64,000 nucleotides of DNA from Carettochelys insculpta. Taxonomy: Eukaryota > Chordata > Testudines > Carettochelyidae. Where the stretch lies: positions 205,141,501 through 205,205,500 of the forward strand of contig NC_134139.1 in assembly GCF_033958435.1 (NCBI RefSeq), written 5' to 3'. Within the stretch, counting starts at the first letter, position 1; every line of letters begins with the position of its first letter. Position numbers and translations under genes: made by a program. The notes under the pieces are model-generated. The model was given only the letters and a program-made list of their open reading frames with translations, ran no database searches and was not told the DNA's origin. Positions 1 through 64,000 of this stretch are shown here, in pieces.

Positions 1-1339
1 GGATAGTGCTTTCCTTGGTTTCTTGCCTTAGTGACAGCTCCTAAAAAAAATGTTCATGTCTAGGACCCATGATGATTACAAGTAACAAAGATTTTTGAAG
101 ATTAATATCACTCACGGTCAAGATGACATAAAAACAATGAGCACACAAACCAAATGGGAAGAGCTGGGTGGCTAAGGGAAATAAGTCAGCCTCACAGTGT
201 GTACCACTGTATTCCTCTGCATTCATTACTTACAAAGAAGACACTTGGACAAAAGTTGGTTATCTTCTTTGTAGTGAAAATATGTTCATAAATTGAAAAA
301 TAGGTATTTACATTGTTTGTTGTAGCGAAAATTCATAAAATGAAGTTTGTAAATTGAAGGGTAGATGTAAATAAAAATACAAAAGCCCAGGCTGAAATGC
401 TGTTTTTACAGTTCTCGTGAGATTTTACTGTGAATCTTGCAAGCAGTGCTGTTGTTTTTTAAAGCTCCAGCTGCTGAAATCTCACTAGTGCATGAGAATT
501 GCAGCTTTTGTTTAAAAAATAAAAGTCAACTTCTGGCTCTCTGAATTTCAGAGAAACTTGAAAATGAAGCAAGAGTGTCCAAGTGGCTCAAAAGTCAGAA
601 GGTAAACAAAAACAACTTAACATTCAATACTGCAGGAATGAACTGTTTGTATTAAGAGTAAACATTCAACCTCTATAGTGGGCCAATACCATTTAAATTC
701 CACTTATGCCTTCATGATCCTTATCCTGAAAAACAACATCTGAGAAACAACCCTTGTTGATCTGAGCAATTTTGGAATGATATGGAAAGAGAGGAAGTCT
801 TGAAGATAGTGGATCCATTGAAGACTTTGAAAACGATGACCTAGTTCCTGAACTGGGCCCACTGTTGGATATGGAGCACTGGTGAGCCTTGTCTTTGTCT
901 ATCTATTTCATTTAGGAGACTGGCTGGTGAATGTTAATTGAGAGAAAATCTACCAACTGTGATTGGCTCAGCACAACCTAGACTGCAGCTAAGATGAAGC
1001 TTGATGTATTGGTTGGGAGAGTTATCAAAGTGAATTTTTCTGAGTAAGGTCCAAATTTGGTCTTTTAACCTTAAATAACATCCTGTGTTTTCTGCTAATA
1101 CGACTGAATTAACTTCTTCCTCTTATCATTTAGTGATATTTTTCTCTCTCGTTTCCAGATGCTTGAATTTTGTTAACTACCCCAAACACAGTATCACCTT
1201 GCAACTACCAATTATCTAGCAAAGTAAGTTAAAATGGACTCTATTCAGAGCCTATCAAAGCTCTCTCTTCATAGCTGAGCTGTCCAGAGGATCGCTTGTA
1301 ATAAGTCATTCTGTCAGAGTACAAAAATGATTATGAACT
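1..1339. other. No recognised feature
   Basis: This is AT-rich DNA with stop codons in every frame. I see no gene, clear repeat end or tandem array in it. Confidence 0.5.
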
Positions 1340-1640
1340 TATAGCAACTGTCAGTGAGGCCGACGGCCACCACAGGCCCCAGGGCAAGTTGGAAGTGGGG
1401 CCTGGCTCTGCATCCCTAAGACGGGTGGGGCCAAAGAGGGAAGGGCAGAACTAGGGCAATCAGCCCTTAGCACTGCTCCAATAGCAGTGCTGGGTCCCCT
1501 CACAGCTGCGTGGAAGGGCGGAGTGGCGCTGCTGCAGCAGTTCAAAGGGGTGCAGTGCGTCTGCTGCTGCTGCTTCCAAAGTAGCAACGGTGGCGGCCAG
1601 AGCTCTGGGCCTCTTTGAAACACTGGGCCCTATACAACTG
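1340..1640. repeat. GC-rich repeat fragment, possibly hAT-derived
   Basis: A GC-rich block sits in AT-rich surroundings and resembles the GC-rich cores of non-autonomous hAT-type elements elsewhere in the window (for example 24,500-24,800). It contains a short run of CTG triplets near 1,560. No terminal repeats are visible, so the class is a guess. The open frame on the - strand is compositional. Confidence 0.25.
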
Positions 1641-1654
1641 ACCTCTTAGCATGT

Positions 1655-2180
1655 CCATCCATATGGGAAGGCAAACTGCTATGGAAGGACAATGGGATTC
1701 CACAGGGACTGGAGCCAGCCGTGATGCTATGCAACATTTTCATCAATGATCTGGAAGTTGTATATGTAATCTCTGCTGGTAAAAATTGCAGATGAGTGGT
1801 AAATAATGATGCGGACAGGGCAATCCTACAGAGTAATCTGGTTTAGTTGGTAAAAACTGGGCCTGTCCAAGGGAAATGTATTCTATGTAGCCAGATGGGA
1901 GGTTACAGGAAAGAGGAATGAAGACCATGCCTACAGAATAGGGTTTGTAGTTTGGAAAGAAGTGACTCTGAATGGTACCGAGAGGTCTTAGGGGACAAAT
2001 AACTGAACATGAGCTCCCAGTGAGGTTCGGTAGCAAGACGTGTGATCCTTGGATGTATAAAGAGGAGTGTAGTAATTAGAAGGGAGGTGATTTTATGTTT
2101 GTACGTGAGACTGAGGGTGAATCTACACTCACCTGATGCATAGTTGATCTTCCAGAGTTTGATTTTGCCGCATGTGTTAA
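1655..2180 (+). mobile_element. Old CR1 LINE fragment, reverse-transcriptase end
   Basis: Broken frames follow the CR1 ORF2 order. Near 1,700-1,760 there is the stretch around 'distinct product, caused to be placed in a short intron-like IFINDLE block' that in intact copies reads N-I-F-I-N-D-L; here it reads as a decayed version. Near 2,000 comes the later block encoding the 'ELPV' region before the RT thumb. Many stops and indels show it is old. It may be the same insertion as 2,650-3,215, separated by the hairpin element at 2,281-2,388. Confidence 0.45.
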
Positions 2181-2280
2181 GATGCGGCAAAATTGATTTC
2201 CTTGTGCTTGGCCGTCGACCCTAGTACCCCACGCTATTGCATAGAGTAAGGGATGTTGGTACGAGCCTCAAGAGCCCCAA

Positions 2281-2388
2281 TCTACACTAGGTAAGAAAGT
2301 CAGTTCTGATATGTTGATTCTAGCTATGCGAATGGTGTAGCTAGATTTGCATATCAGAAATCGACTTTCTACCCTAGTGTAGATAAGC
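2281..2388. mobile_element. Fold-back MITE-like element
   Basis: The two halves are imperfect reverse complements. The left half starts TCTACACTAGGTAAGAAAGT and the right half ends with the complement of TCTACACTAGGGTAGAAAGT. The centre lies near 2,333. Arms of about 50 bases with short mismatches fit a miniature inverted-repeat element. The ends are related to those of other short DNA transposons in this window (GTCTACACTAG type). No clear target duplication was found. Confidence 0.55.
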
Positions 2389-2649
2389 CTGACAGTAGAA
2401 AGCTGCATATAGTTCTGCGTATGCTGACTGCTTGAGTGCCCACCCAGGAGAGATTCAGATGCCACCCAGCTGATTAGCAGAGTGCCTACAGCCACCCTCA
2501 CTGGGCAACATGTGTTTCTATTGATGGTGCATAGATGTACATTCTGCGGTGCACATGAGAAAATTTATTCCACTCATGAATGGAAAAAAATTAGCAGAAA
2601 CCCTGATTCTGGAGTTCACATTTTAAAAAGCATGCTGAAAACATGGCGA

Positions 2650-3215
2650 GAATGCTGAAAAGAGACAAATATGATCTGGTGTCTGGAGAAAATGATTGAC
2701 AATGAAAGGCTTACAGAGCACAGTCTATTTCACATATCGAAAAGAAAGCTGAGAGGTGAACTGATTTCAATCTATAAACACCTTCATGGGGCAGATATTC
2801 TGGGTACTAAAGGACTCTGTAGCTTAGTGGAGACAGAACAAGAACCAATGGCTGAAAGTTTAAGCCAAACAAATTTAAATAATAAATTAGATGCAATTTT
2901 TTTAACGGCGAGGATGATTAACTGTTGGAACAAAGTACCAAGAGAAGTGGTGGATTCTTTGTCTCCTGATCTCAGATCCAGACAAGAGGCTTTTCTGGAA
3001 GAGATGCTTTTCCCAAACACAAGTTATGGACTTGGTATGGAGGCAACCGTGTTCAATGTCTTTGTCTTGTGACACACAGGGAGTCAGTCTAGATGATTTA
3101 ATGGTCCCTTTGGCCTTAAACTCTATGAAAACCCATCGCAGGGCCATCAACCTTAAAGAGCAAATGGGTGAGCAGCCCAAGGGCCTGGCAATTTAAAAGG
3201 GCCTGAGGCTCCTGG
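2650..3215 (+). mobile_element. CR1-like LINE, 3' end of ORF2
   Basis: An open stretch at 2,671-3,072 encodes the end of a CR1-type ORF2. A block reads LRGELISIYKHLHG, followed by the 'WNKVPREVVDSLS' block that lies just before the stop in CR1 ORF2. Spacing between these blocks matches other CR1 copies in the window (for example 29,735-30,100). Sequence divergence is higher than in those copies, so this is an older subfamily. The 133-residue frame is a remnant, not a host gene. Confidence 0.65.
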
Positions 3216-3231
3216 TCGTTGCCACCGCTAC

Positions 3232-3725
3232 TTTCATAGAATCATAGAACACTAGGACTGGAAGGGACTTTGAGAGACCATCGAGTCCAGCCCCCTGCCC
3301 CAATGGCAGGAACAAGTACTATCTAAACCATCCCTGACAGACATCTATCTAACCTGTTCTTAAATATCTCCAGTGATGGAGATTCCACAACCTCCCTCGG
3401 CAATTTATTCCACTGTTTTACTGCCCTGACAGTTGGGAACTTTTTCCTAATGTCCAACCTAAACCTCCCTTGCTGCAGTTTAAGCCCGTTGCCTCTTGTT
3501 CTATCCTCAGAGGCCAAGAAGAACAAGTTTTCTCCTTCCTCCTTATGACTCCCTTTTAGATACCTGAAAACTGCTATCATGTCTCCCCTCAATCTTCTCT
3601 TTTCCAAACTAAACAAGCCCAATTCTTTCAACCTTTTTTCATAGGTCACATTCTCTAGACCTTTAATCATTCTTGTCACTCTTCTCTGGACCCTCTCAAA
3701 ACACCCTCTCAAAATACCCTTTGGT
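3232..3725 (-). mobile_element. CR1 LINE, 5'-truncated 3' end
   Basis: The minus strand encodes the CR1 ORF2 tail: a block [20 protein letters not shown], then [14 protein letters not shown], then [13 protein letters not shown]. The 3' tail lies at 3,236-3,252 and has the TCATAGAA-type octamer typical of CR1. The copy covers only about 490 bases, the usual 5' truncation of CR1. The frame is open for 136 codons, so it is fairly young. Confidence 0.85.
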
Positions 3726-4429
3726 AGCAACATCAGTCACAGCCCTGGGCAAAATTGCTACCACAGCCCTGCATGGTGCATGGTGCAGTCTGGGTGGCAC
3801 TAAGGGTTGGGTGTGGGTGGCAAGCCCCCAGCCCCACCCCTTTCAAGGTTGCAGAGCCAAGGGTCCCACGCACCTGGCCCAGAGCCCCAGCAAGTCTGGC
3901 TGCCCTTCCCCATTGACTCTAATTTCCATTTTTGACAAAGATACACAATAAAAAAAATCACAAATCTTACACAGTATCAACCAGGCATTTGAAACTTCAT
4001 TTGAAGCATCAATCTGCAAATGTCTTTCATTCAAAATGAGTTCACCCTGTCCTTGAACCCTCTGCAAAAGCATGTGGAGTAGCCTATAAAGTTAACTTAC
4101 TATTGTTATCTTTCCTGATATTTTGTGGCACTTCATTTTGAATTACAATCATCATAACTGGCCTGCAACTAGGTTTGAATTGAATCCAAATATTGTATTT
4201 GATATAATTTGATGTGAAAATGTATGAAGTATAGTTCTCAAAAATTCACTTCCCCTAAATTCAACATTGTGTGAAATTTCCAGGAAATGGCAATTTTTTG
4301 CTTTGAAAACAAAATCACAAATGAATTAGTATCTGCATGTTTTCAGTACAAAGTCATTTTCATTCAAAATCAACTATTTAAAGCATAGTTTAGAGGGAGG
4401 GAGGAGGGGGTATATTTAGTCCTGCTTCT
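3726..4429. other. No gene; possible hAT-like debris at the left
   Basis: Bases 3,735-3,905 are GC-rich and look like part of a non-autonomous DNA element, without visible ends. The rest, to 4,429, is AT-rich unique-looking DNA. Confidence 0.3.
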
Positions 4430-4500
4430 GCATGGCGGAATGGACTAGATGACCTCTCCAGGTCCATTCCATCCTTACATTTCTCTGATTCTGTGGTTTG
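4430..4500 (+). mobile_element. CR1 LINE 3' tail fragment
   Basis: The stretch around 'GGACTAGATGACCTCTCCAG' (near 4,443) is the CR1 3' untranslated end, and it finishes with a TCTGATTCTGTG tail. Only about 70 bases survive. Confidence 0.7.
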
Positions 4501-5279
4501 CTCTTTGAAAGAATTTTAGGATTTCAATGGGACTTTTCTCAGAAATGGGACCCGTTTAGAATTTGCAGCTAAATGTGCAACAATGATGATATGGAGATTT
4601 GCATCTTTTTACAGCTGTATCTCAAATTCACTCAGTGCCACCATTTTATCATCACATAATAACGTAGAAACCTCAGGGTCCACAGCATCATTGAATGATT
4701 TACCAGTGTTCCAAATCCAAGCATTTTCCCCACCCCTCTCAACTCCAAGCATTTCCCCACCCCTCTCAGCTTCTGTCTCCCAAAGTCCAATACAGAGCCT
4801 TAACCAATGGGGGCTGAGCAGGAAAAAAATGAGGGAAATGGAAAAAAAATAGGTACATGGTAGAGCCCAGTGGCATGACTAGGATGTCATGGGTCTTGCA
4901 GGAGCCACATGAGAATTCAAGGAGCGAGATAGAAATGCAACAAACAAACAAGCAATGTGGGAATGGGCAGGAGTGGGGTAGGATGGGAGTAGGATCAATA
5001 AATACAGGAAACCCTCACCATTTGTGCGGGATACATTATTGAGATAACTGAAAATAGTGAAAGCTGCAATTAGTGGGGGCAGGGTGTTTGCAAAAGGCTT
5101 TGTTCATAACATGTTCTTCCCAACAATTTTATCTTTCTCCATCTTTACATTTAGCTGGATCCTACTATTTTGTGAGGGTGACGGGCCTGAAGCAGAATAG
5201 CGTGTTTACACAACCTGTCAGAAGTTAGTCATTCTACTCATGTGGGATTTCCCATTTCCAATTCTTAGAGGCTATAAAG
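4501..5279. other. No recognised feature
   Basis: No coding frame or repeat end is recognised here. Short poly-A runs occur near 4,825 and 4,845. Confidence 0.4.
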
Positions 5280-5467
5280 AAGCAGTTTTCAAATATTTTG
5301 TATTGGTGACCCTTTCACACAGCAAGCCACTGTGCATAGCTCCCCTTATATATTAAAATGGGTGAGTTTAATTTAATGGGGCCTCAGGGCTATCATTTGA
5401 TGACCCCCATGTAACCACTTTACGATCTTTTGAGGGGTCATGGCTCCCAGTTTGAGAACCCCTGAGT
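5280..5467. mobile_element. Short hAT-like element
   Basis: The left part begins with CAGTTTTCAAATATTTTG and the right end reads GTTTGAGAACCCCTG. The right end has the form of hAT terminal repeats (CAGGGGTTCTCAAAC on the other strand). The size fits a non-autonomous hAT copy. The left end is diverged and no 8-bp duplication could be confirmed. Confidence 0.5.
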
Positions 5468-5734
5468 AAGCAGAGGATCTCCTGGCTCTGACTATTGTTA
5501 CATTCTCCCCACCTGTATTCTCTTTTGTTCATAATTCCTCTTCAAACGCAATTGACTATATTGCTTTTTCCAGCTAATTTCAATAGTGAAATGGGTCTTT
5601 CCTCTTCAGCCGCTTGCAACACTTAGTTATGCCACAGTTAACCCTTGCTCATTCCTGTCTGTGTAAGTACTTATAGGCCCTTACCACCAGGCTGAGCTCT
5701 TCACAAACGCTAATTAATAATTTCTCCATACAGT

Positions 5735-5830
5735 GCCCCTCAGTCTTGCAAAGTAGAGAATGAAGATTATCCCCTCTTCACAAATCTTAGGCATAGAGAT
5801 GGTTACATACCAAAACTGCACAGGAAGTCT
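5735..5830 (+). repeat. Ancient SINE-like repeat fragment
   Basis: The order 'cttcacaaatcttaggcata...gaagtctgtgaccagaccca' resembles the conserved middle of MIR/CORE-type SINEs. It is strongly diverged. The identification is by resemblance only. Confidence 0.35.
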
Positions 5831-6344
5831 GTGACCAGACCCAGAATTAGGAGATGGTGGCTAAAGTGGTTACCTTGCGCCCCACACTCCAATACCCTGC
5901 CCACCAGCCAGGCCCCACTGTCAGCATGCTGCCTTATACCCCACAAGCTCTTTCACTGGACCTGTCTGTGACACTGCCAATAATCAAATCCAGCCCTTCT
6001 GAGTCCCACTCTACTACCTTAACCACAGAAGCATCCTCCCCCAGCAGCAGGACCACTGACGTTAACTGATTACTGGTGTGAATAGGGAAAACTTGCATGA
6101 GCAAAGATTGCAGGACTGGTCCTTTGTATTGGCAAGTGTCTTATCACCTCATCATTTTGATGGCTGCTGTTATGTGCAGATACCTGAATGATAATCCAAG
6201 TAGAATTCTCCTTTTAATTATGCTTTGTACAACTCATTGAAATCAATGGAAGTGAGCAACCATATTTAAGTATTTGCATGGGAGAACTGGAAAAATATAA
6301 GTAATTGGTTAAATCATTTTCTTCTGAGGAACAAATAAGGAATT

Positions 6345-6622
6345 CTGTGTGGTTGCCCAGAACTGGACAAAGAAAAATTTGGCTCTTGATTATTTTTTTT
6401 TGTCTTTGAACATAGATTTTGTAACTGTGTTACATTACAACAAAAGACTGCCTTGGTTTAACCAGGAGATCTTGCATGATTTCAAAAACAAAAAGTCATA
6501 TAAAAAGTGGAAACTAGGACAAATTACAAAGGATGAATATAAGTGAACAATATACATGGGCAGGGGCAAGATTAGAAAGGCAAAGGCACCAACTGAGCTC
6601 AAACTAGCTAGAGACATAAAAG
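6345..6622 (+). mobile_element. CR1-type LINE fragment between endonuclease and RT
   Basis: The frame at 6,349-6,620 (one stop at 6,544) encodes the linker found before the reverse transcriptase in CR1 ORF2. It reads [20 protein letters not shown], then a G-Q-x-T-K-D-E-Y block, then a 'RKAKAPTELKLARDIK' block. It stops abruptly where the short DNA transposon at 6,623 begins, which suggests that element inserted into it. Confidence 0.6.
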
Positions 6623-6902
6623 CTATGTCTACACTAGCCCCTTCCTTTCAGAAGGGGCATGGTAATGAGGGAGTTTGGGAGATGCTAATGTGGTGCTGCC
6701 ATGAATATGCAGCACCTAATTAGCATAATGGTGGCCTCATGTGATCCGAAAGTGACGCTTTCTGAATGCACACCACCCATGTAGATGGGGGCCTTTTAAA
6801 AGGACCCCACGGACTTCAAAAGCTCCTTCTTCCTAAAACTAAATAGGAAGAAGAGGATTTTGAAGTCCAGGGGGGTCCTTTTGAAAGTCCCTCATCTACA
6901 TG
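6623..6902. mobile_element. Short DNA transposon with GTCTACACTAG end, right end missing
   Basis: The left end reads GCTATGTCTACACTAGCCCC followed by a CCTTTCAGAAGGGG fold. The internal 'TAATTAGCATAATGG' motif is shared with the elements at 44,530, 49,709 and 61,215. A palindromic core lies near 6,800-6,890. The right inverted end is absent because the sequence runs directly into a LINE fragment at 6,903. Confidence 0.6.
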
Positions 6903-7082
6903 TTGTCCAGGTCTCACATGCATACAGTAGCATTGGAACAACCACCGCACAGTATACAAGGAGGTTTGTCTTGGGATAGATGTCCCAGTTCTTGAAGACC
7001 CTGTGTCTCAGGTGGGCAAAAGTAGAGCTTGCATGGCTCAGATAATGCTGGATTTCCACATACTTAATGGGAAGCAAATGTC
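6903..7082 (-). mobile_element. LINE fragment, end of ORF2
   Basis: On the minus strand a frame encodes 'LLYACETWTT' preceded by a block LRHRVFKNWDIYPKTNLLVY. The L-L-Y-G/A-x-E-x-W-T motif marks the region just after the reverse transcriptase in several APE-type LINEs. The same region is seen at 60,160 (+ strand). About 180 bases remain. Confidence 0.6.
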
Positions 7083-7089
7083 TAGCAAG

Positions 7090-7435
7090 GAGGAGTACAT
7101 AAAGGGATCTAGGGGTCATAGTGGACCACAAGCTAAATATGAGTCAGCAGCGTGACACAGTTGCATGAGGCTGGGTTGCATTAACAGGGGTGTTGTGAAC
7201 AAGACATGAGGTGTCATTCTTCTGCTCTACTCTGCACTGATTAGGACTCAATTGGAGTATTGTGTCCAGTTTATGGGCATCGTATTTCAAGAAAGATGTG
7301 GAAAAATTGACATAGGTCCAGGGAAGAGCTCCAAGAACGATGAAATGTCTAGAATAAATGAGCTGTGAGGGAAGACTGAAAGAACTGGGCTTCTTTAGTT
7401 TAGAAAAGCGAAGACTGAGGCTATTATGAGATAAA
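7090..7435 (+). mobile_element. CR1 LINE, left half of a split copy
   Basis: The segment follows the CR1 ORF2 tail from 'aaagggatctaggggtcata' to 'tttagaaaagcgaagactga'. It breaks off at about 7,435 and resumes at 8,141 with 'gcgaggagacatgatagtgg', the next piece of the same ORF. A single CR1 copy was therefore split by an insertion. Frames contain stops. Confidence 0.7.
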
Positions 7436-8140
7436 TTTGAATTTAAGGCAGTGAGCTCGATTGTACCAAGTGACTGTCTTCACTGTAAATACCATCAGCT
7501 CAACTTAGGGAGCACTAACATTGACTTTATAATACCATCAGAACCGGGTGTGTTGAGTGTCAAGTTCAAATTTAACAGTTTGAATGTGGACGTACCACGT
7601 CACTGAATCCAGAGGCTGAGTGGCACTGCTGCACCAGGCTCCTGGCTGCCTGCCACTCACAGGAGCTGGGAAACTGACTAGCGCAGTGGCCCTGGTCAGT
7701 TTCCCATCTCCTGCAAGGGGTGGGTAGCTGAGAATCTGATGGCACTGCCACACCTGGCTCCAGGTTCCCTGCCACTTGTGGGAGCTGTGAAACTGACCAG
7801 TGCAGCACCTGGCTCCCTAATGCACCTGGCTCCTGGTTCCCATGAGACAGGCACAGTAGCAGTGGTCAGTTTCCCAGCTCCCCCAAGCTGTAGGGACCTG
7901 GGAACCAGGCAGCAGGGTTAGCACTGCCAGCGGTGGGCATACAGCAGGGCCCTGGGGAGGGCATGGGATAGGTTCCCACAATGCACTGCTGCAACAGTTG
8001 ATGTTTGGCTTCTCTAGTGTAGCAGCACTAACTCAACTTTGTGTGGACTTTGTGGGAAGTGAGGATACTCAAGATTGAATTTATAGCCAGAGTTATAAAA
8101 CCAAATTTAATAACATTGAATTTATCCAGTAGCGTTCATG
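7436..8140. mobile_element. Unclassified DNA transposon splitting a CR1
   Basis: The roughly 700-bp insertion has matching ends. The left end starts GATAAATTTGAATTTAAGG and the complement of the right end starts GGATAAATTCAATGTTATT. The middle (7,600-7,960) is GC-rich with repeated 'gcaccTGGCTCC' motifs. No coding capacity is visible. The exact borders and duplication are not resolved. Confidence 0.5.
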
Positions 8141-8510
8141 CAGCCTGCGAGGAGACATGATAGTGGTTTACAAGTACCTAAAAAAGTGTTATAAGGGAGA
8201 AAAATTGTTCTTACCCTCTGAGGATGTGGAAGGATAGGACAAGGAGCAATGGGCTTAAACTACAGCAAAGGAGGTTTAGGTTGGACATTGGGAAAAGCTT
8301 CCTAACTGGCAGGGTGGTTAAACACTGGAATAAATTACCTAGGGAGGTTGTGGAATCTCCAGCACCGGAGATATGTGAGAGCAGATTAAATAGACATCTG
8401 TCCGGGATGGTCTAGATGGTACATGGTCCTCCTGTGAGGGCAGGGGACTGGATTCTATGACCTCTAGAGGTCCCTTCCCATTTTAGTGTTCTATGATTCT
8501 ATGATTACAC
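8141..8510 (+). mobile_element. CR1 LINE, right half and 3' tail
   Basis: This continues the copy from 7,090-7,435. It holds the ORF2 end with [17 protein letters not shown], the untranslated 'CTAGAGGTCCCTTCCCATTT' and the tail TTCTATGATTCTATGATT at 8,488-8,505. The open frame at 8,224-8,415 is the LINE remnant, not a host gene. Confidence 0.8.
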
Positions 8511-9589
8511 AGCAGCAGTGTCAGCAATGAAAACAAAAAGTAAGTGTACAGACACAGTTCAAAGAAGAAGATGCTAAAGCCTGAAAAAAACCCGATCGTT
8601 CACATAGAATGAGTTCAATAATCTTCACCTCTAATTTCTGTAAAGCTGCTGGAAAATTAGGTGATTCAATAAAAGCAGTTAAATATATAGATGTAAAGTG
8701 GACCAAGCAATTTACATATTCCAAAATCTCTGAACAGTTGACTGAATGATCTATCAGAGAATCATACATCATTTACAACTAAATCCTAAAGTAATGACAT
8801 TTTTAGCCCTGGGTTGTAACGTAAGTTGCAATCTTGTCTCTGAACATATTAAAGCAGTTACAGAAGAAAACCAGCTCCTCCCTCCCCACTGAAACAATTA
8901 ACTTGCGAAACAACAGATTAAAATTCTGGATAATAAAAATCCTCATTAGTTCACCATCAGAATAGAATCAGTTAACTAATTCCTCTCTTTTATGCTCTCC
9001 CAATTCTCTCATTTGAAATTGTCTAGTATCATCATAGTTAACGCGCACAAGTCCTTTTATACATTAGAAATTACATGGAATTTGATATGAAATAAGGTAA
9101 TTGTCCATTACCAACTTGAGAACAAATCAGTTTACAAACAGAAATTACTGTTTTCCTTCCTGCTTGCATGGCTGAGGTAATATCTGAGAAAATATACTTC
9201 CCTCTTATTTTGAAAAAGAATTTCACATTTCTCATTGCTTGATACAAGAATGCGAAAAGCCTTCACAATTTTTATGGGGGTAAAATTTTCCTCTAGAGAT
9301 TTCCTGAGTGAAACCCAAGACATGCAAATTGGCATTTTTACTAATTTTCTGTAGGTTCTCAGTGTTGTAATGGAGCAGAGCATTGTCTTTAATTAGAACA
9401 CCTGAAAGAACTTTAGAACTATCACCATCAGCTCCGAATATTTAAATGTTTTCAGACATTATCTCAGAGTCAACAGCTACAACTGCCTTGTGCTTTGTGT
9501 GAGGCTATACACTAACTGAAGCCAGTGAAAAACATGGCAGCAAGCTTACTAAATTGACTTTCAATGGGACTTATACTTCAAAATCACTT
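8511..9589 (-). other. No confirmed gene; protein-like minus-strand stretches
   Basis: Between the CR1 end and the next LINE, the minus strand has open stretches at 8,521-8,772 and 9,132-9,383, plus another frame at about 9,270-9,405. The last follows a good acceptor-like site (TTCTTTCAG, ending near 9,406). Composition looks protein-like, but frames shift and stops interrupt. This could be a decayed processed pseudogene, small exons, or chance. Confidence 0.2.
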
Positions 9590-10185
9590 AGGCCTTTTAG
9601 AAAACTCCACTCCTCCACTCCAGGATCTGCAGTGGCTGCCAATACATTTCCAAGTAGAATTCAAGGTGTTGGTTTTAGTCTCTAAAGACCAGATCTTCAG
9701 GGGTATTTAGGTGTCCACCTCTCACTAAAGTGCTTTGAGGATACGAGCTTAAAGTCCTAAATGGTTTGTTGCCTCTTTATCCAGGAGATCATTTCTGTCC
9801 CCCTTGCCATATTACTCGGATTAATGGAGGCATTTAAGCTAGATCAGCTGTACAAAGACAGGAGGGAGCTATAGGACAGTATTCTCCACAAGGGTTTCTC
9901 AACTTTGGAATTCACTCCCTTTCCTGGTCTGTCAGAACACAGATCTGTTAACTCACAGAGCACTCTGCCAAGCCTATCTTTTCACCCAGCAGTTTGCAGG
10001 GTGTGAGGGAGGACAAATTTGGATGTTTGCAAATAGCTGTATTTTTATCTACAGGTAGGGATTTATTTTACTCAGGGGACAGCTGATTTTTGTATCAATT
10101 TTGTGAAATTCAGTTATATCAGACACCTTGGAGCTTGGGATGATTTTATAACAATGCATAAAAATAAATAAATTAAATAAATGCA
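9590..10185 (+). mobile_element. L2-like LINE 3' end
   Basis: Broken frames carry the ORF2 C-terminal signature of L2-type LINEs. A block 'LQWLPIHFQVEFKVLVL' lies at about 9,628-9,680, and a decayed 'W-N-S-L-P' block lies near 9,905. The copy ends with TTTATAACAATGCATAAAAA and an (AAATA)n run to 10,185. The tail repeat supports an L2-like element. Stops are frequent. Confidence 0.6.
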
Positions 10186-10541
10186 TTTCCCACTAACTTC
10201 TTTGGAAGCTGCTTGTACGCAGCTGAGAGCAGATGGCACAATGTATATTATTTCATTACTTATGGTGGGGTGTTGATCTCAGGGACAATTGTATTGTCTC
10301 GATGTAAGTACCAGAATTGCTCAACCTCAATCCAGAGTTCTCAGATCTGTATCACTCACAAAAGGCCTAATACAAGGTGCACTTTAAAGGCAGGTAATTT
10401 ATCTAACACTGTGGTCAGGTTGCTTTCTTCTCTTTTTTCAATTAGTATGGGGAAAAACATTTTTCTTTGCTCTCCTTACAAAATAAGGTTCCAAATTGGC
10501 TTCTGTTGAAATCAAAGGTAAAATTTTCAGTCTTCACATGC
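10186..10541. other. No recognised feature
   Basis: AT-rich unique-looking DNA. The open frame at 10,213-10,509 shows no recognisable protein. Confidence 0.4.
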
Positions 10542-10898
10542 GGCTTGTCTACACTAGCTCCCTACTTCGAAGGGAGGATGGTAAGTAGGGTGTTGGGAGT
10601 TTATTGGGAATTTATTAATGAAGTGCTGCACACAGCAACTTTGAAGTGCTGGCTCGAGTCTAGCTGTGGCTCATCGGCTGGTACTTCAAAGTGCCTGGGG
10701 TACTTCAAAGTACCAGTGGGTGAGCTGCAACTAGACGCGAGCCAGCACTTCAAAATTTAACACTTCGAAGTTGCTGCTGGTGGGGGGCGGGATTTGCGTA
10801 ATGAATTGCTGCATATACACCACAGCACTTCATTAATAAACTCCTGATACCCTACTTACCATGCTCCCTTTGAAGTAGGGTGCTAGGGTAGACAAGCT
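10542..10898. mobile_element. Short DNA transposon (Harbinger-like MITE)
   Basis: The terminal inverted repeats are about 30 bases. The left begins GGCTTGTCTACACTAGCTCC and the right is the near-perfect complement. Subterminal parts also pair ('ccctacttcgaaggga' with its complement), and 'cattaataaactcc' recurs inverted. Flanks read CATG on both sides within one or two bases of the ends, a possible short duplication. No protein is encoded. Confidence 0.75.
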
Positions 10899-11927
10899 CA
10901 TGGAGAGTTAGGTTTAGGCCAATCAAAATAAGAACATGGTTAAGTAGCACAAAGATGAGTATAGGAGACTTAGGAGTCTGATAGCAAATGCTGAATCTTT
11001 GGCAGCAATTGTAGTATCTCCTTGTGCTCAGAATAGAAGATACAATGGTACTGAATTGCTGAGCATTGGTAATTGACTGTGTACCCTAAGCTGGCAGTAC
11101 TACCTAATGACTATACTCTGAACTGTGTTGCCTAACATCAGCTGAGTTGCCACTCTGCCTAGCAACTACAGTATACAGTAGTGTTCCTGGTGGCAAGTCT
11201 CAGATCCCCAGCATTCAACTATAATGTTGCCCATTGACAAGAGTCCCAAAAGCCACTCTGCTTAGCAGCTCCCATCAAAGGGAACCTGGGACCATCCTAA
11301 TCCATCAAGTTCCAACCCAGGGCTCTTCAAAACAATGAGGGTCCAGGGTCTAGAACTCTTAATCATGTTCCGTAGATTACTTCCTACTCTTGTTTCTGTA
11401 TTTCCATCAGCATCACAGCTCAGTCTTGAGATCCCTTCTGACGTCCTCCCACATTTGTGTCCAGAAGCTCCCCGGTGACAGTCATTCTCAGCTCTTGCAG
11501 TCAAAGAGCTTCTAGCAGCTTGGCTATGACGCTCAGTCCAAGTGGCTTGGAGGCTCAGTGACTTTCTGGCAGGAAGCTGCTGCAACCAAATGCTTCTCTT
11601 TGAAATGGTCCTACGACTGGGAACATATGCTTCCAGATTTTGGTTTCCAGCATCCAGAGCAGCTCCTTTATCTTCCTAATTCCTCCTCCATTGCCTGTCC
11701 TCCCAAATTGCTCTGCTAGATGCCATCATCACTCTACTTGAATCCTTTCTTAAAACACACAGCTGCCACATAATTTTTTTAAAAAATGTCTGCACCATTT
11801 TTCTTTGCACATTATTTCCATTATGATTCCACAACATCCTTCACTTTGGCCTTAACAAATGCAGTTTTGCATGACTCATACCCATTCAGAATACTGATGC
11901 AAAGAAAATTTACCTAGCTTGTCCCTT
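10899..11927. other. No recognised gene; weak old-repeat debris
   Basis: The minus-strand frame at 11,262-11,585 has no recognisable domain. The stretch 11,640-11,925 may be a diverged LINE piece related to 13,446-13,830 on the other side of the CR1 insertion, but I could not show continuity. Confidence 0.3.
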
Positions 11928-13445
11928 TCATAGAATCATAGAATAATAGGGCTGGAAGGGCCCTCAGGATGTCATTGAGTCCAGCCCCCTGCTTCAAGCA
12001 GGATCAACCCCAACTAAGTCATCCCAACCAAGATTTTGTCAAGCTGGGACTTAAAAACCACTAGGGATGGAGATTCCACCACCTCTCTAGGCAACTCATT
12101 CATGTGCTTCACCACCCTTGTGGTGAAGTAGTTTTTCCTAATATCCAACCTACACTTCTCCTTCTGGAACTTCAGACCATTGCTTCTCATTCTGCCATCT
12201 GTCACCTCTGAGAACAGTTTCTCTCCATCTTCCTTAGAGGTCCCCTTCAGGAAATTGAAGGCTGCTATTAAATCACCCCTCAGTCTTCTCTTCTGCAAAC
12301 TAAATAAGCCCAAATCCCTCAGCCTCTTCTCATAGGTCATGTGATCCAGCCTCTTAATCATTTTCATTGCCCTCTGCTGAACTTGTTCCAGCACATCCAC
12401 ATCATTTTTATACTGCAGGACCCAAAACTGGACACAATATTCCACGTGTGGCCTCATCAGTGCAGAAATGAGGGGAACAACAACTTCTCTATGTCTGCTT
12501 GAAATGCTCGTCCGAATGCACCCCAATATGTTGTTAGTCTTCTTGGCTACAAGGGCATACTGTTTGCTCATATCCAGCCTTTCATCCACCATAATCCCTA
12601 TGTCCCTTTCTGCTGTATTGCTGCTCAGCCAGTTGGTCCACAGCCAACAACAATGCTTGGAATTCTTTCATCCCAAGTGTAGGACTCTACAATTTTCCTT
12701 GTTGAACAGCATCAGATTCCTTTTGGCCCAATCCTCCATTTTATCCATGTCACTCTGGATCCTATCTCTACCCTCCAACATATCTACCTCTCCCCCTAGC
12801 TTAGTGTTATCCACAAACTTGCTAAGGATGCAATGCAGTCCCTCATTCAGGTCATTAATAAAGATGGTAAACAACACCAGCCCCAAACTGAGCACTGGGG
12901 CACTCCACTTGAAACCAACCAACATCCAGATATTGAGCCATTGATCACTACCCATTGGGCCCAAACATCCAGCTGGCTTACTATCCATCTTATAGTCCAT
13001 GTATCTAATCCATACTTCCTTAACGTATGGGCAAGAATGTTGTGGGAGACTGCATCAAAAGCTTTACTGAACCAAGGTATATCACATCCACTGACTTCCC
13101 CATGTCTGCAGAGCCTGTTACCTCATTATACAAGCCAATCAGGTTGGTCAGGCATGACTTGCCCTTGGTGAATCCATGTTGACTACTTTTGATCACTTTC
13201 CGCTCTTCCAAATGCTCCAGAATGGATTCCTTGAGGATCCCCTCCATTATTTTCCTAGGGACTGAAGTAAGACTGACCAGTCTATAGTTCCCTGGATCAT
13301 CCCACTTTCCTTTTTTAAGCACTACATTTGCCTTTTTCCAATCATCTGAGATCTCTCCTGATCTCCATGAGTCTTCTAAGATAATGGCCAAAGGCTCGGA
13401 AATGACATCTCCCAATTCCCTCGGTACCCTTTGGTGCATTAAGTC
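11928..13445 (-). mobile_element. CR1 LINE, reverse transcriptase to 3' end
   Basis: About 1.5 kb of CR1 lies on the minus strand. Blocks in order from high to low coordinate are: PRKIMEGILKESILEHLEE (near 13,250); QHGFTKGKSCLTNLIGLYNE (near 13,170); a decayed RT active-site block that reads FVDNTKLGG where intact copies have F/Y-A-D-D (near 12,805); and the ORF end MIKRLDHMTYEKRLRDLGLF. The 3' tail TCATAGAATCATAGAATAAT is at 11,930. The reading frame is shifted several times and the active-site aspartates are lost, so it is inactive. Confidence 0.85.
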
Positions 13446-13830
13446 ACTTTGATCATATCACCCCTGTGTCTGCATCACTCCCCTGGCTGTTCCTTCCCTA
13501 GCCTATCAAACATAAGCTACTTTTGAGGATCTTCATGGTCAATCCCCATTCTACTATTTTCCATTTGCTATTGAACTGCCACTGCTCACTTCTGGGCAGC
13601 CCATGATGCCAGCCTCCGCAGTCCACTTGTTATATTTCCAAACAGGATCCTTCATGCTTTCTCCCATGCTACCCTCACACTCAGGAGGTACATCTCACAA
13701 ACATCTGTAAAACCACCTCATTATCTATGCTACACATTGGGTCACAGAGATCCTCTTGAGACTCTAATCTCTTGGATCTGAGCCTGCCTACCTACGTTTT
13801 GGGGCATTCCATCCTCTGCTCTGCTCAGTT
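13446..13830 (+). mobile_element. L2-like LINE fragment
   Basis: The frame from 13,447 reads FDHITPVSASLPWLF, a decayed version of the 'FDHITPVLxSLHWLPV' block that precedes the C-terminal part of ORF2 in L2-type LINEs. Later text is highly diverged. It abuts the 5' end of the CR1 copy. Confidence 0.45.
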
Positions 13831-14934
13831 AGAAGCTCTGGTGATCCCAGCAAGGCAGAGATGTGGTTACAGCCCATAGCAGAGTCATACAGACACTGAG
13901 GACAGCTCAGGTGTGGGAAGGATCAGTCAAAGGAACATGGCAGAGCACAGAGGTGGGATCAAAACTCCAAATAAGCTTTATACAGAGAGAATTCATAAAT
14001 TTCACTTCCTTTATCAGTGAAAGAGAGGTATGCAAGCTGTTGGTACCCCCAGGTGACAACTACTTACATTGGGGTTTAATAATAATAAACAGAAGTGATT
14101 TTATTAAGTAGAAAAAGTAGTGTGGGTGATAAACAGAGCAAAATAAGTTACTAAGCTAAAATAAAACTAAACATGCTGGCTAAGCCTAACACCTTATTTC
14201 AGGTGAAGTCTTTTCAGGCCAGACCTTATCTTTCTGACCGAGGTCCAGCAGCTCATTTCCATCTTTATTGTTAGAGTTCTTTTGTTTCCAGGTATCCTCT
14301 TGGGATGGGTGGGAGTCTATGAAGCTAGCTGAAGACAATCATTACTTGCTTCCCATTCCTTAAACAGAATTTCCCCAGGATGGGAAATCTTTGATCAATT
14401 ATCTTCACCCCTGTGAAGAAGAAATTTCAAGACAGATTCTAGCACTAGGTGGCCTGCTCACATGTCCTTACACATTCAACTCTAGTCCAGGATCACAGAA
14501 AAAAACAAGAATGCTGGCCACTAAGTTCCTTTCACTAGCACTAATGGCTTTCACTAGCAAACCTAGATTAATAAATGGATTTATTCTACATATTTCTAAC
14601 TTCAAACACAGGAATGATACATGCACACAAATAAATATACGTATTAAGGGAGTTACAAGCTATCCAGTGATAGATCACATGCCCCAATTTGCATAAAGCA
14701 TATTTGAATTATGCATACTCATATTCAAAACACATTTCCATAAAAATATGGGGATGCAGCATTGCAATCTGTTTTCAAATTCCTTCTCAAAAGTCTTCTT
14801 GGTCATGATGACTACAATAAACATTATAACAGGCTGCTGGCGAGCAGAGACCACTGCCAATCATGCTGCCCAATAATGACTCATTTTTCTTTTGTGACCC
14901 CCATCCAGCTACATCTATCTGTTGTCTCTTGTCT
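13831..14934. other. No recognised feature
   Basis: AT-rich unique-looking DNA. The open frames at 14,391-14,696 and on the minus strand near 14,700-14,860 match nothing I recognise. Confidence 0.4.
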
Positions 14935-15060
14935 TAGATTGTAAACTCACTGGGGCAAGGATTGCTCTTTTGTTCTGTGTTTGTACAGTGCCTATCACAA
15001 TAGGGTCCTGGTCCATGACTAGGGCTCCTAAACACAACAGGAATACACAGGTTTAATAAT
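14935..15060 (+). repeat. Ancient SINE-like repeat
   Basis: The stretch TTAGATTGTAAACTCACTGG through GTACAGTGCCTATCACAATA and GGTCCTGGTCCATGACTAGG is the conserved 3' part of a widespread amniote interspersed repeat. Minus-strand relatives lie near 33,130-33,300 and 39,430-39,560. The family name was not assigned. Confidence 0.55.
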
Positions 15061-15761
15061 AACATTGAATTATACTGCATAATTTAGAATTAAAGGTCCA
15101 TAGGACAAGGCCTGAGTCTTCTTTTGTATATCATGAAATAATTCACAATTAGCAAACTTCAGCCAGGATGAGGATTACTTCAGTAGCCAGGAAGATGTAT
15201 TTTATGTGTGCTGTTCATCTTCTGATATTCAGATAGAGATAATTATTATTTGATCATTAATCTTTTTTGTAGATGCAAATGCCTTTGGAAATTATTCCAG
15301 ATTTCTGCTTTTTAAAAAATATAAGATGCCCTTCATCCATTTTATGACATCTATATCAAATCTATTTCAAATATGGAAACTGTACTATATCTGTATATAT
15401 TGCCATCTGAATGGTTTTTGTCAGGAAGTGTTAGTTTGTTTTACAATCCTAATCTGAGATGAGTTTTGCTTTCTTGCCATTCAATAATTGTGGTATGATT
15501 CTATAGCAAAGTAAAGAATTCTGTTGTCCAAACAGGGAAATTTCTCATTGCCTTTGATGAGAAATTCTCTTTGTGCCACTTTCACGAGCTCTTCTAGCTA
15601 GAGCTGAGAAAGCAGGTTAATTTCTTAAATATCATCTCATCAAGGCATGTCAAGCCACTAGTTTTGTAGCAGCAGTAGACCCTCATGATGCAATTACAGA
15701 TTGAATCCACCAGATGGCTTAAGAAAATGAATTTTATTACCAAGTTCACATGGTGGCTAAT
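15061..15761. other. No recognised feature
   Basis: AT-rich DNA without a visible gene or repeat end. Confidence 0.4.
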
Positions 15762-15986
15762 GACAAGTATCACAGAGGGAGCTGTGTTAGTCTGTATCTT
15801 CAAGAACAACAAGAAGTTCAGTGGCACCTTGTAGACTAATAGATATTTTGGAACATAAGCTTTCATGGGCAAAGACCCGCTTCGTCAGATGCATGAGATG
15901 ATGAAGTGGGTCTTTGCCCACGAAAGCTTATGCTCCAAAATATCTGTTAGTCTATAAGATGCCACAGGACTTCTTGTTGTTATGGT
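15762..15986. mobile_element. Two Penelope-type tails in inverted orientation
   Basis: The left arm (15,785-15,897) runs from GTGTTAGTCTGTATCTTCAA to GACCCGCTTCGTCAGATGCA. The right arm (about 15,898-15,983) is the reverse complement of the same segment, from GAAGTGGGTCTTTGCCCACG to CCACAGGACTTCTTGTTGTT. The same tail occurs at 57,760-57,880 next to a GIY-YIG coding region, which ties it to Penelope-like elements. The arms differ at several positions, so they are not a recent palindrome. Confidence 0.65.
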
Positions 15987-17274
15987 AGCTAATGTATCCT
16001 GGGCACAGAGCAGAGAGGGGCAGCGGTGGTGAGGTGGAGACAGGGAAGCAAACTCAACAGAGAAAATTGTCTGTTCAGTGCAATCATTACAATATGTAAT
16101 ATAAACAAATAAGCAATCCAAGCAAAGCGAGTCTTTATTATTGTGTACATGCACTTCCAAGCCTTTACTTAGTTTCTTAGGAGCTTTACTAATAAGAGTA
16201 ACTGTTGCCGTTCAGTGATGTAACATAACTGTTAAACCTCATGAAGCTCTAGTTCAATTTCATAGCCCAAGCACAGCTGGCTCTACTGAGCACCACATAT
16301 GGATATTTAGAGAAAACTTATTATTGTGGATTGAAGAAGATTTGTTTTTCGACCCTGTATTGAAAACCAGTGCTATTTAAAATGATTATTTCCCTCAGTG
16401 TGCACGCATATACAGTACCATCATTTGTTTTGATAAAATCCTTACAACTATTTCATACAACCTAGCATTGACTGACAAAAACAAAGAATTTCCTTGAGAC
16501 TGAAAAATGCATTCACAAAATACTGGCAGCCCACATCCATATTCCAAAGGCCTGTTATGTTCTGAATGACCATTGGGAGTATCTCGTGGATGTGATCAAT
16601 GCAGCAGTTGCAATCTTCCACTGACAGAATTTCCCATAAGAATTTCTTAATGATTCCACCAGCTTCTTTTTATTTTGTGGCTTCACTTCTAAACGAGAAC
16701 AGCATCTTAAGGAATGCCAGACTCCTTTATAAGGTTTATGTCTATGCACCTTAGGGAAGTGGGGAGGAAAACAGTACAATTATACACGTCGAGCAACACA
16801 CAGAGTATTTCCCCTCATCCCAAATCTTATGGGTATTGGGTATCCTTTGATACAAGGCTGCTGTCTGCTGGGGGAGTAGAGATGTACACACTTAACAGAG
16901 ACATATACATGAAATCTTTTAAGGCGGGAGAACTGGTGTGCAGGTGGCAACCTTTTGAAACTTGACAGGAAGGTGCTGTGGACCTGATGGCATCAGAGCC
17001 TAAGACATCTGGAAGTTTCTGCCCTGCTGCAGCCCTCATCTGCCTTCACAGCTGCAGAAAACTGAAAAATCCTCCACTGCATCTGCCCCACTGTTGGAAA
17101 TTTGGACTGCGCTTTGGAACTTCACCTCAGAGCTGTTCACCCAGGGTACCCTTGACAGGAGTACGAGACTCCAGATACCATAGTTCTGAGGGTCACTGGG
17201 ACATGCCAGCCTCTCCACTACATCAAGGTAATGGCTCAAGGAGAGGACCATTACCTTATGGCTAAGGCCACGGC
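15987..17274. other. No recognised feature
   Basis: No gene or repeat end is identified. Small open frames on both strands between 16,555 and 17,293 overlap one another and show no domain. Confidence 0.4.
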
Positions 17275-17534
17275 AAACGTAGGAGGTAGGCATCCTTCAG
17301 TCTGCATAGACTATGGATCGCGCCCTTTAAAGTTTCAATTGAGGACTTAATTTACAGCGTCTGTTGTGACTATAAAGACCCACACGAGAGTGACAGTCCT
17401 TGCTGCATCTCTTGCAGATGCAGTGCATGTCTGGCAAGTCCTTATTGCTGGGTGCGTGGGGCTTAAGGTTCCTGAACCTGACAAGTGACTGAAATTTGGG
17501 CACCAGGCAAACCAATAAGAAAATCAACAAGAAA
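17275..17534 (-). mobile_element. APE-type LINE, 3' end with zinc-finger-like tail
   Basis: The minus strand encodes the end of a LINE ORF2, with a cysteine/histidine-rich motif C-I-C-K-R-C then CHSRVGLYSHNRRC before the stop. The 3' untranslated end follows to about 17,275. A related C-terminal motif occurs in the LINE at 47,375-48,215. The fragment lies directly beside an oppositely oriented 5' part of a LINE (17,535-19,040), giving a twin-priming-like arrangement. Confidence 0.6.
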
Positions 17535-19040
17535 TGAGAAACATCAACAATTCAAGCTTGCTTGCTGGAATGTGCAGACCATGCTGACCAGCTTGACTGA
17601 AGATCTTCAGGCCATCAGTGACACCTGAAAGACTGCTGTCATCAACGAGGAACTGAAGAGGCTCAGAGTTGATATCGCTGCACTGCAAGAGACACGACTC
17701 GCAGATTCGGGATCTCTAAAGGAAAAGGACTACACCTTTTTCTGGCACGGTAAAGCCCAAGAAGAACCCAGAGAGCATGGTGTTGGCTTTGCTGTCAGAA
17801 ACACCCTTCTACAGATGGTGGATTTAGTGATGGGTGGATCAGAAAGACTTCTTCGGATCATGCTTCAAACTTGCGCCGGTCCTGTCCACCTGATCAGCGC
17901 TTATGCCCCAACGCTGTATGCCACACCAGAAGTAAAAGACAAGTTCTACGACGTGCTTAATGCTGCTGTAGCGCAAATACCTGCTCGTGAACAACTGTAC
18001 ATCTTGGGTGACTTCAATGCAAGAGTTGGAGCTGATTGGGCCTCATGGCCTTCCTGCTTAGGACACTTCGGTGTGGGAAAAATGAATGACAATGGACAGC
18101 GTCTCCTTGAACTGTGCACGTACCACAATCTGTGCATCACAAACACATTCTTCCAAACGAAGCCACAGCACAGAGTGTCGTGGAGACACCCACGCTCGAA
18201 GCACTGGCATCAACTAGATGTGGTCATCATTAGGCGTAATAACCTCAAAAACGTCCTTCTGACACGCAGCTCTCATAGTGCTGACTGTGATACAGATCAC
18301 TCGCTAGTTTGCTCCAAGCTCAAGCTGAGACCCAAGAAGCTGTACTGCTCTAAACCTGCTGGAAGGCCCCGCATTGACGCCAGAAAGACCGCAAACTCGG
18401 AGAAAGCTGAAAAGTTCAGAGAGACCCTCCAGGAAAATCTGCGCAGCGGCCCTGGGGGCGTCGATGCGACATCCAAATGGCAACATCTGAGGGATACAGT
18501 TTACAACACAGCCTTGTCGGTGTTTGGAAGAAGAGCTAGAAACACGAACGACTGGTTCGAAGCTAACTCTGATGAGATGATTCCAGTCACTGAAAAGAAG
18601 CACGCTGCACTCCTGGAGTACAAACGCTCACCGAGCCAGAGTACCCAGCAAGCACTCAGAGAGGCCAGAAGAACAGTACAGCAGACAGCCAGGCACTGTG
18701 CCAACAACCACTGGCTCCAGCTATGCAGCAGCATTCAGACCTGTGCCGACTTTGGTAATCTCAGAGGAATGTACGAGGGTATGAAGAAGGTATTAGGACC
18801 CACCCAGAACAAGATGGCACCTCTGAAATCCAAATCTGGTGAAGTCATCGCTGACAAAGCCAAACAGATGGAGCGCTGGGTTGAGCACTACTCCAAGCTG
18901 TACTCACGCGAGAATGTTGTGGTTGACGCAGCCCTCAATGCCGTCGAGCTCCTACCAGTAATGGATGAACTGGACCAAGAGCCAACTGTGGACGAACTGA
19001 AGACAGCCATCGACAGCATTGCAGCCACAGCAAACACTCA
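17535..19040 (+). mobile_element. APE-type non-LTR retrotransposon, endonuclease part of ORF2
   Basis: A long frame (open from 17,815; earlier part split by a stop at 17,626) encodes an apurinic-type endonuclease of a LINE ORF2. Visible blocks in order: CWNVQTM (start of the fold); 'LRVDIAALQETR' with the metal-binding Glu; ISAYAPT; 'LGDFNARVG' with the catalytic Asp-x-Asn; 'SWRHPRSKHWHQLDVVIIRR'; and 'DTDHSLV' with the terminal Asp-His. A basic linker follows, and the frame ends before the reverse transcriptase. Host annotations often label such frames 'craniofacial development protein 2-like', but this is a mobile element. The lineage (RTE, L2 or Rex-like) is not resolved. Confidence 0.8.
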
Positions 19041-19122
19041 TCAGAAATTCTTGCACTGCTGTTTAACAGAGGGGTCTATTTGTAGAGTTTGAGCATCACA
19101 GTATTTTGTGTAGAATTTAAGG
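19041..19122. other. LINE junction and flank
   Basis: The LINE frame loses family-like sequence at about 19,040. The following bases are unrelated AT-rich flank. Confidence 0.35.
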
Positions 19123-19365
19123 CAGGGGTGGGGAACTCCTGGCCTGCTGTTGAGATTTGGACCATAGGTTCCCTAGTTCCAGTCCCTGAAGTTTGGGGCT
19201 CCCATCCCCAGCATCCAGCCTGTGGCAGGATGGAAGGCATGAAGTCCCAAGCTCTGATGGACAAAGTCCAGAGTCCAGATCTGGCACGCTGGCTCTGCCT
19301 GCTGGGGGAATGGCAGCACAGTGCTGCCTGGAGAGAGGCTTCCCAAAATTATTTCACTGCTCATA
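19123..19365. mobile_element. hAT-like element, one clear end
   Basis: The left end CAGGGGTGGGGAACTCCTGG has the CAGGGGTGGGx(A/G)A form of hAT termini. The inner part (TTTGGGGCTCCCATCCCCAG) recurs in diverged form at 41,848-41,960. The right terminus is not visible. Confidence 0.5.
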
Positions 19366-19985
19366 ATTTTATCAAAAGCTTCCAGGTGATATGCTTTAGC
19401 CAGTATGGTAACAATAACCTGTCGAGGATGGCAAACAGGGGGCTGTAACCAAGAGACTCAGTCTAAAAAGTGGGGTGAATTGTGTGCAAAATAACCTGGT
19501 GACCCCTAAGTGACTGGCCATGCTCGGGCATGTTAGGGTGAATTGCATGGGCACTTGAACAATGCAGTGAGGTACGTGGGATGGAGGCAGGGTCCAGAGA
19601 CCCTTTTAAAATACTATAAAGAAATATGTCTCAGCACAAAAAGGCTAAAACACTAATCCCAGGGCAAGAACTGAGGAACCAAGTACATTGGGCAAGTTTA
19701 AATCAGTTAGCACCCGGATTTACTGGATTGCATACAGCCCGCATCAACAGCAGTACATAACTTCAGCCACATCCACATCCCCTCGGCCTAAATTGAAAAA
19801 CAGGAAAGACCATGGCCTCTGATCCATCAGCCCAGAGGAGCCAGCTGCGTACCTTCAAAAGGAAAAGTTAAGTATGAGATGTATTGTTGTGTAAAATGGG
19901 GATGGGGGCTGAGAAGGGCTGCAGGTGAAGAGAAGCAGAAGCAACTAGGATGTGATGTGCCAAGCCTCAGGTGGAGCCAGCAAAC
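19366..19985. other. No gene; possibly the upstream part of a retroviral LTR
   Basis: No coding frame is recognised. Because a TATA-like box follows at about 19,993, part of this stretch may be the U3 region of the 5' LTR of the adjacent endogenous retrovirus. A matching 3' LTR was not found. Confidence 0.3.
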
Positions 19986-20865
19986 AGCAGGACTATAAAG
20001 GGGGGCAACAACGAGAGGAAGGGGAGGAACTCCCGAATCCTGGAGAGACCAAACACTGTCTGCGACAAGGCCTGATCACCTTTGCCGCTCCTCCTGCCTG
20101 CTTGCGAGTTAGATAGAGTAGGGCGCGAATACCTGTCAGTACCACGAAAACTTTATTAGTAGTATAGCTAGCTCAAGTAACATGATGCAATGGTGCATCT
20201 TATTCCTGTATCTGCTTAACTATGTAAGTAAATGCTCTCATTAACTCTGTTTGTATTTTGTCTGTTTGTATCCTGTCCTGTGACAAGTCTGTGTATATGT
20301 TCGATGTGTCTATGTTCTAGTTTCATGAGCCTGTAAGGGTCACATGCAAAGCTGAGGAAAAGACGTCCCAGAACCCTCAAAAGGGCTTTGACCCAATGAC
20401 CGGGAAGTTTTGAAAGCAAGCTGCCTCAGCTGGGAAGCATGATCCCCTGAACCTCCGTGTTCTACAGGACAGAGTGTTGTTTGTGTCTGTACGTCACACC
20501 TCCCATTAGCCCTTAAGTCCTACTCCTGAAACTTGAGACACACTTCTTGGGGATAACAGCTCTTAGAAATTGGGATAGATAACAGCCAACGAACTCCACC
20601 AACCCTTGGGCTGTTTTAGATAACTACTGGGAATTAGAAAAACCCCAGGGGGTGTTTCTCTTTCTTTTGGGCATAATCCTATTCCTCCTGTTAGTAGTGT
20701 GGTGTAAGATACAGCTATAACTACAAAAGATTTGTAACAGCAAAATCAATCTCAGCGGTGCGGGTCATCACCGAGAAGCAGCCCTCCTTTTTCCCAGTTC
20801 AACACATCACTTATCTCTCACCTCCACCCTTATTTAGGACTTGGAGCACAGCATATTTGCTTCTC

Positions 20866-22083
20866 ATGGCAACGAGGATGGGATCTGGGGGTGATTGTGA
20901 GTGCCCCTGGATGAAGGAGTGCAGAAAGATAATGCGTTTCAACATATCGTGTTCCATATGCGGGGGCCGGGGGGACCAAGATTATCATTTCTCCCTTAAA
21001 GAGGGAGACAGAATAAAAACTTGGAAAGGAAAGGTAACGATGAAGAGCTTGGCTTGTTTGCTAACTGTCCACCCCCAGTTATTATTTTTCCCAATAAGTG
21101 ATGATACCCAACCAAAATTAATAGCCACTAAACAAAAGAAACCAGACCCTTCAGAAGGTCCCGATCATGCATTAAAGGTTATAAAGAAAGTGATTCAGAA
21201 AGCCGAAGTTCCAGCAGATACTGTTAGGATCCCCCCCACGTTACAGCCGGGGGTGTGCACAGCTGCACAACTTCAATCATGGGTGGAGGAGTTTAAAGGA
21301 ACCAGGAAGCCAGAAAAGTTGGGCTTGACCAAATACCCCCCAGACAAAGTAGCGGAGGTGATATATTATTGCCTCCTAAGAGCAGCTAATGAGTTAATGA
21401 AGACCGAGTCTTGTTTAAACTCCGCTCTCATGACCCTTAAAACTACCCCCGACACCAATCTGCAAAAAGAGAAGGAGACCGAGCCCAACAGTTACGGTGG
21501 AGAGGATAAGACCGAGTGGGTAACCTTGCCCTCGGCCCCCAATCCACCAGAGCCTGCAGGAGAACCCTCTCTCACATATCCTTAGAATGAGCTGCTCCAG
21601 CCAGAAGGGCAGGAACCTGTTACAGACCCTCTGGGCCCGCAAGTTTTCCCAGTTGTCATTACAAAGGTGGTTAATAATTCTGTTATGGGAGAAACCACTT
21701 CCACAATAGTGCAAAGGGATAGGACGGCTGGAGAACTAAAAACTTTACTGGAAGTCATGAGACGAAAGGCAGGGGAGTCTGAGGTGGACTGGCTAGGGAG
21801 ATTAGTCCTTGAGGATGGATCCGAATGGGTGGACCACCGGGAGGCTTTATATTTAGCCCGTAATGCTAGTTGGAGAGGGAGTGGGGGTTCTGCAAACCCA
21901 GTAATACAGAACACGGTTTGGCCCATTACATTACCCACCTTAAGTCTGCTAATTAGAAGTACGAGTTTTCAGGCAAGATTGCTAGCACCTGGCTTGATTA
22001 CCTCGTCAGCGGATTTCTTACGGGCCATTGCTGGCATCAGTGTTTTAGTGTGGACACCAGTAGCGGGAGGCGGGGGGTGGTAG
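20866..22083 (+). pseudogene. Retroviral gag-like gene, interrupted
   Basis: One reading frame runs from an ATG at 20,866 to 22,083 with a single in-frame TAG at 21,583. The N-terminal third contains a cluster of cysteines (CECPW, then a C-x2-C pair in SCSICGGRG). The middle is lysine- and proline-rich. After the stop the frame resumes with a charged stretch. Size, order and position ahead of an env-like region suggest Gag. No CCHC nucleocapsid box is visible and the match to Gag is by context, so this is an inference. Frames past 22,083 continue in a shifted register through a 100-bp duplication (22,181-22,380). Confidence 0.45.
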
Positions 22084-22180
22084 GGCTAACAGAGGCACAG
22101 GTGGAGCACCAAACCCCACATTCATGGATACAAGACTATACTTGTATCCCCGTTAGTGGGACAGCGATAACAGGGGCAGT

Positions 22181-22380
22181 AGGGGGATTACCTAGGAGGG
22201 ACCCAGCCATAACACTATGGTTACAGGGGGGGTGGAAAATCAATGTATTGGATACTTATATGACATGGAACAGGGGTGGTAGGGGGATTACCTAGGAGGG
22301 ACCCAGCCATAACACTATGGTTACGGGGGGTGGGGGGTAAGAAAATCAATGTATTGGACACTTATATGACATGGAACAGG
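22181..22380 (+). repeat. 100-bp direct duplication inside the retroviral region
   Basis: Two adjacent copies of about 100 bases each start with AGGGGGATTACCTAGGAGGG (22,181 and 22,281) and end with TATGACATGGAACAGG. They differ by a few indels in a G run and one C/T change, so the duplication is not brand new. Confidence 0.85.
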
Positions 22381-22899
22381 ATCTAACCCCTTTTGAAAGT
22401 CCCGAGAGAGCCCAAACAGGTAAGGTAAAACAGGGATACACCACAGAGGTGCCACCCCTTGCTTGGGATAAACACCCAGCTCAGTGATCCAAATACCAAA
22501 GGGCCTTGTTTGGATTTCTAAGGGGAAAAGGTATAGACAGCTCTACAATCAGACAATGGAGTGATGCCCAAATGTAAATGGAGGCAGAAAAACTGGGTTG
22601 GGTCCCATGGAACCAGTATAGGGCACAACCTCCAAAAAACGAGTAGCGGCTGAGGTTAGCTCAGCCGACTGGGAGGAATGTGATTCACGACCTTATCAGA
22701 AGTTAATGGATAATAATGGCTGTACACATAAATTCCTTCTGGTGTTCGGGGGCACAAGTCAATGTAATAAACCCAAGCACACCCCATGTGCCCTCTGGGA
22801 AACAATTAAGGGCACAGGGGCTTCATGAAACAAAACCTACCCCCGTAGCACACAAATATTGGTGCACCATAATTGGTTAAGTATCAGACCCTAATGTGA

Positions 22900-24360
22900 A
22901 TGTGAGTCTTGTTATAGGTACCCAACATGGAAGAGGCAGCATTACCTCGGCAGATCGGCAGGCGGTGGTCACCAGAAGAAAATTCATTTGTGGCGGCTGC
23001 TTTGGCTTATTCAATTGCCGGTAATGTCTCAAATTGTCTTGTATGTGCTAACCCAGTATCTGGTGTTTCTGTTAACCCATTTAGATTTTTACCGTGGGAA
23101 TTGAACATTTCCAAAACCCATCAAGCGGTTAATATTACGAAATTGGCTTCTGGGTTTCCCCATCCTCCTACCCTGGGGAACCTTAACATAGTTCCCCTAC
23201 CAGCAGCAACATGATGCTTTGAGTTACTGGGGGAAAAACGTCCTCCAGTCACCATCGCTGGAACAGAGTATGACATAGGACCCCCTATTGTTGTAGGAAA
23301 TCAATCTGGTTGTCAAAATATTATGCTTATTAATTCTGGTGTCTTTAACAGAACTCGCATGTTGTTATATAATCTTTCAGTACAGACTGGTTAGAACTTC
23401 TCCATCCTTTCTAACACCCTGCAACTCCCCTTAGCTGAATATCTAGTTAAGGGCATACCTTCCTCTTCTAGAAGCATTCCTTACCCTTTGCTTTGCTTAT
23501 TTAGAAGCTATGTGTGTCGAGCAAAGTTGCTTAATGTAACAGGCCTTTGGAATAACTCAAAGGTCTCTTTTTGGGCAGATGTTTTATGATGACACCAACA
23601 GCTCCCGAGTGAGCTGGCTCAACCCTTTCTCACCCTTGTATGAGATGTGGACTGTCCTCACAATAAGCATAAATAAACCACGCTGGTGGAGGAGCTTTTG
23701 CCACGATAGCCAGGGCTGGAAGAACAACTTGGCACCTGGCCATTTGTTCATATGTAGAATCCATGCTCATTCATACCACCCGGTAAATGCAAGGGGGAGG
23801 TGCACCATGGGCTATCTGGGAATTCAGGGGGCAGGAATATATGAACTACCACCCAAATTGGCAGAGGAAAGTGCACTTGCTCGGGCAAAGTGAACCACGG
23901 GGTGGCAAGAATTCAAGGACTGCAAGTTTCGCGTGTTTCAAAGCACACTTAGTTTTAATCCCATGGGACAAGCATTATTGCAAAAACAACTTGACGATTT
24001 GTCTATTTCCATGGAAATGTTGGGAAATGTAACTTCTAAGGGATTTTCTCTTTTTAATAGCCAGCTTGAGGAGATGCATGTATTTATGCTTCAAAATTGC
24101 ATTGCTTTAGATTAGTTGTTGGTGGAACAGGGTGGATTTTGTACATGGTATTGTAATACCACCCAAAAGCAATGTTGTTTAACCATTCACTCTATTGTCT
24201 CAAATGTAACAGACATCGTTGGTGAACTTAATCAGATTGTTATTAAGGTACAAGGTGACCGCCAATGGGTCAAATTGTAGGATTCCACTTCAAAAGAAGT
24301 GGATGCACTGAGCGTATCTTTTGAAGGGGGTTTCTACATGATTGAAGTAGTGAAAGACAC
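22900..24360 (+). pseudogene. Retroviral env-like remnant
   Basis: Frames are broken throughout. The first part has several N-x-S/T glycosylation-type sites and paired cysteines, as in a surface subunit. At about 24,050-24,185 a stretch resembles the transmembrane subunit: a heptad-like segment, the L-Q-N-x-x-A-L-D block, then E-Q-G-G followed by a C-x(n)-C-C motif. That motif is typical of gamma- and alpha-type retroviral TM proteins. Numerous stops mean no functional product. The class assignment is by motif resemblance only. Confidence 0.55.
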
Positions 24361-24430
24361 AGCTAACTCTGGAACTGTGACAGAGGGTATATATGTCATT
24401 CTACTACCTACCGACAATTTTTCACTCTAA

Positions 24431-24499
24431 CAGATCTCTCTCCTTGTATGCTACATACTTGATGTTGATTTTCCACTGGCTCTCACGATTAACTTTTCA
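24431..24499. other. Flank of retroviral remnant
   Basis: This is short AT-rich DNA between the env-like remnant and the GC-rich block, with no recognised motif. Confidence 0.3.
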
Positions 24500-24800
24500 A
24501 GATAAAACAGCATGCAGGAGGCAGGTGGTGTGGAGATGTGGTGTGAGGTCTGATTGGGTGGTAGGGTGTGGAGCCTGGGGCACCTGCCTGGTGCAGCTCT
24601 TTGGGGATATAGGTGGCTCCAAGCCACTCTGTGCTTGTAGGCACTGCCTCCTGATGCTCACATTGGTCACAGTTCCTGGCCAGTGGGAGCAACAGTGGTG
24701 GAGCCTGCAAGAGAACACAGGGACAGAGTTTGCCTGCATTGCCATTCCCCCAGCCAGGGTTTGTGTGAATGGCAGTGCGCAGAGCCACTTTTTTCCCCCT
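24500..24800. repeat. GC-rich repeat, possibly hAT-derived
   Basis: The stretch around CTCACATTGGTCACAGTTCC and TGGCCAGTGGGAGC is a decayed version of a self-complementary segment (ATTGG...CCAAT) common in non-autonomous hAT elements. Terminal repeats are not visible. The three overlapping open frames are compositional. Confidence 0.35.
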
Positions 24801-25009
24801 ACCTTACTATTAACAGTCCTTGACAGAATGATTCAGTGTGTGCTTGTCAACTGAATTAAATTATTCTACATTAACCCCTCCTCTGGGGGTGACTACCAAT
24901 ATTTTGGAACAATTTTCAAGACAGAGAGGAACAAGCCACGGCTGCTTCCTGTCCCCTCTGCTCATCAATACAGTGATGTAAATGCTGACTTACACAATCT
25001 GATACTGTG

Positions 25010-25224
25010 CAGATATAATGGATATTGAGACTGGTTAGGTAGGAAAATGGAAAGGGACCTAGGGGTTACGGAGGATGAAAGGCTGGATATGAGTAAACAG
25101 TGTGCCCTTGTAGCCAAGAAGGCTAACGGCATACTAGGGTGCATTAGGAGGAGCATTTCAAGCAGCTCTAGAGAAGTAGTTATTCCTCTTTATTTGGCAG
25201 TGGTGAGGCCACATCTGGAATATT
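25010..25224 (+). mobile_element. CR1 LINE, left half of copy split by Harbinger
   Basis: The ORF2 tail segment runs from AGGAAAATGGAAAGGGACCT to CACATCTGGAATATT and stops exactly at the transposon border. The same CR1 continues at 29,697 with ATTGTGTCCAGTTTTGGGCC. The last three bases (ATT, 25,222-25,224) are repeated at 29,697-29,699 as the target duplication. Confidence 0.9.
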
Positions 25225-26465
25225 AGCTGCGTCTACATGTGCACGCTACTTCGAAATAGCGGCGCCAACTTCGAAATAGCGCCCGTCACGGCTACACGTG
25301 TTGGGCGCTATTTCGAAGTTAACATCGACGTTAGGCGGCAAGACGTCGAAGTCGGGAACGTGTAGTCATTGCGCGTCCCGCAACATCGAAATTGCGGGGT
25401 CCTCCATGGCGGCCATCAGCTGAGGGGTTGAGAGACGCTCTCTCCAGCCCCTGAGCTCGATGGTGACCACGTGGAGCGGCCCCTTAAAGCTCCCCGCCCC
25501 CTCCCTTCCTGTGCAGGAAGCTGAGAGAACGTGCAGGCAGCAGCCCAGACACGCAGCCAGCCTGCACGTCCCTCAGCCGCCACAGACATGCCCCCCAGCT
25601 GTGATGGCTGCACGCCAGTCCCCTAAGCGCCCCCAGTGGACCCCCCCAAGGGGATCCAGCGCTCCCAGCCCAGCAGCCAGGCGGGGAAGCGGCAGCGGGG
25701 CCCCTCCTGGACGGAGGCTGAGCTTCGGGACCTGCTGGGGCTCTGGAGTGAGGAGGAGGTGCTCCAGGTAATGGGGAGCAAGAGGCGGAATGCGGATGCA
25801 TTCGCTCGGCTGGCCAAGGGCCTGGCTGCCCGGGGTCACCCTGCCCGCACTCCAGATCATGTCTGGAGTAAAGTGAAGGAGCTGCGGCAGGGTTACGCCT
25901 GGGCCTGGGATGCGGCTGGCCGATCTGGGGCCGCCCCCGTCACTTGCCCCTTTTACAGGGAGCTCAGGGACATCCTGGGCCCCCGGCACACCTCCTCCCC
26001 TCCGGCCACTCTTGATACCTCGGCTGAGGAGCCCCAGCAGGCCCTGGAGGCGGAGTCTGCCCCGGAGGCAAGCCCCGCACCCGGGGGCCCCCCCAGGAGC
26101 CCACCCCCGGGGCACCGGAGGAGGAGGGGGAGTCCTCCTCCAGTGACACCGGCCTCCAGATCATCCTGCCATCCAGGAGCTCCAGCCGGTCGTCCGCCCT
26201 CCGGGTGTCCCCCGACCATGGAAGTGGACCGTCAGGTATGTACCCACCCTGGTGCACACCCCCAGGGTTGAGGGGCGGGGGTAACAGATATGACCAGGGC
26301 CCTCCACATGCCCAGATGACCACGGCCCCAACGACAGCAGTGGCATGTCACGCAGAAGAGTGCATCAGCCCCTGCCCCCGCCCCAGCACGACAGTGCCAT
26401 GCCCCATCCCCGGGGCTGGGGGGAGCAGAACCCCTAGGGTCCCCTGGGGGGAGGGGGTGGGACAC

Positions 26466-26466
<1 letters not shown>

Positions 26467-26498
<32 letters not shown>
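26467..26498 (+). repeat. (AGC)n microsatellite
   Basis: About ten uninterrupted AGC/CAG units lie immediately left of the solo LTR. The six bases GCAGCA at its right edge were duplicated by the LTR insertion. Confidence 0.9.
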
Positions 26499-26499
<1 letters not shown>

Positions 26500-26928
26500 G
26501 TGATGGAGTGGGGGGAGTGCAAATGCGAGACTCAGGCTACATATAAGAAACAAGCAGAATAGTTCCCAGTGGCTAAGGATGATCCTGGGGCTACAACTGG
26601 AAGGTTACACCTCTGCCCTGAACAAAGAGGAGGGAGGAGCCGAGCTGGGTTTGAATCGGGGGTGGCAGTTAGAGGCTAGGGGAAGGGAGAGCTAGAAGGC
26701 AGCCAGCCTGAGGAGGGGGAAAGCTACACCCCAGGGGCACCCCTGGGCACCCCTCAGGGTCTTCTCCCCAGGACGGGTTGGAAGGACTGTCTCTGACTGC
26801 TGTACTGTCGCTTCTGTGAGAAACTGGGCATCTGTTGCCTAATAAACCTCCTGTTGTACCTGCTGACTGAGAGTCACTCCTGCCAGCGGATGGGGTGCAG
26901 TGCAGGGGGACCCCTGAACCCCATCACA
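26499..26928 (+). mobile_element. Solo LTR inside the Harbinger SANT-gene intron
   Basis: The 430-bp segment begins TGTGATGG and ends CCATCACA, a perfect 8-bp terminal inverted repeat of the TG...CA type. It is flanked by the 6-bp duplication GCAGCA (26,493-26,498 and 26,929-26,934). A polyadenylation signal AATAAA is at 26,841-26,846 and a TATA-like ATATAAGA is at 26,541. It contains no coding region. These are the marks of a retroviral solo LTR in + orientation. Confidence 0.9.
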
Positions 26929-27561
26929 GCAGCATCTCCTGGGTACGGGCATGGGGAACCTGCAGCAGAGGGGTGCGGGGACAAGGGCCACGGCTCGGGG
27001 CCCACACTAACGGCTGTCTCCACTCTTCTTCCCTCCCTCCTGTGTTCTGCAGCTGCACCATCGGAAGGACCGGAGAGCGCCGGCGAGGTGTCAGTGGTCC
27101 CGGACAGCCCTCCGGGGCCATCACTCCAGGCCAGCCCCTCGGCGGAGGACCGACCAGCCCCACGGTGGGGAAGACGGTGGACCCAGCACCACCAGCCGAC
27201 GGTGACGGACCCCCAGCTGCTGGCCCTCCACCGTCGGCAGCTGGAGGTCTCCGAGCAGCGGCTGTGGGTGGAGGAACACCGCCTCCAGCTGCAGGAGCGG
27301 GTGCTGGCCTGGCGCCAGGAGGCATGGGGGGCCTACAAGCGGACCTTCAACCGTATCGTGGACTACCTGGCCCCCCATGCCACGCCGTCTGCCGCTGCAC
27401 CTGCCCTGCCTGCTCCACCCGCTGCTCCACCCGCTGCGCCGTCCGCCGTCGTACTGCCACCAAGGGCCCTTCTGCCGAGGGGGACCTGGGGCCAGCTGAC
27501 ACCCGCCGGCCGTATCTCCCGGTCCGCCCAGCCCCCAGCCAGCCCCGGCCAGGGCTGAGGC

Positions 27562-28010
27562 TGAGGTGGGGATCCCGGCCGCCCACCCCCAGCGCTGGAC
27601 TTTAGGGGGTGTGGGGCCCAGGACGTGGCCCCCCCTCCCCCTTTGTATATATTCCCCCCAGTTTTAAGTTAGTTTGTTGTAAATAGTTTATATATTTGAC
27701 CCCTGTTACGATGCTGATCCTTACCCCCCCATGTAAATAGTTCTCCCCTTCCTTGTCTTCCCCTTTCATCTTATCCCTATTTATAATACATATATATATG
27801 TTAGATTTTGCCTGTAAATAGTTAGTCTTGTTGATAATAATAATAAGAGTTCTACAGATATTTGAGTTGATGAACAACTGTCTGCTTTTATTTACAAGAA
27901 AAGTGGGGGGGGGGTGCTCTTGGGTGCTCTGTGGTGTTGGCGTAGGGGCAGGGAGTGTTGTGGAGGATGGGGGGGGCAGTGGTGGGCCTGCCAGCGTTCA
28001 CCCCGCGGCC
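27562..28010. other. AT-rich spacer between convergent Harbinger genes
   Basis: This is the spacer between the two gene ends. It includes TATATATATA and (AAT)n runs near 27,790-27,850 and a G run near 27,905. It presumably holds both 3' untranslated ends. Confidence 0.7.
27887..27892 (-). terminator. Polyadenylation signal of the transposase gene
   Basis: AATAAA on the minus strand lies about 120 bases past the transposase stop codon, at a typical 3'-UTR distance. No other AATAAA lies between the two. Confidence 0.6.
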
Positions 28011-29391
28011 TCATAGAACTGGGCCCGCAGGGCCTCCCGAACCCAGGTCCCTTCGGGTCCACCTGGCGACTGGGAGCAGCGGGTGGCTGCACATCGGCCC
28101 TGCCAGCCTCCACAGCCCAGCCCTGAAAGGCCTCCCCCTGCTCTCCACGAGGTTGTGTAGGGCGCTGCACGCGCCCACAATCTGGGGGATGTTGGTGGGG
28201 CCCGCATCAAGGTGGGTGAGGAGACACCTCCAGCGCCCTTTGAGGCAGCCAAATGTGCGCTCCACCACCTGGTGCGCGTGGTTGAGGCGCTGGTTGAAGC
28301 GCTCCTGGCTGGTAGACAGATGGCCCGTGTACGGGTGCATGAGCCAGGGCCAGAGGGGGTATGCCGCATCTGCGATGATGCAGACGGGCATGGTGGTGTC
28401 CCGCACAGGGATCTCCCGCTGGGGGATGTAGGTCCCCACCTCCAGCCAGCGGCACAGGCCCGAGTTCCGGAATACCTGGGTGTTGTGGGTGCTGCCAGGC
28501 CAGCCCACATAAATGTCCTGGAAACGGCCCCAGCTGTCCACCAAGGCCTGGAGGACCACTGAGTGGTAGCCCTTCCTGTTCAAGTAGCATCCTCCACTGT
28601 GTTCCGGGGGATGGATGGGGATGTGAGTCCCATCCAGAGCCCCGAAGCAATTGGGGAAGCCCAGGGTGGCAAAGCCCGCGATGGCAGCATCCGGGTCCCC
28701 AAGCCTCACGAGCCTGTGGAGGAGCAGGGCATTGATGACGCAGATGACCTGCAGGGGAAGCACATGGGAGAGCACCAATGAGGGGTGTGCAGGGTGTGTG
28801 TAGCCCTCCCCTGCCAGAGCCCCCCTCCTCCCCCCCGCCAGGGCTGCCTTCCTCCCCTCCCCTGCCAGGGCTGCCTCCCCCTCCCCCCGTGGGTCCTCTT
28901 ACCTCCATGAGGACAGCCCCGACGGTGGCCTTGCCAACACCAAACTGCTGGCCCACAGATCGGTAGCTGTCTGGAGAGGCCAGCTTCCAGACAGTGAGGC
29001 CGACCCGTTTCTCGACGCTGAGGGCACGCAGCATGAAGGTGTCCTGGTGCCTGAGTGTGGGGGTGAGCCACTGGCATAGCTCCAGAAATGTCTGCTGGCT
29101 CATGCGAAAGTTCTGGAGCCAGCGGTTGTCGTCCCACTCTCTGAGCACCAGCCGCTCCCACCAGTCGGAGCTCGTGGGGTAGCTCCACAGCCGGTGGCAT
29201 GTGCGGCGCGGGTGTGTGTGTGTGTGTGCTGCAGGGTTGAGGGTTGTGTCCTCCTCCCCTGCGGGCAGCTCCTCCTCCGTGGCAAGAAGGTGCTCAGCTG
29301 CCTCCTGCATGGCATGGAGCAGGGCGAGCACTGCTCCTGCAGGGGCAGCTGGGTGGACCTCTGGCTGCTGCTGCTGCTGCTGGGGGTCCAT
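28011..29391 (-). CDS. PIF/Harbinger DDE nuclease (transposase), two exons
   Basis: The protein cuts and joins transposon DNA in the nucleus together with the SANT partner. I chose the ATG at 29,391 (MDPQQQQQQ, with G at +4); an in-frame ATG at 29,436 would add 15 residues. Exon 1 (29,391-28,903) encodes a helix-turn-helix-like block with LSVEKRVGLTVWKLASPDSY and QQFGVGKATVGAV. A 154-bp intron follows, with donor GAG/GTAAGA and acceptor CCCTGCAG/GTC. Exon 2 (28,748-28,011) encodes the DDE_Tnp_4 nuclease fold: 'FGALDGTHIPI' (Asp ~202), 'GWPGSTHNTQVF' (Asn ~252), 'ADAAYP' (Asp ~290) and 'VERTFGCLKGRWR' (Glu ~326). The joined frame is about 408 codons with no stop, normal for the family. Asn 252 stands where many relatives, including the host homologue HARBI1, have Asp. 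Activity is therefore uncertain despite the intact frame. Confidence 0.85.
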
Positions 29392-29696
29392 GACTGTGTC
29401 GCTCGAGGTGTGCGTGCCTATAGCTCTGCAGACCACGTGCTGTGCAGGCTGCGTGTGTCGGGGAGGGGCCCTTTAAGGGAGCGGCTAGCTGTTGCCCCGG
29501 AAGCGCTAGTCAGCCCTGTGACGCTGTCTGCAGCTGTTCCTGGCACCCTTATTTCGATGTGTGCTACTCTGGCGTGTAGACGTTCCCTCGCAGCACCTAT
29601 TTCGATGTGGTGCTGCGCAACGTCGACGTTGAACGTCGACGCTGCCAGCCCTGGAGGACGTGTAGACGTTATTCATCAGCACGCGTAGACATAGCC

Positions 29697-30190
29697 ATTG
29701 TGTCCAGTTTTGGGCCCCCCAGTATAAAAAGGATGTGGATTTGCTGGGGCAGGTTCAGCAAAGGGCAACAAAAATGATTAAGGGTCTGGAGCACAAGACC
29801 TATGAGGATAGGCTGAGGGATTTGGGCTTGTTTAGTTTACAGAAGAGAAGACTTAGAGGTGATTTAATAGCAGCCTTCAACTTCCTGAAGGGGAGCTCTA
29901 AAAAGGAGGGTGAGAAACTGTTCTCAGTGGTGTCAGATGGTGGAATAAGGAGTAGTGGTCTGAAGTTGAAGAGGGAGAGGTGTGCGTCAGATATTAGGAA
30001 AAACTACTTCACCAGGCGGGTGGTGAAGCATTGGAATGCGTTGCCTAGAGAGGTGGTGGATTCTCCATCCCTTGAGGTTTTTAAGTCCTGGCTGGGATGA
30101 CTTAGTGGGCGTTGATCCTGCTTGAAGCAGGGGGCTGGACTAGATGACCTCCTGAGGTCCCTTCCAGCCCTGTGATTCTGTGAAAACAAA
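29697..30190 (+). mobile_element. CR1 LINE, right half and 3' end of the split copy
   Basis: This continues the copy at 25,010-25,224. It encodes the ORF2 end: MIKGLEHKTYEDRLRDLGLF, LRGDLIAAFNFLKG and WNALPREVVDSPSLEVFKSW. The untranslated end 'GACCTCCTGAGGTCCCTTCC' and the tail GTGATTCTGTG are at 30,145-30,182. The frame is open for 121 codons. Confidence 0.9.
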
Positions 30191-30309
30191 TTATGTTATA
30201 CTAGAGTCCCTGTTGCATCTTCGCTTGCAAGTTGAAGCTGGGCTGGAAGAAAGCTCTAGACAGAAACCTGTTGTAATACACATCCAAAGTGCATAGGATG
30301 GGCCCTGTG

Positions 30310-30775
30310 CTGTTCGGGAAAGGGCTGGCATGGTGTGTGGGGTCACTCTGTTGGCGGGCTGAGCCAGGCCCCATGCTGGGTGGGGGAAGGGCTGGCATGG
30401 TGTGAGGTCTCCACTGGAGGGCTGGGTCGGGCCCTGCATGTGGTGGGTGAGCGACTAGCATGGGTCGGGGTTCCACTGGGGGAACTGGGCTGGGTCCAGC
30501 TCTGGCCAGGGAAGGGGCTGGGGCTGGGGCTGGGGCTGGCACAGTGTGGGCAGGAGGGGACACTGTTGGGTGGCTGGGCTAGGTTGTGCACTGAGAGAGG
30601 GAGGGGCTGACATGGTACAGAGGGAGTCTCTTTTGGGGGGCTGGGATGAGTACTACACTGGCTGGAGAAGGAGCTGGGGTTGGCAGGGTGCGGGGTGGTC
30701 CATTGAGGGGCTGGCCTGACCTCTGCACTGGATGGTGCAGGGGCTAGAGCCAACATAGTGTGTGTGGGGAGGACC
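30310..30775 (+). repeat. Degenerate G-rich minisatellite
   Basis: Units of roughly 60-75 bases share the order GGGCTGGCATGGTGTG, a 'TGTTGGxGGGCTGxGC' core and 'CCCTGCAxTGGGTGGGxGA'. About seven imperfect units are seen, one of which contains (GGGGCT)n. The long minus-strand open frames here are a product of the repeat and low stop density. Confidence 0.65.
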
Positions 30776-30969
30776 ACAGTAGAACCTTGCCTGGATAGAC
30801 AGACAGATGAACACAGCAAAAGTAATATATATGATTTGGCTGATGCACTGGTTCAGTGTTTGAATGCTAACAAAGGCCGATACCCAATTACAACTCATTG
30901 AATGTTTCAGGCCTTTGTCCTAATATAAGAACACGTGAAGCATACCCAAACATTAGCACTAAAAATACA

Positions 30970-31860
30970 CGTACTGCCCTTTGCTCAGTCAGTGGGATTT
31001 CCAGTGGCAGTCAATGGCATTAAAATATCTAAGAACACTAGTCCCCAAAGATTTAAAGCAAATAGTTATCATCAATTTAGACCCAATTATTACAGAAGTC
31101 ACTAATGACCTTGGTAAATGGGAAGCTATCTTTCTTGCACTCTGGGGAAACATAAACCTGATATAAATGAACATGCTATCTAGATTAGTAAGGAAAAACT
31201 GAATGGAAGGAAGCGAACTATATATATCTCAATTAATAACTGAGGACCAGTTAACACCATTTATGTCTCTCAAACTACAATATAATCTACCAAGTACTGC
31301 AATATAGCAACATTCAGTTCTGTCACCAGCTCATCTGAGAACTTGGTCTGGAAGGACCTGCACCGAACTCCTCAAATTGTATACTATTTTCCCATACTGC
31401 CATCTATACTGTGACTGCCTAATGACCCACTAAAGAGTAAACAGACATAATGAAGCAAAAATGGAACAAAGATTTATTAATAAATATCTCACCACAGTGA
31501 TCTAGAATTCTAGAGGAATATGAGATTAAAGAACCCTTGGCTCACCATATCCAGTTTATTTCAACAAAATATGCCATTAGGGTGCATTGGCTAGCTCCAA
31601 GGAACGTACAAAATTAAAGCTGTCTCAATGATTAATGTTGGAGGTGTAGATGTACATTTTGGTCATGCCCTATTGTTTCAAGTTTTTGGGATGGTATTAA
31701 ACTAGAATTTACGATTCCAGGGAGAAATGAGGTGGGTGAAGTAACCACCTTCTGTTTGTGAAACAGGCTTCTGTGCCACATAGATTTCTTTTGTAGAACT
31801 GATATTGCCTCACTCATCTTTTATCTCCAGTGTCATGGGACCTACGTGGGTACAACTACA
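30970..31860 (+). mobile_element. Tx1/L1-type LINE remnant
   Basis: The frame at 30,981-31,166 encodes the block after the RT active site of L1/Tx1 elements: ALKYLRTLVPKDLKQ, then NLDPIITEVTNDLGKWEAI, then 'LWGNINLI'. The pattern L-G-I-x then D-L-x-x-W then G-R-I-N-x-I-K-M is characteristic. Downstream frames are broken. Text resumes at about 32,290, after the small DNA transposon at 31,882-32,278. Confidence 0.6.
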
Positions 31861-31881
31861 CTGCAGAGTCCTGAAGACTTG

Positions 31882-32278
31882 TAGTAAACCCTTGAGATAG
31901 GTTAACATGACTGCTACCCAACAGGAGCAGGAAACCACTCCTGTCGGGGCAGCAGCCTGACTCTTGCTGCCCCGGACAGGAGCAGTTTCCTGCTCTTGTC
32001 AGGGGTTAAATCCGGACTCTCAGCTGTGCCTGACTGGAGAAATTTCCTATTGGGGTGGCAGCCTGACTCTTGTCACGGGCAGCAACCTGACTCTAGCCTT
32101 ATGGTTTCCTGCTGTCGGGGTGGCAGCTGCTCCTGTCAGGGACAGCAGCTGTGAGTCAGGCTGCCATCCCTGACAGGACTGGGGAAACCTGGTTTCCATC
32201 TCTCCTCAACTTGAGTGAAAATTTGAGTTACACGGGGGTTGTAGAAACACAACCCCCGTGTAACTCAAGGGTTTACTA
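31882..32278. mobile_element. TA-flanked MITE (mariner/pogo-like)
   Basis: The ends are perfect inverted repeats of 15 bases (TAGTAAACCCTTGAG at 31,882-31,896 and its complement at 32,264-32,278), including the TA on each side that would be the duplicated target. The interior is GC-rich with repeated 'ggcagcctgactct' blocks. A perfect 20-bp inverted repeat with a 6-base loop (TTGAGTTACACGGGGGTTGT, 32,223-32,242 against 32,249-32,268) lies beside the right end. No protein is encoded. Confidence 0.8.
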
Positions 32279-32289
32279 TACTCAACTTT

Positions 32290-32575
32290 GAAGCAGATAC
32301 CTGCAAACTGAGCCATATATCCAATAAAGAGAAACTATCATTATACCAAAGGAGATGGCTAAATTGAGTTTTACCATTTATAAGACAACAAATTTTGCTA
32401 CTTTGCAAAAGTAAATCCAACCCCTTAGCAAAAAGGCTAGGAGGGAAGGAAGGGATCAGGTACATTAGACAGCACACAGCAGAAAAAAGTGTGTCAATTT
32501 GGGAGTTTCCTAGAACCGATCAACTAAAGTCCCTGCAGCTAGACTGGATGAAAGTCAGGAGATAGACATCTATCT
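32290..32575 (+). mobile_element. Probable 3' part of the Tx1/L1-like LINE
   Basis: The sequence follows on from 31,860 after the MITE. It has diverged frames of the kind seen near the end of L1/Tx1 ORF2 and stops at about 32,575. Support is mostly position and composition. Confidence 0.35.
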
Positions 32576-33129
32576 CCTTGACCCATTTTCTTCTTGACTT
32601 ATCTCCTTTTTATTTATTTTATTTATTTATCTATTTTTAAATATAGCCCATAAAAATTGGCATGTTTGGAATAGCAATAACAAAAATGCAAGGATACAAG
32701 CATTGTATGTTGGTCTTTTCTGATGTACAGTACACTTGTATGTTTTATAAGTTAGCACATAGAATTTAGTTGGTTACCCATAAGAAATAGGGAGAAAAAG
32801 CTTAAATAATAATAATTTAAATAGTGAGAACATGGTTATATGGCTACCAGTTAAACACGTATCTACCTCCCAAAATTATACCGAAAATTAGAACTACAAT
32901 TTTTAGATACCTCCATCAGATCTGTCCATGGAACAGGTGAAAACCTACTCTATGGCTTAATGAACAATAATAAGGACTTTTATCTAGTTAAAATATTATC
33001 CAGCCTCTTTGAAGCCAACAGGAGCTGAGGCTGCTCAGGATCTATGAAAATCAGGTCATTTTTATTTGTGTTAGGAGTCTCAGTGTGGACTTCTTATTAT
33101 CATAAAATTGTTGAGTCTCAGTAATGGAC
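32576..33129. other. No recognised feature
   Basis: AT-rich DNA with (TTTA)n near 32,605-32,640. No gene is seen. Confidence 0.4.
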
Positions 33130-33300
33130 CAGGAACTCCACTTGGTCAGCTATGTATAAACAAAAATCAAAAAGACAGTTCCTGATCCCAAAGAGTTTAC
33201 AATATAAGTATAATACAAGATGCAATAGATGGATACAGAGTCATAGATATGCACAGGGAAATGAAGAGACAATATGGATCAGCATGATGGCAAGTTTGTT
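33130..33300 (-). repeat. Ancient SINE-like repeat
   Basis: The + strand text 'gaccaggaactccacttggt' ... 'cctgatcccaaagagtttacaa' is the reverse complement of the repeat type at 14,935. The bases around AAAGAGTTTACAATATAAGT are the best-kept part. Confidence 0.45.
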
Positions 33301-33613
33301 TGAAAATTCGGACCAATCTTCTGTGCTTCTTCACTAAATAAAAGGCAAATAAGAGGAAATGTCAGCAAAGATAGCAAATGATGAAAAAAAAATGAGTTTA
33401 TGTATGTTTTAAATAAGTTACTTCCTTTGCTATTCAGCACTTGTGAGTAATTTATATTGAAAAAATATTTTTTTACTGTACCACACTGTATGAGAACACT
33501 ATTTATTACTAAGACCTATGGAATTCTCTGAGTTCTTACATTGTGTTCATTTCCATGGAATACTATACATGTCAGTCTACATGATTAATACAATTATACA
33601 AAATCTGAAGTAC

Positions 33614-33845
33614 CTTGAAAATTGATCCGAAAAGGCAGAATTGCATATGATTCATGAATAAGTACATACTGTTCTCCTTGGGAACACAGGAATTGCCAGG
33701 CTGAATCAAACCCAAGGTCATCATCTTCTACACTAACATATCTCCAACAGTATTCTGAACTAGATGTTTCAGAGGAAGATGTAAGAATCCAACATTGTGA
33801 AGATGTGGAAAAATCTGCCTCCATTGCCCCCCAAGATTTGAACAT
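33614..33845 (-). CDS. Candidate coding exon of an unidentified gene
   Basis: On the minus strand an exon-like block of 232 bases is bounded by an acceptor-like TTACTCTTAG (before 33,845) and a donor-like CAAG/GTACTT (at 33,614/33,613). The frame that starts with ATG at 33,845 is open for the whole block: 77 codons plus one base, giving a phase-1 donor. The product is acidic and serine-rich at its start (ETSSSEYCWRYVSVEDDD) and then mixed hydrophobic (YVLIHESYAILPFRINFQ). I do not recognise the family. It lies about 1.7 kb from the CpG island that drives MSRA in the other direction, so a divergent gene with a first exon in the island is possible. It could also be a chance open frame of 83 codons or an old retrocopy. 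Confidence 0.35.
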
Positions 33846-34429
33846 CTAAGAGTAAGCAATTGTTTTAAATTGTGAAACATGAGGTTCTCATCCTTTCCTG
33901 ATTATTATTTTTAAATAAGTATTCTAACTCTGGATATGCTTGATATCCCTATAAATATTCAAGCCCTGTATGTCTCTTTGTTTCAACAAAATCAGGTGAC
34001 AAGGTCTTCCAGTCAATTTATATGGTGAATGAAAAAATAATTTTGTATTAGCTTTTAATTTGCTCTTTTACAGCTGATTCCCTTGTTCTTGAGACAGAAA
34101 GTCCTGACCTATTTTTTCTAAATCATTGTTTTACATATTTTTATCAAGTTCCCTCCTATTCAGTTCTTTATTAAGGTAAACAATCCTAATTTTTCACTTT
34201 TTCTCCATGTAATTTTCCCCCCGTGTATCCTCATTATCTATGAAGCCCTTTTAACTCTTGCAATATTCTTTATGCAATATTGTATTTTGCTGTGTGACCC
34301 TATGTAGAGACTGTAGGCTACCTGTCAAAACTTGGGAGTTTATGAAATTACTTTTTATTTCACATCATGAACAAGTCATTTGTTGATCACATACTACGAA
34401 AGGGTTCTACAATACCTGAAGTGTAGAGT
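33846..34429. other. No recognised feature
   Basis: AT-rich DNA without a visible gene or repeat end. Confidence 0.4.
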
Positions 34430-35145
34430 GGTTGTGGGTAGGTCTGCCCCATGACAAGCAGAGCCTAGGGAGGGGCTTGTGTGTATGTATACCCACCTCA
34501 GAACACACAGAGCTTGGGGAGGGATAGGTGTAGGTGTCTTGAGTATATCTCTTCCCAGCAGGGATGCCAGTTTTGGTTGGATGTATTCTTGAAGGTGTCA
34601 TCACATTGCAATCTTAAATTAACTCCTGAAGACAAATCCTGTAAAGTTGACATGCCTACCCTCAGAACAGGCCAAGCAGCAGGAGAAGTGTGTGTCTCAG
34701 TGGAGGAAAGGGTTGGGTATACTGGTACATATGGGGGTGGGGGGGGGACTGAGCATACCCACCCTAGGACAGGCAGAGCCCAGGAAAACTGTGTGTGTAG
34801 GAATTGGGTACAGATATCCCAAGATATGCAGAGCCTGGGGAGGAGTATGGGCATGGTGCACTGGATATACCTAACCCCAGGTCAGGCAGCACATGGAAGT
34901 GGGGGTGCCTGGAACAGCAGGTACACCCACCTCAAGACAGGCAGAGCCCAGGGAAGGGGACATACCAGATGTGCTCACATCCCAGAGCACACGATAGGGT
35001 TTGTGTGTGCACACGGGAGCTGGGACACTTGGCTATACCCTTCCCAGCCCAGGGAGGGGAGTGTGCGCACACACAGGGGCAGAACCTAGCCGGGGGGGGG
35101 TTGTGTGTGAGGGAGAGCAGGGGCATTTGGGGATAATCACCCCAG
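34430..35145 (+). repeat. Degenerate G-rich minisatellite upstream of the CpG island
   Basis: About eight to ten imperfect units of roughly 70-90 bases share 'CxCAGxACAGGCAGAGCCxxGG', a GTGTGTGTG-type stretch and 'TATACCCACC'. Examples start near 34,490, 34,750, 34,815, 34,875, 34,925, 34,980 and 35,035. The repeat explains the overlapping long open frames on both strands here. Confidence 0.65.
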
Positions 35146-35584
35146 CACAGGCAGAAGAGCCCGGGAGGTGCAGGGGACAGGTGGGTGTACCCCCACCCCC
35201 CACAGGGAAGCCTGTGCGCGAGCAGGGGTAGTTGCTCATACCCGCCCTAGCACAGGCTGGGAAGCCCGGGAACAGTGCGTGGGGCACGATCCCAGCACAA
35301 GGCGGGGGCAGCCGGGTGTCCCCAGCCCAGCACCCGGCGGGCACAGGTCCTCCCCCGCCCGCCACCCACTCGCCGCCAGCGGCGCACTCGTCGCTCACCC
35401 AACGCTGCCGGAGATAAGCCGGCCTCTGCGACGCCGCCGGTGCAAAGCACGCAGCCGTTGGCTGGAGGCGGGTCTCTCGCCAGCCCGCCCGCCCGCGCGC
35501 AAGCGCCCCTTCCGCCCCCGCGCAGCCTAACGGCCAGCACGCGCCGCACGGGCGGTTAACAACCTCCGCACTCTGACGTGGCGG

Positions 35585-35714
35585 ATGACCTCGGTGCCAC
35601 GCCGCCTCCTGCGGATTCTCCCGGGCTCGCCCTTCGGCATGGGGGAGTCAGCCTCCAGGCTGCCCACCAGGGAGGAGGCCCTGCCCGGCCGGAGCCAGAG
35701 GATCCCCGTCTCAG
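35585..35714 (+). CDS. MSRA: Methionine sulfoxide reductase A, exon 1
   Basis: MsrA reduces methionine-S-sulfoxide in proteins, using thioredoxin, in mitochondria and cytosol. This exon encodes the first 43 residues: a basic, leucine/arginine-rich leader MTSVPRRLLRILPGSPF, then MGESASRLPTREEALPGR and IPVS. The second block aligns with the mammalian segment MGNSASNIVSPQEALPGR, followed by xxPVA. The exon ends TCAG/GTAGGG with one base of the next codon (phase 1), the same phase as in the human gene. The ATG at 35,585 gives the mitochondrial-type leader. The Met at residue 19 gives an N-terminal MGESAS suitable for myristoylation. Later exons, with the catalytic GCFWG motif, are not found by eye in the 28 kb to the right. 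Confidence 0.88.
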
Positions 35715-35950
35715 GTAGGGCGGACCCCTTCCCCGAACTGAACCAATCGCGGCGCGGCGAGCGAACCCCCTCCCCCACCCCGCCCGGTGAGATGACGATT
35801 TCTGGGGGGGGCGGGGCGGGGGAAGATGTGTGACTCCATCCGCGGAGCGGGAGGTCTCGCACAGGCGCGGCACCTGTCTCCCTCCGCCCACCCACGAGCT
35901 GGCACGCAGGCGCACGGGCTTCCCCTCCTCCCCCAAGTCGGGAAGCCAGG

Positions 35951-35962
35951 AGCGCATGCGCG
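35951..35962. promoter_or_regulatory. NRF-1-like site
   Basis: AGCGCATGCGCG differs from the palindromic NRF-1 consensus (YGCGCAYGCGCR) only at the first base. NRF-1 drives many genes for mitochondrial proteins, in keeping with MSRA. Confidence 0.5.
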
Positions 35963-36064
35963 CTGATCTCCCTTCGCGGGACGCTGGTTGGGCGCGCGCC
36001 GCTCTTTGCCTACCTGCGCGGGCCGCCGGTTTCGTGCGGCGCGAAGTGGGTGGCCGCTGTCCGT

Positions 36065-36076
36065 TGCGCACGCGCA
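36065..36076. promoter_or_regulatory. NRF-1 consensus site
   Basis: TGCGCACGCGCA matches the NRF-1 consensus at every position. It lies about 350 bases into MSRA intron 1, still inside the CpG island. Confidence 0.6.
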
Positions 36077-36389
36077 GCAGGAGATCCTGCCTCCGTCTGA
36101 CGTCGGCGAAGGGGCGAGGAAAGGTGCTAGGGTGTCCTCGCTTGGGACGCAGGCGGCCTGGAGGTCTGCCGGGGCATGTCCTGTGGTTGCTGATTGGCCG
36201 CTGGCGCGTGTCTCCAGCTGGCCCCCCGAGCATGGGGTGAAGGGACATATAGCCCTAAACAGCGGGAAACAGAGCGGGGCCTTGTCCCAGTCATGGCCAG
36301 ATGGGTGCGAGGGGCGGGAGAAGGGGCTTGTGCTAGGTAAGGGGCAGGCAAAAGTGTATGTATTGTATGTGTTTGGGCGGGGGGGCTGA

Positions 36390-37420
36390 TATAAGAATGG
36401 CCGTACTGGGTCACTCCAAAGGTCCATCTAGTCCAGTATCCTGTCTGCTGACAGTAGCCAATGCCTGGTGCCCCAGAGGAGGTGAACCGAAAACAATGAT
36501 CAAGCGATTTGTCTCCTGCCTTCAACAAGAGGCTAGAGGCACCGTACCTTACCCCTTGCTAATAGCCATCTAGGGACCTAACCTCCAAATATTTATCGAG
36601 CTCCTCTTTAAACTCTGTTAGAGTCCTGGCCTTCGCAGCGTCCTCTGGTAAGGAGTTTCACAGGTTGACTGTGCGCTGTGTGAAGAAAAACTTTTTTATT
36701 AGTTTTGAACCTGCAACCCATTAATTTCGTTTGGTGTCCTCTAGTTCTTATATTATGGGAACAAGTAAATCACTTTTCTGTATTCACTTTCTTCACACCA
36801 TTCATGATTTTATATACCTCTATCATATCACCCCTCAGTCTCCACTTTTCTAGACTGAAAGGTCCCAGTCTTTCTAGCCTCTTCTCATATGGGACCTGTT
36901 CCAAACCCTTAATCATTTTAGTTGCCCTTTTCTGAACATTTTCTAATGCCAATATGTCTTTTTTGAGGTGAGGAGACCACATCTGCATGCAGCACTCAAT
37001 GTGTGTGTACCATAGTTTTATATAGGGGAAGGAAGATATTCTTTGTCTTATTTTTCTATCCCTTTTTTAATTATTCCTAACATCCTATTTGCTTTACTGA
37101 CTGCTGCTGCAAACTGCGTGGATGTTTTCAGAGAACTTTCCACTATAATTCCAAGATCCATTTCCTGATCTGTTGTATCTAAATTTGCCCAGATCACATT
37201 GTATGTATAATTGGGGTTATTTTTCCCAGTGTGCACTACCTTACACTTACCCACATTAAATTTCATTTCCCATTTTGCTGCCCAATCACTCAGTTTGCTG
37301 AGATCTTTTTGAAGTTCTTCACAGTCTGCTTTGGTTTTGACTATCCTGAACGGTTTGGTGTCATCTGCAAACTTTGCCACCTCACTGCTTACCCCTTTCT
37401 CTAGATCATGACGATTAGCA
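36390..37420 (-). mobile_element. CR1-type LINE, 3' kilobase, distinct subfamily
   Basis: The 3' untranslated end (ATAAGAATGGCCGTACTGGG and GTCTGCTGACAGTAGCCAAT on the + strand) differs from the TCATAGAA-type CR1 copies. Minus-strand frames carry the ORF2 end: MIKGLEQVPYEKRLERLGPF (near 36,900); WAAKWEMKFNVGKCKVVHTG (near 37,265); and the RT block VAKFADDTKPFRI (near 37,360) with both active-site aspartates. The copy lies in MSRA intron 1 in opposite orientation. Confidence 0.85.
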
Positions 37421-37469
37421 TGGGGCCATCTCAATGCCTTATGTCACCCTCACAAAGCCAATGGGTCAG
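37421..37469. other. Junction between LINE and hAT-like repeat
   Basis: This is a short junction sequence with no identified motif. Confidence 0.3.
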
Positions 37470-37800
37470 TAACATGTTACAGCTTTTCACGTCAGGCCCC
37501 ACTTTTTGCTGTAGCAGCCCCTCCACCCCCAACTTGGCTAATGTAACCCAAACAGAGGAAAATTTTGGTTATGTTCATATGAAAAAAATCTTCTAGGCAC
37601 ATGTGAGAAAATAAGTCTGTAACATGGAAATGCTTTATCAATCAGTATATAAAAGTGAATATATATATAAAAACAGTAACAGATTTCAGAGTTTTTAATG
37701 AGATGGATGAGTCTGAGACCCAGCAGCCAAATGAGCTGCGCCCCCATTATGAAATTTCACACCCCCCAAAGGGGGCCCATTCCCCACTTTGTGCACCCCT
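37470..37800. mobile_element. hAT-like element remnant
   Basis: The right end reads CACTTTGTGCACCCCTGTCTTAC. Its complement has a CAGGGGTGCACAAAG start typical of hAT ends. The left part (TTTTCACGTCAGGCCCCACTTTTTGC) resembles inner sequence of the same class, also seen at 57,690. Borders are approximate. Confidence 0.45.
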
Positions 37801-38476
37801 GTCTTACTGCGGTGCTAGGGGATAGGTGCTCCCAATGGAAAAATGGGTTTTCCACTTGGTGAGCTGAGACATCTACTTTTTTGCTATCTGCTTTTTGTCT
37901 TGCTCTGAAGTTGCTGCCCATCTATTTTCCATTTTTCACTTTTGTTTACCCTCTCTGATGAACCTGGGAGCAGATCTTTGTCTCTGTTAGTTGTCTGCAC
38001 ATTGCCCAGTGTGATGCGGGGTGTGTCTTGTCCTGGCGTTCCTATGCGCTGCTTTAGCAGAAATAATACATAATTGGCTGTTTGCTGGACCTGCTGCCAT
38101 TCTGCCACGAAAGCAAACATACCTAATTTCTATCATTCAATTATTTTTAAATTGGAGAAAATCTTTTCTCTGTGTCAAGCTTTGTTGCTGGCTCCCTGTA
38201 TAATTTGGACTGAGAACTGTTCTAGCTTGTTTCTTCCACTGTTTTTCTGGTTCCCAAAAAATGAGGATAACAAATATTTATGTGCACCATATGGCTGTTC
38301 TAAAACCTTCACATTTGTGAACTGCTTTGAGAACTTTGGAAGAAAGACATTTTCACTGACTGAAAATATTTTTTACTTTGAAAATTAATTTACAGTGAGA
38401 ATGTTTTCTTCCTTGTCTTTGTAGGGAAATCAAGTCTATCCAGTAGCCACTAGTTAATGATGTTGGGCTAATAGTC
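37801..38476. other. No recognised feature
   Basis: AT-rich intronic DNA. Open frames at 38,021-38,388 show no known domain. Confidence 0.4.
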
Positions 38477-38479
38477 TCA

Positions 38480-39169
38480 GGCTACGTCTACACGTGCACT
38501 CTACATCGAAATAGCTTATTTCGATGTAGCGACATCGAACGTCTACACGTCCTCCAGGGCTGGCAACGTTGACGTTCAACTTCGATGTTGGGCAGCACCA
38601 CATCGAAATAGGCGCTGCGAGGGAACGTCTACACGCCAAAGTAGCACACATCGAAATAAGGGTGCCAGGAACAGCTGCAGACAGGGTCACAGGGCAGACT
38701 CAACAGCAAGCCCCTCCCTTAAAGGGCCCCTCCCAGACACAGTTGCACTAAACAACACAAGATCCACAGAGCTGATAACTGGTTGCAGACCCTGTGCATG
38801 CTGCATGGATCCCCAGTTGCAGCAGCTGCAGCCAGAAGCCCTGGGCTAAGGGCTGCTGCACACGATGACCATAGAGCCCTGCAGGGGCTGGAGAGAGAGC
38901 GTCTCTCAACCCCTCAGCTGATGGCCGCCATGGCGGACCCCGCTATTTCGATGGTGCGGGACGCGGATCGTCTACATGTGCCCTACTTCGACGTTCAACT
39001 TCGAAGTGGGGCGCTATTCCCATCCCCTCATGGGGTTAGCGACTTCGACGTCTCGCCACCTAACATCGATTTCAACTTCGAAATAGCGCCCAACAAGTGT
39101 AGCCATGACGGGCGCTATTTCGAAGTTGGCGCCACTACTTCGAAGTAGCGTGCACGTGTAGACACAGCC
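38480..39169 (-). mobile_element. Non-autonomous Harbinger derivative
   Basis: The 690-bp element is flanked by the 3-bp duplication TCA. The ends GGCTACGTCTACACGTGCA and the complement GGCTGTGTCTACACGTGCAC match the element at 25,225-29,696. Both subterminal regions are retained, including GATGGCCGCCATGGCGGACC (38,920), seen inverted near 25,405. The coding middle is replaced by a short deletion junction. Orientation is opposite to the full element. Confidence 0.85.
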
Positions 39170-39174
39170 TCAGG

Positions 39175-39325
39175 GAGGTAGCCATGTTAGTCTGTATTTT
39201 CACAAAACAAGAAAGCAGTCCTGTAGCACTTTAAAGACTAACAATATAATTTATTAGGTGATAAGCTTTCTTGGGATAGACCCACTTCTTCTGATCTGGA
39301 GAATGCTGATGAATGATCTTGGGTT
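39175..39325 (+). mobile_element. Penelope-type tail fragment
   Basis: The order CCATGTTAGTCTGTATTTTC, CAGTCCTGTAGCACTTTAAA, TTATTAGGTGATAAGCTTTC and ATAGACCCACTTCTTCTGAT is a subfamily variant of the tail seen at 15,762 and 57,760. Confidence 0.6.
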
Positions 39326-39429
39326 AAGCGGTATTGTTTGGTGCATGTTGTACTTTTTAGTATCTGAAAATCTTACATTTACTCTCATTATCATTACATA
39401 CATATAACATCTACAAGTGAAAAGGTAGG

Positions 39430-39560
39430 ATCATGGTCCCATTGTGTTAAGCATTATACAAGTTGAGTACTAAAAGTCAGCCTCTGCCCCATATCACTGT
39501 CAAATATGACAAGATATAACGGGGAGATGGATGAAACCGACAAATGGAAGAGTAGGAAAT
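39430..39560 (-). repeat. Ancient SINE-like repeat
   Basis: The + strand reads CATGGTCCCATTGTGTTAAG and CAGCCTCTGCCCCATATCAC, the inverse of the repeat at 14,935. It is diverged. Confidence 0.4.
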
Positions 39561-40576
39561 TGCATAACAATAAAACAATCATGTTTTTCTATAAGAAGCA
39601 GTAGTTTCAGCTACTGTCAGCTGGCAGTTTGATATTTATGACGGCAGCGATAAATCTTAAGGGAGGAGCTTTGGCAAGATTCAATAGCTGAATTTTGGTG
39701 CGGATCAGTGTGGAAGAAAGCATGGACGAACTGGGAGGAACATACTAATGGATTATAAAGACTTGCATTTTTGGCAGAATGACAGAAGGTGTTTGAATTC
39801 ATGGAAAGATGGTAGATGTGATTGGAGTGGGACTAAATCATGATGTGACTTAAAGGCGAATGCAAGAAGCATCTGTTTGAGTTTGCCAAAAGGCGAGCCA
39901 ATGGAAGGATGCAAAGATGGTGCTGATGTGTTCAGGGCGATGTACCATGGATATTATCCGTGAACTAAAGAGAAGAATAATTTCAACGCTCAAAGCAAAA
40001 TCATGCAATTATAAGGACCGTGACAAAAGAACACTGGGTCAAATTTTGCCCCAATTTACACTCTATAATTGCATAAGCAGAAATTGCTCAGCAAGTGCAA
40101 ACTATACTCATTTTGTACAGGGTTCAATAATCTAGCCTACCTCTCTGAGCTTTTGTTCTGCATGCCTCAGTTTGGTACAAGGAAGGTTGATAAAAATAGA
40201 AGATTTTTTTTTAAAAAAAAAGCTTGATATTTCAAAATTTAAATTGGATTTTGTTGTTTTAAATTAGTTTTTTTTGTTATTTCAATAATACACTTTTCTT
40301 TTGAAAAACCTCTTCTAAAATGAAATCTAAATTTATACAAAATATGACAATCTTGTGCACTATTTAAATAATACATATGGTGCCCACTATTACCCTTTAT
40401 CAAAGAATTAAGTTAAATTCTTCTTCTCTGTCTAAATAGTGATACTCTCTCCTATCCCCCATTCTATCCTGTGGGTAACCCAGGGGGTGTTTTGTTGGGT
40501 GCAAGAGCCTAGAAAAGTCATCACAGTTGTGGGGAGCCAGGCTCTGGTTTTAAGGGACACCACCTTATATCTCAAC
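39561..40576. other. No recognised gene
   Basis: AT-rich intronic DNA with T-rich and A-rich runs at about 40,205-40,270. No coding signal is seen. Confidence 0.4.
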
Positions 40577-41287
40577 GGCTGTGTCTACACGTGCACGCTA
40601 CTTCGAAGTAGCGGCACTAACTTCGAAATAGCACCCGTCGCGGCTACACGCGTCGGGCGCTATTTCGAAGTTAACTTCGACGTTAGGCGGCGAGACGTCG
40701 AAGTCGCTAACCTCATGAGGGGATCGGAATAGCGCCCTACTTCGACGTTCAACGTCGAAGTAGGGACCGTGTAGACAATCCGCGTCCCGCAACGTCGAAA
40801 TTGTGGGGTCCTCCATGGCAGCCATCAGCTGGGGGGTTGAGAGATGCTGTCTCTCCAGCCCGTGCGGGGCTCTATGGTCACCGTGGGCAGCAGCCTTTAG
40901 CCCAGGGCTTCTGGCTGCTGCTGCTGCAGCGGGGGATTCATGCTGCATGCACAGGGTCTGCAACTCGTTGTTGGCTCTGTGTATCTTGTGCTGTTTAGTG
41001 CAAGTGTGTCTGGGAGGGGCCCTTTAAGGGAGCGGCTGGCTGTTGAGTCCGCCCTGTGACCCTGTCTGCAGCTGTGCCTGGCACCCTTATTTCGATGTGT
41101 GCTACTGTGGCGTGTAGACGTTCCCTCGCTGCGCCTACTTCGATGTGGTGCTGCGCAACGTTGATGTTGAACATCGATGTTGCCAGCCCTGGAGGACGTG
41201 TAGACGTTATTCATTGAAATAGCCTATTTCGATGTCGCCACATCGAAATAGGCTACTTCGATGTAGGCTTCACGTGTAGATGTAGCC
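40577..41287 (+). mobile_element. Non-autonomous Harbinger derivative
   Basis: The 711-bp element is flanked by the 3-bp duplication AAC (40,574-40,576 and 41,288-41,290). The left end GGCTGTGTCTACACGTGCAC and the complement of the right end GGCTACATCTACACGTGAAG match the 25,225 element. It keeps the left 200 bases (CTCCATGGCAGCCATCAGCT near 40,810) and the right 250 bases (GGCACCCTTATTTCGATGTG near 41,080, also at 29,546). The two genes are missing. It lies in the same orientation as the full element. Confidence 0.88.
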
Positions 41288-41290
41288 AAC

Positions 41291-41844
41291 AGGACCATCC
41301 CCTGATTCTATTTGGTTGTTCTTATACTCCTACTTTACAGTTGCTCCCTACCTGAGCTCTGTTCATTTCTCAGTTTATGAGTGACTCCCCACATAATGTA
41401 GTTACTCTCCAGGGCATGGAAAAACACTGATGTGTTCAGTAACTCCCAGACCATATCTTTCGCATGGTTCTGGAAACTTTAATTAAATGGCTTTGCTGTG
41501 TTTCCTTGCATTTGTACACAGCTACAAACAAAAGTAAATCCATTAGTTTCTCAATTGGCACTCTCTCTGTCTCTCTACAAATACTGAAGTGTGAAAGACG
41601 GCACAAGAGGAGAAGTCTTGGATTTGTTATCAGTTTTGTTTTTCTGGGGAAAATGGGGATAGGAGTAAAGTATTTATCTGACAAGGGAGCAGAAGTAGAG
41701 CGCAACCAGAAAGAATCAATGTTGGTTTCAAAGCAAGACACTGCAGAGAAAAGGAAAACACTCTTCAGAATGCATCCTCCAGCACCGATTTCAACACTTG
41801 GGAGTTGAGGGGAGGGAAAGGGGAAATTGCCATGGCTGTAGATC
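41291..41844. other. No recognised gene
   Basis: The overlapping frames at 41,436-41,963 (-) and 41,464-41,808 (+) show no recognisable domain. I see no repeat ends. Confidence 0.35.
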
Positions 41845-42725
41845 AGAAGTGGGAAACCTTTGTATGTTTGGATCTGGTCCCCAGGCCGTGGGGCTTCCCT
41901 CCCCAGCATCTGGCCAGAGGCAGTGTGGATCATTTGGAGCTCTGGGTGGGCTGGATCAGGCAAGCTAGTGCCAGATCCAGGCCACAGGCTCTGTCTGGGG
42001 CTGAGGTGGCTCCACGCTCTGCTGCTGCTTGCTGTTTTTTCCCCAGCTGGGGGAAGGGAGGGAGAGTAGCAGACACCTCTCCAGAACTGCCGATGGCTTC
42101 ATGCTGCTGCTGTGACTGGCTGGAATTCTGGCCAATCAGAGCAACGGAGGTCAGTGCCTGGGATTAGAGGGAGGGGTGCAGAGCCATGTTCATCCAGGAG
42201 TGAGCAGGTAAGCTGCATCCCTGTCATCCAGACCCTGTGTCCTTGACTGCTCCTGCACCCCCTCCCCTCCAGACTCCCAGTCCCACACCGTTCCTGCACC
42301 ATCCTGACCCTTCCTCCCAGACCTCACAACCCAAACCGTCCACCATCTGCCTAGACCCAATCCCCCTCTGTTGCACTTCCCTCCTGCCCAGACCTTGCAC
42401 TCCTCTCTTGCACTCCCCTCCCACCCAGACTCCCTACCTGCACCCTATTCTTGCCCCTTCCCTCCTAGATGCCTTGCCTCTATCTTGCACCCCAGACCCT
42501 CCAACACCCTCCCTTACACCTAGACCCAGATTCCCAGCTAGATCCCCATTGCTCTTCTACAACCCCATCCTGTGCAGGCCCCCCACCCTCAGCCTGCTCT
42601 TGCACCCCACTGTGACTCAGAACACCCACCCCCAGCCCACTCCTGCACCTCACCCTTGCCTAGATTGAGCCTGTTTCTGTACCATCCTCCTGCCCCACTA
42701 CAGTCAGGAACCACATCAGTGAGGA
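41845..42725. mobile_element. hAT-like element with C-rich degenerate tandem core
   Basis: The left part (ATCAGAAGTGGGAAACCTTT, then GGCTTCCCTCCCCAGCATCT) resembles the element at 19,123. A segment 'GGCTGGAATTCTGGCCAATC' follows near 42,118. Bases 42,235-42,660 are C-rich imperfect repeats of about 30-45 bases with CCCAGAC and TTGCAC/CCTGCACC cores. The long proline-rich frame here is compositional. Confidence 0.45.
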
Positions 42726-42738
42726 CTTTTTGTTTTCG

Positions 42739-44275
42739 TTTTCATAGAATCATAGAATGCTAGGACTGGAAGGGACCTTGAGAGATCACTGAGTCCAGCC
42801 CCCTGCCCTCATGGCAGGACCAAGTGCTGTCTAGACCATCCCTGATAGATGTTTATGTAAGCTGTTCTTAAATATCTCCAGAGATGGAGATTCCACAACC
42901 TCCCTAGGCAATTTATTCCAGTGTTTGACCACCCTGCCAGTTAGGAACTTTTTGCTTATGTCCAATGTAAACCTCCCTTGCTGCAGTTTAAGTCCATTGC
43001 TTGTTCTATCCTCAGAGGTCAAGAAGACCAAGTTTTCTCCCTCCTCCTTATGACCCCCTTTTAGATACCTGAAAACAGCTGTCATGTCCCCCCTTAATCT
43101 TCTTTTTTCCAAACTAAACAAGCCCAATTCTTTCAGCCTTTCTTCATAGGTCACGTTCTCTAGACCTTTGATCATTCTTGTTGCTCTTTTCTGGACCCTT
43201 TCCAGTTTCTCCACATCTTTCTTGAAATGCGACACCCCCAACTGGACACAATACTCCAACTGAGGTCTAACCAGCTCACAGTCGAGCGGAAGATTCACTT
43301 CTTGTGTCTTGTTCACAACACACCTGTTAATGCCTCCCAGAATCATGTTCGCTTTTTTTGCAATGGCATCACATTGTTGACTCATATTTAACTTGTGGTC
43401 CACTGTAACCTCTAGATCCCTTTCTGCCGTTCTCCTTCCTAGACAGTCACTTCCCATTCTATATGTGTGAAACTGATTGTTCCTTCCTAAGTGGAGCACT
43501 TTGCATTTCTCTTTATTAAACTTCATCCTGTTTACTTCAGACTATTTCTCCAATTTGTCCAGATCCTTTTGAATTTTGACCCTGTCCTCCAAAGCAGTTG
43601 CAACCCCTCCTAGCTTGCGATCATCTGCAAACTTAGTAAGCGTACTTTCTATGCCAATATGTAAATCATTGATGAAGATATTGAACAGAACCAGTCCCAA
43701 TACAGACCCCTGTGGAACCCCATTTGTTATACCTTTCCAGCAGGATTGAGAACCATTAATAACTACTCTCTGACTACAGATACCCAGCCAGTTTTGCGCC
43801 CACCTTGTGGTAGCCCCATCTAAGTTGTATTTGCCTAGTTTATTGATAAGAATATCATGCAAGACCATATCAAATATCTTACTAAAGTCTAGGTATACCA
43901 TATCCACCAGGCTTATCCTGTCAAAGAAAGCTGTCAGATTGGTTTGACATGATTTGTTCTTTGCAAATCCATGCTGGATGTTCCCTATCAGTTTACCATC
44001 TCCCAAGTGTTTGCAGATGATTTCCTTAATTATTTGTTCCATAATCTTTCTTGGCACAGAAGTTAAACTGATTGGTCAGTAGTTTCCTGCGTTGTTCTTA
44101 TTCCCCTTTTTATAGATGGGCACTATAATTGCCTTTTTCCAGTCTTCTGGAATCTCTCCTGTCTCCCATGATTTTCCAAAGACGATAGCTAATGGTTCAG
44201 ATACCTCGTCCATCAGCTCCTTGAGTATTCTAGGATGTATTTCATCAGGTCCTGGTGACTTGCAGACATCGAACT
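42739..44275 (-). mobile_element. CR1 LINE, reverse transcriptase to 3' end
   Basis: This is the best-preserved CR1 in the window. The tail TCATAGAATCATAGAATGCT is at 42,743. Minus-strand blocks in order: QHGFAKNKSCQTNLTAFFD; 'VDMVYLDFSKIFDMVLHDIL'; 'GVPQGSVLGLVLFNIFINDL'; the active-site block FADDRKLGG (near 43,625) with both aspartates; a stop near 43,540; then MKFNKEKCKVLHLGRNN and [20 protein letters not shown] to the ORF end near 42,832. The 5' part of ORF2 is truncated. It lies in MSRA intron 1, antisense. Confidence 0.9.
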
Positions 44276-44529
44276 TTCCTAAGTGATTTTTGTTATGTTT
44301 TGTTTTGTTTTATTTTGTTTCTCACTTGTGTGGCCCCCTGACTGATTTGTCTGTGGGTCAGCAGCCCCTGACCCAAAAAAGGGTTCCTACCCTTGCTGTA
44401 TAGGCTAGGCTATTCCCTGTTCAGGAATATTTTCAAGAAATTCCTGAAGGTCTAGATTAAAAAAAAGTGGTGTCAAATGTAGACAGTGCAACAAAGAGAT
44501 GCAAAACCTGGTTGTTAAAATGAAACAAA
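44276..44529. other. Low-complexity stretch and hAT-like end
   Basis: A (TTTTG)n run lies at 44,293-44,322. CAGCAGCCCCTGACCC and GGTTCCTACCCTTGCTG (44,350-44,397) look like the end of a hAT-type element whose other end is not seen. Confidence 0.4.
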
Positions 44530-44938
44530 GACCATGTCTGCACTAGCATCCCCCCTTTCGAAAGGGGGATGCTAATGAGACACATGGGGATATGCTAATG
44601 AGACAGTGCAATGAATGTGCAACGCCTCATTAGCATAATGGCAGCCACAGCACTTCGAAAGTGCCGCATTCAAACTTGCGCAGCTTATCTACACGGGATC
44701 CTTGAGAGGACCCTGCAGACATCGACGTCCCCTTATTCCTGTTTGGTTATAGGAATAAGGGGATTTCTACATATTTAGATGAGCCATGTGCGGTTGAAAG
44801 CGGCACTTTAGAAGTGCCGGGTCTGCCATTATGCAAATGAGGTGCTGCATATTCATTGCACCACCTCATTAGCATATCTGGATGTGTCTCATTAGCATCC
44901 CCTTTTCAAAGGGGGAGGGGGCTAGTGTAGACATAGTC
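44530..44938. mobile_element. Short DNA transposon (MITE)
   Basis: The terminal inverted repeat is GACCATGTCTGCACTAGC against GACTATGTCTACACTAGC on the other strand. The CCCCTTTCGAAAGGGG fold is next to the left end. The motif CTCATTAGCATAATGGCAGC recurs inverted as GCCATTATGCAAATGAGG. The flanks read AAA on both sides. No coding capacity is seen. Confidence 0.75.
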
Positions 44939-45009
44939 AAAAAATGTTTTTCAAAGTCTGAACTACCTGGATTATCTTATTAGTAAACTTTTTGCGGACT
45001 GCCTATTAA

Positions 45010-45425
45010 TATGATAACAAATCAAGGGTACGTGAAGTGGGGGCCTGACCCCCAGAGGGGGTGTGATATTTTGTAGGGGGAATGCAGTGAAATCAACACC
45101 CACCCCGCCCCCAACATCTTGTGCTGCTTCCTCCCCTACAGCCTCTGTTGCTATCCTTGTCAAAGGAAGACCCCCCTGCCACTGGGTCCCTGAGTCATGG
45201 TGTCAGCATGGCTGGGGAGGTAGTGGAGGCTGTGGCAGGAGCGACTGCTGAGAGCAAGCACAGCTGGCAGTTGCCTGTGTGGTGGCACCCCCTTCCTGAA
45301 TACCCCCCACCACCCCGCATGCATCCCTTCCTACAGTCCTCCCACATGTTGGGGATGGGTGTCCCGGCTAACTGCAGAGTTAATAAGGGCGGGTGTGGTG
45401 AAGAAGTTTGCTCACCCCTGACATA
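45010..45425. mobile_element. hAT-like element
   Basis: The right end GAAGTTTGCTCACCCCTGAC has a complement that starts GTCAGGGGTGAGCAAACTTC, the hAT pattern. The left part 'AAGTGGGGGCCTGACCCCCA' belongs to the same kind of element. The left terminus is unclear. Confidence 0.5.
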
Positions 45426-45582
45426 GATTGTTGTCATCAGTTTGTGTTCTGGGTGGATTACTTATGAAATTCAGAATGGGTTCAGAATTTGATTGATATC
45501 TGTGAGGTATTTATAAATGATATTTTTATTACTGCTGGACTTCTGAAATTATTTTTTATTGTTCAGTATAATCAAACATTAT

Positions 45583-46560
45583 AGCTGTGTCTACACTATC
45601 CAGGTCTTTCGAAAGAGCAGGCCCCAGTTCAAAGTAGCGTGCAGTGCATCTACACATGCCACACGGTCTTTCGAAGATGAAATTGGCGTTAGGCCCCGCA
45701 GGAATCAAGACCGCTCTTCCAAACAGAAAATAGGAACAGGCCGCTCCTTCAACACCTTTTTTCGAAAAAGGACGTGTAGATGCTCTGCGTCCCGCTTTTT
45801 CGAAAGCAGGGTCTGCCATGGCAGCAATCAGCTGTTAGGTGGAGACGTGCTGCCCAGCCCCTGCGGGGCTCTGTGGTCTGTGTGTACAGCAGCTCTTAAA
45901 GCTGCACAGATCAAGAATCCCCACTGCAGGAAGCTGAGAGCATGTAGGCAGCAGCCACCGCTTGTGTTGCCCCTGCACATCTCGGCGACGCCCCATACAG
46001 CTGCCGTACAGCCATGGCCAGCATCCGGGCAGGTCAGGAGCCCCAGGATCCCCCTCCGAGCATGCCCAGGGCTCCCAAGTGTCCAGCTGGAGGGCAGGAA
46101 GGCTCACCCCCTCCTGGAGTGAGCACGAGGTCCAGGACCTGCTGGGGCTCTGGCAGGAGAAGAAGGTGCGCTGGGTGATGGGGAACCAGCAGCGGAACAC
46201 GGCTGCCTTTGCCTGGCTGGCCAAGGGCCTGAATACTGGGGTCACCCTGTCTGCACTGCTGACCAAGTCAAGAGTAAGGTTAAGGAGCTGTGGCAGGGTT
46301 ATGCCTGGGCTTGGGACTTGGCCAGCCAGTTGGGGGCCACCCCTGCTTCATCCCCTATTAAAGGGAGCTCAGGACCATCCTGGGGCCCCGGGACACCTCC
46401 TCCCCGCCAGCCCTCCGGGATGCCTCAGCCAGGGAGCCCAGCTGGGAGAGGAGCAGGAGAGACAGCCTTGCACCACCAGCACCAAACATGGAGCCAGCCT
46501 CAGGCTCCTGCCTGGGGCCCTGGGGGAAGTGGCTGCTCATCTGCTCGTGAATAATTGAAA
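45583..46560 (+). mobile_element. Diverged Harbinger-like copy with SANT-domain remnant
   Basis: The left end AGCTGTGTCTACACTATCCA starts a sequence laid out like the left third of the element at 25,225: subterminal 'TTTCGAAAG' motifs, CAGCAATCAGCTGTT (near 45,822), then a coding region. It encodes a decayed Myb/SANT-like domain, 'SWSEHEVQDLLGLWQEKKVR' and 'NTAAFAWLAKGL' (about 46,112-46,230), followed by shifted frames. The right half, transposase and right terminus are missing. Divergence from the 25-kb copy is large, so it is a different, older subfamily. Confidence 0.7.
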
Positions 46561-46789
46561 TTGCAAACATTGAGTTCACAAACCTTGAGACCCTACTGTA
46601 CCTGAAATTGCAGGCAATAAAGAAGTGGATGGATCAAGCTCTTAATCAGTTTTGTTTTCTTGCCAATATCCTCAACCTGGGGCATTGTGGCAGATGATTA
46701 ACTGCTGAAGTGACATGACGTGAGCCTCCAATAATCACCCATCAGTCTTGCCCACCATAATGTGTTCCAGGGCTGGAGGCGAATAAGCA
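46561..46789. other. No recognised feature
   Basis: This is short unique-looking DNA between two transposons. Confidence 0.4.
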
Positions 46790-47074
46790 ATATGCTCATC
46801 CCTCACTGTATGAGCACAATTGATTCCCAACTTTCTCCTTGTAGGCAAAAACTCGTAAGAGGGACACTAAATTCCCATTAAAATGTATGTAAACATCTCT
46901 TGATTCTTTCCAAGTGCCCGTAAGTCAGCGAAGGAGTGGCAGCATGTAGCGCTGCTTTTGAAAGGTAAGTGAACCTTGGATTTGGGGGGGACTGGAGAGG
47001 GTTAATGTCTGGGGACAGTTTGGGGCCAGGAGCTGGAGGGAGGATTAAAACCTGGTGGCAGACGGGAGGCGTTG

Positions 47075-47300
47075 AAGCTGCGATGGGTTGGGTTCACGGG
47101 GAGGGTGAGGTGTTAAGGCTGTGGTGGGTTGGGTCCATGGAGTGGGCGGGGGGATCAGGCTGCATCGGGTTGGGTCGGTGGGGGGGTCAGGCTGTGGTGG
47201 GAAGGGTCTGCAGGGCTGGCAGGGGAGATGGGGGTTAGGCTGCAGCAGGTTGCGTCTGCGGGGCCAGCGGGGGTTGCGAGGAGTGGGGTTAAGCTTGTAT
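47075..47300 (+). repeat. G-rich degenerate tandem repeat
   Basis: Four to five imperfect units of about 40-50 bases have the core 'GGCTG(TGG/CAG)xGGTTGGGTCxGxGGGGxxGGxGGGG'. They lie inside the mariner-like element. Confidence 0.6.
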
Positions 47301-47374
47301 TAGCGGGGGGAGTTGACTTGTCTAGTGAACAAAGGTAAGTGTATGTGTCCCTCTTTTAGCGAGTACTTGTAAGT

Positions 47375-48215
47375 GTGTAATGTAGGTACTCCGTAGAGTC
47401 CGACGATGATGTCTTGAGCTTTCACAGGCTCATCATTTGTGGACTCGCATGTGACTGAGGAGTCCAAGCTTTGAACGGCATGGGCGTTCATAGTGGGGGG
47501 CAAGGGAATTGTCCTGGTTCTGTTGGTGCTGCTGCTGCTGTTGCTTTCTTCCTTTCACGAGCATCAATGAGGCGTACGCATCGCTACTCTTCAAAGCTGT
47601 CATACGCGTGTCGTATGAGAGCACGCCAGCCTGTTTGGTCTTTTGCATGCTACTCTAGCTGATCTGGTTTTAAACCAGCATGAGCAATGTTGGCCGGCAC
47701 ACAGTCTTTATACCTCTTGTGAGGCCTACCTTGAGTCCTTTTGCCCTGGGAGAGTTCACCACAGAGGAGTTGCTTAGGGGTTCTTGACTCCTCCATTCAT
47801 ATGACGTGCCCTGTCCAGCAAAGCTGGACTTTCAGAATCATGGCTTTGATGCTCGTGGTTCCTGCTCTGTCTAGGAGTTCCAGGTTCGTAAATCTGTCCT
47901 GCCATTGAATGTGCAGTATTGACCTCAGGGTGTGCGTGTTGAAGCGCTCCAGCAGTTTTATGTGTTTTCTGTGCAAGGTCCAGGTTTCACAGCCATACAG
48001 GAGACTGGTCAGGATTACAGCCTTGTACGCTTTCAGTTTAGTGGACTGTCAGATATTGTGCTGATTCAACATTTGCACTCTCAGACATCCTGGTGCCCGG
48101 CTGGCCTGGCAGATTCTGGCATTGATTTCTTTGTCAATGGAGCCATCATTGGCTATCACACTGCCAAGGTACTTGAACTCCTCTATTGTTTTTAACTCTG
48201 TTCCTTCAATAAAGA
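47375..48215 (-). mobile_element. APE-type LINE, 3' end of ORF2
   Basis: It is flanked by the 8-bp duplication TTGTAAGT (47,367-47,374 and 48,216-48,223). Minus-strand blocks in order: a 'C-E-T-W-T-L' motif; RKHIKLLERFNTHTLRSILH; WQDRFTNLELLDRAGTTSIK; 'QGRPHKRYKDCVPANIAHAG'; and near the end a zinc-finger-like CRSKLGLLSHMRVH. Stops occur. It is 5'-truncated within ORF2. The C-terminal finger resembles that at 17,275-17,534. Confidence 0.8.
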
Positions 48216-48252
48216 TTGTAAGTAAAGTACTTGTTTAACGAGGGATGAGTGT

Positions 48253-48953
48253 GTATGTTTGTTGATAAGGTGTGAGAGAAAGTCGCCCCACTGAAATGGT
48301 GGAATTCACTTGCTAACCACCAGGAACCAGTGTTGTTTGAAGTGCTAAACCAGCTTTTGAGAGCAAATCTGCAGGCACAGAGAGTATTTTCTTCATTTGA
48401 ATTATTTCAGACAAAGTTGAGAATTTGATTGGAAGCTGAAAATTCAGGAAAGCTTGTCTTTCTCTTCCAGTTTATGAATAATAATGAGGAGGAAGGCAAG
48501 AGATTTACTAATTTTTAAAGTCTGAAGGATGGTCTGAGTAACTTGGAAAACACTCTTATTTTCAAGAGACTTGGGCAAATAGGAATTTGTGCTGCAGTCA
48601 CTTTCATTTAGGCTTATTTATAAGTTTTTCCAGTCTGACGTGAAATAATCAATCCGCTGGCTACGGTTAATCCATTTATTTAATAAATAATTTAGCTGTG
48701 AATGTGCAATATGTTTTGATAAGAGAAGTTTATATATGTAAAACATGTAAGGTTATTTTGTTTAAAAAATAAATTTTACATAGTATTTTTTGTTAATTAA
48801 ATTCCAGTTACTGTACTGATGCAGCTTGATGCAAATATGTACAAAAATTAATTATCTAATAAGTAAGAAATATATCATTCAATATTTTCTGCTGTACAAA
48901 AATGTATACTTAATGAGTTGAAAATAGTAATCTGTATATAATTACTTAAAGAC
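48253..48953. other. No recognised feature
   Basis: AT-rich intronic DNA with no gene or repeat end. Confidence 0.4.
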
Positions 48954-49355
48954 TATGTCTAGATTGATGAGAACTTTCAGCAAAAGATACATATTTGCAT
49001 ATCTCCTGCTGACAGTTCTGTTGGGAGAAGCTTTCCCAACATTTAGCCCATCCACACAAGGCCGTATGTTGGGAAAAACTCCTCTGCCGACATCCCTTCT
49101 TCCTCGTGGAACAAGGAAGACAGTGATAAAAATGAGAAGTCCTGTGGCACTTCATAGACTAACATTTATTGGCGTGTAGGCTTTCATGGGCAAAGACCCA
49201 CTTTATGCTCTGTTAAATCTGTTAGCCAATAAGGTGCCACAGGACTTCTAATTGTTTTTGTGGATACAGATTAACATGGCTGAGACTTGAAGACTGGGCT
49301 ATCGGCAGAAAGTTCCTTCCAGTCTCCCAACAGAAGTCTGCAATTTAGACATAGT
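48954..49355. mobile_element. Short DNA transposon interrupted by a Penelope tail
   Basis: The outer ends pair: AGACTATGTCTAGATTG on the left, and on the other strand CACTATGTCTAAATTGC from the right. Inner parts also pair (CAGTTCTGTTGGGAGA with TCTCCCAACAGAAG). A Penelope-type tail occupies 49,123-49,290. Confidence 0.6.
49123..49290. mobile_element. Penelope-type tail pair, nested
   Basis: GAAGTCCTGTGGCACTTCAT and TTTCATGGGCAAAGACCCAC form one orientation. They are followed by the reverse-complementary part AATAAGGTGCCACAGGACTT and TACAGATTAACATGGC. This is again an inverted arrangement of tail sequence, as at 15,762, but shorter and more diverged. Confidence 0.55.
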
Positions 49356-49708
49356 GAAATAAATGTATGTAGTTATACTGCGCTCTTTAAGGTAGCAAAA
49401 AGATTTAACAAATCTAGTGTAATGTCTCTAGTTAGCTGTCAAAATCAAGGGGATTTAAATGATTGATATAAATCACAATTTATATCACCAAGAAAAAAAT
49501 CATTAATTAAAATCAAGTTACCAAAAAAGCTAAGAGTGACTATGCAGAGAGTGCACTTACTTTTGGAGTAAGAGCATTGAACTCACTGGCACTTTTTTTT
49601 TTTTTGAGAAAACAAGTATAGAATGGGGTTCCCTTGGAAGAGCTGAGTTACGCTAAAGTGAAATAGGCAAAAAGGTTTATGGCATCACCATTATGGTCTG
49701 TTGCCATG
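49356..49708. other. No recognised feature
   Basis: AT-rich DNA with a T run at 49,593-49,605 and no coding signal. Confidence 0.4.
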
Positions 49709-50106
49709 CCCTGTGTCTACACGTGCTCCTTCCTTTCGAAATGGGCATGTTAATGAGCTGGTTCAAAAGATGCTAATGAGGCTTCATTAGCGTAATGGCA
49801 GCTGCAGTGATTCGAAAGTGCAGCTTTTCGAATCGCGCTTCACCCGTGGAGACGGGACTTTCCGAAAGGACCCCCCCAGTTTTTGAAAGCCCTTCTTCCG
49901 ATCACCAGATAGGAAGAACGGCTTTTGAAAACTGGGGGTATCCTTTTGGAAGGTACCGTCTCCACGGGTGGTGTGCGATTTGAAAAGCTGCACTTTTGAA
50001 TCACTGCGGCCGCCATTGTGCTAATGAGGCTCTGCATATTCATTGCAGCACCTCATTGGCATCTTTTGAACCTACTCGAAAGGAAGGGGCACGTGTAGAT
50101 CCAGCC
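49709..50106. mobile_element. Fold-back MITE
   Basis: The whole 398-bp element is an imperfect inverted repeat. The ends are CCCTGTGTCTACACGTGCTC and, on the other strand, GGCTGGATCTACACGTGCCC. The centre lies near 49,905, where CCTTCTTCCGATCACCAGAT meets its complement. The inner motifs GACGGGACTTTCCGAAAGGA and CATTAGCGTAATGGCAGC recur inverted. The minus- and plus-strand open frames here mirror one another for that reason. Confidence 0.8.
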
Positions 50107-51053
50107 GTAATGTTTCAAAATAAGGGGCATGTATTGTATAATATAAGAGAAAATGACTCTCAGTGGTAACTCTAGATTTCTCTTACTGCAGATTTCGTAT
50201 ACTTGAGTAAGAGGTTCTAAACCTAGTCGTCTAATTCACAAGCCATAAGGATTAGAGAAGGTAAACGTTTGTTTCTAGCAACATCCCACAAAACAAATAT
50301 CTTGGGAATTTCCTTGTCAAATCACATTTGTAGTCAAAGGCACAGGAGAGTCTTAAAGAATGATGCATTGCAAAATGAATTATTTGTTACTAACCAGTTG
50401 AACCAGTCAGCCATATCCACATCATTTTCTCCTGACCTCCAGATTTTGAAGAAATGGGCCTGCCCCACAAAAGCTCATCACCTACTAAATTATTAGTTTT
50501 TAAGGTGCTACATGACTGCTTGTTTTCCTGATAAGCAGTTTCCCTTAGCGTATTTCATTCTTGTAACTAGGCCCTGCATTATCTTCTTGCACTGCTTACA
50601 CTTGACACATTTTCTTTTTTACTGGGGGAACAAGTTTCTTCAAAATATTCCCAGAGAACATCTCTTTTATGTTCAGATGCCAGGACAACTTTTCTGTGGC
50701 AAAAGTTGGAGGAATATAGGAAGCTCTGTGTGTGTCCTGAACAATGTCTTCCCTTTTCATTCCAGTCCACTCTAGTGTCCCTTTTCTATGCTGCTGTTGT
50801 CTTTTCTTATATATTGTCTCTTTGTCTTTAAGACAGCATCGTAACTAACTCCTCCATTGTGCTTGGCCAAGGTCCACTGCCACATGAGGACCGAACAAAA
50901 AGAAGCCTATCCAGCTTATGTTTTTCTTTTCACATGTTAATTTTTAGTCTGCTGAGAACTAGAAATTAAAAGCCCAGGACTTTCAAGGAGCAAGAGCTAA
51001 TAGGCTGGACAGACTAGAGCCATTAATTCATTTTTACGAGACTGGACATGTAT
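50107..51053. other. No gene; Penelope-type tail piece at 50,450-50,520
   Basis: GGCCTGCCCCACAAAAGCTC, TCACCTACTAAATTATTAGT and GGTGCTACATGACTGCTTGT resemble the tail at 39,175 in the same orientation class. The rest shows nothing recognised. Confidence 0.4.
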
Positions 51054-51202
51054 GGCTGTGTCTTCACCAGCTCCCTACTTTGAAGGGAGCATGGTAAGTA
51101 GGGTGTCGGGAGATTATTAGTGAAGTGCTCCATGGGCTCTTTTGAAAGAGCCTCCTTCTTTTGAAAAATATTTCGAAATAACTTGCTAGTGTAGATGCAG
51201 CC
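51054..51202. mobile_element. Short MITE, 149 bp
   Basis: The ends are GGCTGTGTCTTCACCAGCTC and, on the other strand, GGCTGCATCTACACTAGCAA. The left part (CCTACTTTGAAGGGAGCATG, GTAGGGTGTCGGGAG) matches the left part of the element at 10,542, so it is an internally deleted relative. Confidence 0.65.
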
Positions 51203-54200
51203 GAGCACTTTGATCTCTAGGCAATTTCTAGTCACTTCTATAATACAAATTAATAACAATGAAAGTACCCAGGTATGCAGGTATGCACACATTTAGCCAA
51301 ATTTATCCCTAATGTAATCTCATCATGCTAGATTGTTCTCTAGTTATCACAATGTAAATCTGAGGCGATTCCACTGAAGCCAGTGAACGTACTGTAGATT
51401 TAAGATGACATATTTCAACCGAGAATTGAACATTATGAGACTATGCAGGGAAAAATTATCTTTATTGAAAGGAAAATAGAACCCATTGTGAGCAGAAGTG
51501 TGTAATAACAAGGTATGATTTTGGTTATATTTGTAATCAGTAACACGTGTGGACACTCCTTTCGACATTTAAAATGTTTAAAGGGACACAGCCAACTTAC
51601 TAATTACACATTTTCCACAAATATTTATGTCTTATTTCAAGTGACATGCAAAATTAGTTAAAAATCAGTAATTCTGAACTTGTTTTAGGTGTACCCATGC
51701 AGGTAGGCGAGGTCTTTTGTGGGATTACATGTTCATTAGGTATTTGCCTAGTTTTACAACAGGCTATATAAAAGTACTAGTGAAGTCAGTACATACTTAA
51801 ATTTCATGAAATACTTGTTTATAGTACTGCTCCTTATACTTCATGCTGAAGGGTAATAATATTTATATTCCATTCAATTTATTTTATAATTATCTGGTAA
51901 ACATGAGAAAATAAGAATTTTTTTAGTGATAGTGTGCTGTAATACTTTTGTATTTTTAGGTTTTATTTTGTGAGCAAGTAGATTTTAATTGAGGTGAAAC
52001 TTTGGGTATGCAAACAAATTAGTCTCCTCAAAGGGATATGGTAGTCCAGAAAGGATGAGAAACAGTGGTATAAATTAATGATATTAGAGACAATATTTTT
52101 CATTTTCACTAGTACACACCTTTTTGTTTATATTATGGATTTAACTACACTTAGTATGTGCAGTTCTACATAGTCATTAAGTATTTAGATTTCTGTTGTT
52201 TTTATGCGTCTTTCATGAAGCAACAGTAGGGAGAAAACATTTAAAAAATCACAAAAAATGTGATTGGAAGACCACAGAAATTGCTAAACTCAAGAGAGAA
52301 TGAAATTTAATTTTTTGTTGATTTTTGTTTTCAAAAGGCATCATATTTTATGGATATAAATTTGGACAGGGCTACAGAAAATTTCTCAGGAGGCCTCAGG
52401 ATTTGGAGGTTCTCTCTAAACAATAGCAGGTTGTAAAGAAAGATCCCACAGATTTGTGGACTGAATTAGCATCTTGCAGGTCTTTAACTTCCAACCCTAG
52501 AGAAGAATGGGAATTTTGCTTTGGGACTGAGGCTGGACATGATTTCTCTCGTTTGCCTCTGATGTCATTAGTACAGATAGTTGAACTTTTGGGACAAACT
52601 TATTCTATATTAATGCAGAAGTAAATGATATTAATTTACTTAGATTTAATTAATTTCACATGAAATTTTTAAGAAATATTATGCAAATACTGTTCTTTTG
52701 GAATATAATTTGTCCAGCGGCTGATTAATTCATATGTGTGTTGATGAACCTTCATAGCTTGTGAACATGGCATAAAAGTAGAACTAACCTTTTGAAATGT
52801 ACTGTATTGGAATTATTATTATATTTTTTACTTATAACAGATTTTCCTCTCCCATTAATTTTTCTTTTACCATATGAAAATAGGCACTACATTAGCTTGT
52901 TGATTGGTTGAGTTTGAACAACTTATTTTGTGTTGGCAACTGTAAAACACAGTCAATAATATATTTTTTTTGATTCACTGCTAATATTTGAAAACTGACA
53001 ATTTTGGCATTATTTCTTCAATCCTTTCATGTAAAAGAGACCTTTTACTTTTGTGGCTCATATAATCAAAAACCAGGAGAGAGATGTTACAAGTAAGCCT
53101 TCAGCTGAAAGTGCAGAAAGCCCAATTATCAAATGTGGGGACCTGACTGGATATCCAAATCCCCTATTTAATGCCTGTTACCATTGCCAACAAACACATT
53201 AGCTCAAACGCAACCAATCAGCAATAATATATGTATTTGGAGAGGGAAATCTCTTATAACAAGTGAGACAAAAATCGAAACAAACTGCTGCACTTTATAA
53301 AGTAAGTTTGACTTTTGTGCCTTTGATTTACCTTATGCCATGTGTAGAAGCTATAAAGGTTTAAGTGATTTTGGCAACATATATCACTGGAATTTAACCA
53401 GCTAACAGTGGAATGATATTCCAAAGAGGACATAATTTTCCTAACATCATTTTCTTTAACAACTCCATATTTGTTTGTTTCTACTTAGTTCAGTTAATGT
53501 CTTTTCTTTCTGCATTAATGTGAAATCAGTTTGCTCCCAAAAATTGCCTATCAGTTTTGAAATATAAAGGCCAGAATTCTGCTTAGTGCATCTTAAGAAG
53601 AGAGGAAAGGAAACATGAGCGTACCTCAGTCTTCAGGGCTGCAGTAATTTACCCTGGCTTGTTTGGAACAGGGGCTGTTGCACTGGCAGAGACTGCTGGA
53701 ACTCAGTGAACTCTGACCATGCTCCTTAAATCTGCAATGTTTTCCTACAAAGGACAGAGTATGGTAATGAGCTGAATATGCTGGTGTTATGCCATTTGGA
53801 AATTTCCCCATGAGGGGAATTTCCAGCTGTCCATTTAAGGCAGCTTTATTGTTTTGGGCATTCAGAAAAGATGCAGTATAGATCATTTTTATCTAGTGTG
53901 TAAAGATTTATATAATTTTGCTAGTTTTGGGAATATTTAATGTATCAACATTGCAATTCTGGTGATTTGTTATATGAAAAGTGAGATTTTTTAAAGAGAA
54001 CTGCTGAATTAAATATGAATAAATTTAATGTTTTTTTTCATGATATTAGTAAAATGTGTTAACAGTTCTGAGAATTGCCGAATCATATAAAAAGTAAGAT
54101 TTTTATAATGGAACACTTGAATGAAGTGTGTGAATGTATCTGTGGTTTTTTGTAATGTGTGCAATAAAAAGAAATTTGATATTTTTTCCTAACATGATTG

Positions 54201-55529
54201 AAAAATCCTGTTGACTATGACAGGTCTGAAAAATGAACACACGGATTCAGTATCATCATAGTGTGACTCCATAACCTTTCATGGCCCAATTGCAGGTTCC
54301 AAGTGTATGAAATACAGGCAAAAAGGAAGGGATATTTCCACTGGTGGGACAGTTTGGAGATAGGTATACTCCATGGACTCTGTGTACTATATTTCTCAAG
54401 ATTCAATTTTCCTTCACAGTTCCTCAGAAGAGGGAATTCCTTCTCTCTTCATTTAAAAGAATGTCCTTTATTGAGTGCATTTCTGGTTTATTGATTTCTG
54501 TAAGTTCACAACATTTTCGTTATTGCTTGACAAAGAGTGGTAAAATTCAGAGCAGAAAGCATGTAAAGTGACATTACATTTTGCTATGACACCTTATTTT
54601 AGGAATTGTTTGGTATGTGAAAGACATGACTTGTGAAATTCTTGAATGGTCTTTGCAGATTGTGTGCAATATTTTCTTTTGAAAACTGTAGAAATCTGCA
54701 TGTCATGTCCTCTTCTTTTTACATTTTTAAGGATTTTTTTCCTTTGGCATTTGTACCTAAATTTTAAATAACTTATCAGGACAAACATTTAACTGTGAAA
54801 AATTGGACTGATATTGGGAAACAGCATGACTCTTTAACGACTCTTGCCGTTACAATTTAGAAGATGTTGCAGAAGTTGTGAAAATCTAATCTCATGAATT
54901 TTGCACTTGACATCTTCAAAAGACACAAAAAATGAAAACTAGGAGTACAGTCGTTGGTAGATCAAACACTTACAGAGTATATGTTTGCAGAACTGCATAA
55001 CCAGGTGTTAAATGCAGCTCCCAGGGTAACAGTGCATTGCTGAAAAACTTTCATTTCCTTATAACCTCTAAGTAGCACCACAAAGAGCCACCTCATTCAT
55101 TAATAATTTCTCAAAAAGATGAAACCAAACCAAAATAAATGTGTTTTTAAAAAAAAGGAAAAAAAAGGGGGCAAAAAATCCATCTACCCCTCATTCCAGT
55201 CCCTGGAGCTTCATTTAGGCTACTTAGCATTCTTCTCACACTCAAATGTGTGCACTGGCATGAAGCAAAACTGCACAAAGCCGTACCCCCTCAGGACTAC
55301 GGTGGGCCTGATAACTGAGGTAGCTCTCCATGAGGTTTCTCCCTGGCAACAGAATGCAGGTTGCTGGGAAACAGTATTACATAAAGAGTAGAAACTTTAC
55401 CCAACTGGCAGCTTCTTGCATGCAAATAAGGCTTGAAGGAGACTCATACTGCAGTTGCTCTAACTTTATAAAATGAAACACAATTCAAAAGGGTTTTTAT
55501 TCAGAGGATTATTTATAAATTTTGCTTTT
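51203..55529. other. 4.3 kb of AT-rich DNA without recognised feature
   Basis: No exon, repeat end or tandem array was found. Open frames are short and without domain. This is the least repeat-like part of the window and probably unique intron sequence of MSRA. Confidence 0.45.
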
Positions 55530-56585
55530 GACGATGTGCCGACCTACTCCGGGTCCTGTGAGTGCGCGTGGGGTTTGATACAGCGGGGGGAGTCGGGTGG
55601 CCCGGGACCGACCACCCCACCTTTATAGCAGCCTTATATAATGTAGCAGCAATATGTGATTCAGTGTGTCTACTTTAAAACCTAGGTTTCCACAGTATTA
55701 TGAGTACCAGGAACAATAACACTCTGATTGTGAGCACCACAATGCCCTGTGACTGTTCTAAGTCCCAATAATTTTCTATACAGCCCCAGCTAGTCCAGCT
55801 AGTGGTATTTCCCGATAGTGATTGATTCATTTATTCGTAACTACAACTACTTAAGACTTGTCTTATATATATATTTATTTATTTGGCATAGGTTAAACAC
55901 TAGGTTACATATAGCTGTATATAGTTACATGTGACTTACCAATAACATCCAGTGCTCCCACATCTCACCAACAACTATGTTACAGCGGCCCTTCAAGTCA
56001 GAGATACGACTTGGTTGGGACCTTTCGTGGTGGTGATGTCCGGGTGATCAGGCCGGGGTCTGCTGTCTGGACTGGAAGTTGCTAGCCTCCGCCTAGTGTC
56101 CAGGAGCCCACACCCTTATTCCTATTAAATCACCTTTTATACTGTTTCTTACTTGGGGGTTCGATACCTGGCCAATTAAAGCGTTTGTTACCTAATTTGG
56201 GCTTTCTATCCTCCCGGCCTGTCAGAACATGTTACAAGATTTCCTCTGTCCTTGGTCATTTTCCGAACCTCCCCCCGGGACCCTCTGATGTTGCACAACC
56301 AAGATGTTCTCTTGGGGGGGGTGGAGCTTCCAGCTACTTGCCCCAGCTGTTCTCTTTGGGGACTTACTATCTGCTTGTCAGGATGTTCTCTTTGGGGACT
56401 CTCCAACTACTTGTCAACTTTCTGATTTCTTTCTCTTGGCCTGGCTTCAGACCTTCCCGCCGTTGTGTGATAGCGTTCCAAGATGGAGTATATGGTCATT
56501 CTGCCTTGCGAGTGAGGCCTGGCCACCAGGTGCTCGTGCTCCCTCAGCTTTGAAAAATTGTTTCAAATTGTAGACTAAAAGATAA
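55530..56585 (-). mobile_element. Probable solo LTR of an endogenous retrovirus
   Basis: Read on the minus strand, the block has an inverted CCAAT-type GGCCAATTAAAGC on the + strand (56,170), a TATA box AGTATAAAAGG (56,133-56,143) and a leader. It then has a CpG-rich end (GTCCCGGGCCACCCGACTCC near 55,590). The GC content and CpG differ sharply from the flanks. Exact termini and duplication were not found. The duplicated phrase AGATGTTCTCTTGGGG / GGATGTTCTCTTTGGGG (56,302 and 56,380) suggests tandem U3 motifs. Confidence 0.45.
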
Positions 56586-56888
56586 TTATTTCTAGTGAAA
56601 GGTAGTGCCTTGATAAGCAAGATTTAAAAGTTGCTTGTGAGTGTGGTTTTGGAAAGATTTGTATCTAACATGTTAAGGGTTAAAACCTTGAATTTTTAAA
56701 TGTAACCTGTCAGAATGAGAAGTAAACACAGGAATTACATTTATAAAGGATTTTTATTTCAAAGGATAATATTTTTATTACACTATAATACCCCTCAGAT
56801 GACTATGGTCCATTTTGCCAATGGTTTTAACTCCATTCTGCCATCAGTGAAACTATTGGGATGAAAGACCCTACATTTAGGAAAGTCT
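56586..56888. other. No recognised feature
   Basis: AT-rich flank between the LTR-like block and a MITE. Confidence 0.4.
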
Positions 56889-57315
56889 GTGGCAACATCT
56901 ATACTAGAGGGTTTTTTTGACAAAACAAGCATTTTGTTGACAAAACCTGCAGAGTGTCCACACTAAAAATGCATTCTGTCGAAGTACTGTGGGCAGAACT
57001 TGGCACTTTTGTCGACAGCCCACGAGGCAGAATGCCTTTCTCAGTAGAATCTGTCAACAAAAAAGTCATGTGAATGCTCAAGTGGGGCCCTCTTTCGACA
57101 GACTGGGTTTCTGGGTCACCAGGCAGCCCTGTCTGCTGTGCTTCTAATCAGCTGTTCTGTCAAGAGAGGGCCGGGCAGTCTGGCCACTCTATGTTGATAG
57201 TGGATCACTTTTTCGATTTGCTTTTGTCTGTGGGTGTGATCTGTTATTGAGGTTTTGTCGGAAGATCTCTTCTGACAATAACTTCTGTTGACAGGTCACT
57301 GTAGTGTAGAAAGTA
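56889..57315. mobile_element. Short DNA transposon, GTCGACA-rich
   Basis: The left end GGCAACATCTATACTAGAGG pairs loosely with the right end's complement TTACTTTCTACACTACAGTG. The interior repeats TTTTGTCGACA-type motifs (TTTTGTTGACAAAACC, CTTTTGTCGACAGCCC, TCTTTCGACAGACTG). No protein is encoded. Borders are approximate. Confidence 0.5.
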
Positions 57316-57744
57316 ACAAGATGTGAATGTAACAAAATCTCAGAAAGCAAGAAAGTTTACCGGAGAAGCTGACTGTCTTCACATGCTCTAGCTTAAGCTC
57401 TGTTGTGCCAAACTACAGGAAGATGTGTGAAACTTATTATACTTTCTATTATACCCATCTTGCTTATTTGACATTACTAGTATTATGCAAGGGTAGATTA
57501 GGTGAGAATCTGAACAATGGTATATAAATCACCTACTAATTGCCAACTTCTGCAGTAAAATGCCTAAATGTAATAGGGTCTGATTCTCCACTCCATCAGC
57601 TTATCACATAGAGGTACTCCTCTATACTACTTCTCGTAACATAGATGCCCTAATTTCGTACTGTACTCTTGGGCAGGGGTCAGCAAACTTTTCATGTCAG
57701 GCTCCACTTTTTGTCCCTACAGTTAGCCAGGCCCTCCAACCCTG
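57316..57744. other. No gene; a hAT-like end near 57,675
   Basis: GGCAGGGGTCAGCAAACTTT (57,674) has the CAGGGGTxxxCAAAC start of hAT elements. The element appears cut off by the Penelope-type sequence after about 57,745. Confidence 0.4.
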
Positions 57745-58880
57745 TTTAATATTAGAGGGTTAGCCCAGTTAGTCTGTATCTTCAAAACCAAGAAGTCGTC
57801 CTGGGGCGCCTTATAACCTAATAGATATTTTGAAGCATAAGCTTTTGTGGGCAAAGACCCGCTTCGTCAGATGCATGAGTGGGGGAGTTTCAGAGGATGT
57901 TTTAAGGAGGGAGTCTCAATTAAGAGGAGGGCCAGAGTTGACAAGGTCTGTTCAGTCATGGAGGATGTGACCCATTATCAGCAGATAATGTGGAGCTGTG
58001 AACATCAAGAGAGGAGAAATCAGTTTTGTTGAGGAGGATGTGGCGCATAATCAGTAGCTAATGTGGAGGTGTGAACAAGAGCAGAGAAACTGCTTTTGTA
58101 CTTGGCCAATCACTCCTAGTTGTCTGTTCAGTTCTTGGTTGCTGGTGTCAAATTTGCAAATGAATGGCACCTCTGTAATTTGTCTTTGGAGTTTATTTTT
58201 GAAGTTTTTTTTTGTTGTAGGACTGCTACTTTTAAATCTGTTACTGAATGTCCAGGGAGATTGAACTGTTCTCCTACAGGTTTTTGTATGTTACTGTTCC
58301 TGATGTCTGGTTTACCTCCATTGATTCTTTTACATAGAGACTGTCCAATTTGGCTAATGTAAATTGCAGTGAGGCATTGCTGGCACATGACGGCATATAT
58401 TATATCAGTAGACGTGCAGGTGAAAGAGCCCCTGATGGTGTGGCTGAGGTGGTTAGCTCATGTGAAGATATCGTTGGTGTAGATATGTGAGCAGAGTTGG
58501 CACTGAGGTTTGTTGCAGGGATTGGTTCCAGGTTTAGAGTTACTGTGGTGTGTTCTATAGTTGCTGGTGAGAATTTGTTTAAGGTTGACGGGCTGTCTGT
58601 AAGTGAGGACTGGCCTTCCTCCCAGGGTCTGTGAGAGTGAAGGATTGTTGTCCAGGATGGGTTGTAGATCACTGGTGATGCGCTGGAGAGGCCTTAGCTG
58701 GAGGCTGTATGTGATGGTGTCTCCTTTCACTGTAGTTAATCCACCTCCCCAGGAGGTAACTGAATTGATGGAAAAATTCTTTCATTGTTTTAGCACTGTC
58801 TGTATGCTGGGTTAGGTTGGCATATGTGTCTGAGAGGGTGTATGTGGATTTTTCACACCCATGAGAGATGCACAATTATG
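57745..58880 (-). mobile_element. Penelope-like retroelement, C-terminal half
   Basis: Penelope-like elements encode a reverse transcriptase fused to a GIY-YIG endonuclease. Minus-strand frames hold the link region (LGGRPVLTYRQPVNLKQIL, then a cysteine pair C-N-K-P-Q-C-Q-L-C near 58,500). The GIY-YIG domain follows (58,128-58,388): C-x2-C, 'IYISQIGQSLCKRINGGKPD', 'NIQKPVGEQFNLPGHS'. The usual Y-I-G-Q-T reads Y-I-S-Q-I, which suggests decay. The 3' end (57,760-57,880) is the GGGTCTTTGCCCAC tail seen in the truncated copies at 15,762, 39,175 and 49,123. The RT domain is missing. Confidence 0.8.
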
Positions 58881-59249
58881 CCAATGTAAGTGTTCATTGT
58901 AGCCCAGGCCTTCCTTTTTGGCTTCTCCTGGGACAGAGCAACAACATGCTGCCTCTTATTTAAGACAGATCATTGTCTTACAATCTAGTATTATACTTTG
59001 CAGTCAATGGAGGGGCTTAAAAAGGTTGAGACAAATCTTTTAACAAAAGGACCAACCTGTTGAGATAAAAAAAGCTATTTTGTCAGACCCTTCTTTTAAC
59101 AAGACTAAGCTCCCTGCAATTTAAAGTGCTGATTTTGCAAGATATTTAAGCATGTGCCTAACTTTTAGCCCTTGAGCAGTCCTTTTGAAAAAAAGAATCA
59201 ATGCAGCATGCTGAACTGGGGCCTAAAGAAATAAAACAGTTATGCACTA
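58881..59249. other. No recognised feature
   Basis: AT-rich DNA without a gene or repeat end. Confidence 0.4.
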
Positions 59250-59760
59250 TTAGGACATGTGCACACAGCAGTGTTACTTTGAAATGAGATGTTCCAGAAG
59301 AGAGATTTTAGAATAGCTTATTTCTAAATAATGCTGCTACACAAAACGTGTATTTGGAAATAGCATTTACACACAGTACAGTCTATTTCAACATCAAATT
59401 GGATGCTCTACGGCTTATTTCAAAATAGGCTCTATTCCCTGTCTAAGCAGTCCCTATTTTGAAATAGATGCTTTTCCTTGTGCAATAACGTTTACTTATT
59501 TTGAAATAAGCCAACTGCTATTTTGTAATCACTTTGAAATAGCAGTTGTGTTGTGTAGACACTAGCAAAGCTATTTTGAAGTAACAGCTGTTATTTCAAA
59601 ATAACTTTGCTGGAGAGACATACCCTTATGCTATGGCTATACTGTAGCTGTAACTCAAAATAACCTATGCAATTTATGCAATGCTAATTGCATAATTTAT
59701 TTCAAGTTCAGTTATTTCGAATGTGGTGCCCTCCGCACATGACCGAAATTTGAAATATTG
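59250..59760. mobile_element. DNA transposon remnant(s) rich in TATTTCAAAATA motifs
   Basis: Repeated 'CTATTTCAAAATAxxC' type motifs occur in both orientations (for example GGCTTATTTCAAAATAGGC near 59,411 and TTATTTTGAAATAAG near 59,496). The second block from 59,630 (CTATGGCTATACTGTAGCTG) looks like the start of another copy. Terminal repeats are eroded. Confidence 0.45.
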
Positions 59761-60159
59761 CTGAGCTTTTCTTTCTTTCCTGAAATGCATATGATGTTAC
59801 TTTTTCTAAGTTATCTTCAGAGGTGTATTCCTTCTGTCCCTCATATCTTCTCTTTCTTCCTTCTCCCTAAAGTGTGTTTGCTATTGCCTTTCTTATATCT
59901 TCTTTTTCCTTCCTCTCCACTTCTTCCCCAACGAACTTTCTTTTTAAATTTTATTTCCTAACCTCTATCCCATTAATATTGTGTGCTTTCTCTCTCTAAG
60001 AAGCAACATGCGGGTTTCTGCATAGTAAACTGTGTAAAATCATTTTTAGAAATATGATAGAACTTCTTGTTAGGGTACAGAAGTTGAGATGGAACTGAGT
60101 TCTGTGCTTAGAGCAGGAATTTAACCACTTTATTATCTTGGTGGTTAATGTTCATGTGT
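59761..60159. other. No recognised feature
   Basis: This stretch is rich in pyrimidine runs (CTTTCTTTCC and similar). The 67-codon frame at 59,758 is due to that composition. Confidence 0.4.
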
Positions 60160-60800
60160 ATTGAGTATCCTGCTATATGGTTCTGAGGCATGGACCACTT
60201 ACTTGAACCAGGATTAAAAATTGAACAGCTTTCATCTTTGCTGCCTCCATAAAATTATGAATATCAACTGGCAAGATGAAGTTTCAAATGCAGATGTCCT
60301 GTCAAGATCCGGCATACTCAGCCTCATAACAGTCCTTGAAAGTAGCAGACTATGATGGCTTGGTCCTGTGAGAAGAAAGGGTGATGAACGTCTTCCCAAA
60401 GAAATCCACTTTAATGAACTATCATGTGGGTTGAGAATAAGAGGAAGACCGAAGCTAAGATTCAAGGATACATGCAAAAAGGCATGACAAAATTCAACAT
60501 CGATCCAAAATCCTGGGAATCTACATCATCATATTGAAATACCTGGTGACAATTGCTACAACAGGGCACTTCATCCTTCGATAATATATGTGCAAGCCAT
60601 GCAAAAGAACTTTGCCTTTGAAGGAAAAATTCTCAGACTCAAGAATTCAGAAATAGATTAACTTGTAGTTATTGCAGTTGACTGGGCAAATCCAGTGTTG
60701 GATGGATAAGCCATGAGAGAAGCTGCAGACTCAAACATTCTCCATAGAGCCTGACCTCCACTGCTAGTTGTCTCTCGAGATGAACAGGGGCCATAGCAGT
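60160..60800 (+). mobile_element. APE-type LINE fragment, end of ORF2
   Basis: Broken + frames read 'LLYGSEAWTTY', then 'INWQDEVSNADVLSRSGI' and RIRGRPKLRFKDTCKKA. This is the post-RT region of an APE-type LINE (the same region as at 6,903 and 47,900). The terminal part includes CTAGTTGTCTCTCGAGATGA. Several stops are seen. Confidence 0.75.
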
Positions 60801-61214
60801 ATTCATGTACAAAAATTAATAAATCACAGATAAAAGCTGTTTTAAGTGAGTTAAGATTGTGTGCATAGAAACAGGTTAAGGGTAAAAATGAACTTATATT
60901 GTGAATGCCCCCAAAATAAGCATTAAAAACACACAAGATTTAGAGTCAGAGGAGAAGCTCTCTTAGTCTGCTTCAGCAAAAACAACGAGGACTCCTTTGA
61001 GTGTCACAGGTCTCCAAGGCGATTTAGAATTCATTAAACTTCAAGAAATTCAGACAGACTAAATTATTGAAATTTATAGTTAAGGGATTAAAACATTAGC
61101 TTTGTGCTGTAGTAACAATAAGAGCAAAAAAAGGTGTCATGTCTTTAAAAATAAATGTAATCAATCCGGGACTATAAACTCTTATGCACTAATAATAGTT
61201 GCACGGTCTCCGCT
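60801..61214. other. No gene; weak Penelope-type piece near 60,950
   Basis: GAGAAGCTCTCTTAGTCTGC ... AACAACGAGGACTCCTTTGA (60,952-61,002) resembles the start of the Penelope-type tail in diverged form. Confidence 0.3.
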
Positions 61215-61502
61215 GGTCTTGTCTACACTAGCCCCCTCCTTCGAAGGGGGCATGCTAATCAGCCCGATTGGAGGAGGCTAATGAGATGCTGTGATGCCTA
61301 TGCAGCACCTCACTAGCATAATGGCCATTGTGGGAACTTTGAAATTGCTAACTTCGAAGCTCTGACAGGCAGTGTAGCTGCGGGAGCTTGAAAGTACCTG
61401 CCAAACTTCAAAGTTTTCTTTCTCCCAAAACCTCATTAGCCTCCTCCGATTGGGCTGATTAGCATTCTGCCTTCGAAGGAGGGGCCTAGTGTAGACAAGC
61501 CC
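61215..61502. mobile_element. Short MITE, 288 bp
   Basis: The inverted ends are GGTCTTGTCTACACTAGCCC and, on the other strand, GGGCTTGTCTACACTAGGCC. A CCTTCGAAGGGGG fold lies next to each. The motif GGAGGAGGCTAATGAG recurs inverted. The centre is near 61,358. Confidence 0.75.
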
Positions 61503-62684
61503 ACAGTGTTATTGCAGAGCAAAGGCACTTTCAGTGCTTTCACATGATAGACAGGCTGCTGGAAAAAAGAATCCTTTGGAAGGAAGCCAGTAAAAAGGTG
61601 GAACTGATAGGGGACCACAGAGGGTCTAAGACCCCCAGAGAGTGTCTTCTCAAACCATCAGCAATTTTGAGAGCTAGCAGGTCTTGCAGGAGCACATTGG
61701 TATGAAGTAGTGCAGGACAGTAGACTTAAACTCTGCAGGGAGGACCCTGCCAGTTCTATTTCACAGGGCCCTGGGACCCAGTGGAGAGGGAGGGCCTCAG
61801 TCCTCTTACCACACACCACTTAAAAACAAAGGCCCAGACACAGTGGAGAGGCGCAAACACTCCTGTTTGGGGTCAGGAACTAGGTAATACTACTGCAGTA
61901 AGGTGCAGTAGCCACTAGTCCACCTGAAATTCCAAGGCCCCATCACAAGGTATATGCTGAACAGTGGCAAAGTGTGAATATTTAAGTTTACCTGCAGCAT
62001 ATAAGAAAGTATCTATGTTCTGATCTGTTATTTTATGCATGTGTAGAGTTACAGGGATATGATAAATTTTTACTGCTTAAACCCTCTTTCATTTTTTTCA
62101 AACCTTTTCTAGCAGATAAGAATTTACATTTTGCATTTTACATCTTGCATTTACATCTTGCATTTACATTTCCACTTCACATGAAATCCTAAACATAAAA
62201 ATTTCCATTTTTAAAATGAGATATAAAACAAGGGACTGTATAATAATGTTTATTCCAATTATATTGTTTCTGATGTATTATTTGCAGTTCACCTCTTGCA
62301 TAAGGATTGGGCCATAGTTTTAAATCTGAGGCCTTATTTTCCAGTTGATCAGTGCAGGCAAGATTTTATGAAATAATGTACCTTTATGGTCTCTCATTGA
62401 TTATTGAAAAAAGAAAATTGTGTATTCTGTAATACGAGCACATTTACTCCCCAACAAATAGATGTACAAATATGCCCTGCTTGTCTTTGAAACTCAGAAA
62501 ATTTGTTTGCCCAAGTGACTGAGTTCCCAGCTTATGGACACCAAGTAATCACAGGGCAAGACTGAGTCCTACATGTGTTTTGATATTCACATTAGGAATT
62601 GCATTTTTTTCAAACATGTAGAAACAACATTCATCTGTGAATGAAATGGTGGTGTGTCACACAAGAAAATATCTTAAGTATGTA
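61503..62684. other. No recognised gene
   Basis: Bases 61,740-61,960 are GC-richer than the flanks but show no identifiable repeat end. A short (CATTTTACATCTTG)-type duplication lies at 62,128-62,168. Confidence 0.35.
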
Positions 62685-63200
62685 GCCCCTTCTCTTCACT
62701 CGCCCAGTGTGATTTCTAGTGCAACTCGGGGAGACCAGGTCTGAGGCTCCTTGGTGTGCTTTTTATTAATGTGTGTGTAGCTCAGACCAGACCCACTCAG
62801 ACAAACCACCAGGAACAGGTTTTATTCTGTAAAAAACACAAAACAGGATCACAGGTCAGCAGCCCCTCTTCTCTGCATGCAGCATGCATGCTGCTTCCAG
62901 CTGAGTCTCTGCTGAGACTCTGTTAGGGGTAGAGGGTACATCTAACAGCGTAATCCCCCTTACAAACATGTCCTAACTCCCACAGTAACTAAGCTCCACA
63001 ACAGTCAAGTCCATGTGCTCCTTTTGTGTCACTTGAACTCTTATCTGGGTGCCCAAAAAACCCTTTTTGGCTCTACCTGTAAAAAAACACACAACGGGTT
63101 CAGCAGCCCCTCTTCTCTGCCTGCAGTCTGCGTGCTGCTTCCAGCTGCCAGTCTGTGCTGAGACCCTGCAGGGGCACATCCTGACCAGGAACTAGGAAGT
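62685..63200 (-). mobile_element. Probable LTR fragment with internal duplication
   Basis: On the minus strand AATAAA lies at 62,821-62,826, shortly followed by a GT-rich stretch (CTGGTGGTTTGTCTGAGTGG), as at an LTR polyadenylation site. A segment of about 95 bases is present twice in direct order: 62,830-62,925 and 63,075-63,170. Both contain TCAGCAGCCCCTCTTCTCTG and GTGCTGCTTCCAGCTG-like text. Termini are unresolved. Confidence 0.4.
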
Positions 63201-63797
63201 TCTGCCTGCATCCCACAACTGTGGTTCCTAGGGCTGCTGCTGAAATGCACTGGTCCTTGGGCTATAAATGGATCTGTGGTTATCTGCAGTTTCCCAAAGA
63301 TTGTGTTTCCATTTAAAAATAAATAAGAGTGTTTCGTGTCCTGACAGCAATGGATGATTTTCTGTTACATCTTACAAACCCATATTATGAGCTTTTTTAA
63401 TTTTAAAGGAAGCAAAATAACAGTACCAGGGATAACATTATAATACATAGTCTGCAGGGGTGATTGGCTTTATATTCTTTTGTGGTTGCCCTTCCTATCT
63501 AGTACAGAGCTGCAGAAACTTTCATCTACTATAGTTATCAATAGTAACTTGATATGAGCAGCTGTGAATGGAACATCAGTCTTTTCTGAAACAATTTTTA
63601 AACTGAGTTAAGCTGTTTATAAATAAATACTTTTAATTGTATATTATGCTCTGTCAGCATGCTCAGGGTGCTGAATAAGCAGTTAATATTCAACATAATT
63701 TAATAATAAAACAAAAGAATAATGTTTAAAATTGAAATAGTGTTAACAATTGACTTTCTACAGTCTTTCTATCACTTTATACTTAGCAAATTTAAGG
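63201..63797. other. No recognised feature
   Basis: AT-rich DNA without a gene or repeat end. Confidence 0.4.
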
Positions 63798-63907
63798 AAC
63801 ATAGCTGCACACATTCAGTTGTTTATATATAACATAGCTGCACACATTCAGTTGTTTATATATAACATAGCTGCACACATTCAGTTGTTTATATATATAT
63901 ATATATA
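63798..63907 (+). repeat. 33-bp tandem repeat, three copies, then (AT)n
   Basis: Three apparently identical 33-base units start at 63,798, 63,831 and 63,864 (AACATAGCTGCACACATTCA then GTTGTTTATATAT). An (AT)n run follows to about 63,907. The identity of the units shows that the expansion is recent or homogenised. Confidence 0.95.
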
Positions 63908-64000
63908 ATAAAAAAATCTTACTGGTTGCCAGAGCTGGAGTTTGGGACCTCAGTACTTTCTTTGATAGGCACTCTTAGCCTTTGTGATTTTATAAATGCC

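Follow-up and report, generated by a model that had tools for sequence, protein, structure and literature searches.

A partly broken two-gene Harbinger-like transposon in Carettochelys insculpta and a family whose internal splice site may act as a natural gene trap

A stretch of 64,000 nucleotides from the turtle Carettochelys insculpta (contig NC_134139.1), hereafter the window, carries at positions 25225-29696 a two-gene Harbinger-like (PHIS) DNA transposon which is old and partly broken. This window copy is probably an inactive member of a multi-copy family in which the 3' splice site, the DDE exon and the poly(A) signal would constitute a natural gene trap. Family relatives lying in other genes may be spliced in, as the gene models suggest, and host proteins with a transposase tail are possible. 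In-frame host-transposase fusions are present among predicted gene models, in 9 of 23 Carettochelys proteins and in one Pelodiscus protein.

The window copy is bordered by an ATT target-site duplication (25222-25224 and 29697-29699) and by imperfect terminal inverted repeats (25225-25254, forward strand; 29667-29696, reverse strand) matching at 13 of the 20 outer bases. Two internally deleted derivatives, in which the terminal repeats are clearer, lie nearby: copy A (38480-39169, reverse strand), flanked by TCA, and copy B (40577-41287, forward strand), flanked by AAC and aligning end to end with copy A. When the flanks of the window copy are joined through a single ATT, they match an uninterrupted paralogous CR1 (12585-12286) over 300 of 300 bases, gap-free and with 85.7% identity. 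Paired ends with a 3-bp duplication inside a CR1 had already been noticed from the letters alone (the sequence-only reading), and both the ATT pair and this empty site bear the observation out, the terminal repeats being imperfect. A 3-bp duplication accompanies all three complete insertions, a count which leaves out single ends and the terminal-repeat pairs 49709/50106 and 51054/51202, where no matching 3-bp flanks were seen by eye.

With the PIF/Harbinger group of PHIS (PMC4482050; PMC9179366) the family shares a DDE_Tnp_4 transposase, a separate Myb/SANT gene, terminal inverted repeats, 3-bp duplications and internally deleted derivatives. The catalytic D, D and E lie in an RNase H-like fold, as expected of PHIS, and the Myb/SANT gene and terminal repeats are features of PIF/Harbinger sensu stricto. 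However, that group is defined by TWA duplications (PMC4482050), whereas those of the window family are ATT, TCA and AAC (TWA in 0/3 complete insertions); the earlier label "Harbinger" therefore stands as Harbinger-like (PHIS) and fails in its strict sense. A possible further difference from PIF/Harbinger is that both genes of the window copy carry an intron. Two further assignments by duplication were rejected, each fitting one insertion out of three: Pangu, whose ANT and AG/GG ends fit the window copy but whose second protein is described without a known motif, in contrast to the Myb/SANT gene found here, and NuwaII, whose C|TNA|G fits copy A (C|TCA|G) (PMC4482050). No relative with a solved structure was found by sequence (two matches, only at E about 0.7), and Foldseek alone gave zero matches at E <= 0.001.

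The transposase gene lies on the reverse strand and is encoded by two exons. Exon 1 (28903-29391; 163 codons, starting MDPQQQQQQP) has no Pfam match, hence none to the N-terminal HTH motif characteristic of PIF/Harbinger sensu stricto; some relatives have a precomputed PF26138 or PF13613. The intron (28749-28902) is 154 bp long and in phase 0, with near-consensus GT..AG splice sites (GTAAGA..CCCCTGCAG), and exon 2 (27998-28748, with 245 codons of open frame in 28011-28748) matches DDE_Tnp_4 at 28152-28637 with an E-value of 1.1e-37. An AATAAA poly(A) signal follows downstream of the gene (27887-27892, same strand). The proposed stop-free transposase of about 408 codons with consensus splice sites is thus confirmed as an open frame, and the triad D39, D127 and E163 is intact rather than inactivated at every catalytic position. 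The tail is off the family frame: two frame changes in exon 2, the first near position 28130 and the second near 28055, affect the last ~45 residues.

The second gene, on the forward strand, is recognisable as SANT/Myb, as had been claimed (Myb_DNA-bind_4, E 1.3e-10, in exon 1), and frame changes are found in both of its exons. Exon 1 (25627-26235), whose true start is unsure, changes frame near 26070-26112, and exon 2 (27053-27605) does so between about 27450 and 27510; in agreement, tblastn of the Carettochelys paralogues P0204 and P0198 matches the gene in two frames. The intron between them (26236-27052; 817 bp, GTATGT..TTCTGCAG) hosts a solo-LTR-like insert of 430 bp (26499-26928; TGTGATGG..CCATCACA) with GCAGCA on both flanks. 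By eye, the exon junction is read straight across by the paralogue proteins P0202, P0203 and P0208 and differs by a few residues in P0196, P0198 and P0205. With an intact triad, but with the frame lost in the tail of the transposase and in either exon of the SANT gene, the window copy is broken and probably inactive; the sequence-only reading mentions neither these frame changes nor the insert.

The sequence-only reading had also put the window copy forward as a candidate source of the short derivatives nearby. An element intact and autonomous now or very recently, which also gave rise to copies A and B, is hardly credible. The open 408-codon transposase, the intact triad and the clean ends and duplication would suit autonomy, but the frame changes in the two genes speak against it, as both genes are required for transposition (PMC9179366). 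As for the source, A and B are about as far from the window copy (89-91% identical) as from each other (89.7%), and they have in common two subterminal segments of about 57 and 40 bp which the window copy lacks, the ~40 bp one being missing from its right end. The candidate source is therefore not borne out, and A and B derive from a relative.

That relatives are numerous is evident from the annotation. Full-length two-gene elements had been thought uncommon, which does not hold for the Carettochelys genome, where 24 SANT-gene proteins and at least 23 transposase proteins of the family or its subfamilies are annotated. The SANT-gene search returned 24 homologues, every one from Carettochelys; the 23 transposase proteins comprise 12 in the best 120 of 351 matches and 11 more in the 90 matches of a second search. 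In 11 of these 23 models exon 1 and exon 2 join, by eye, exactly as predicted from the window copy, nine have foreign upstream sequence, and three differ: in P0004 the exon 1 that precedes exon 2 is shortened, P0005 starts two residues ahead of exon 2, and P0102 is in a different reading frame at the junction. The intron is thus not missing from the family, and by these models it appears to belong to the family as a whole and not only to the window copy. The sequence-only reading is upheld on these points: the element is Harbinger-like, it has two genes, and its transposase is spliced.

An intron can also regulate a transposon, as in the P element. A similar role here, with an unspliced message giving a DDE-less protein, is very unlikely. 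The unspliced frame is indeed open for 394 residues and ends without a correctly read DDE domain, but in GC-rich DNA many long frames are free of stops by chance alone (the window has 64 stop-to-stop frames of >=115 aa), and no family protein of the DDE-less form was seen among those inspected.

The evidence for a gene trap comes from the nine foreign-upstream proteins (P0001, P0008, P0083, P0088, P0121, P0122, P0123, P0124 and P0125), representing 8 loci, in which other sequence runs directly up to residue 1 of DDE exon 2. In these predicted models the two protein parts meet where the exon 2 acceptor of the transposase lies, which corresponds to the 3' splice site of the window copy. Five of the 8 loci are named after host genes (HLF, TCTN3, ANKRD13C, GLCCI1 and PNPLA4). 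In three of them the host Pfam domain ends early at the junction (ANKRD13_C 1-61/332, FAM117 1-111/310, Patatin 1-174/191); the other two are uncut, the tectonic domain of P0122 being nearly complete (4-152/155) and HLF having no host Pfam domain. The HLF bZIP presumably lies just downstream of the fusion junction. In the Pelodiscus protein P0144 (precomputed Pfam PF00709), foreign sequence is joined at the same exon 2 residue. Since the search was made with proteins, it detects mainly in-frame fusions.

These proteins could be annotation artefacts, created by an automatic pipeline that, lacking good support from RNA, connected host exons to whichever strong acceptor and open reading frame lay nearest in an intronic transposon copy, and this is a realistic, if minority, possibility. 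All fusions are predicted models labelled "isoform X" or "uncharacterized LOC", a predictor would favour the same acceptor in every copy, and the DDE domains of P0008, P0083 and P0088 are broken. However, HAO2 X5, quinone oxidoreductase X2 and FZD6 X4 are named for host genes while their coding regions consist of transposon only, and a predictor guided only by coding frames would hardly name such regions after host genes. The same junction recurs in a second species, and PNPLA4 shows two partners: the exon-2 part of isoform X3, with its own exon 1 upstream, is identical over 244 residues to that of X1, with patatin upstream, which points to one transposon copy with two upstream partners. All three points are made at the level of predicted models, for which NCBI generally draws on RNA-seq.

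It is still less probable, indeed very improbable, that the fusions are domesticated genes under selection whose DDE domain has a host job. Five of the nine fusion proteins (4/8 loci) retain the triad and the family tail, as in P0001 and the TCTN3, ANKRD13C and GLCCI1 fusions, and P0125 keeps the three catalytic residues and not the tail. Against this, the triad is incomplete in P0008, P0083 and P0088, where a truncation or frameshift precedes E163, the family tree intersperses fused with unfused copies, and a fusion with the same host gene in another turtle was not found among the matches listed (best 120 of 351; 90 in the second search). The tree has 26 rows; of the 23 proteins, P0031, P0102, P0122 and P0143 are not among them, either because the exon was identical, the frame unclear or the locus already represented, or because they were not selected. 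A single origin of the fusion rows appeared in 0/200 bootstrap trees; well-supported branches force only 2 changes, and the count of separate captures therefore rests on the differing upstream partners and not on the tree.

The gene trap remains the preferred reading. The whole DDE catalytic domain is on exon 2, and the family depends on the 3' splice site of the intron for its own transposase. A sense copy in a host intron would therefore present host transcripts with an acceptor, followed by a DDE exon that is open in phase 0, a stop and a poly(A) signal. Host exons spliced to the DDE exon would give a truncated host protein with a DDE tail where the phase fits, and an out-of-frame transcript where the donor phase does not. 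We infer that the models mirror real transcripts, that the copies are intronic and in sense orientation, and that the poly(A) signal plays its part.

The principle of such a trap is known from CSB-PGBD3 (PMC3459987): a DNA transposon lying in a host intron supplies a splice acceptor and a poly(A) signal, and alternative splicing yields a host-transposase fusion protein, as the predicted models here suggest; new here are the fusions of the turtle family at its internal transposase junction. CSB-PGBD3 is one conserved piggyBac copy with its acceptor upstream of the whole transposase, whereas in the turtle family the acceptor is internal, the catalytic exon alone is joined and several copies are involved. 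According to PMC8290160 and PMC8700633, Cosby et al. 2021 described host-transposase fusion genes captured through transposon splice sites in introns, 106 of them in tetrapods (PMC8290160). Those are established genes, whereas the turtle fusions are gene models of single isoforms, predicted in two species. L1 and Tigger are likewise sense intronic transposons able to end host transcripts early, gene traps held off by SAFB, but they are described as intronless (PMC10901741), while the turtle family depends on a splice acceptor of its own. A large reptile Harbinger family, Harbinger-Snek of sea kraits, similarly contributes sequence to host mRNAs (PMC8437027). The literature search yielded no paper on the family or its fusions among the matches listed, and none that mentions Harbinger alongside Carettochelys insculpta.

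Work on host-transposase fusions usually deals with rare and old survivors. With many scattered captures by one family at one fixed splice site, the early stage of capture could be watched directly, including the frequency at which intronic copies are spliced in, the share in which the phase fits and what is later lost or kept. An intron-bearing transposon would also pose the host a different problem from intronless L1 and Tigger, as loss of the acceptor would cost the transposase. A bolder and rather unlikely proposal is that an autonomous family, a built-in gene trap because its transposase depends on an internal intron, repeatedly hands its DDE exon to host genes, at nine loci in two turtle lineages, and that some hosts then produce a DDE domain of full length with its triad, expressed from a host promoter and behind a host N-terminus. 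If so, transposase capture would still be under way here as a natural experiment, and the fusions would possibly supply transposase to non-autonomous copies.

Annotators of such a genome should be aware that an "isoform X1" of HLF, TCTN3 or PNPLA4 may be a chimera with a transposon. The junction also has exceptions, which count against the trap: among 15 exon-2 matches without exon-1-like upstream sequence, five (P0094, P0102, P0171, P0190 and P0195) are not joined at residue 1, and in BBS4 X2 (P0192) the host sequence joins inside exon 1 instead.

The main copy is a 4,472-bp insertion (25225-29696) within a CR1 LINE, with ATT as a 3-bp duplication on both sides; its flanks, fused with one ATT, align without gaps over 300 bases (85.7%) to an intact CR1 elsewhere in the window, which bears out the clean duplication claimed by the sequence-only reading. 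The paired ends described there exist as inverted repeats, but they are imperfect in this copy (13/20) and better matched in its relatives. The transposase has kept its catalytic triad, so that inactivation of all catalytic positions, a possibility raised earlier, does not apply. Compared with paralogues, it exits the family frame twice in the last ~45 residues, the same tail over which predicted-structure confidence drops, and the SANT gene exits the family frame in both exons. A 430-bp solo-LTR-like insert (26499-26928, TGTGATGG..CCATCACA), flanked by GCAGCA on each side, lies inside the SANT intron. Given these frame changes in both genes and the insert, the main copy is very unlikely to be autonomous at present. 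The insert carries AATAAA at 26841 and adjoins a CAG run in the SANT intron. The unspliced transposase frame (28207-29391, minus strand) has 394 codons, in which the DDE domain is not correctly read; it is a possible product of intron retention.

The transposase intron (28749-28902) is, judging from protein alignments, a property of the family and not of this copy alone. Among the matches listed, inspection by eye showed exon 1 running into exon 2 at precisely the position that the window sequence predicts in 11 of 23 Carettochelys proteins (P0002, P0003, P0007, P0031, P0075, P0126, P0127, P0128, P0141, P0143 and P0192), contradicting the idea that the family might lack the intron. The exact junction also occurs in subfamilies merely 55-68% identical (P0007, P0031, P0126, P0127). 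In P0192 (BBS4 X2) host sequence joins within exon 1, not at exon 2, which suggests a second acceptor there.

Nine of the 23, all predicted proteins among the matches listed, carry a foreign upstream part and match the family from residue 1 of exon 2, that residue itself being altered in P0088 and P0123. In P0002, residue 137 is the first of exon 2, and local alignments of all nine to this protein start at its residue 135, 136 or 137. The remaining three comprise P0004 (short exon 1 plus exon 2), P0005 (with its start two residues ahead of exon 2) and P0102 (another frame). More broadly, 195 exon-2 matches in 219 proteins divide into 164 with exon-1-like sequence, 16 starting within 15 residues and 15 with other upstream sequence, the last joined at residue 1 in 10 cases (the nine and Pelodiscus P0144) and elsewhere in five. 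P0144 (Pelodiscus sinensis LOC142827982) carries a precomputed adenylosuccinate synthetase Pfam match and, joined at exon-2 residue 1, a related DDE exon in which the second D of the triad is replaced (NAAYP).

The nine proteins represent eight loci, three of them unnamed genes and five named: HLF X1, tectonic-3 X1/X3, ANKRD13C X1, glucocorticoid-induced transcript 1 X4 and PNPLA4 X1. In three of the five, the host Pfam domain ends early near the junction (ANKRD13_C, 61/332 positions covered; FAM117, 111/310; Patatin, 174/191), the ANKRD13_C and FAM117 matches extending 8 and 5 residues beyond it; P0122 has an almost complete tectonic domain. The Pfam search found no host domain in HLF X1, and its identity therefore rests on the model name. 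PNPLA4 X1 and X3 share an identical exon-2 part of 244 residues behind differing upstream sequence, which points to a single transposon copy with two upstream partners. Triad and family tail are kept in P0001 and the tectonic-3, ANKRD13C and GLCCI1 fusions; the PNPLA4 fusion keeps the three triad residues and has lost the tail, and the HLF, P0083 and P0088 fusions are broken ahead of E163. Several host-named models, including 2-hydroxyacid oxidase 2 X5, quinone oxidoreductase X2 and frizzled-6 X4, have a transposon-only coding region, as out-of-frame splicing would give; a protein search can reveal mostly in-frame fusions. That the fusion models are annotation artefacts seems to us unlikely, though it deserves weight; what would then remain is a decayed Harbinger-like element of the ordinary kind whose intron is conserved.

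Most likely the family works as a gene trap, with splicing, orientation and phase inferred from predicted proteins. Because the element needs the intron to produce transposase, it carries an acceptor ahead of an open phase-0 exon with a stop and poly(A) signal, and a sense copy in a host intron would be built like a laboratory gene trap. One primate copy, PGBD3 in CSB, is a documented case of this logic (PMC3459987), as are host-transposase fusion genes generally (PMC8290160) and intronic L1 and Tigger, which SAFB proteins prevent from trapping genes (PMC10901741). Unlike in these systems, the acceptor of the Carettochelys family is internal, so that only the catalytic exon would be joined to the host, and the pattern repeats over several loci of one genome.

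In a tree built from 26 exon-2 sequences, the nine fusion rows (eight Carettochelys loci and P0144) need eight state changes, a number equally low in 381/500 label shuffles; they thus cluster no better than shuffled labels, and a single origin appears in 0/200 bootstrap trees. Many forks are weak and well-supported branches force two changes only, and the case for separate captures is based mainly on the differing upstream partners.

Copies A (38480-39169) and B (40577-41287) are internally deleted relatives, with 89.7% identity between them and 89-91% to the main copy's ends. Both carry a pair of subterminal segments (about 57 and 40 bp) absent from the main copy, which therefore loses its proposed role as their source; they descend from a relative of it. 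The three insertions have 3-bp duplications (ATT, TCA, AAC), none of these few being TWA (0/3). Since PHIS groups are separated by duplication (PIF/Harbinger TWA, Pangu ANT, NuwaI CWG, NuwaII C|TNA|G; PMC4482050), the earlier "Harbinger" label stands as Harbinger-like (PHIS), without the PIF/Harbinger duplication or assignment to any group. At 45583-46542 (start AGCTGTGTCTACAC) lies a relative of the element's left half, older and with a decayed SANT gene whose protein identity to members of the family is about 30-48%. Further ends akin to the element's terminal repeat (GGCTGTGTCTACAC) at 6621, 44938, 49709-50106 and 51054-51202, with differing neighbouring sequence, are perhaps additional short non-autonomous families.

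The best five transposase matches listed are Carettochelys insculpta proteins (76-83% identity), and Pelodiscus sinensis proteins among those listed reach 52-62% identity to the queries; the SANT-gene search gave Carettochelys in 24/24 matches (identity 61-93%, query coverage 22-99%). These matches point to Carettochelys insculpta as very probably the source species of the window. The Carettochelys genome paper, whose main text lacks the word 'Harbinger', reports 310 Mb (14.23%) of DNA elements (PMC10960847). Elsewhere in the window, two adjoining plus-strand frames of 295 and 165 aa (20698-22083), without Pfam match, are possibly retroelement-derived. A 487-aa plus-strand frame (17629-19089) with an endonuclease/exonuclease/phosphatase domain (E 2.2e-9) is probably LINE-derived, and a minus-strand reverse-transcriptase frame (43542-44072; RVT_1, E 2.2e-17) is probably part of a CR1-like LINE.
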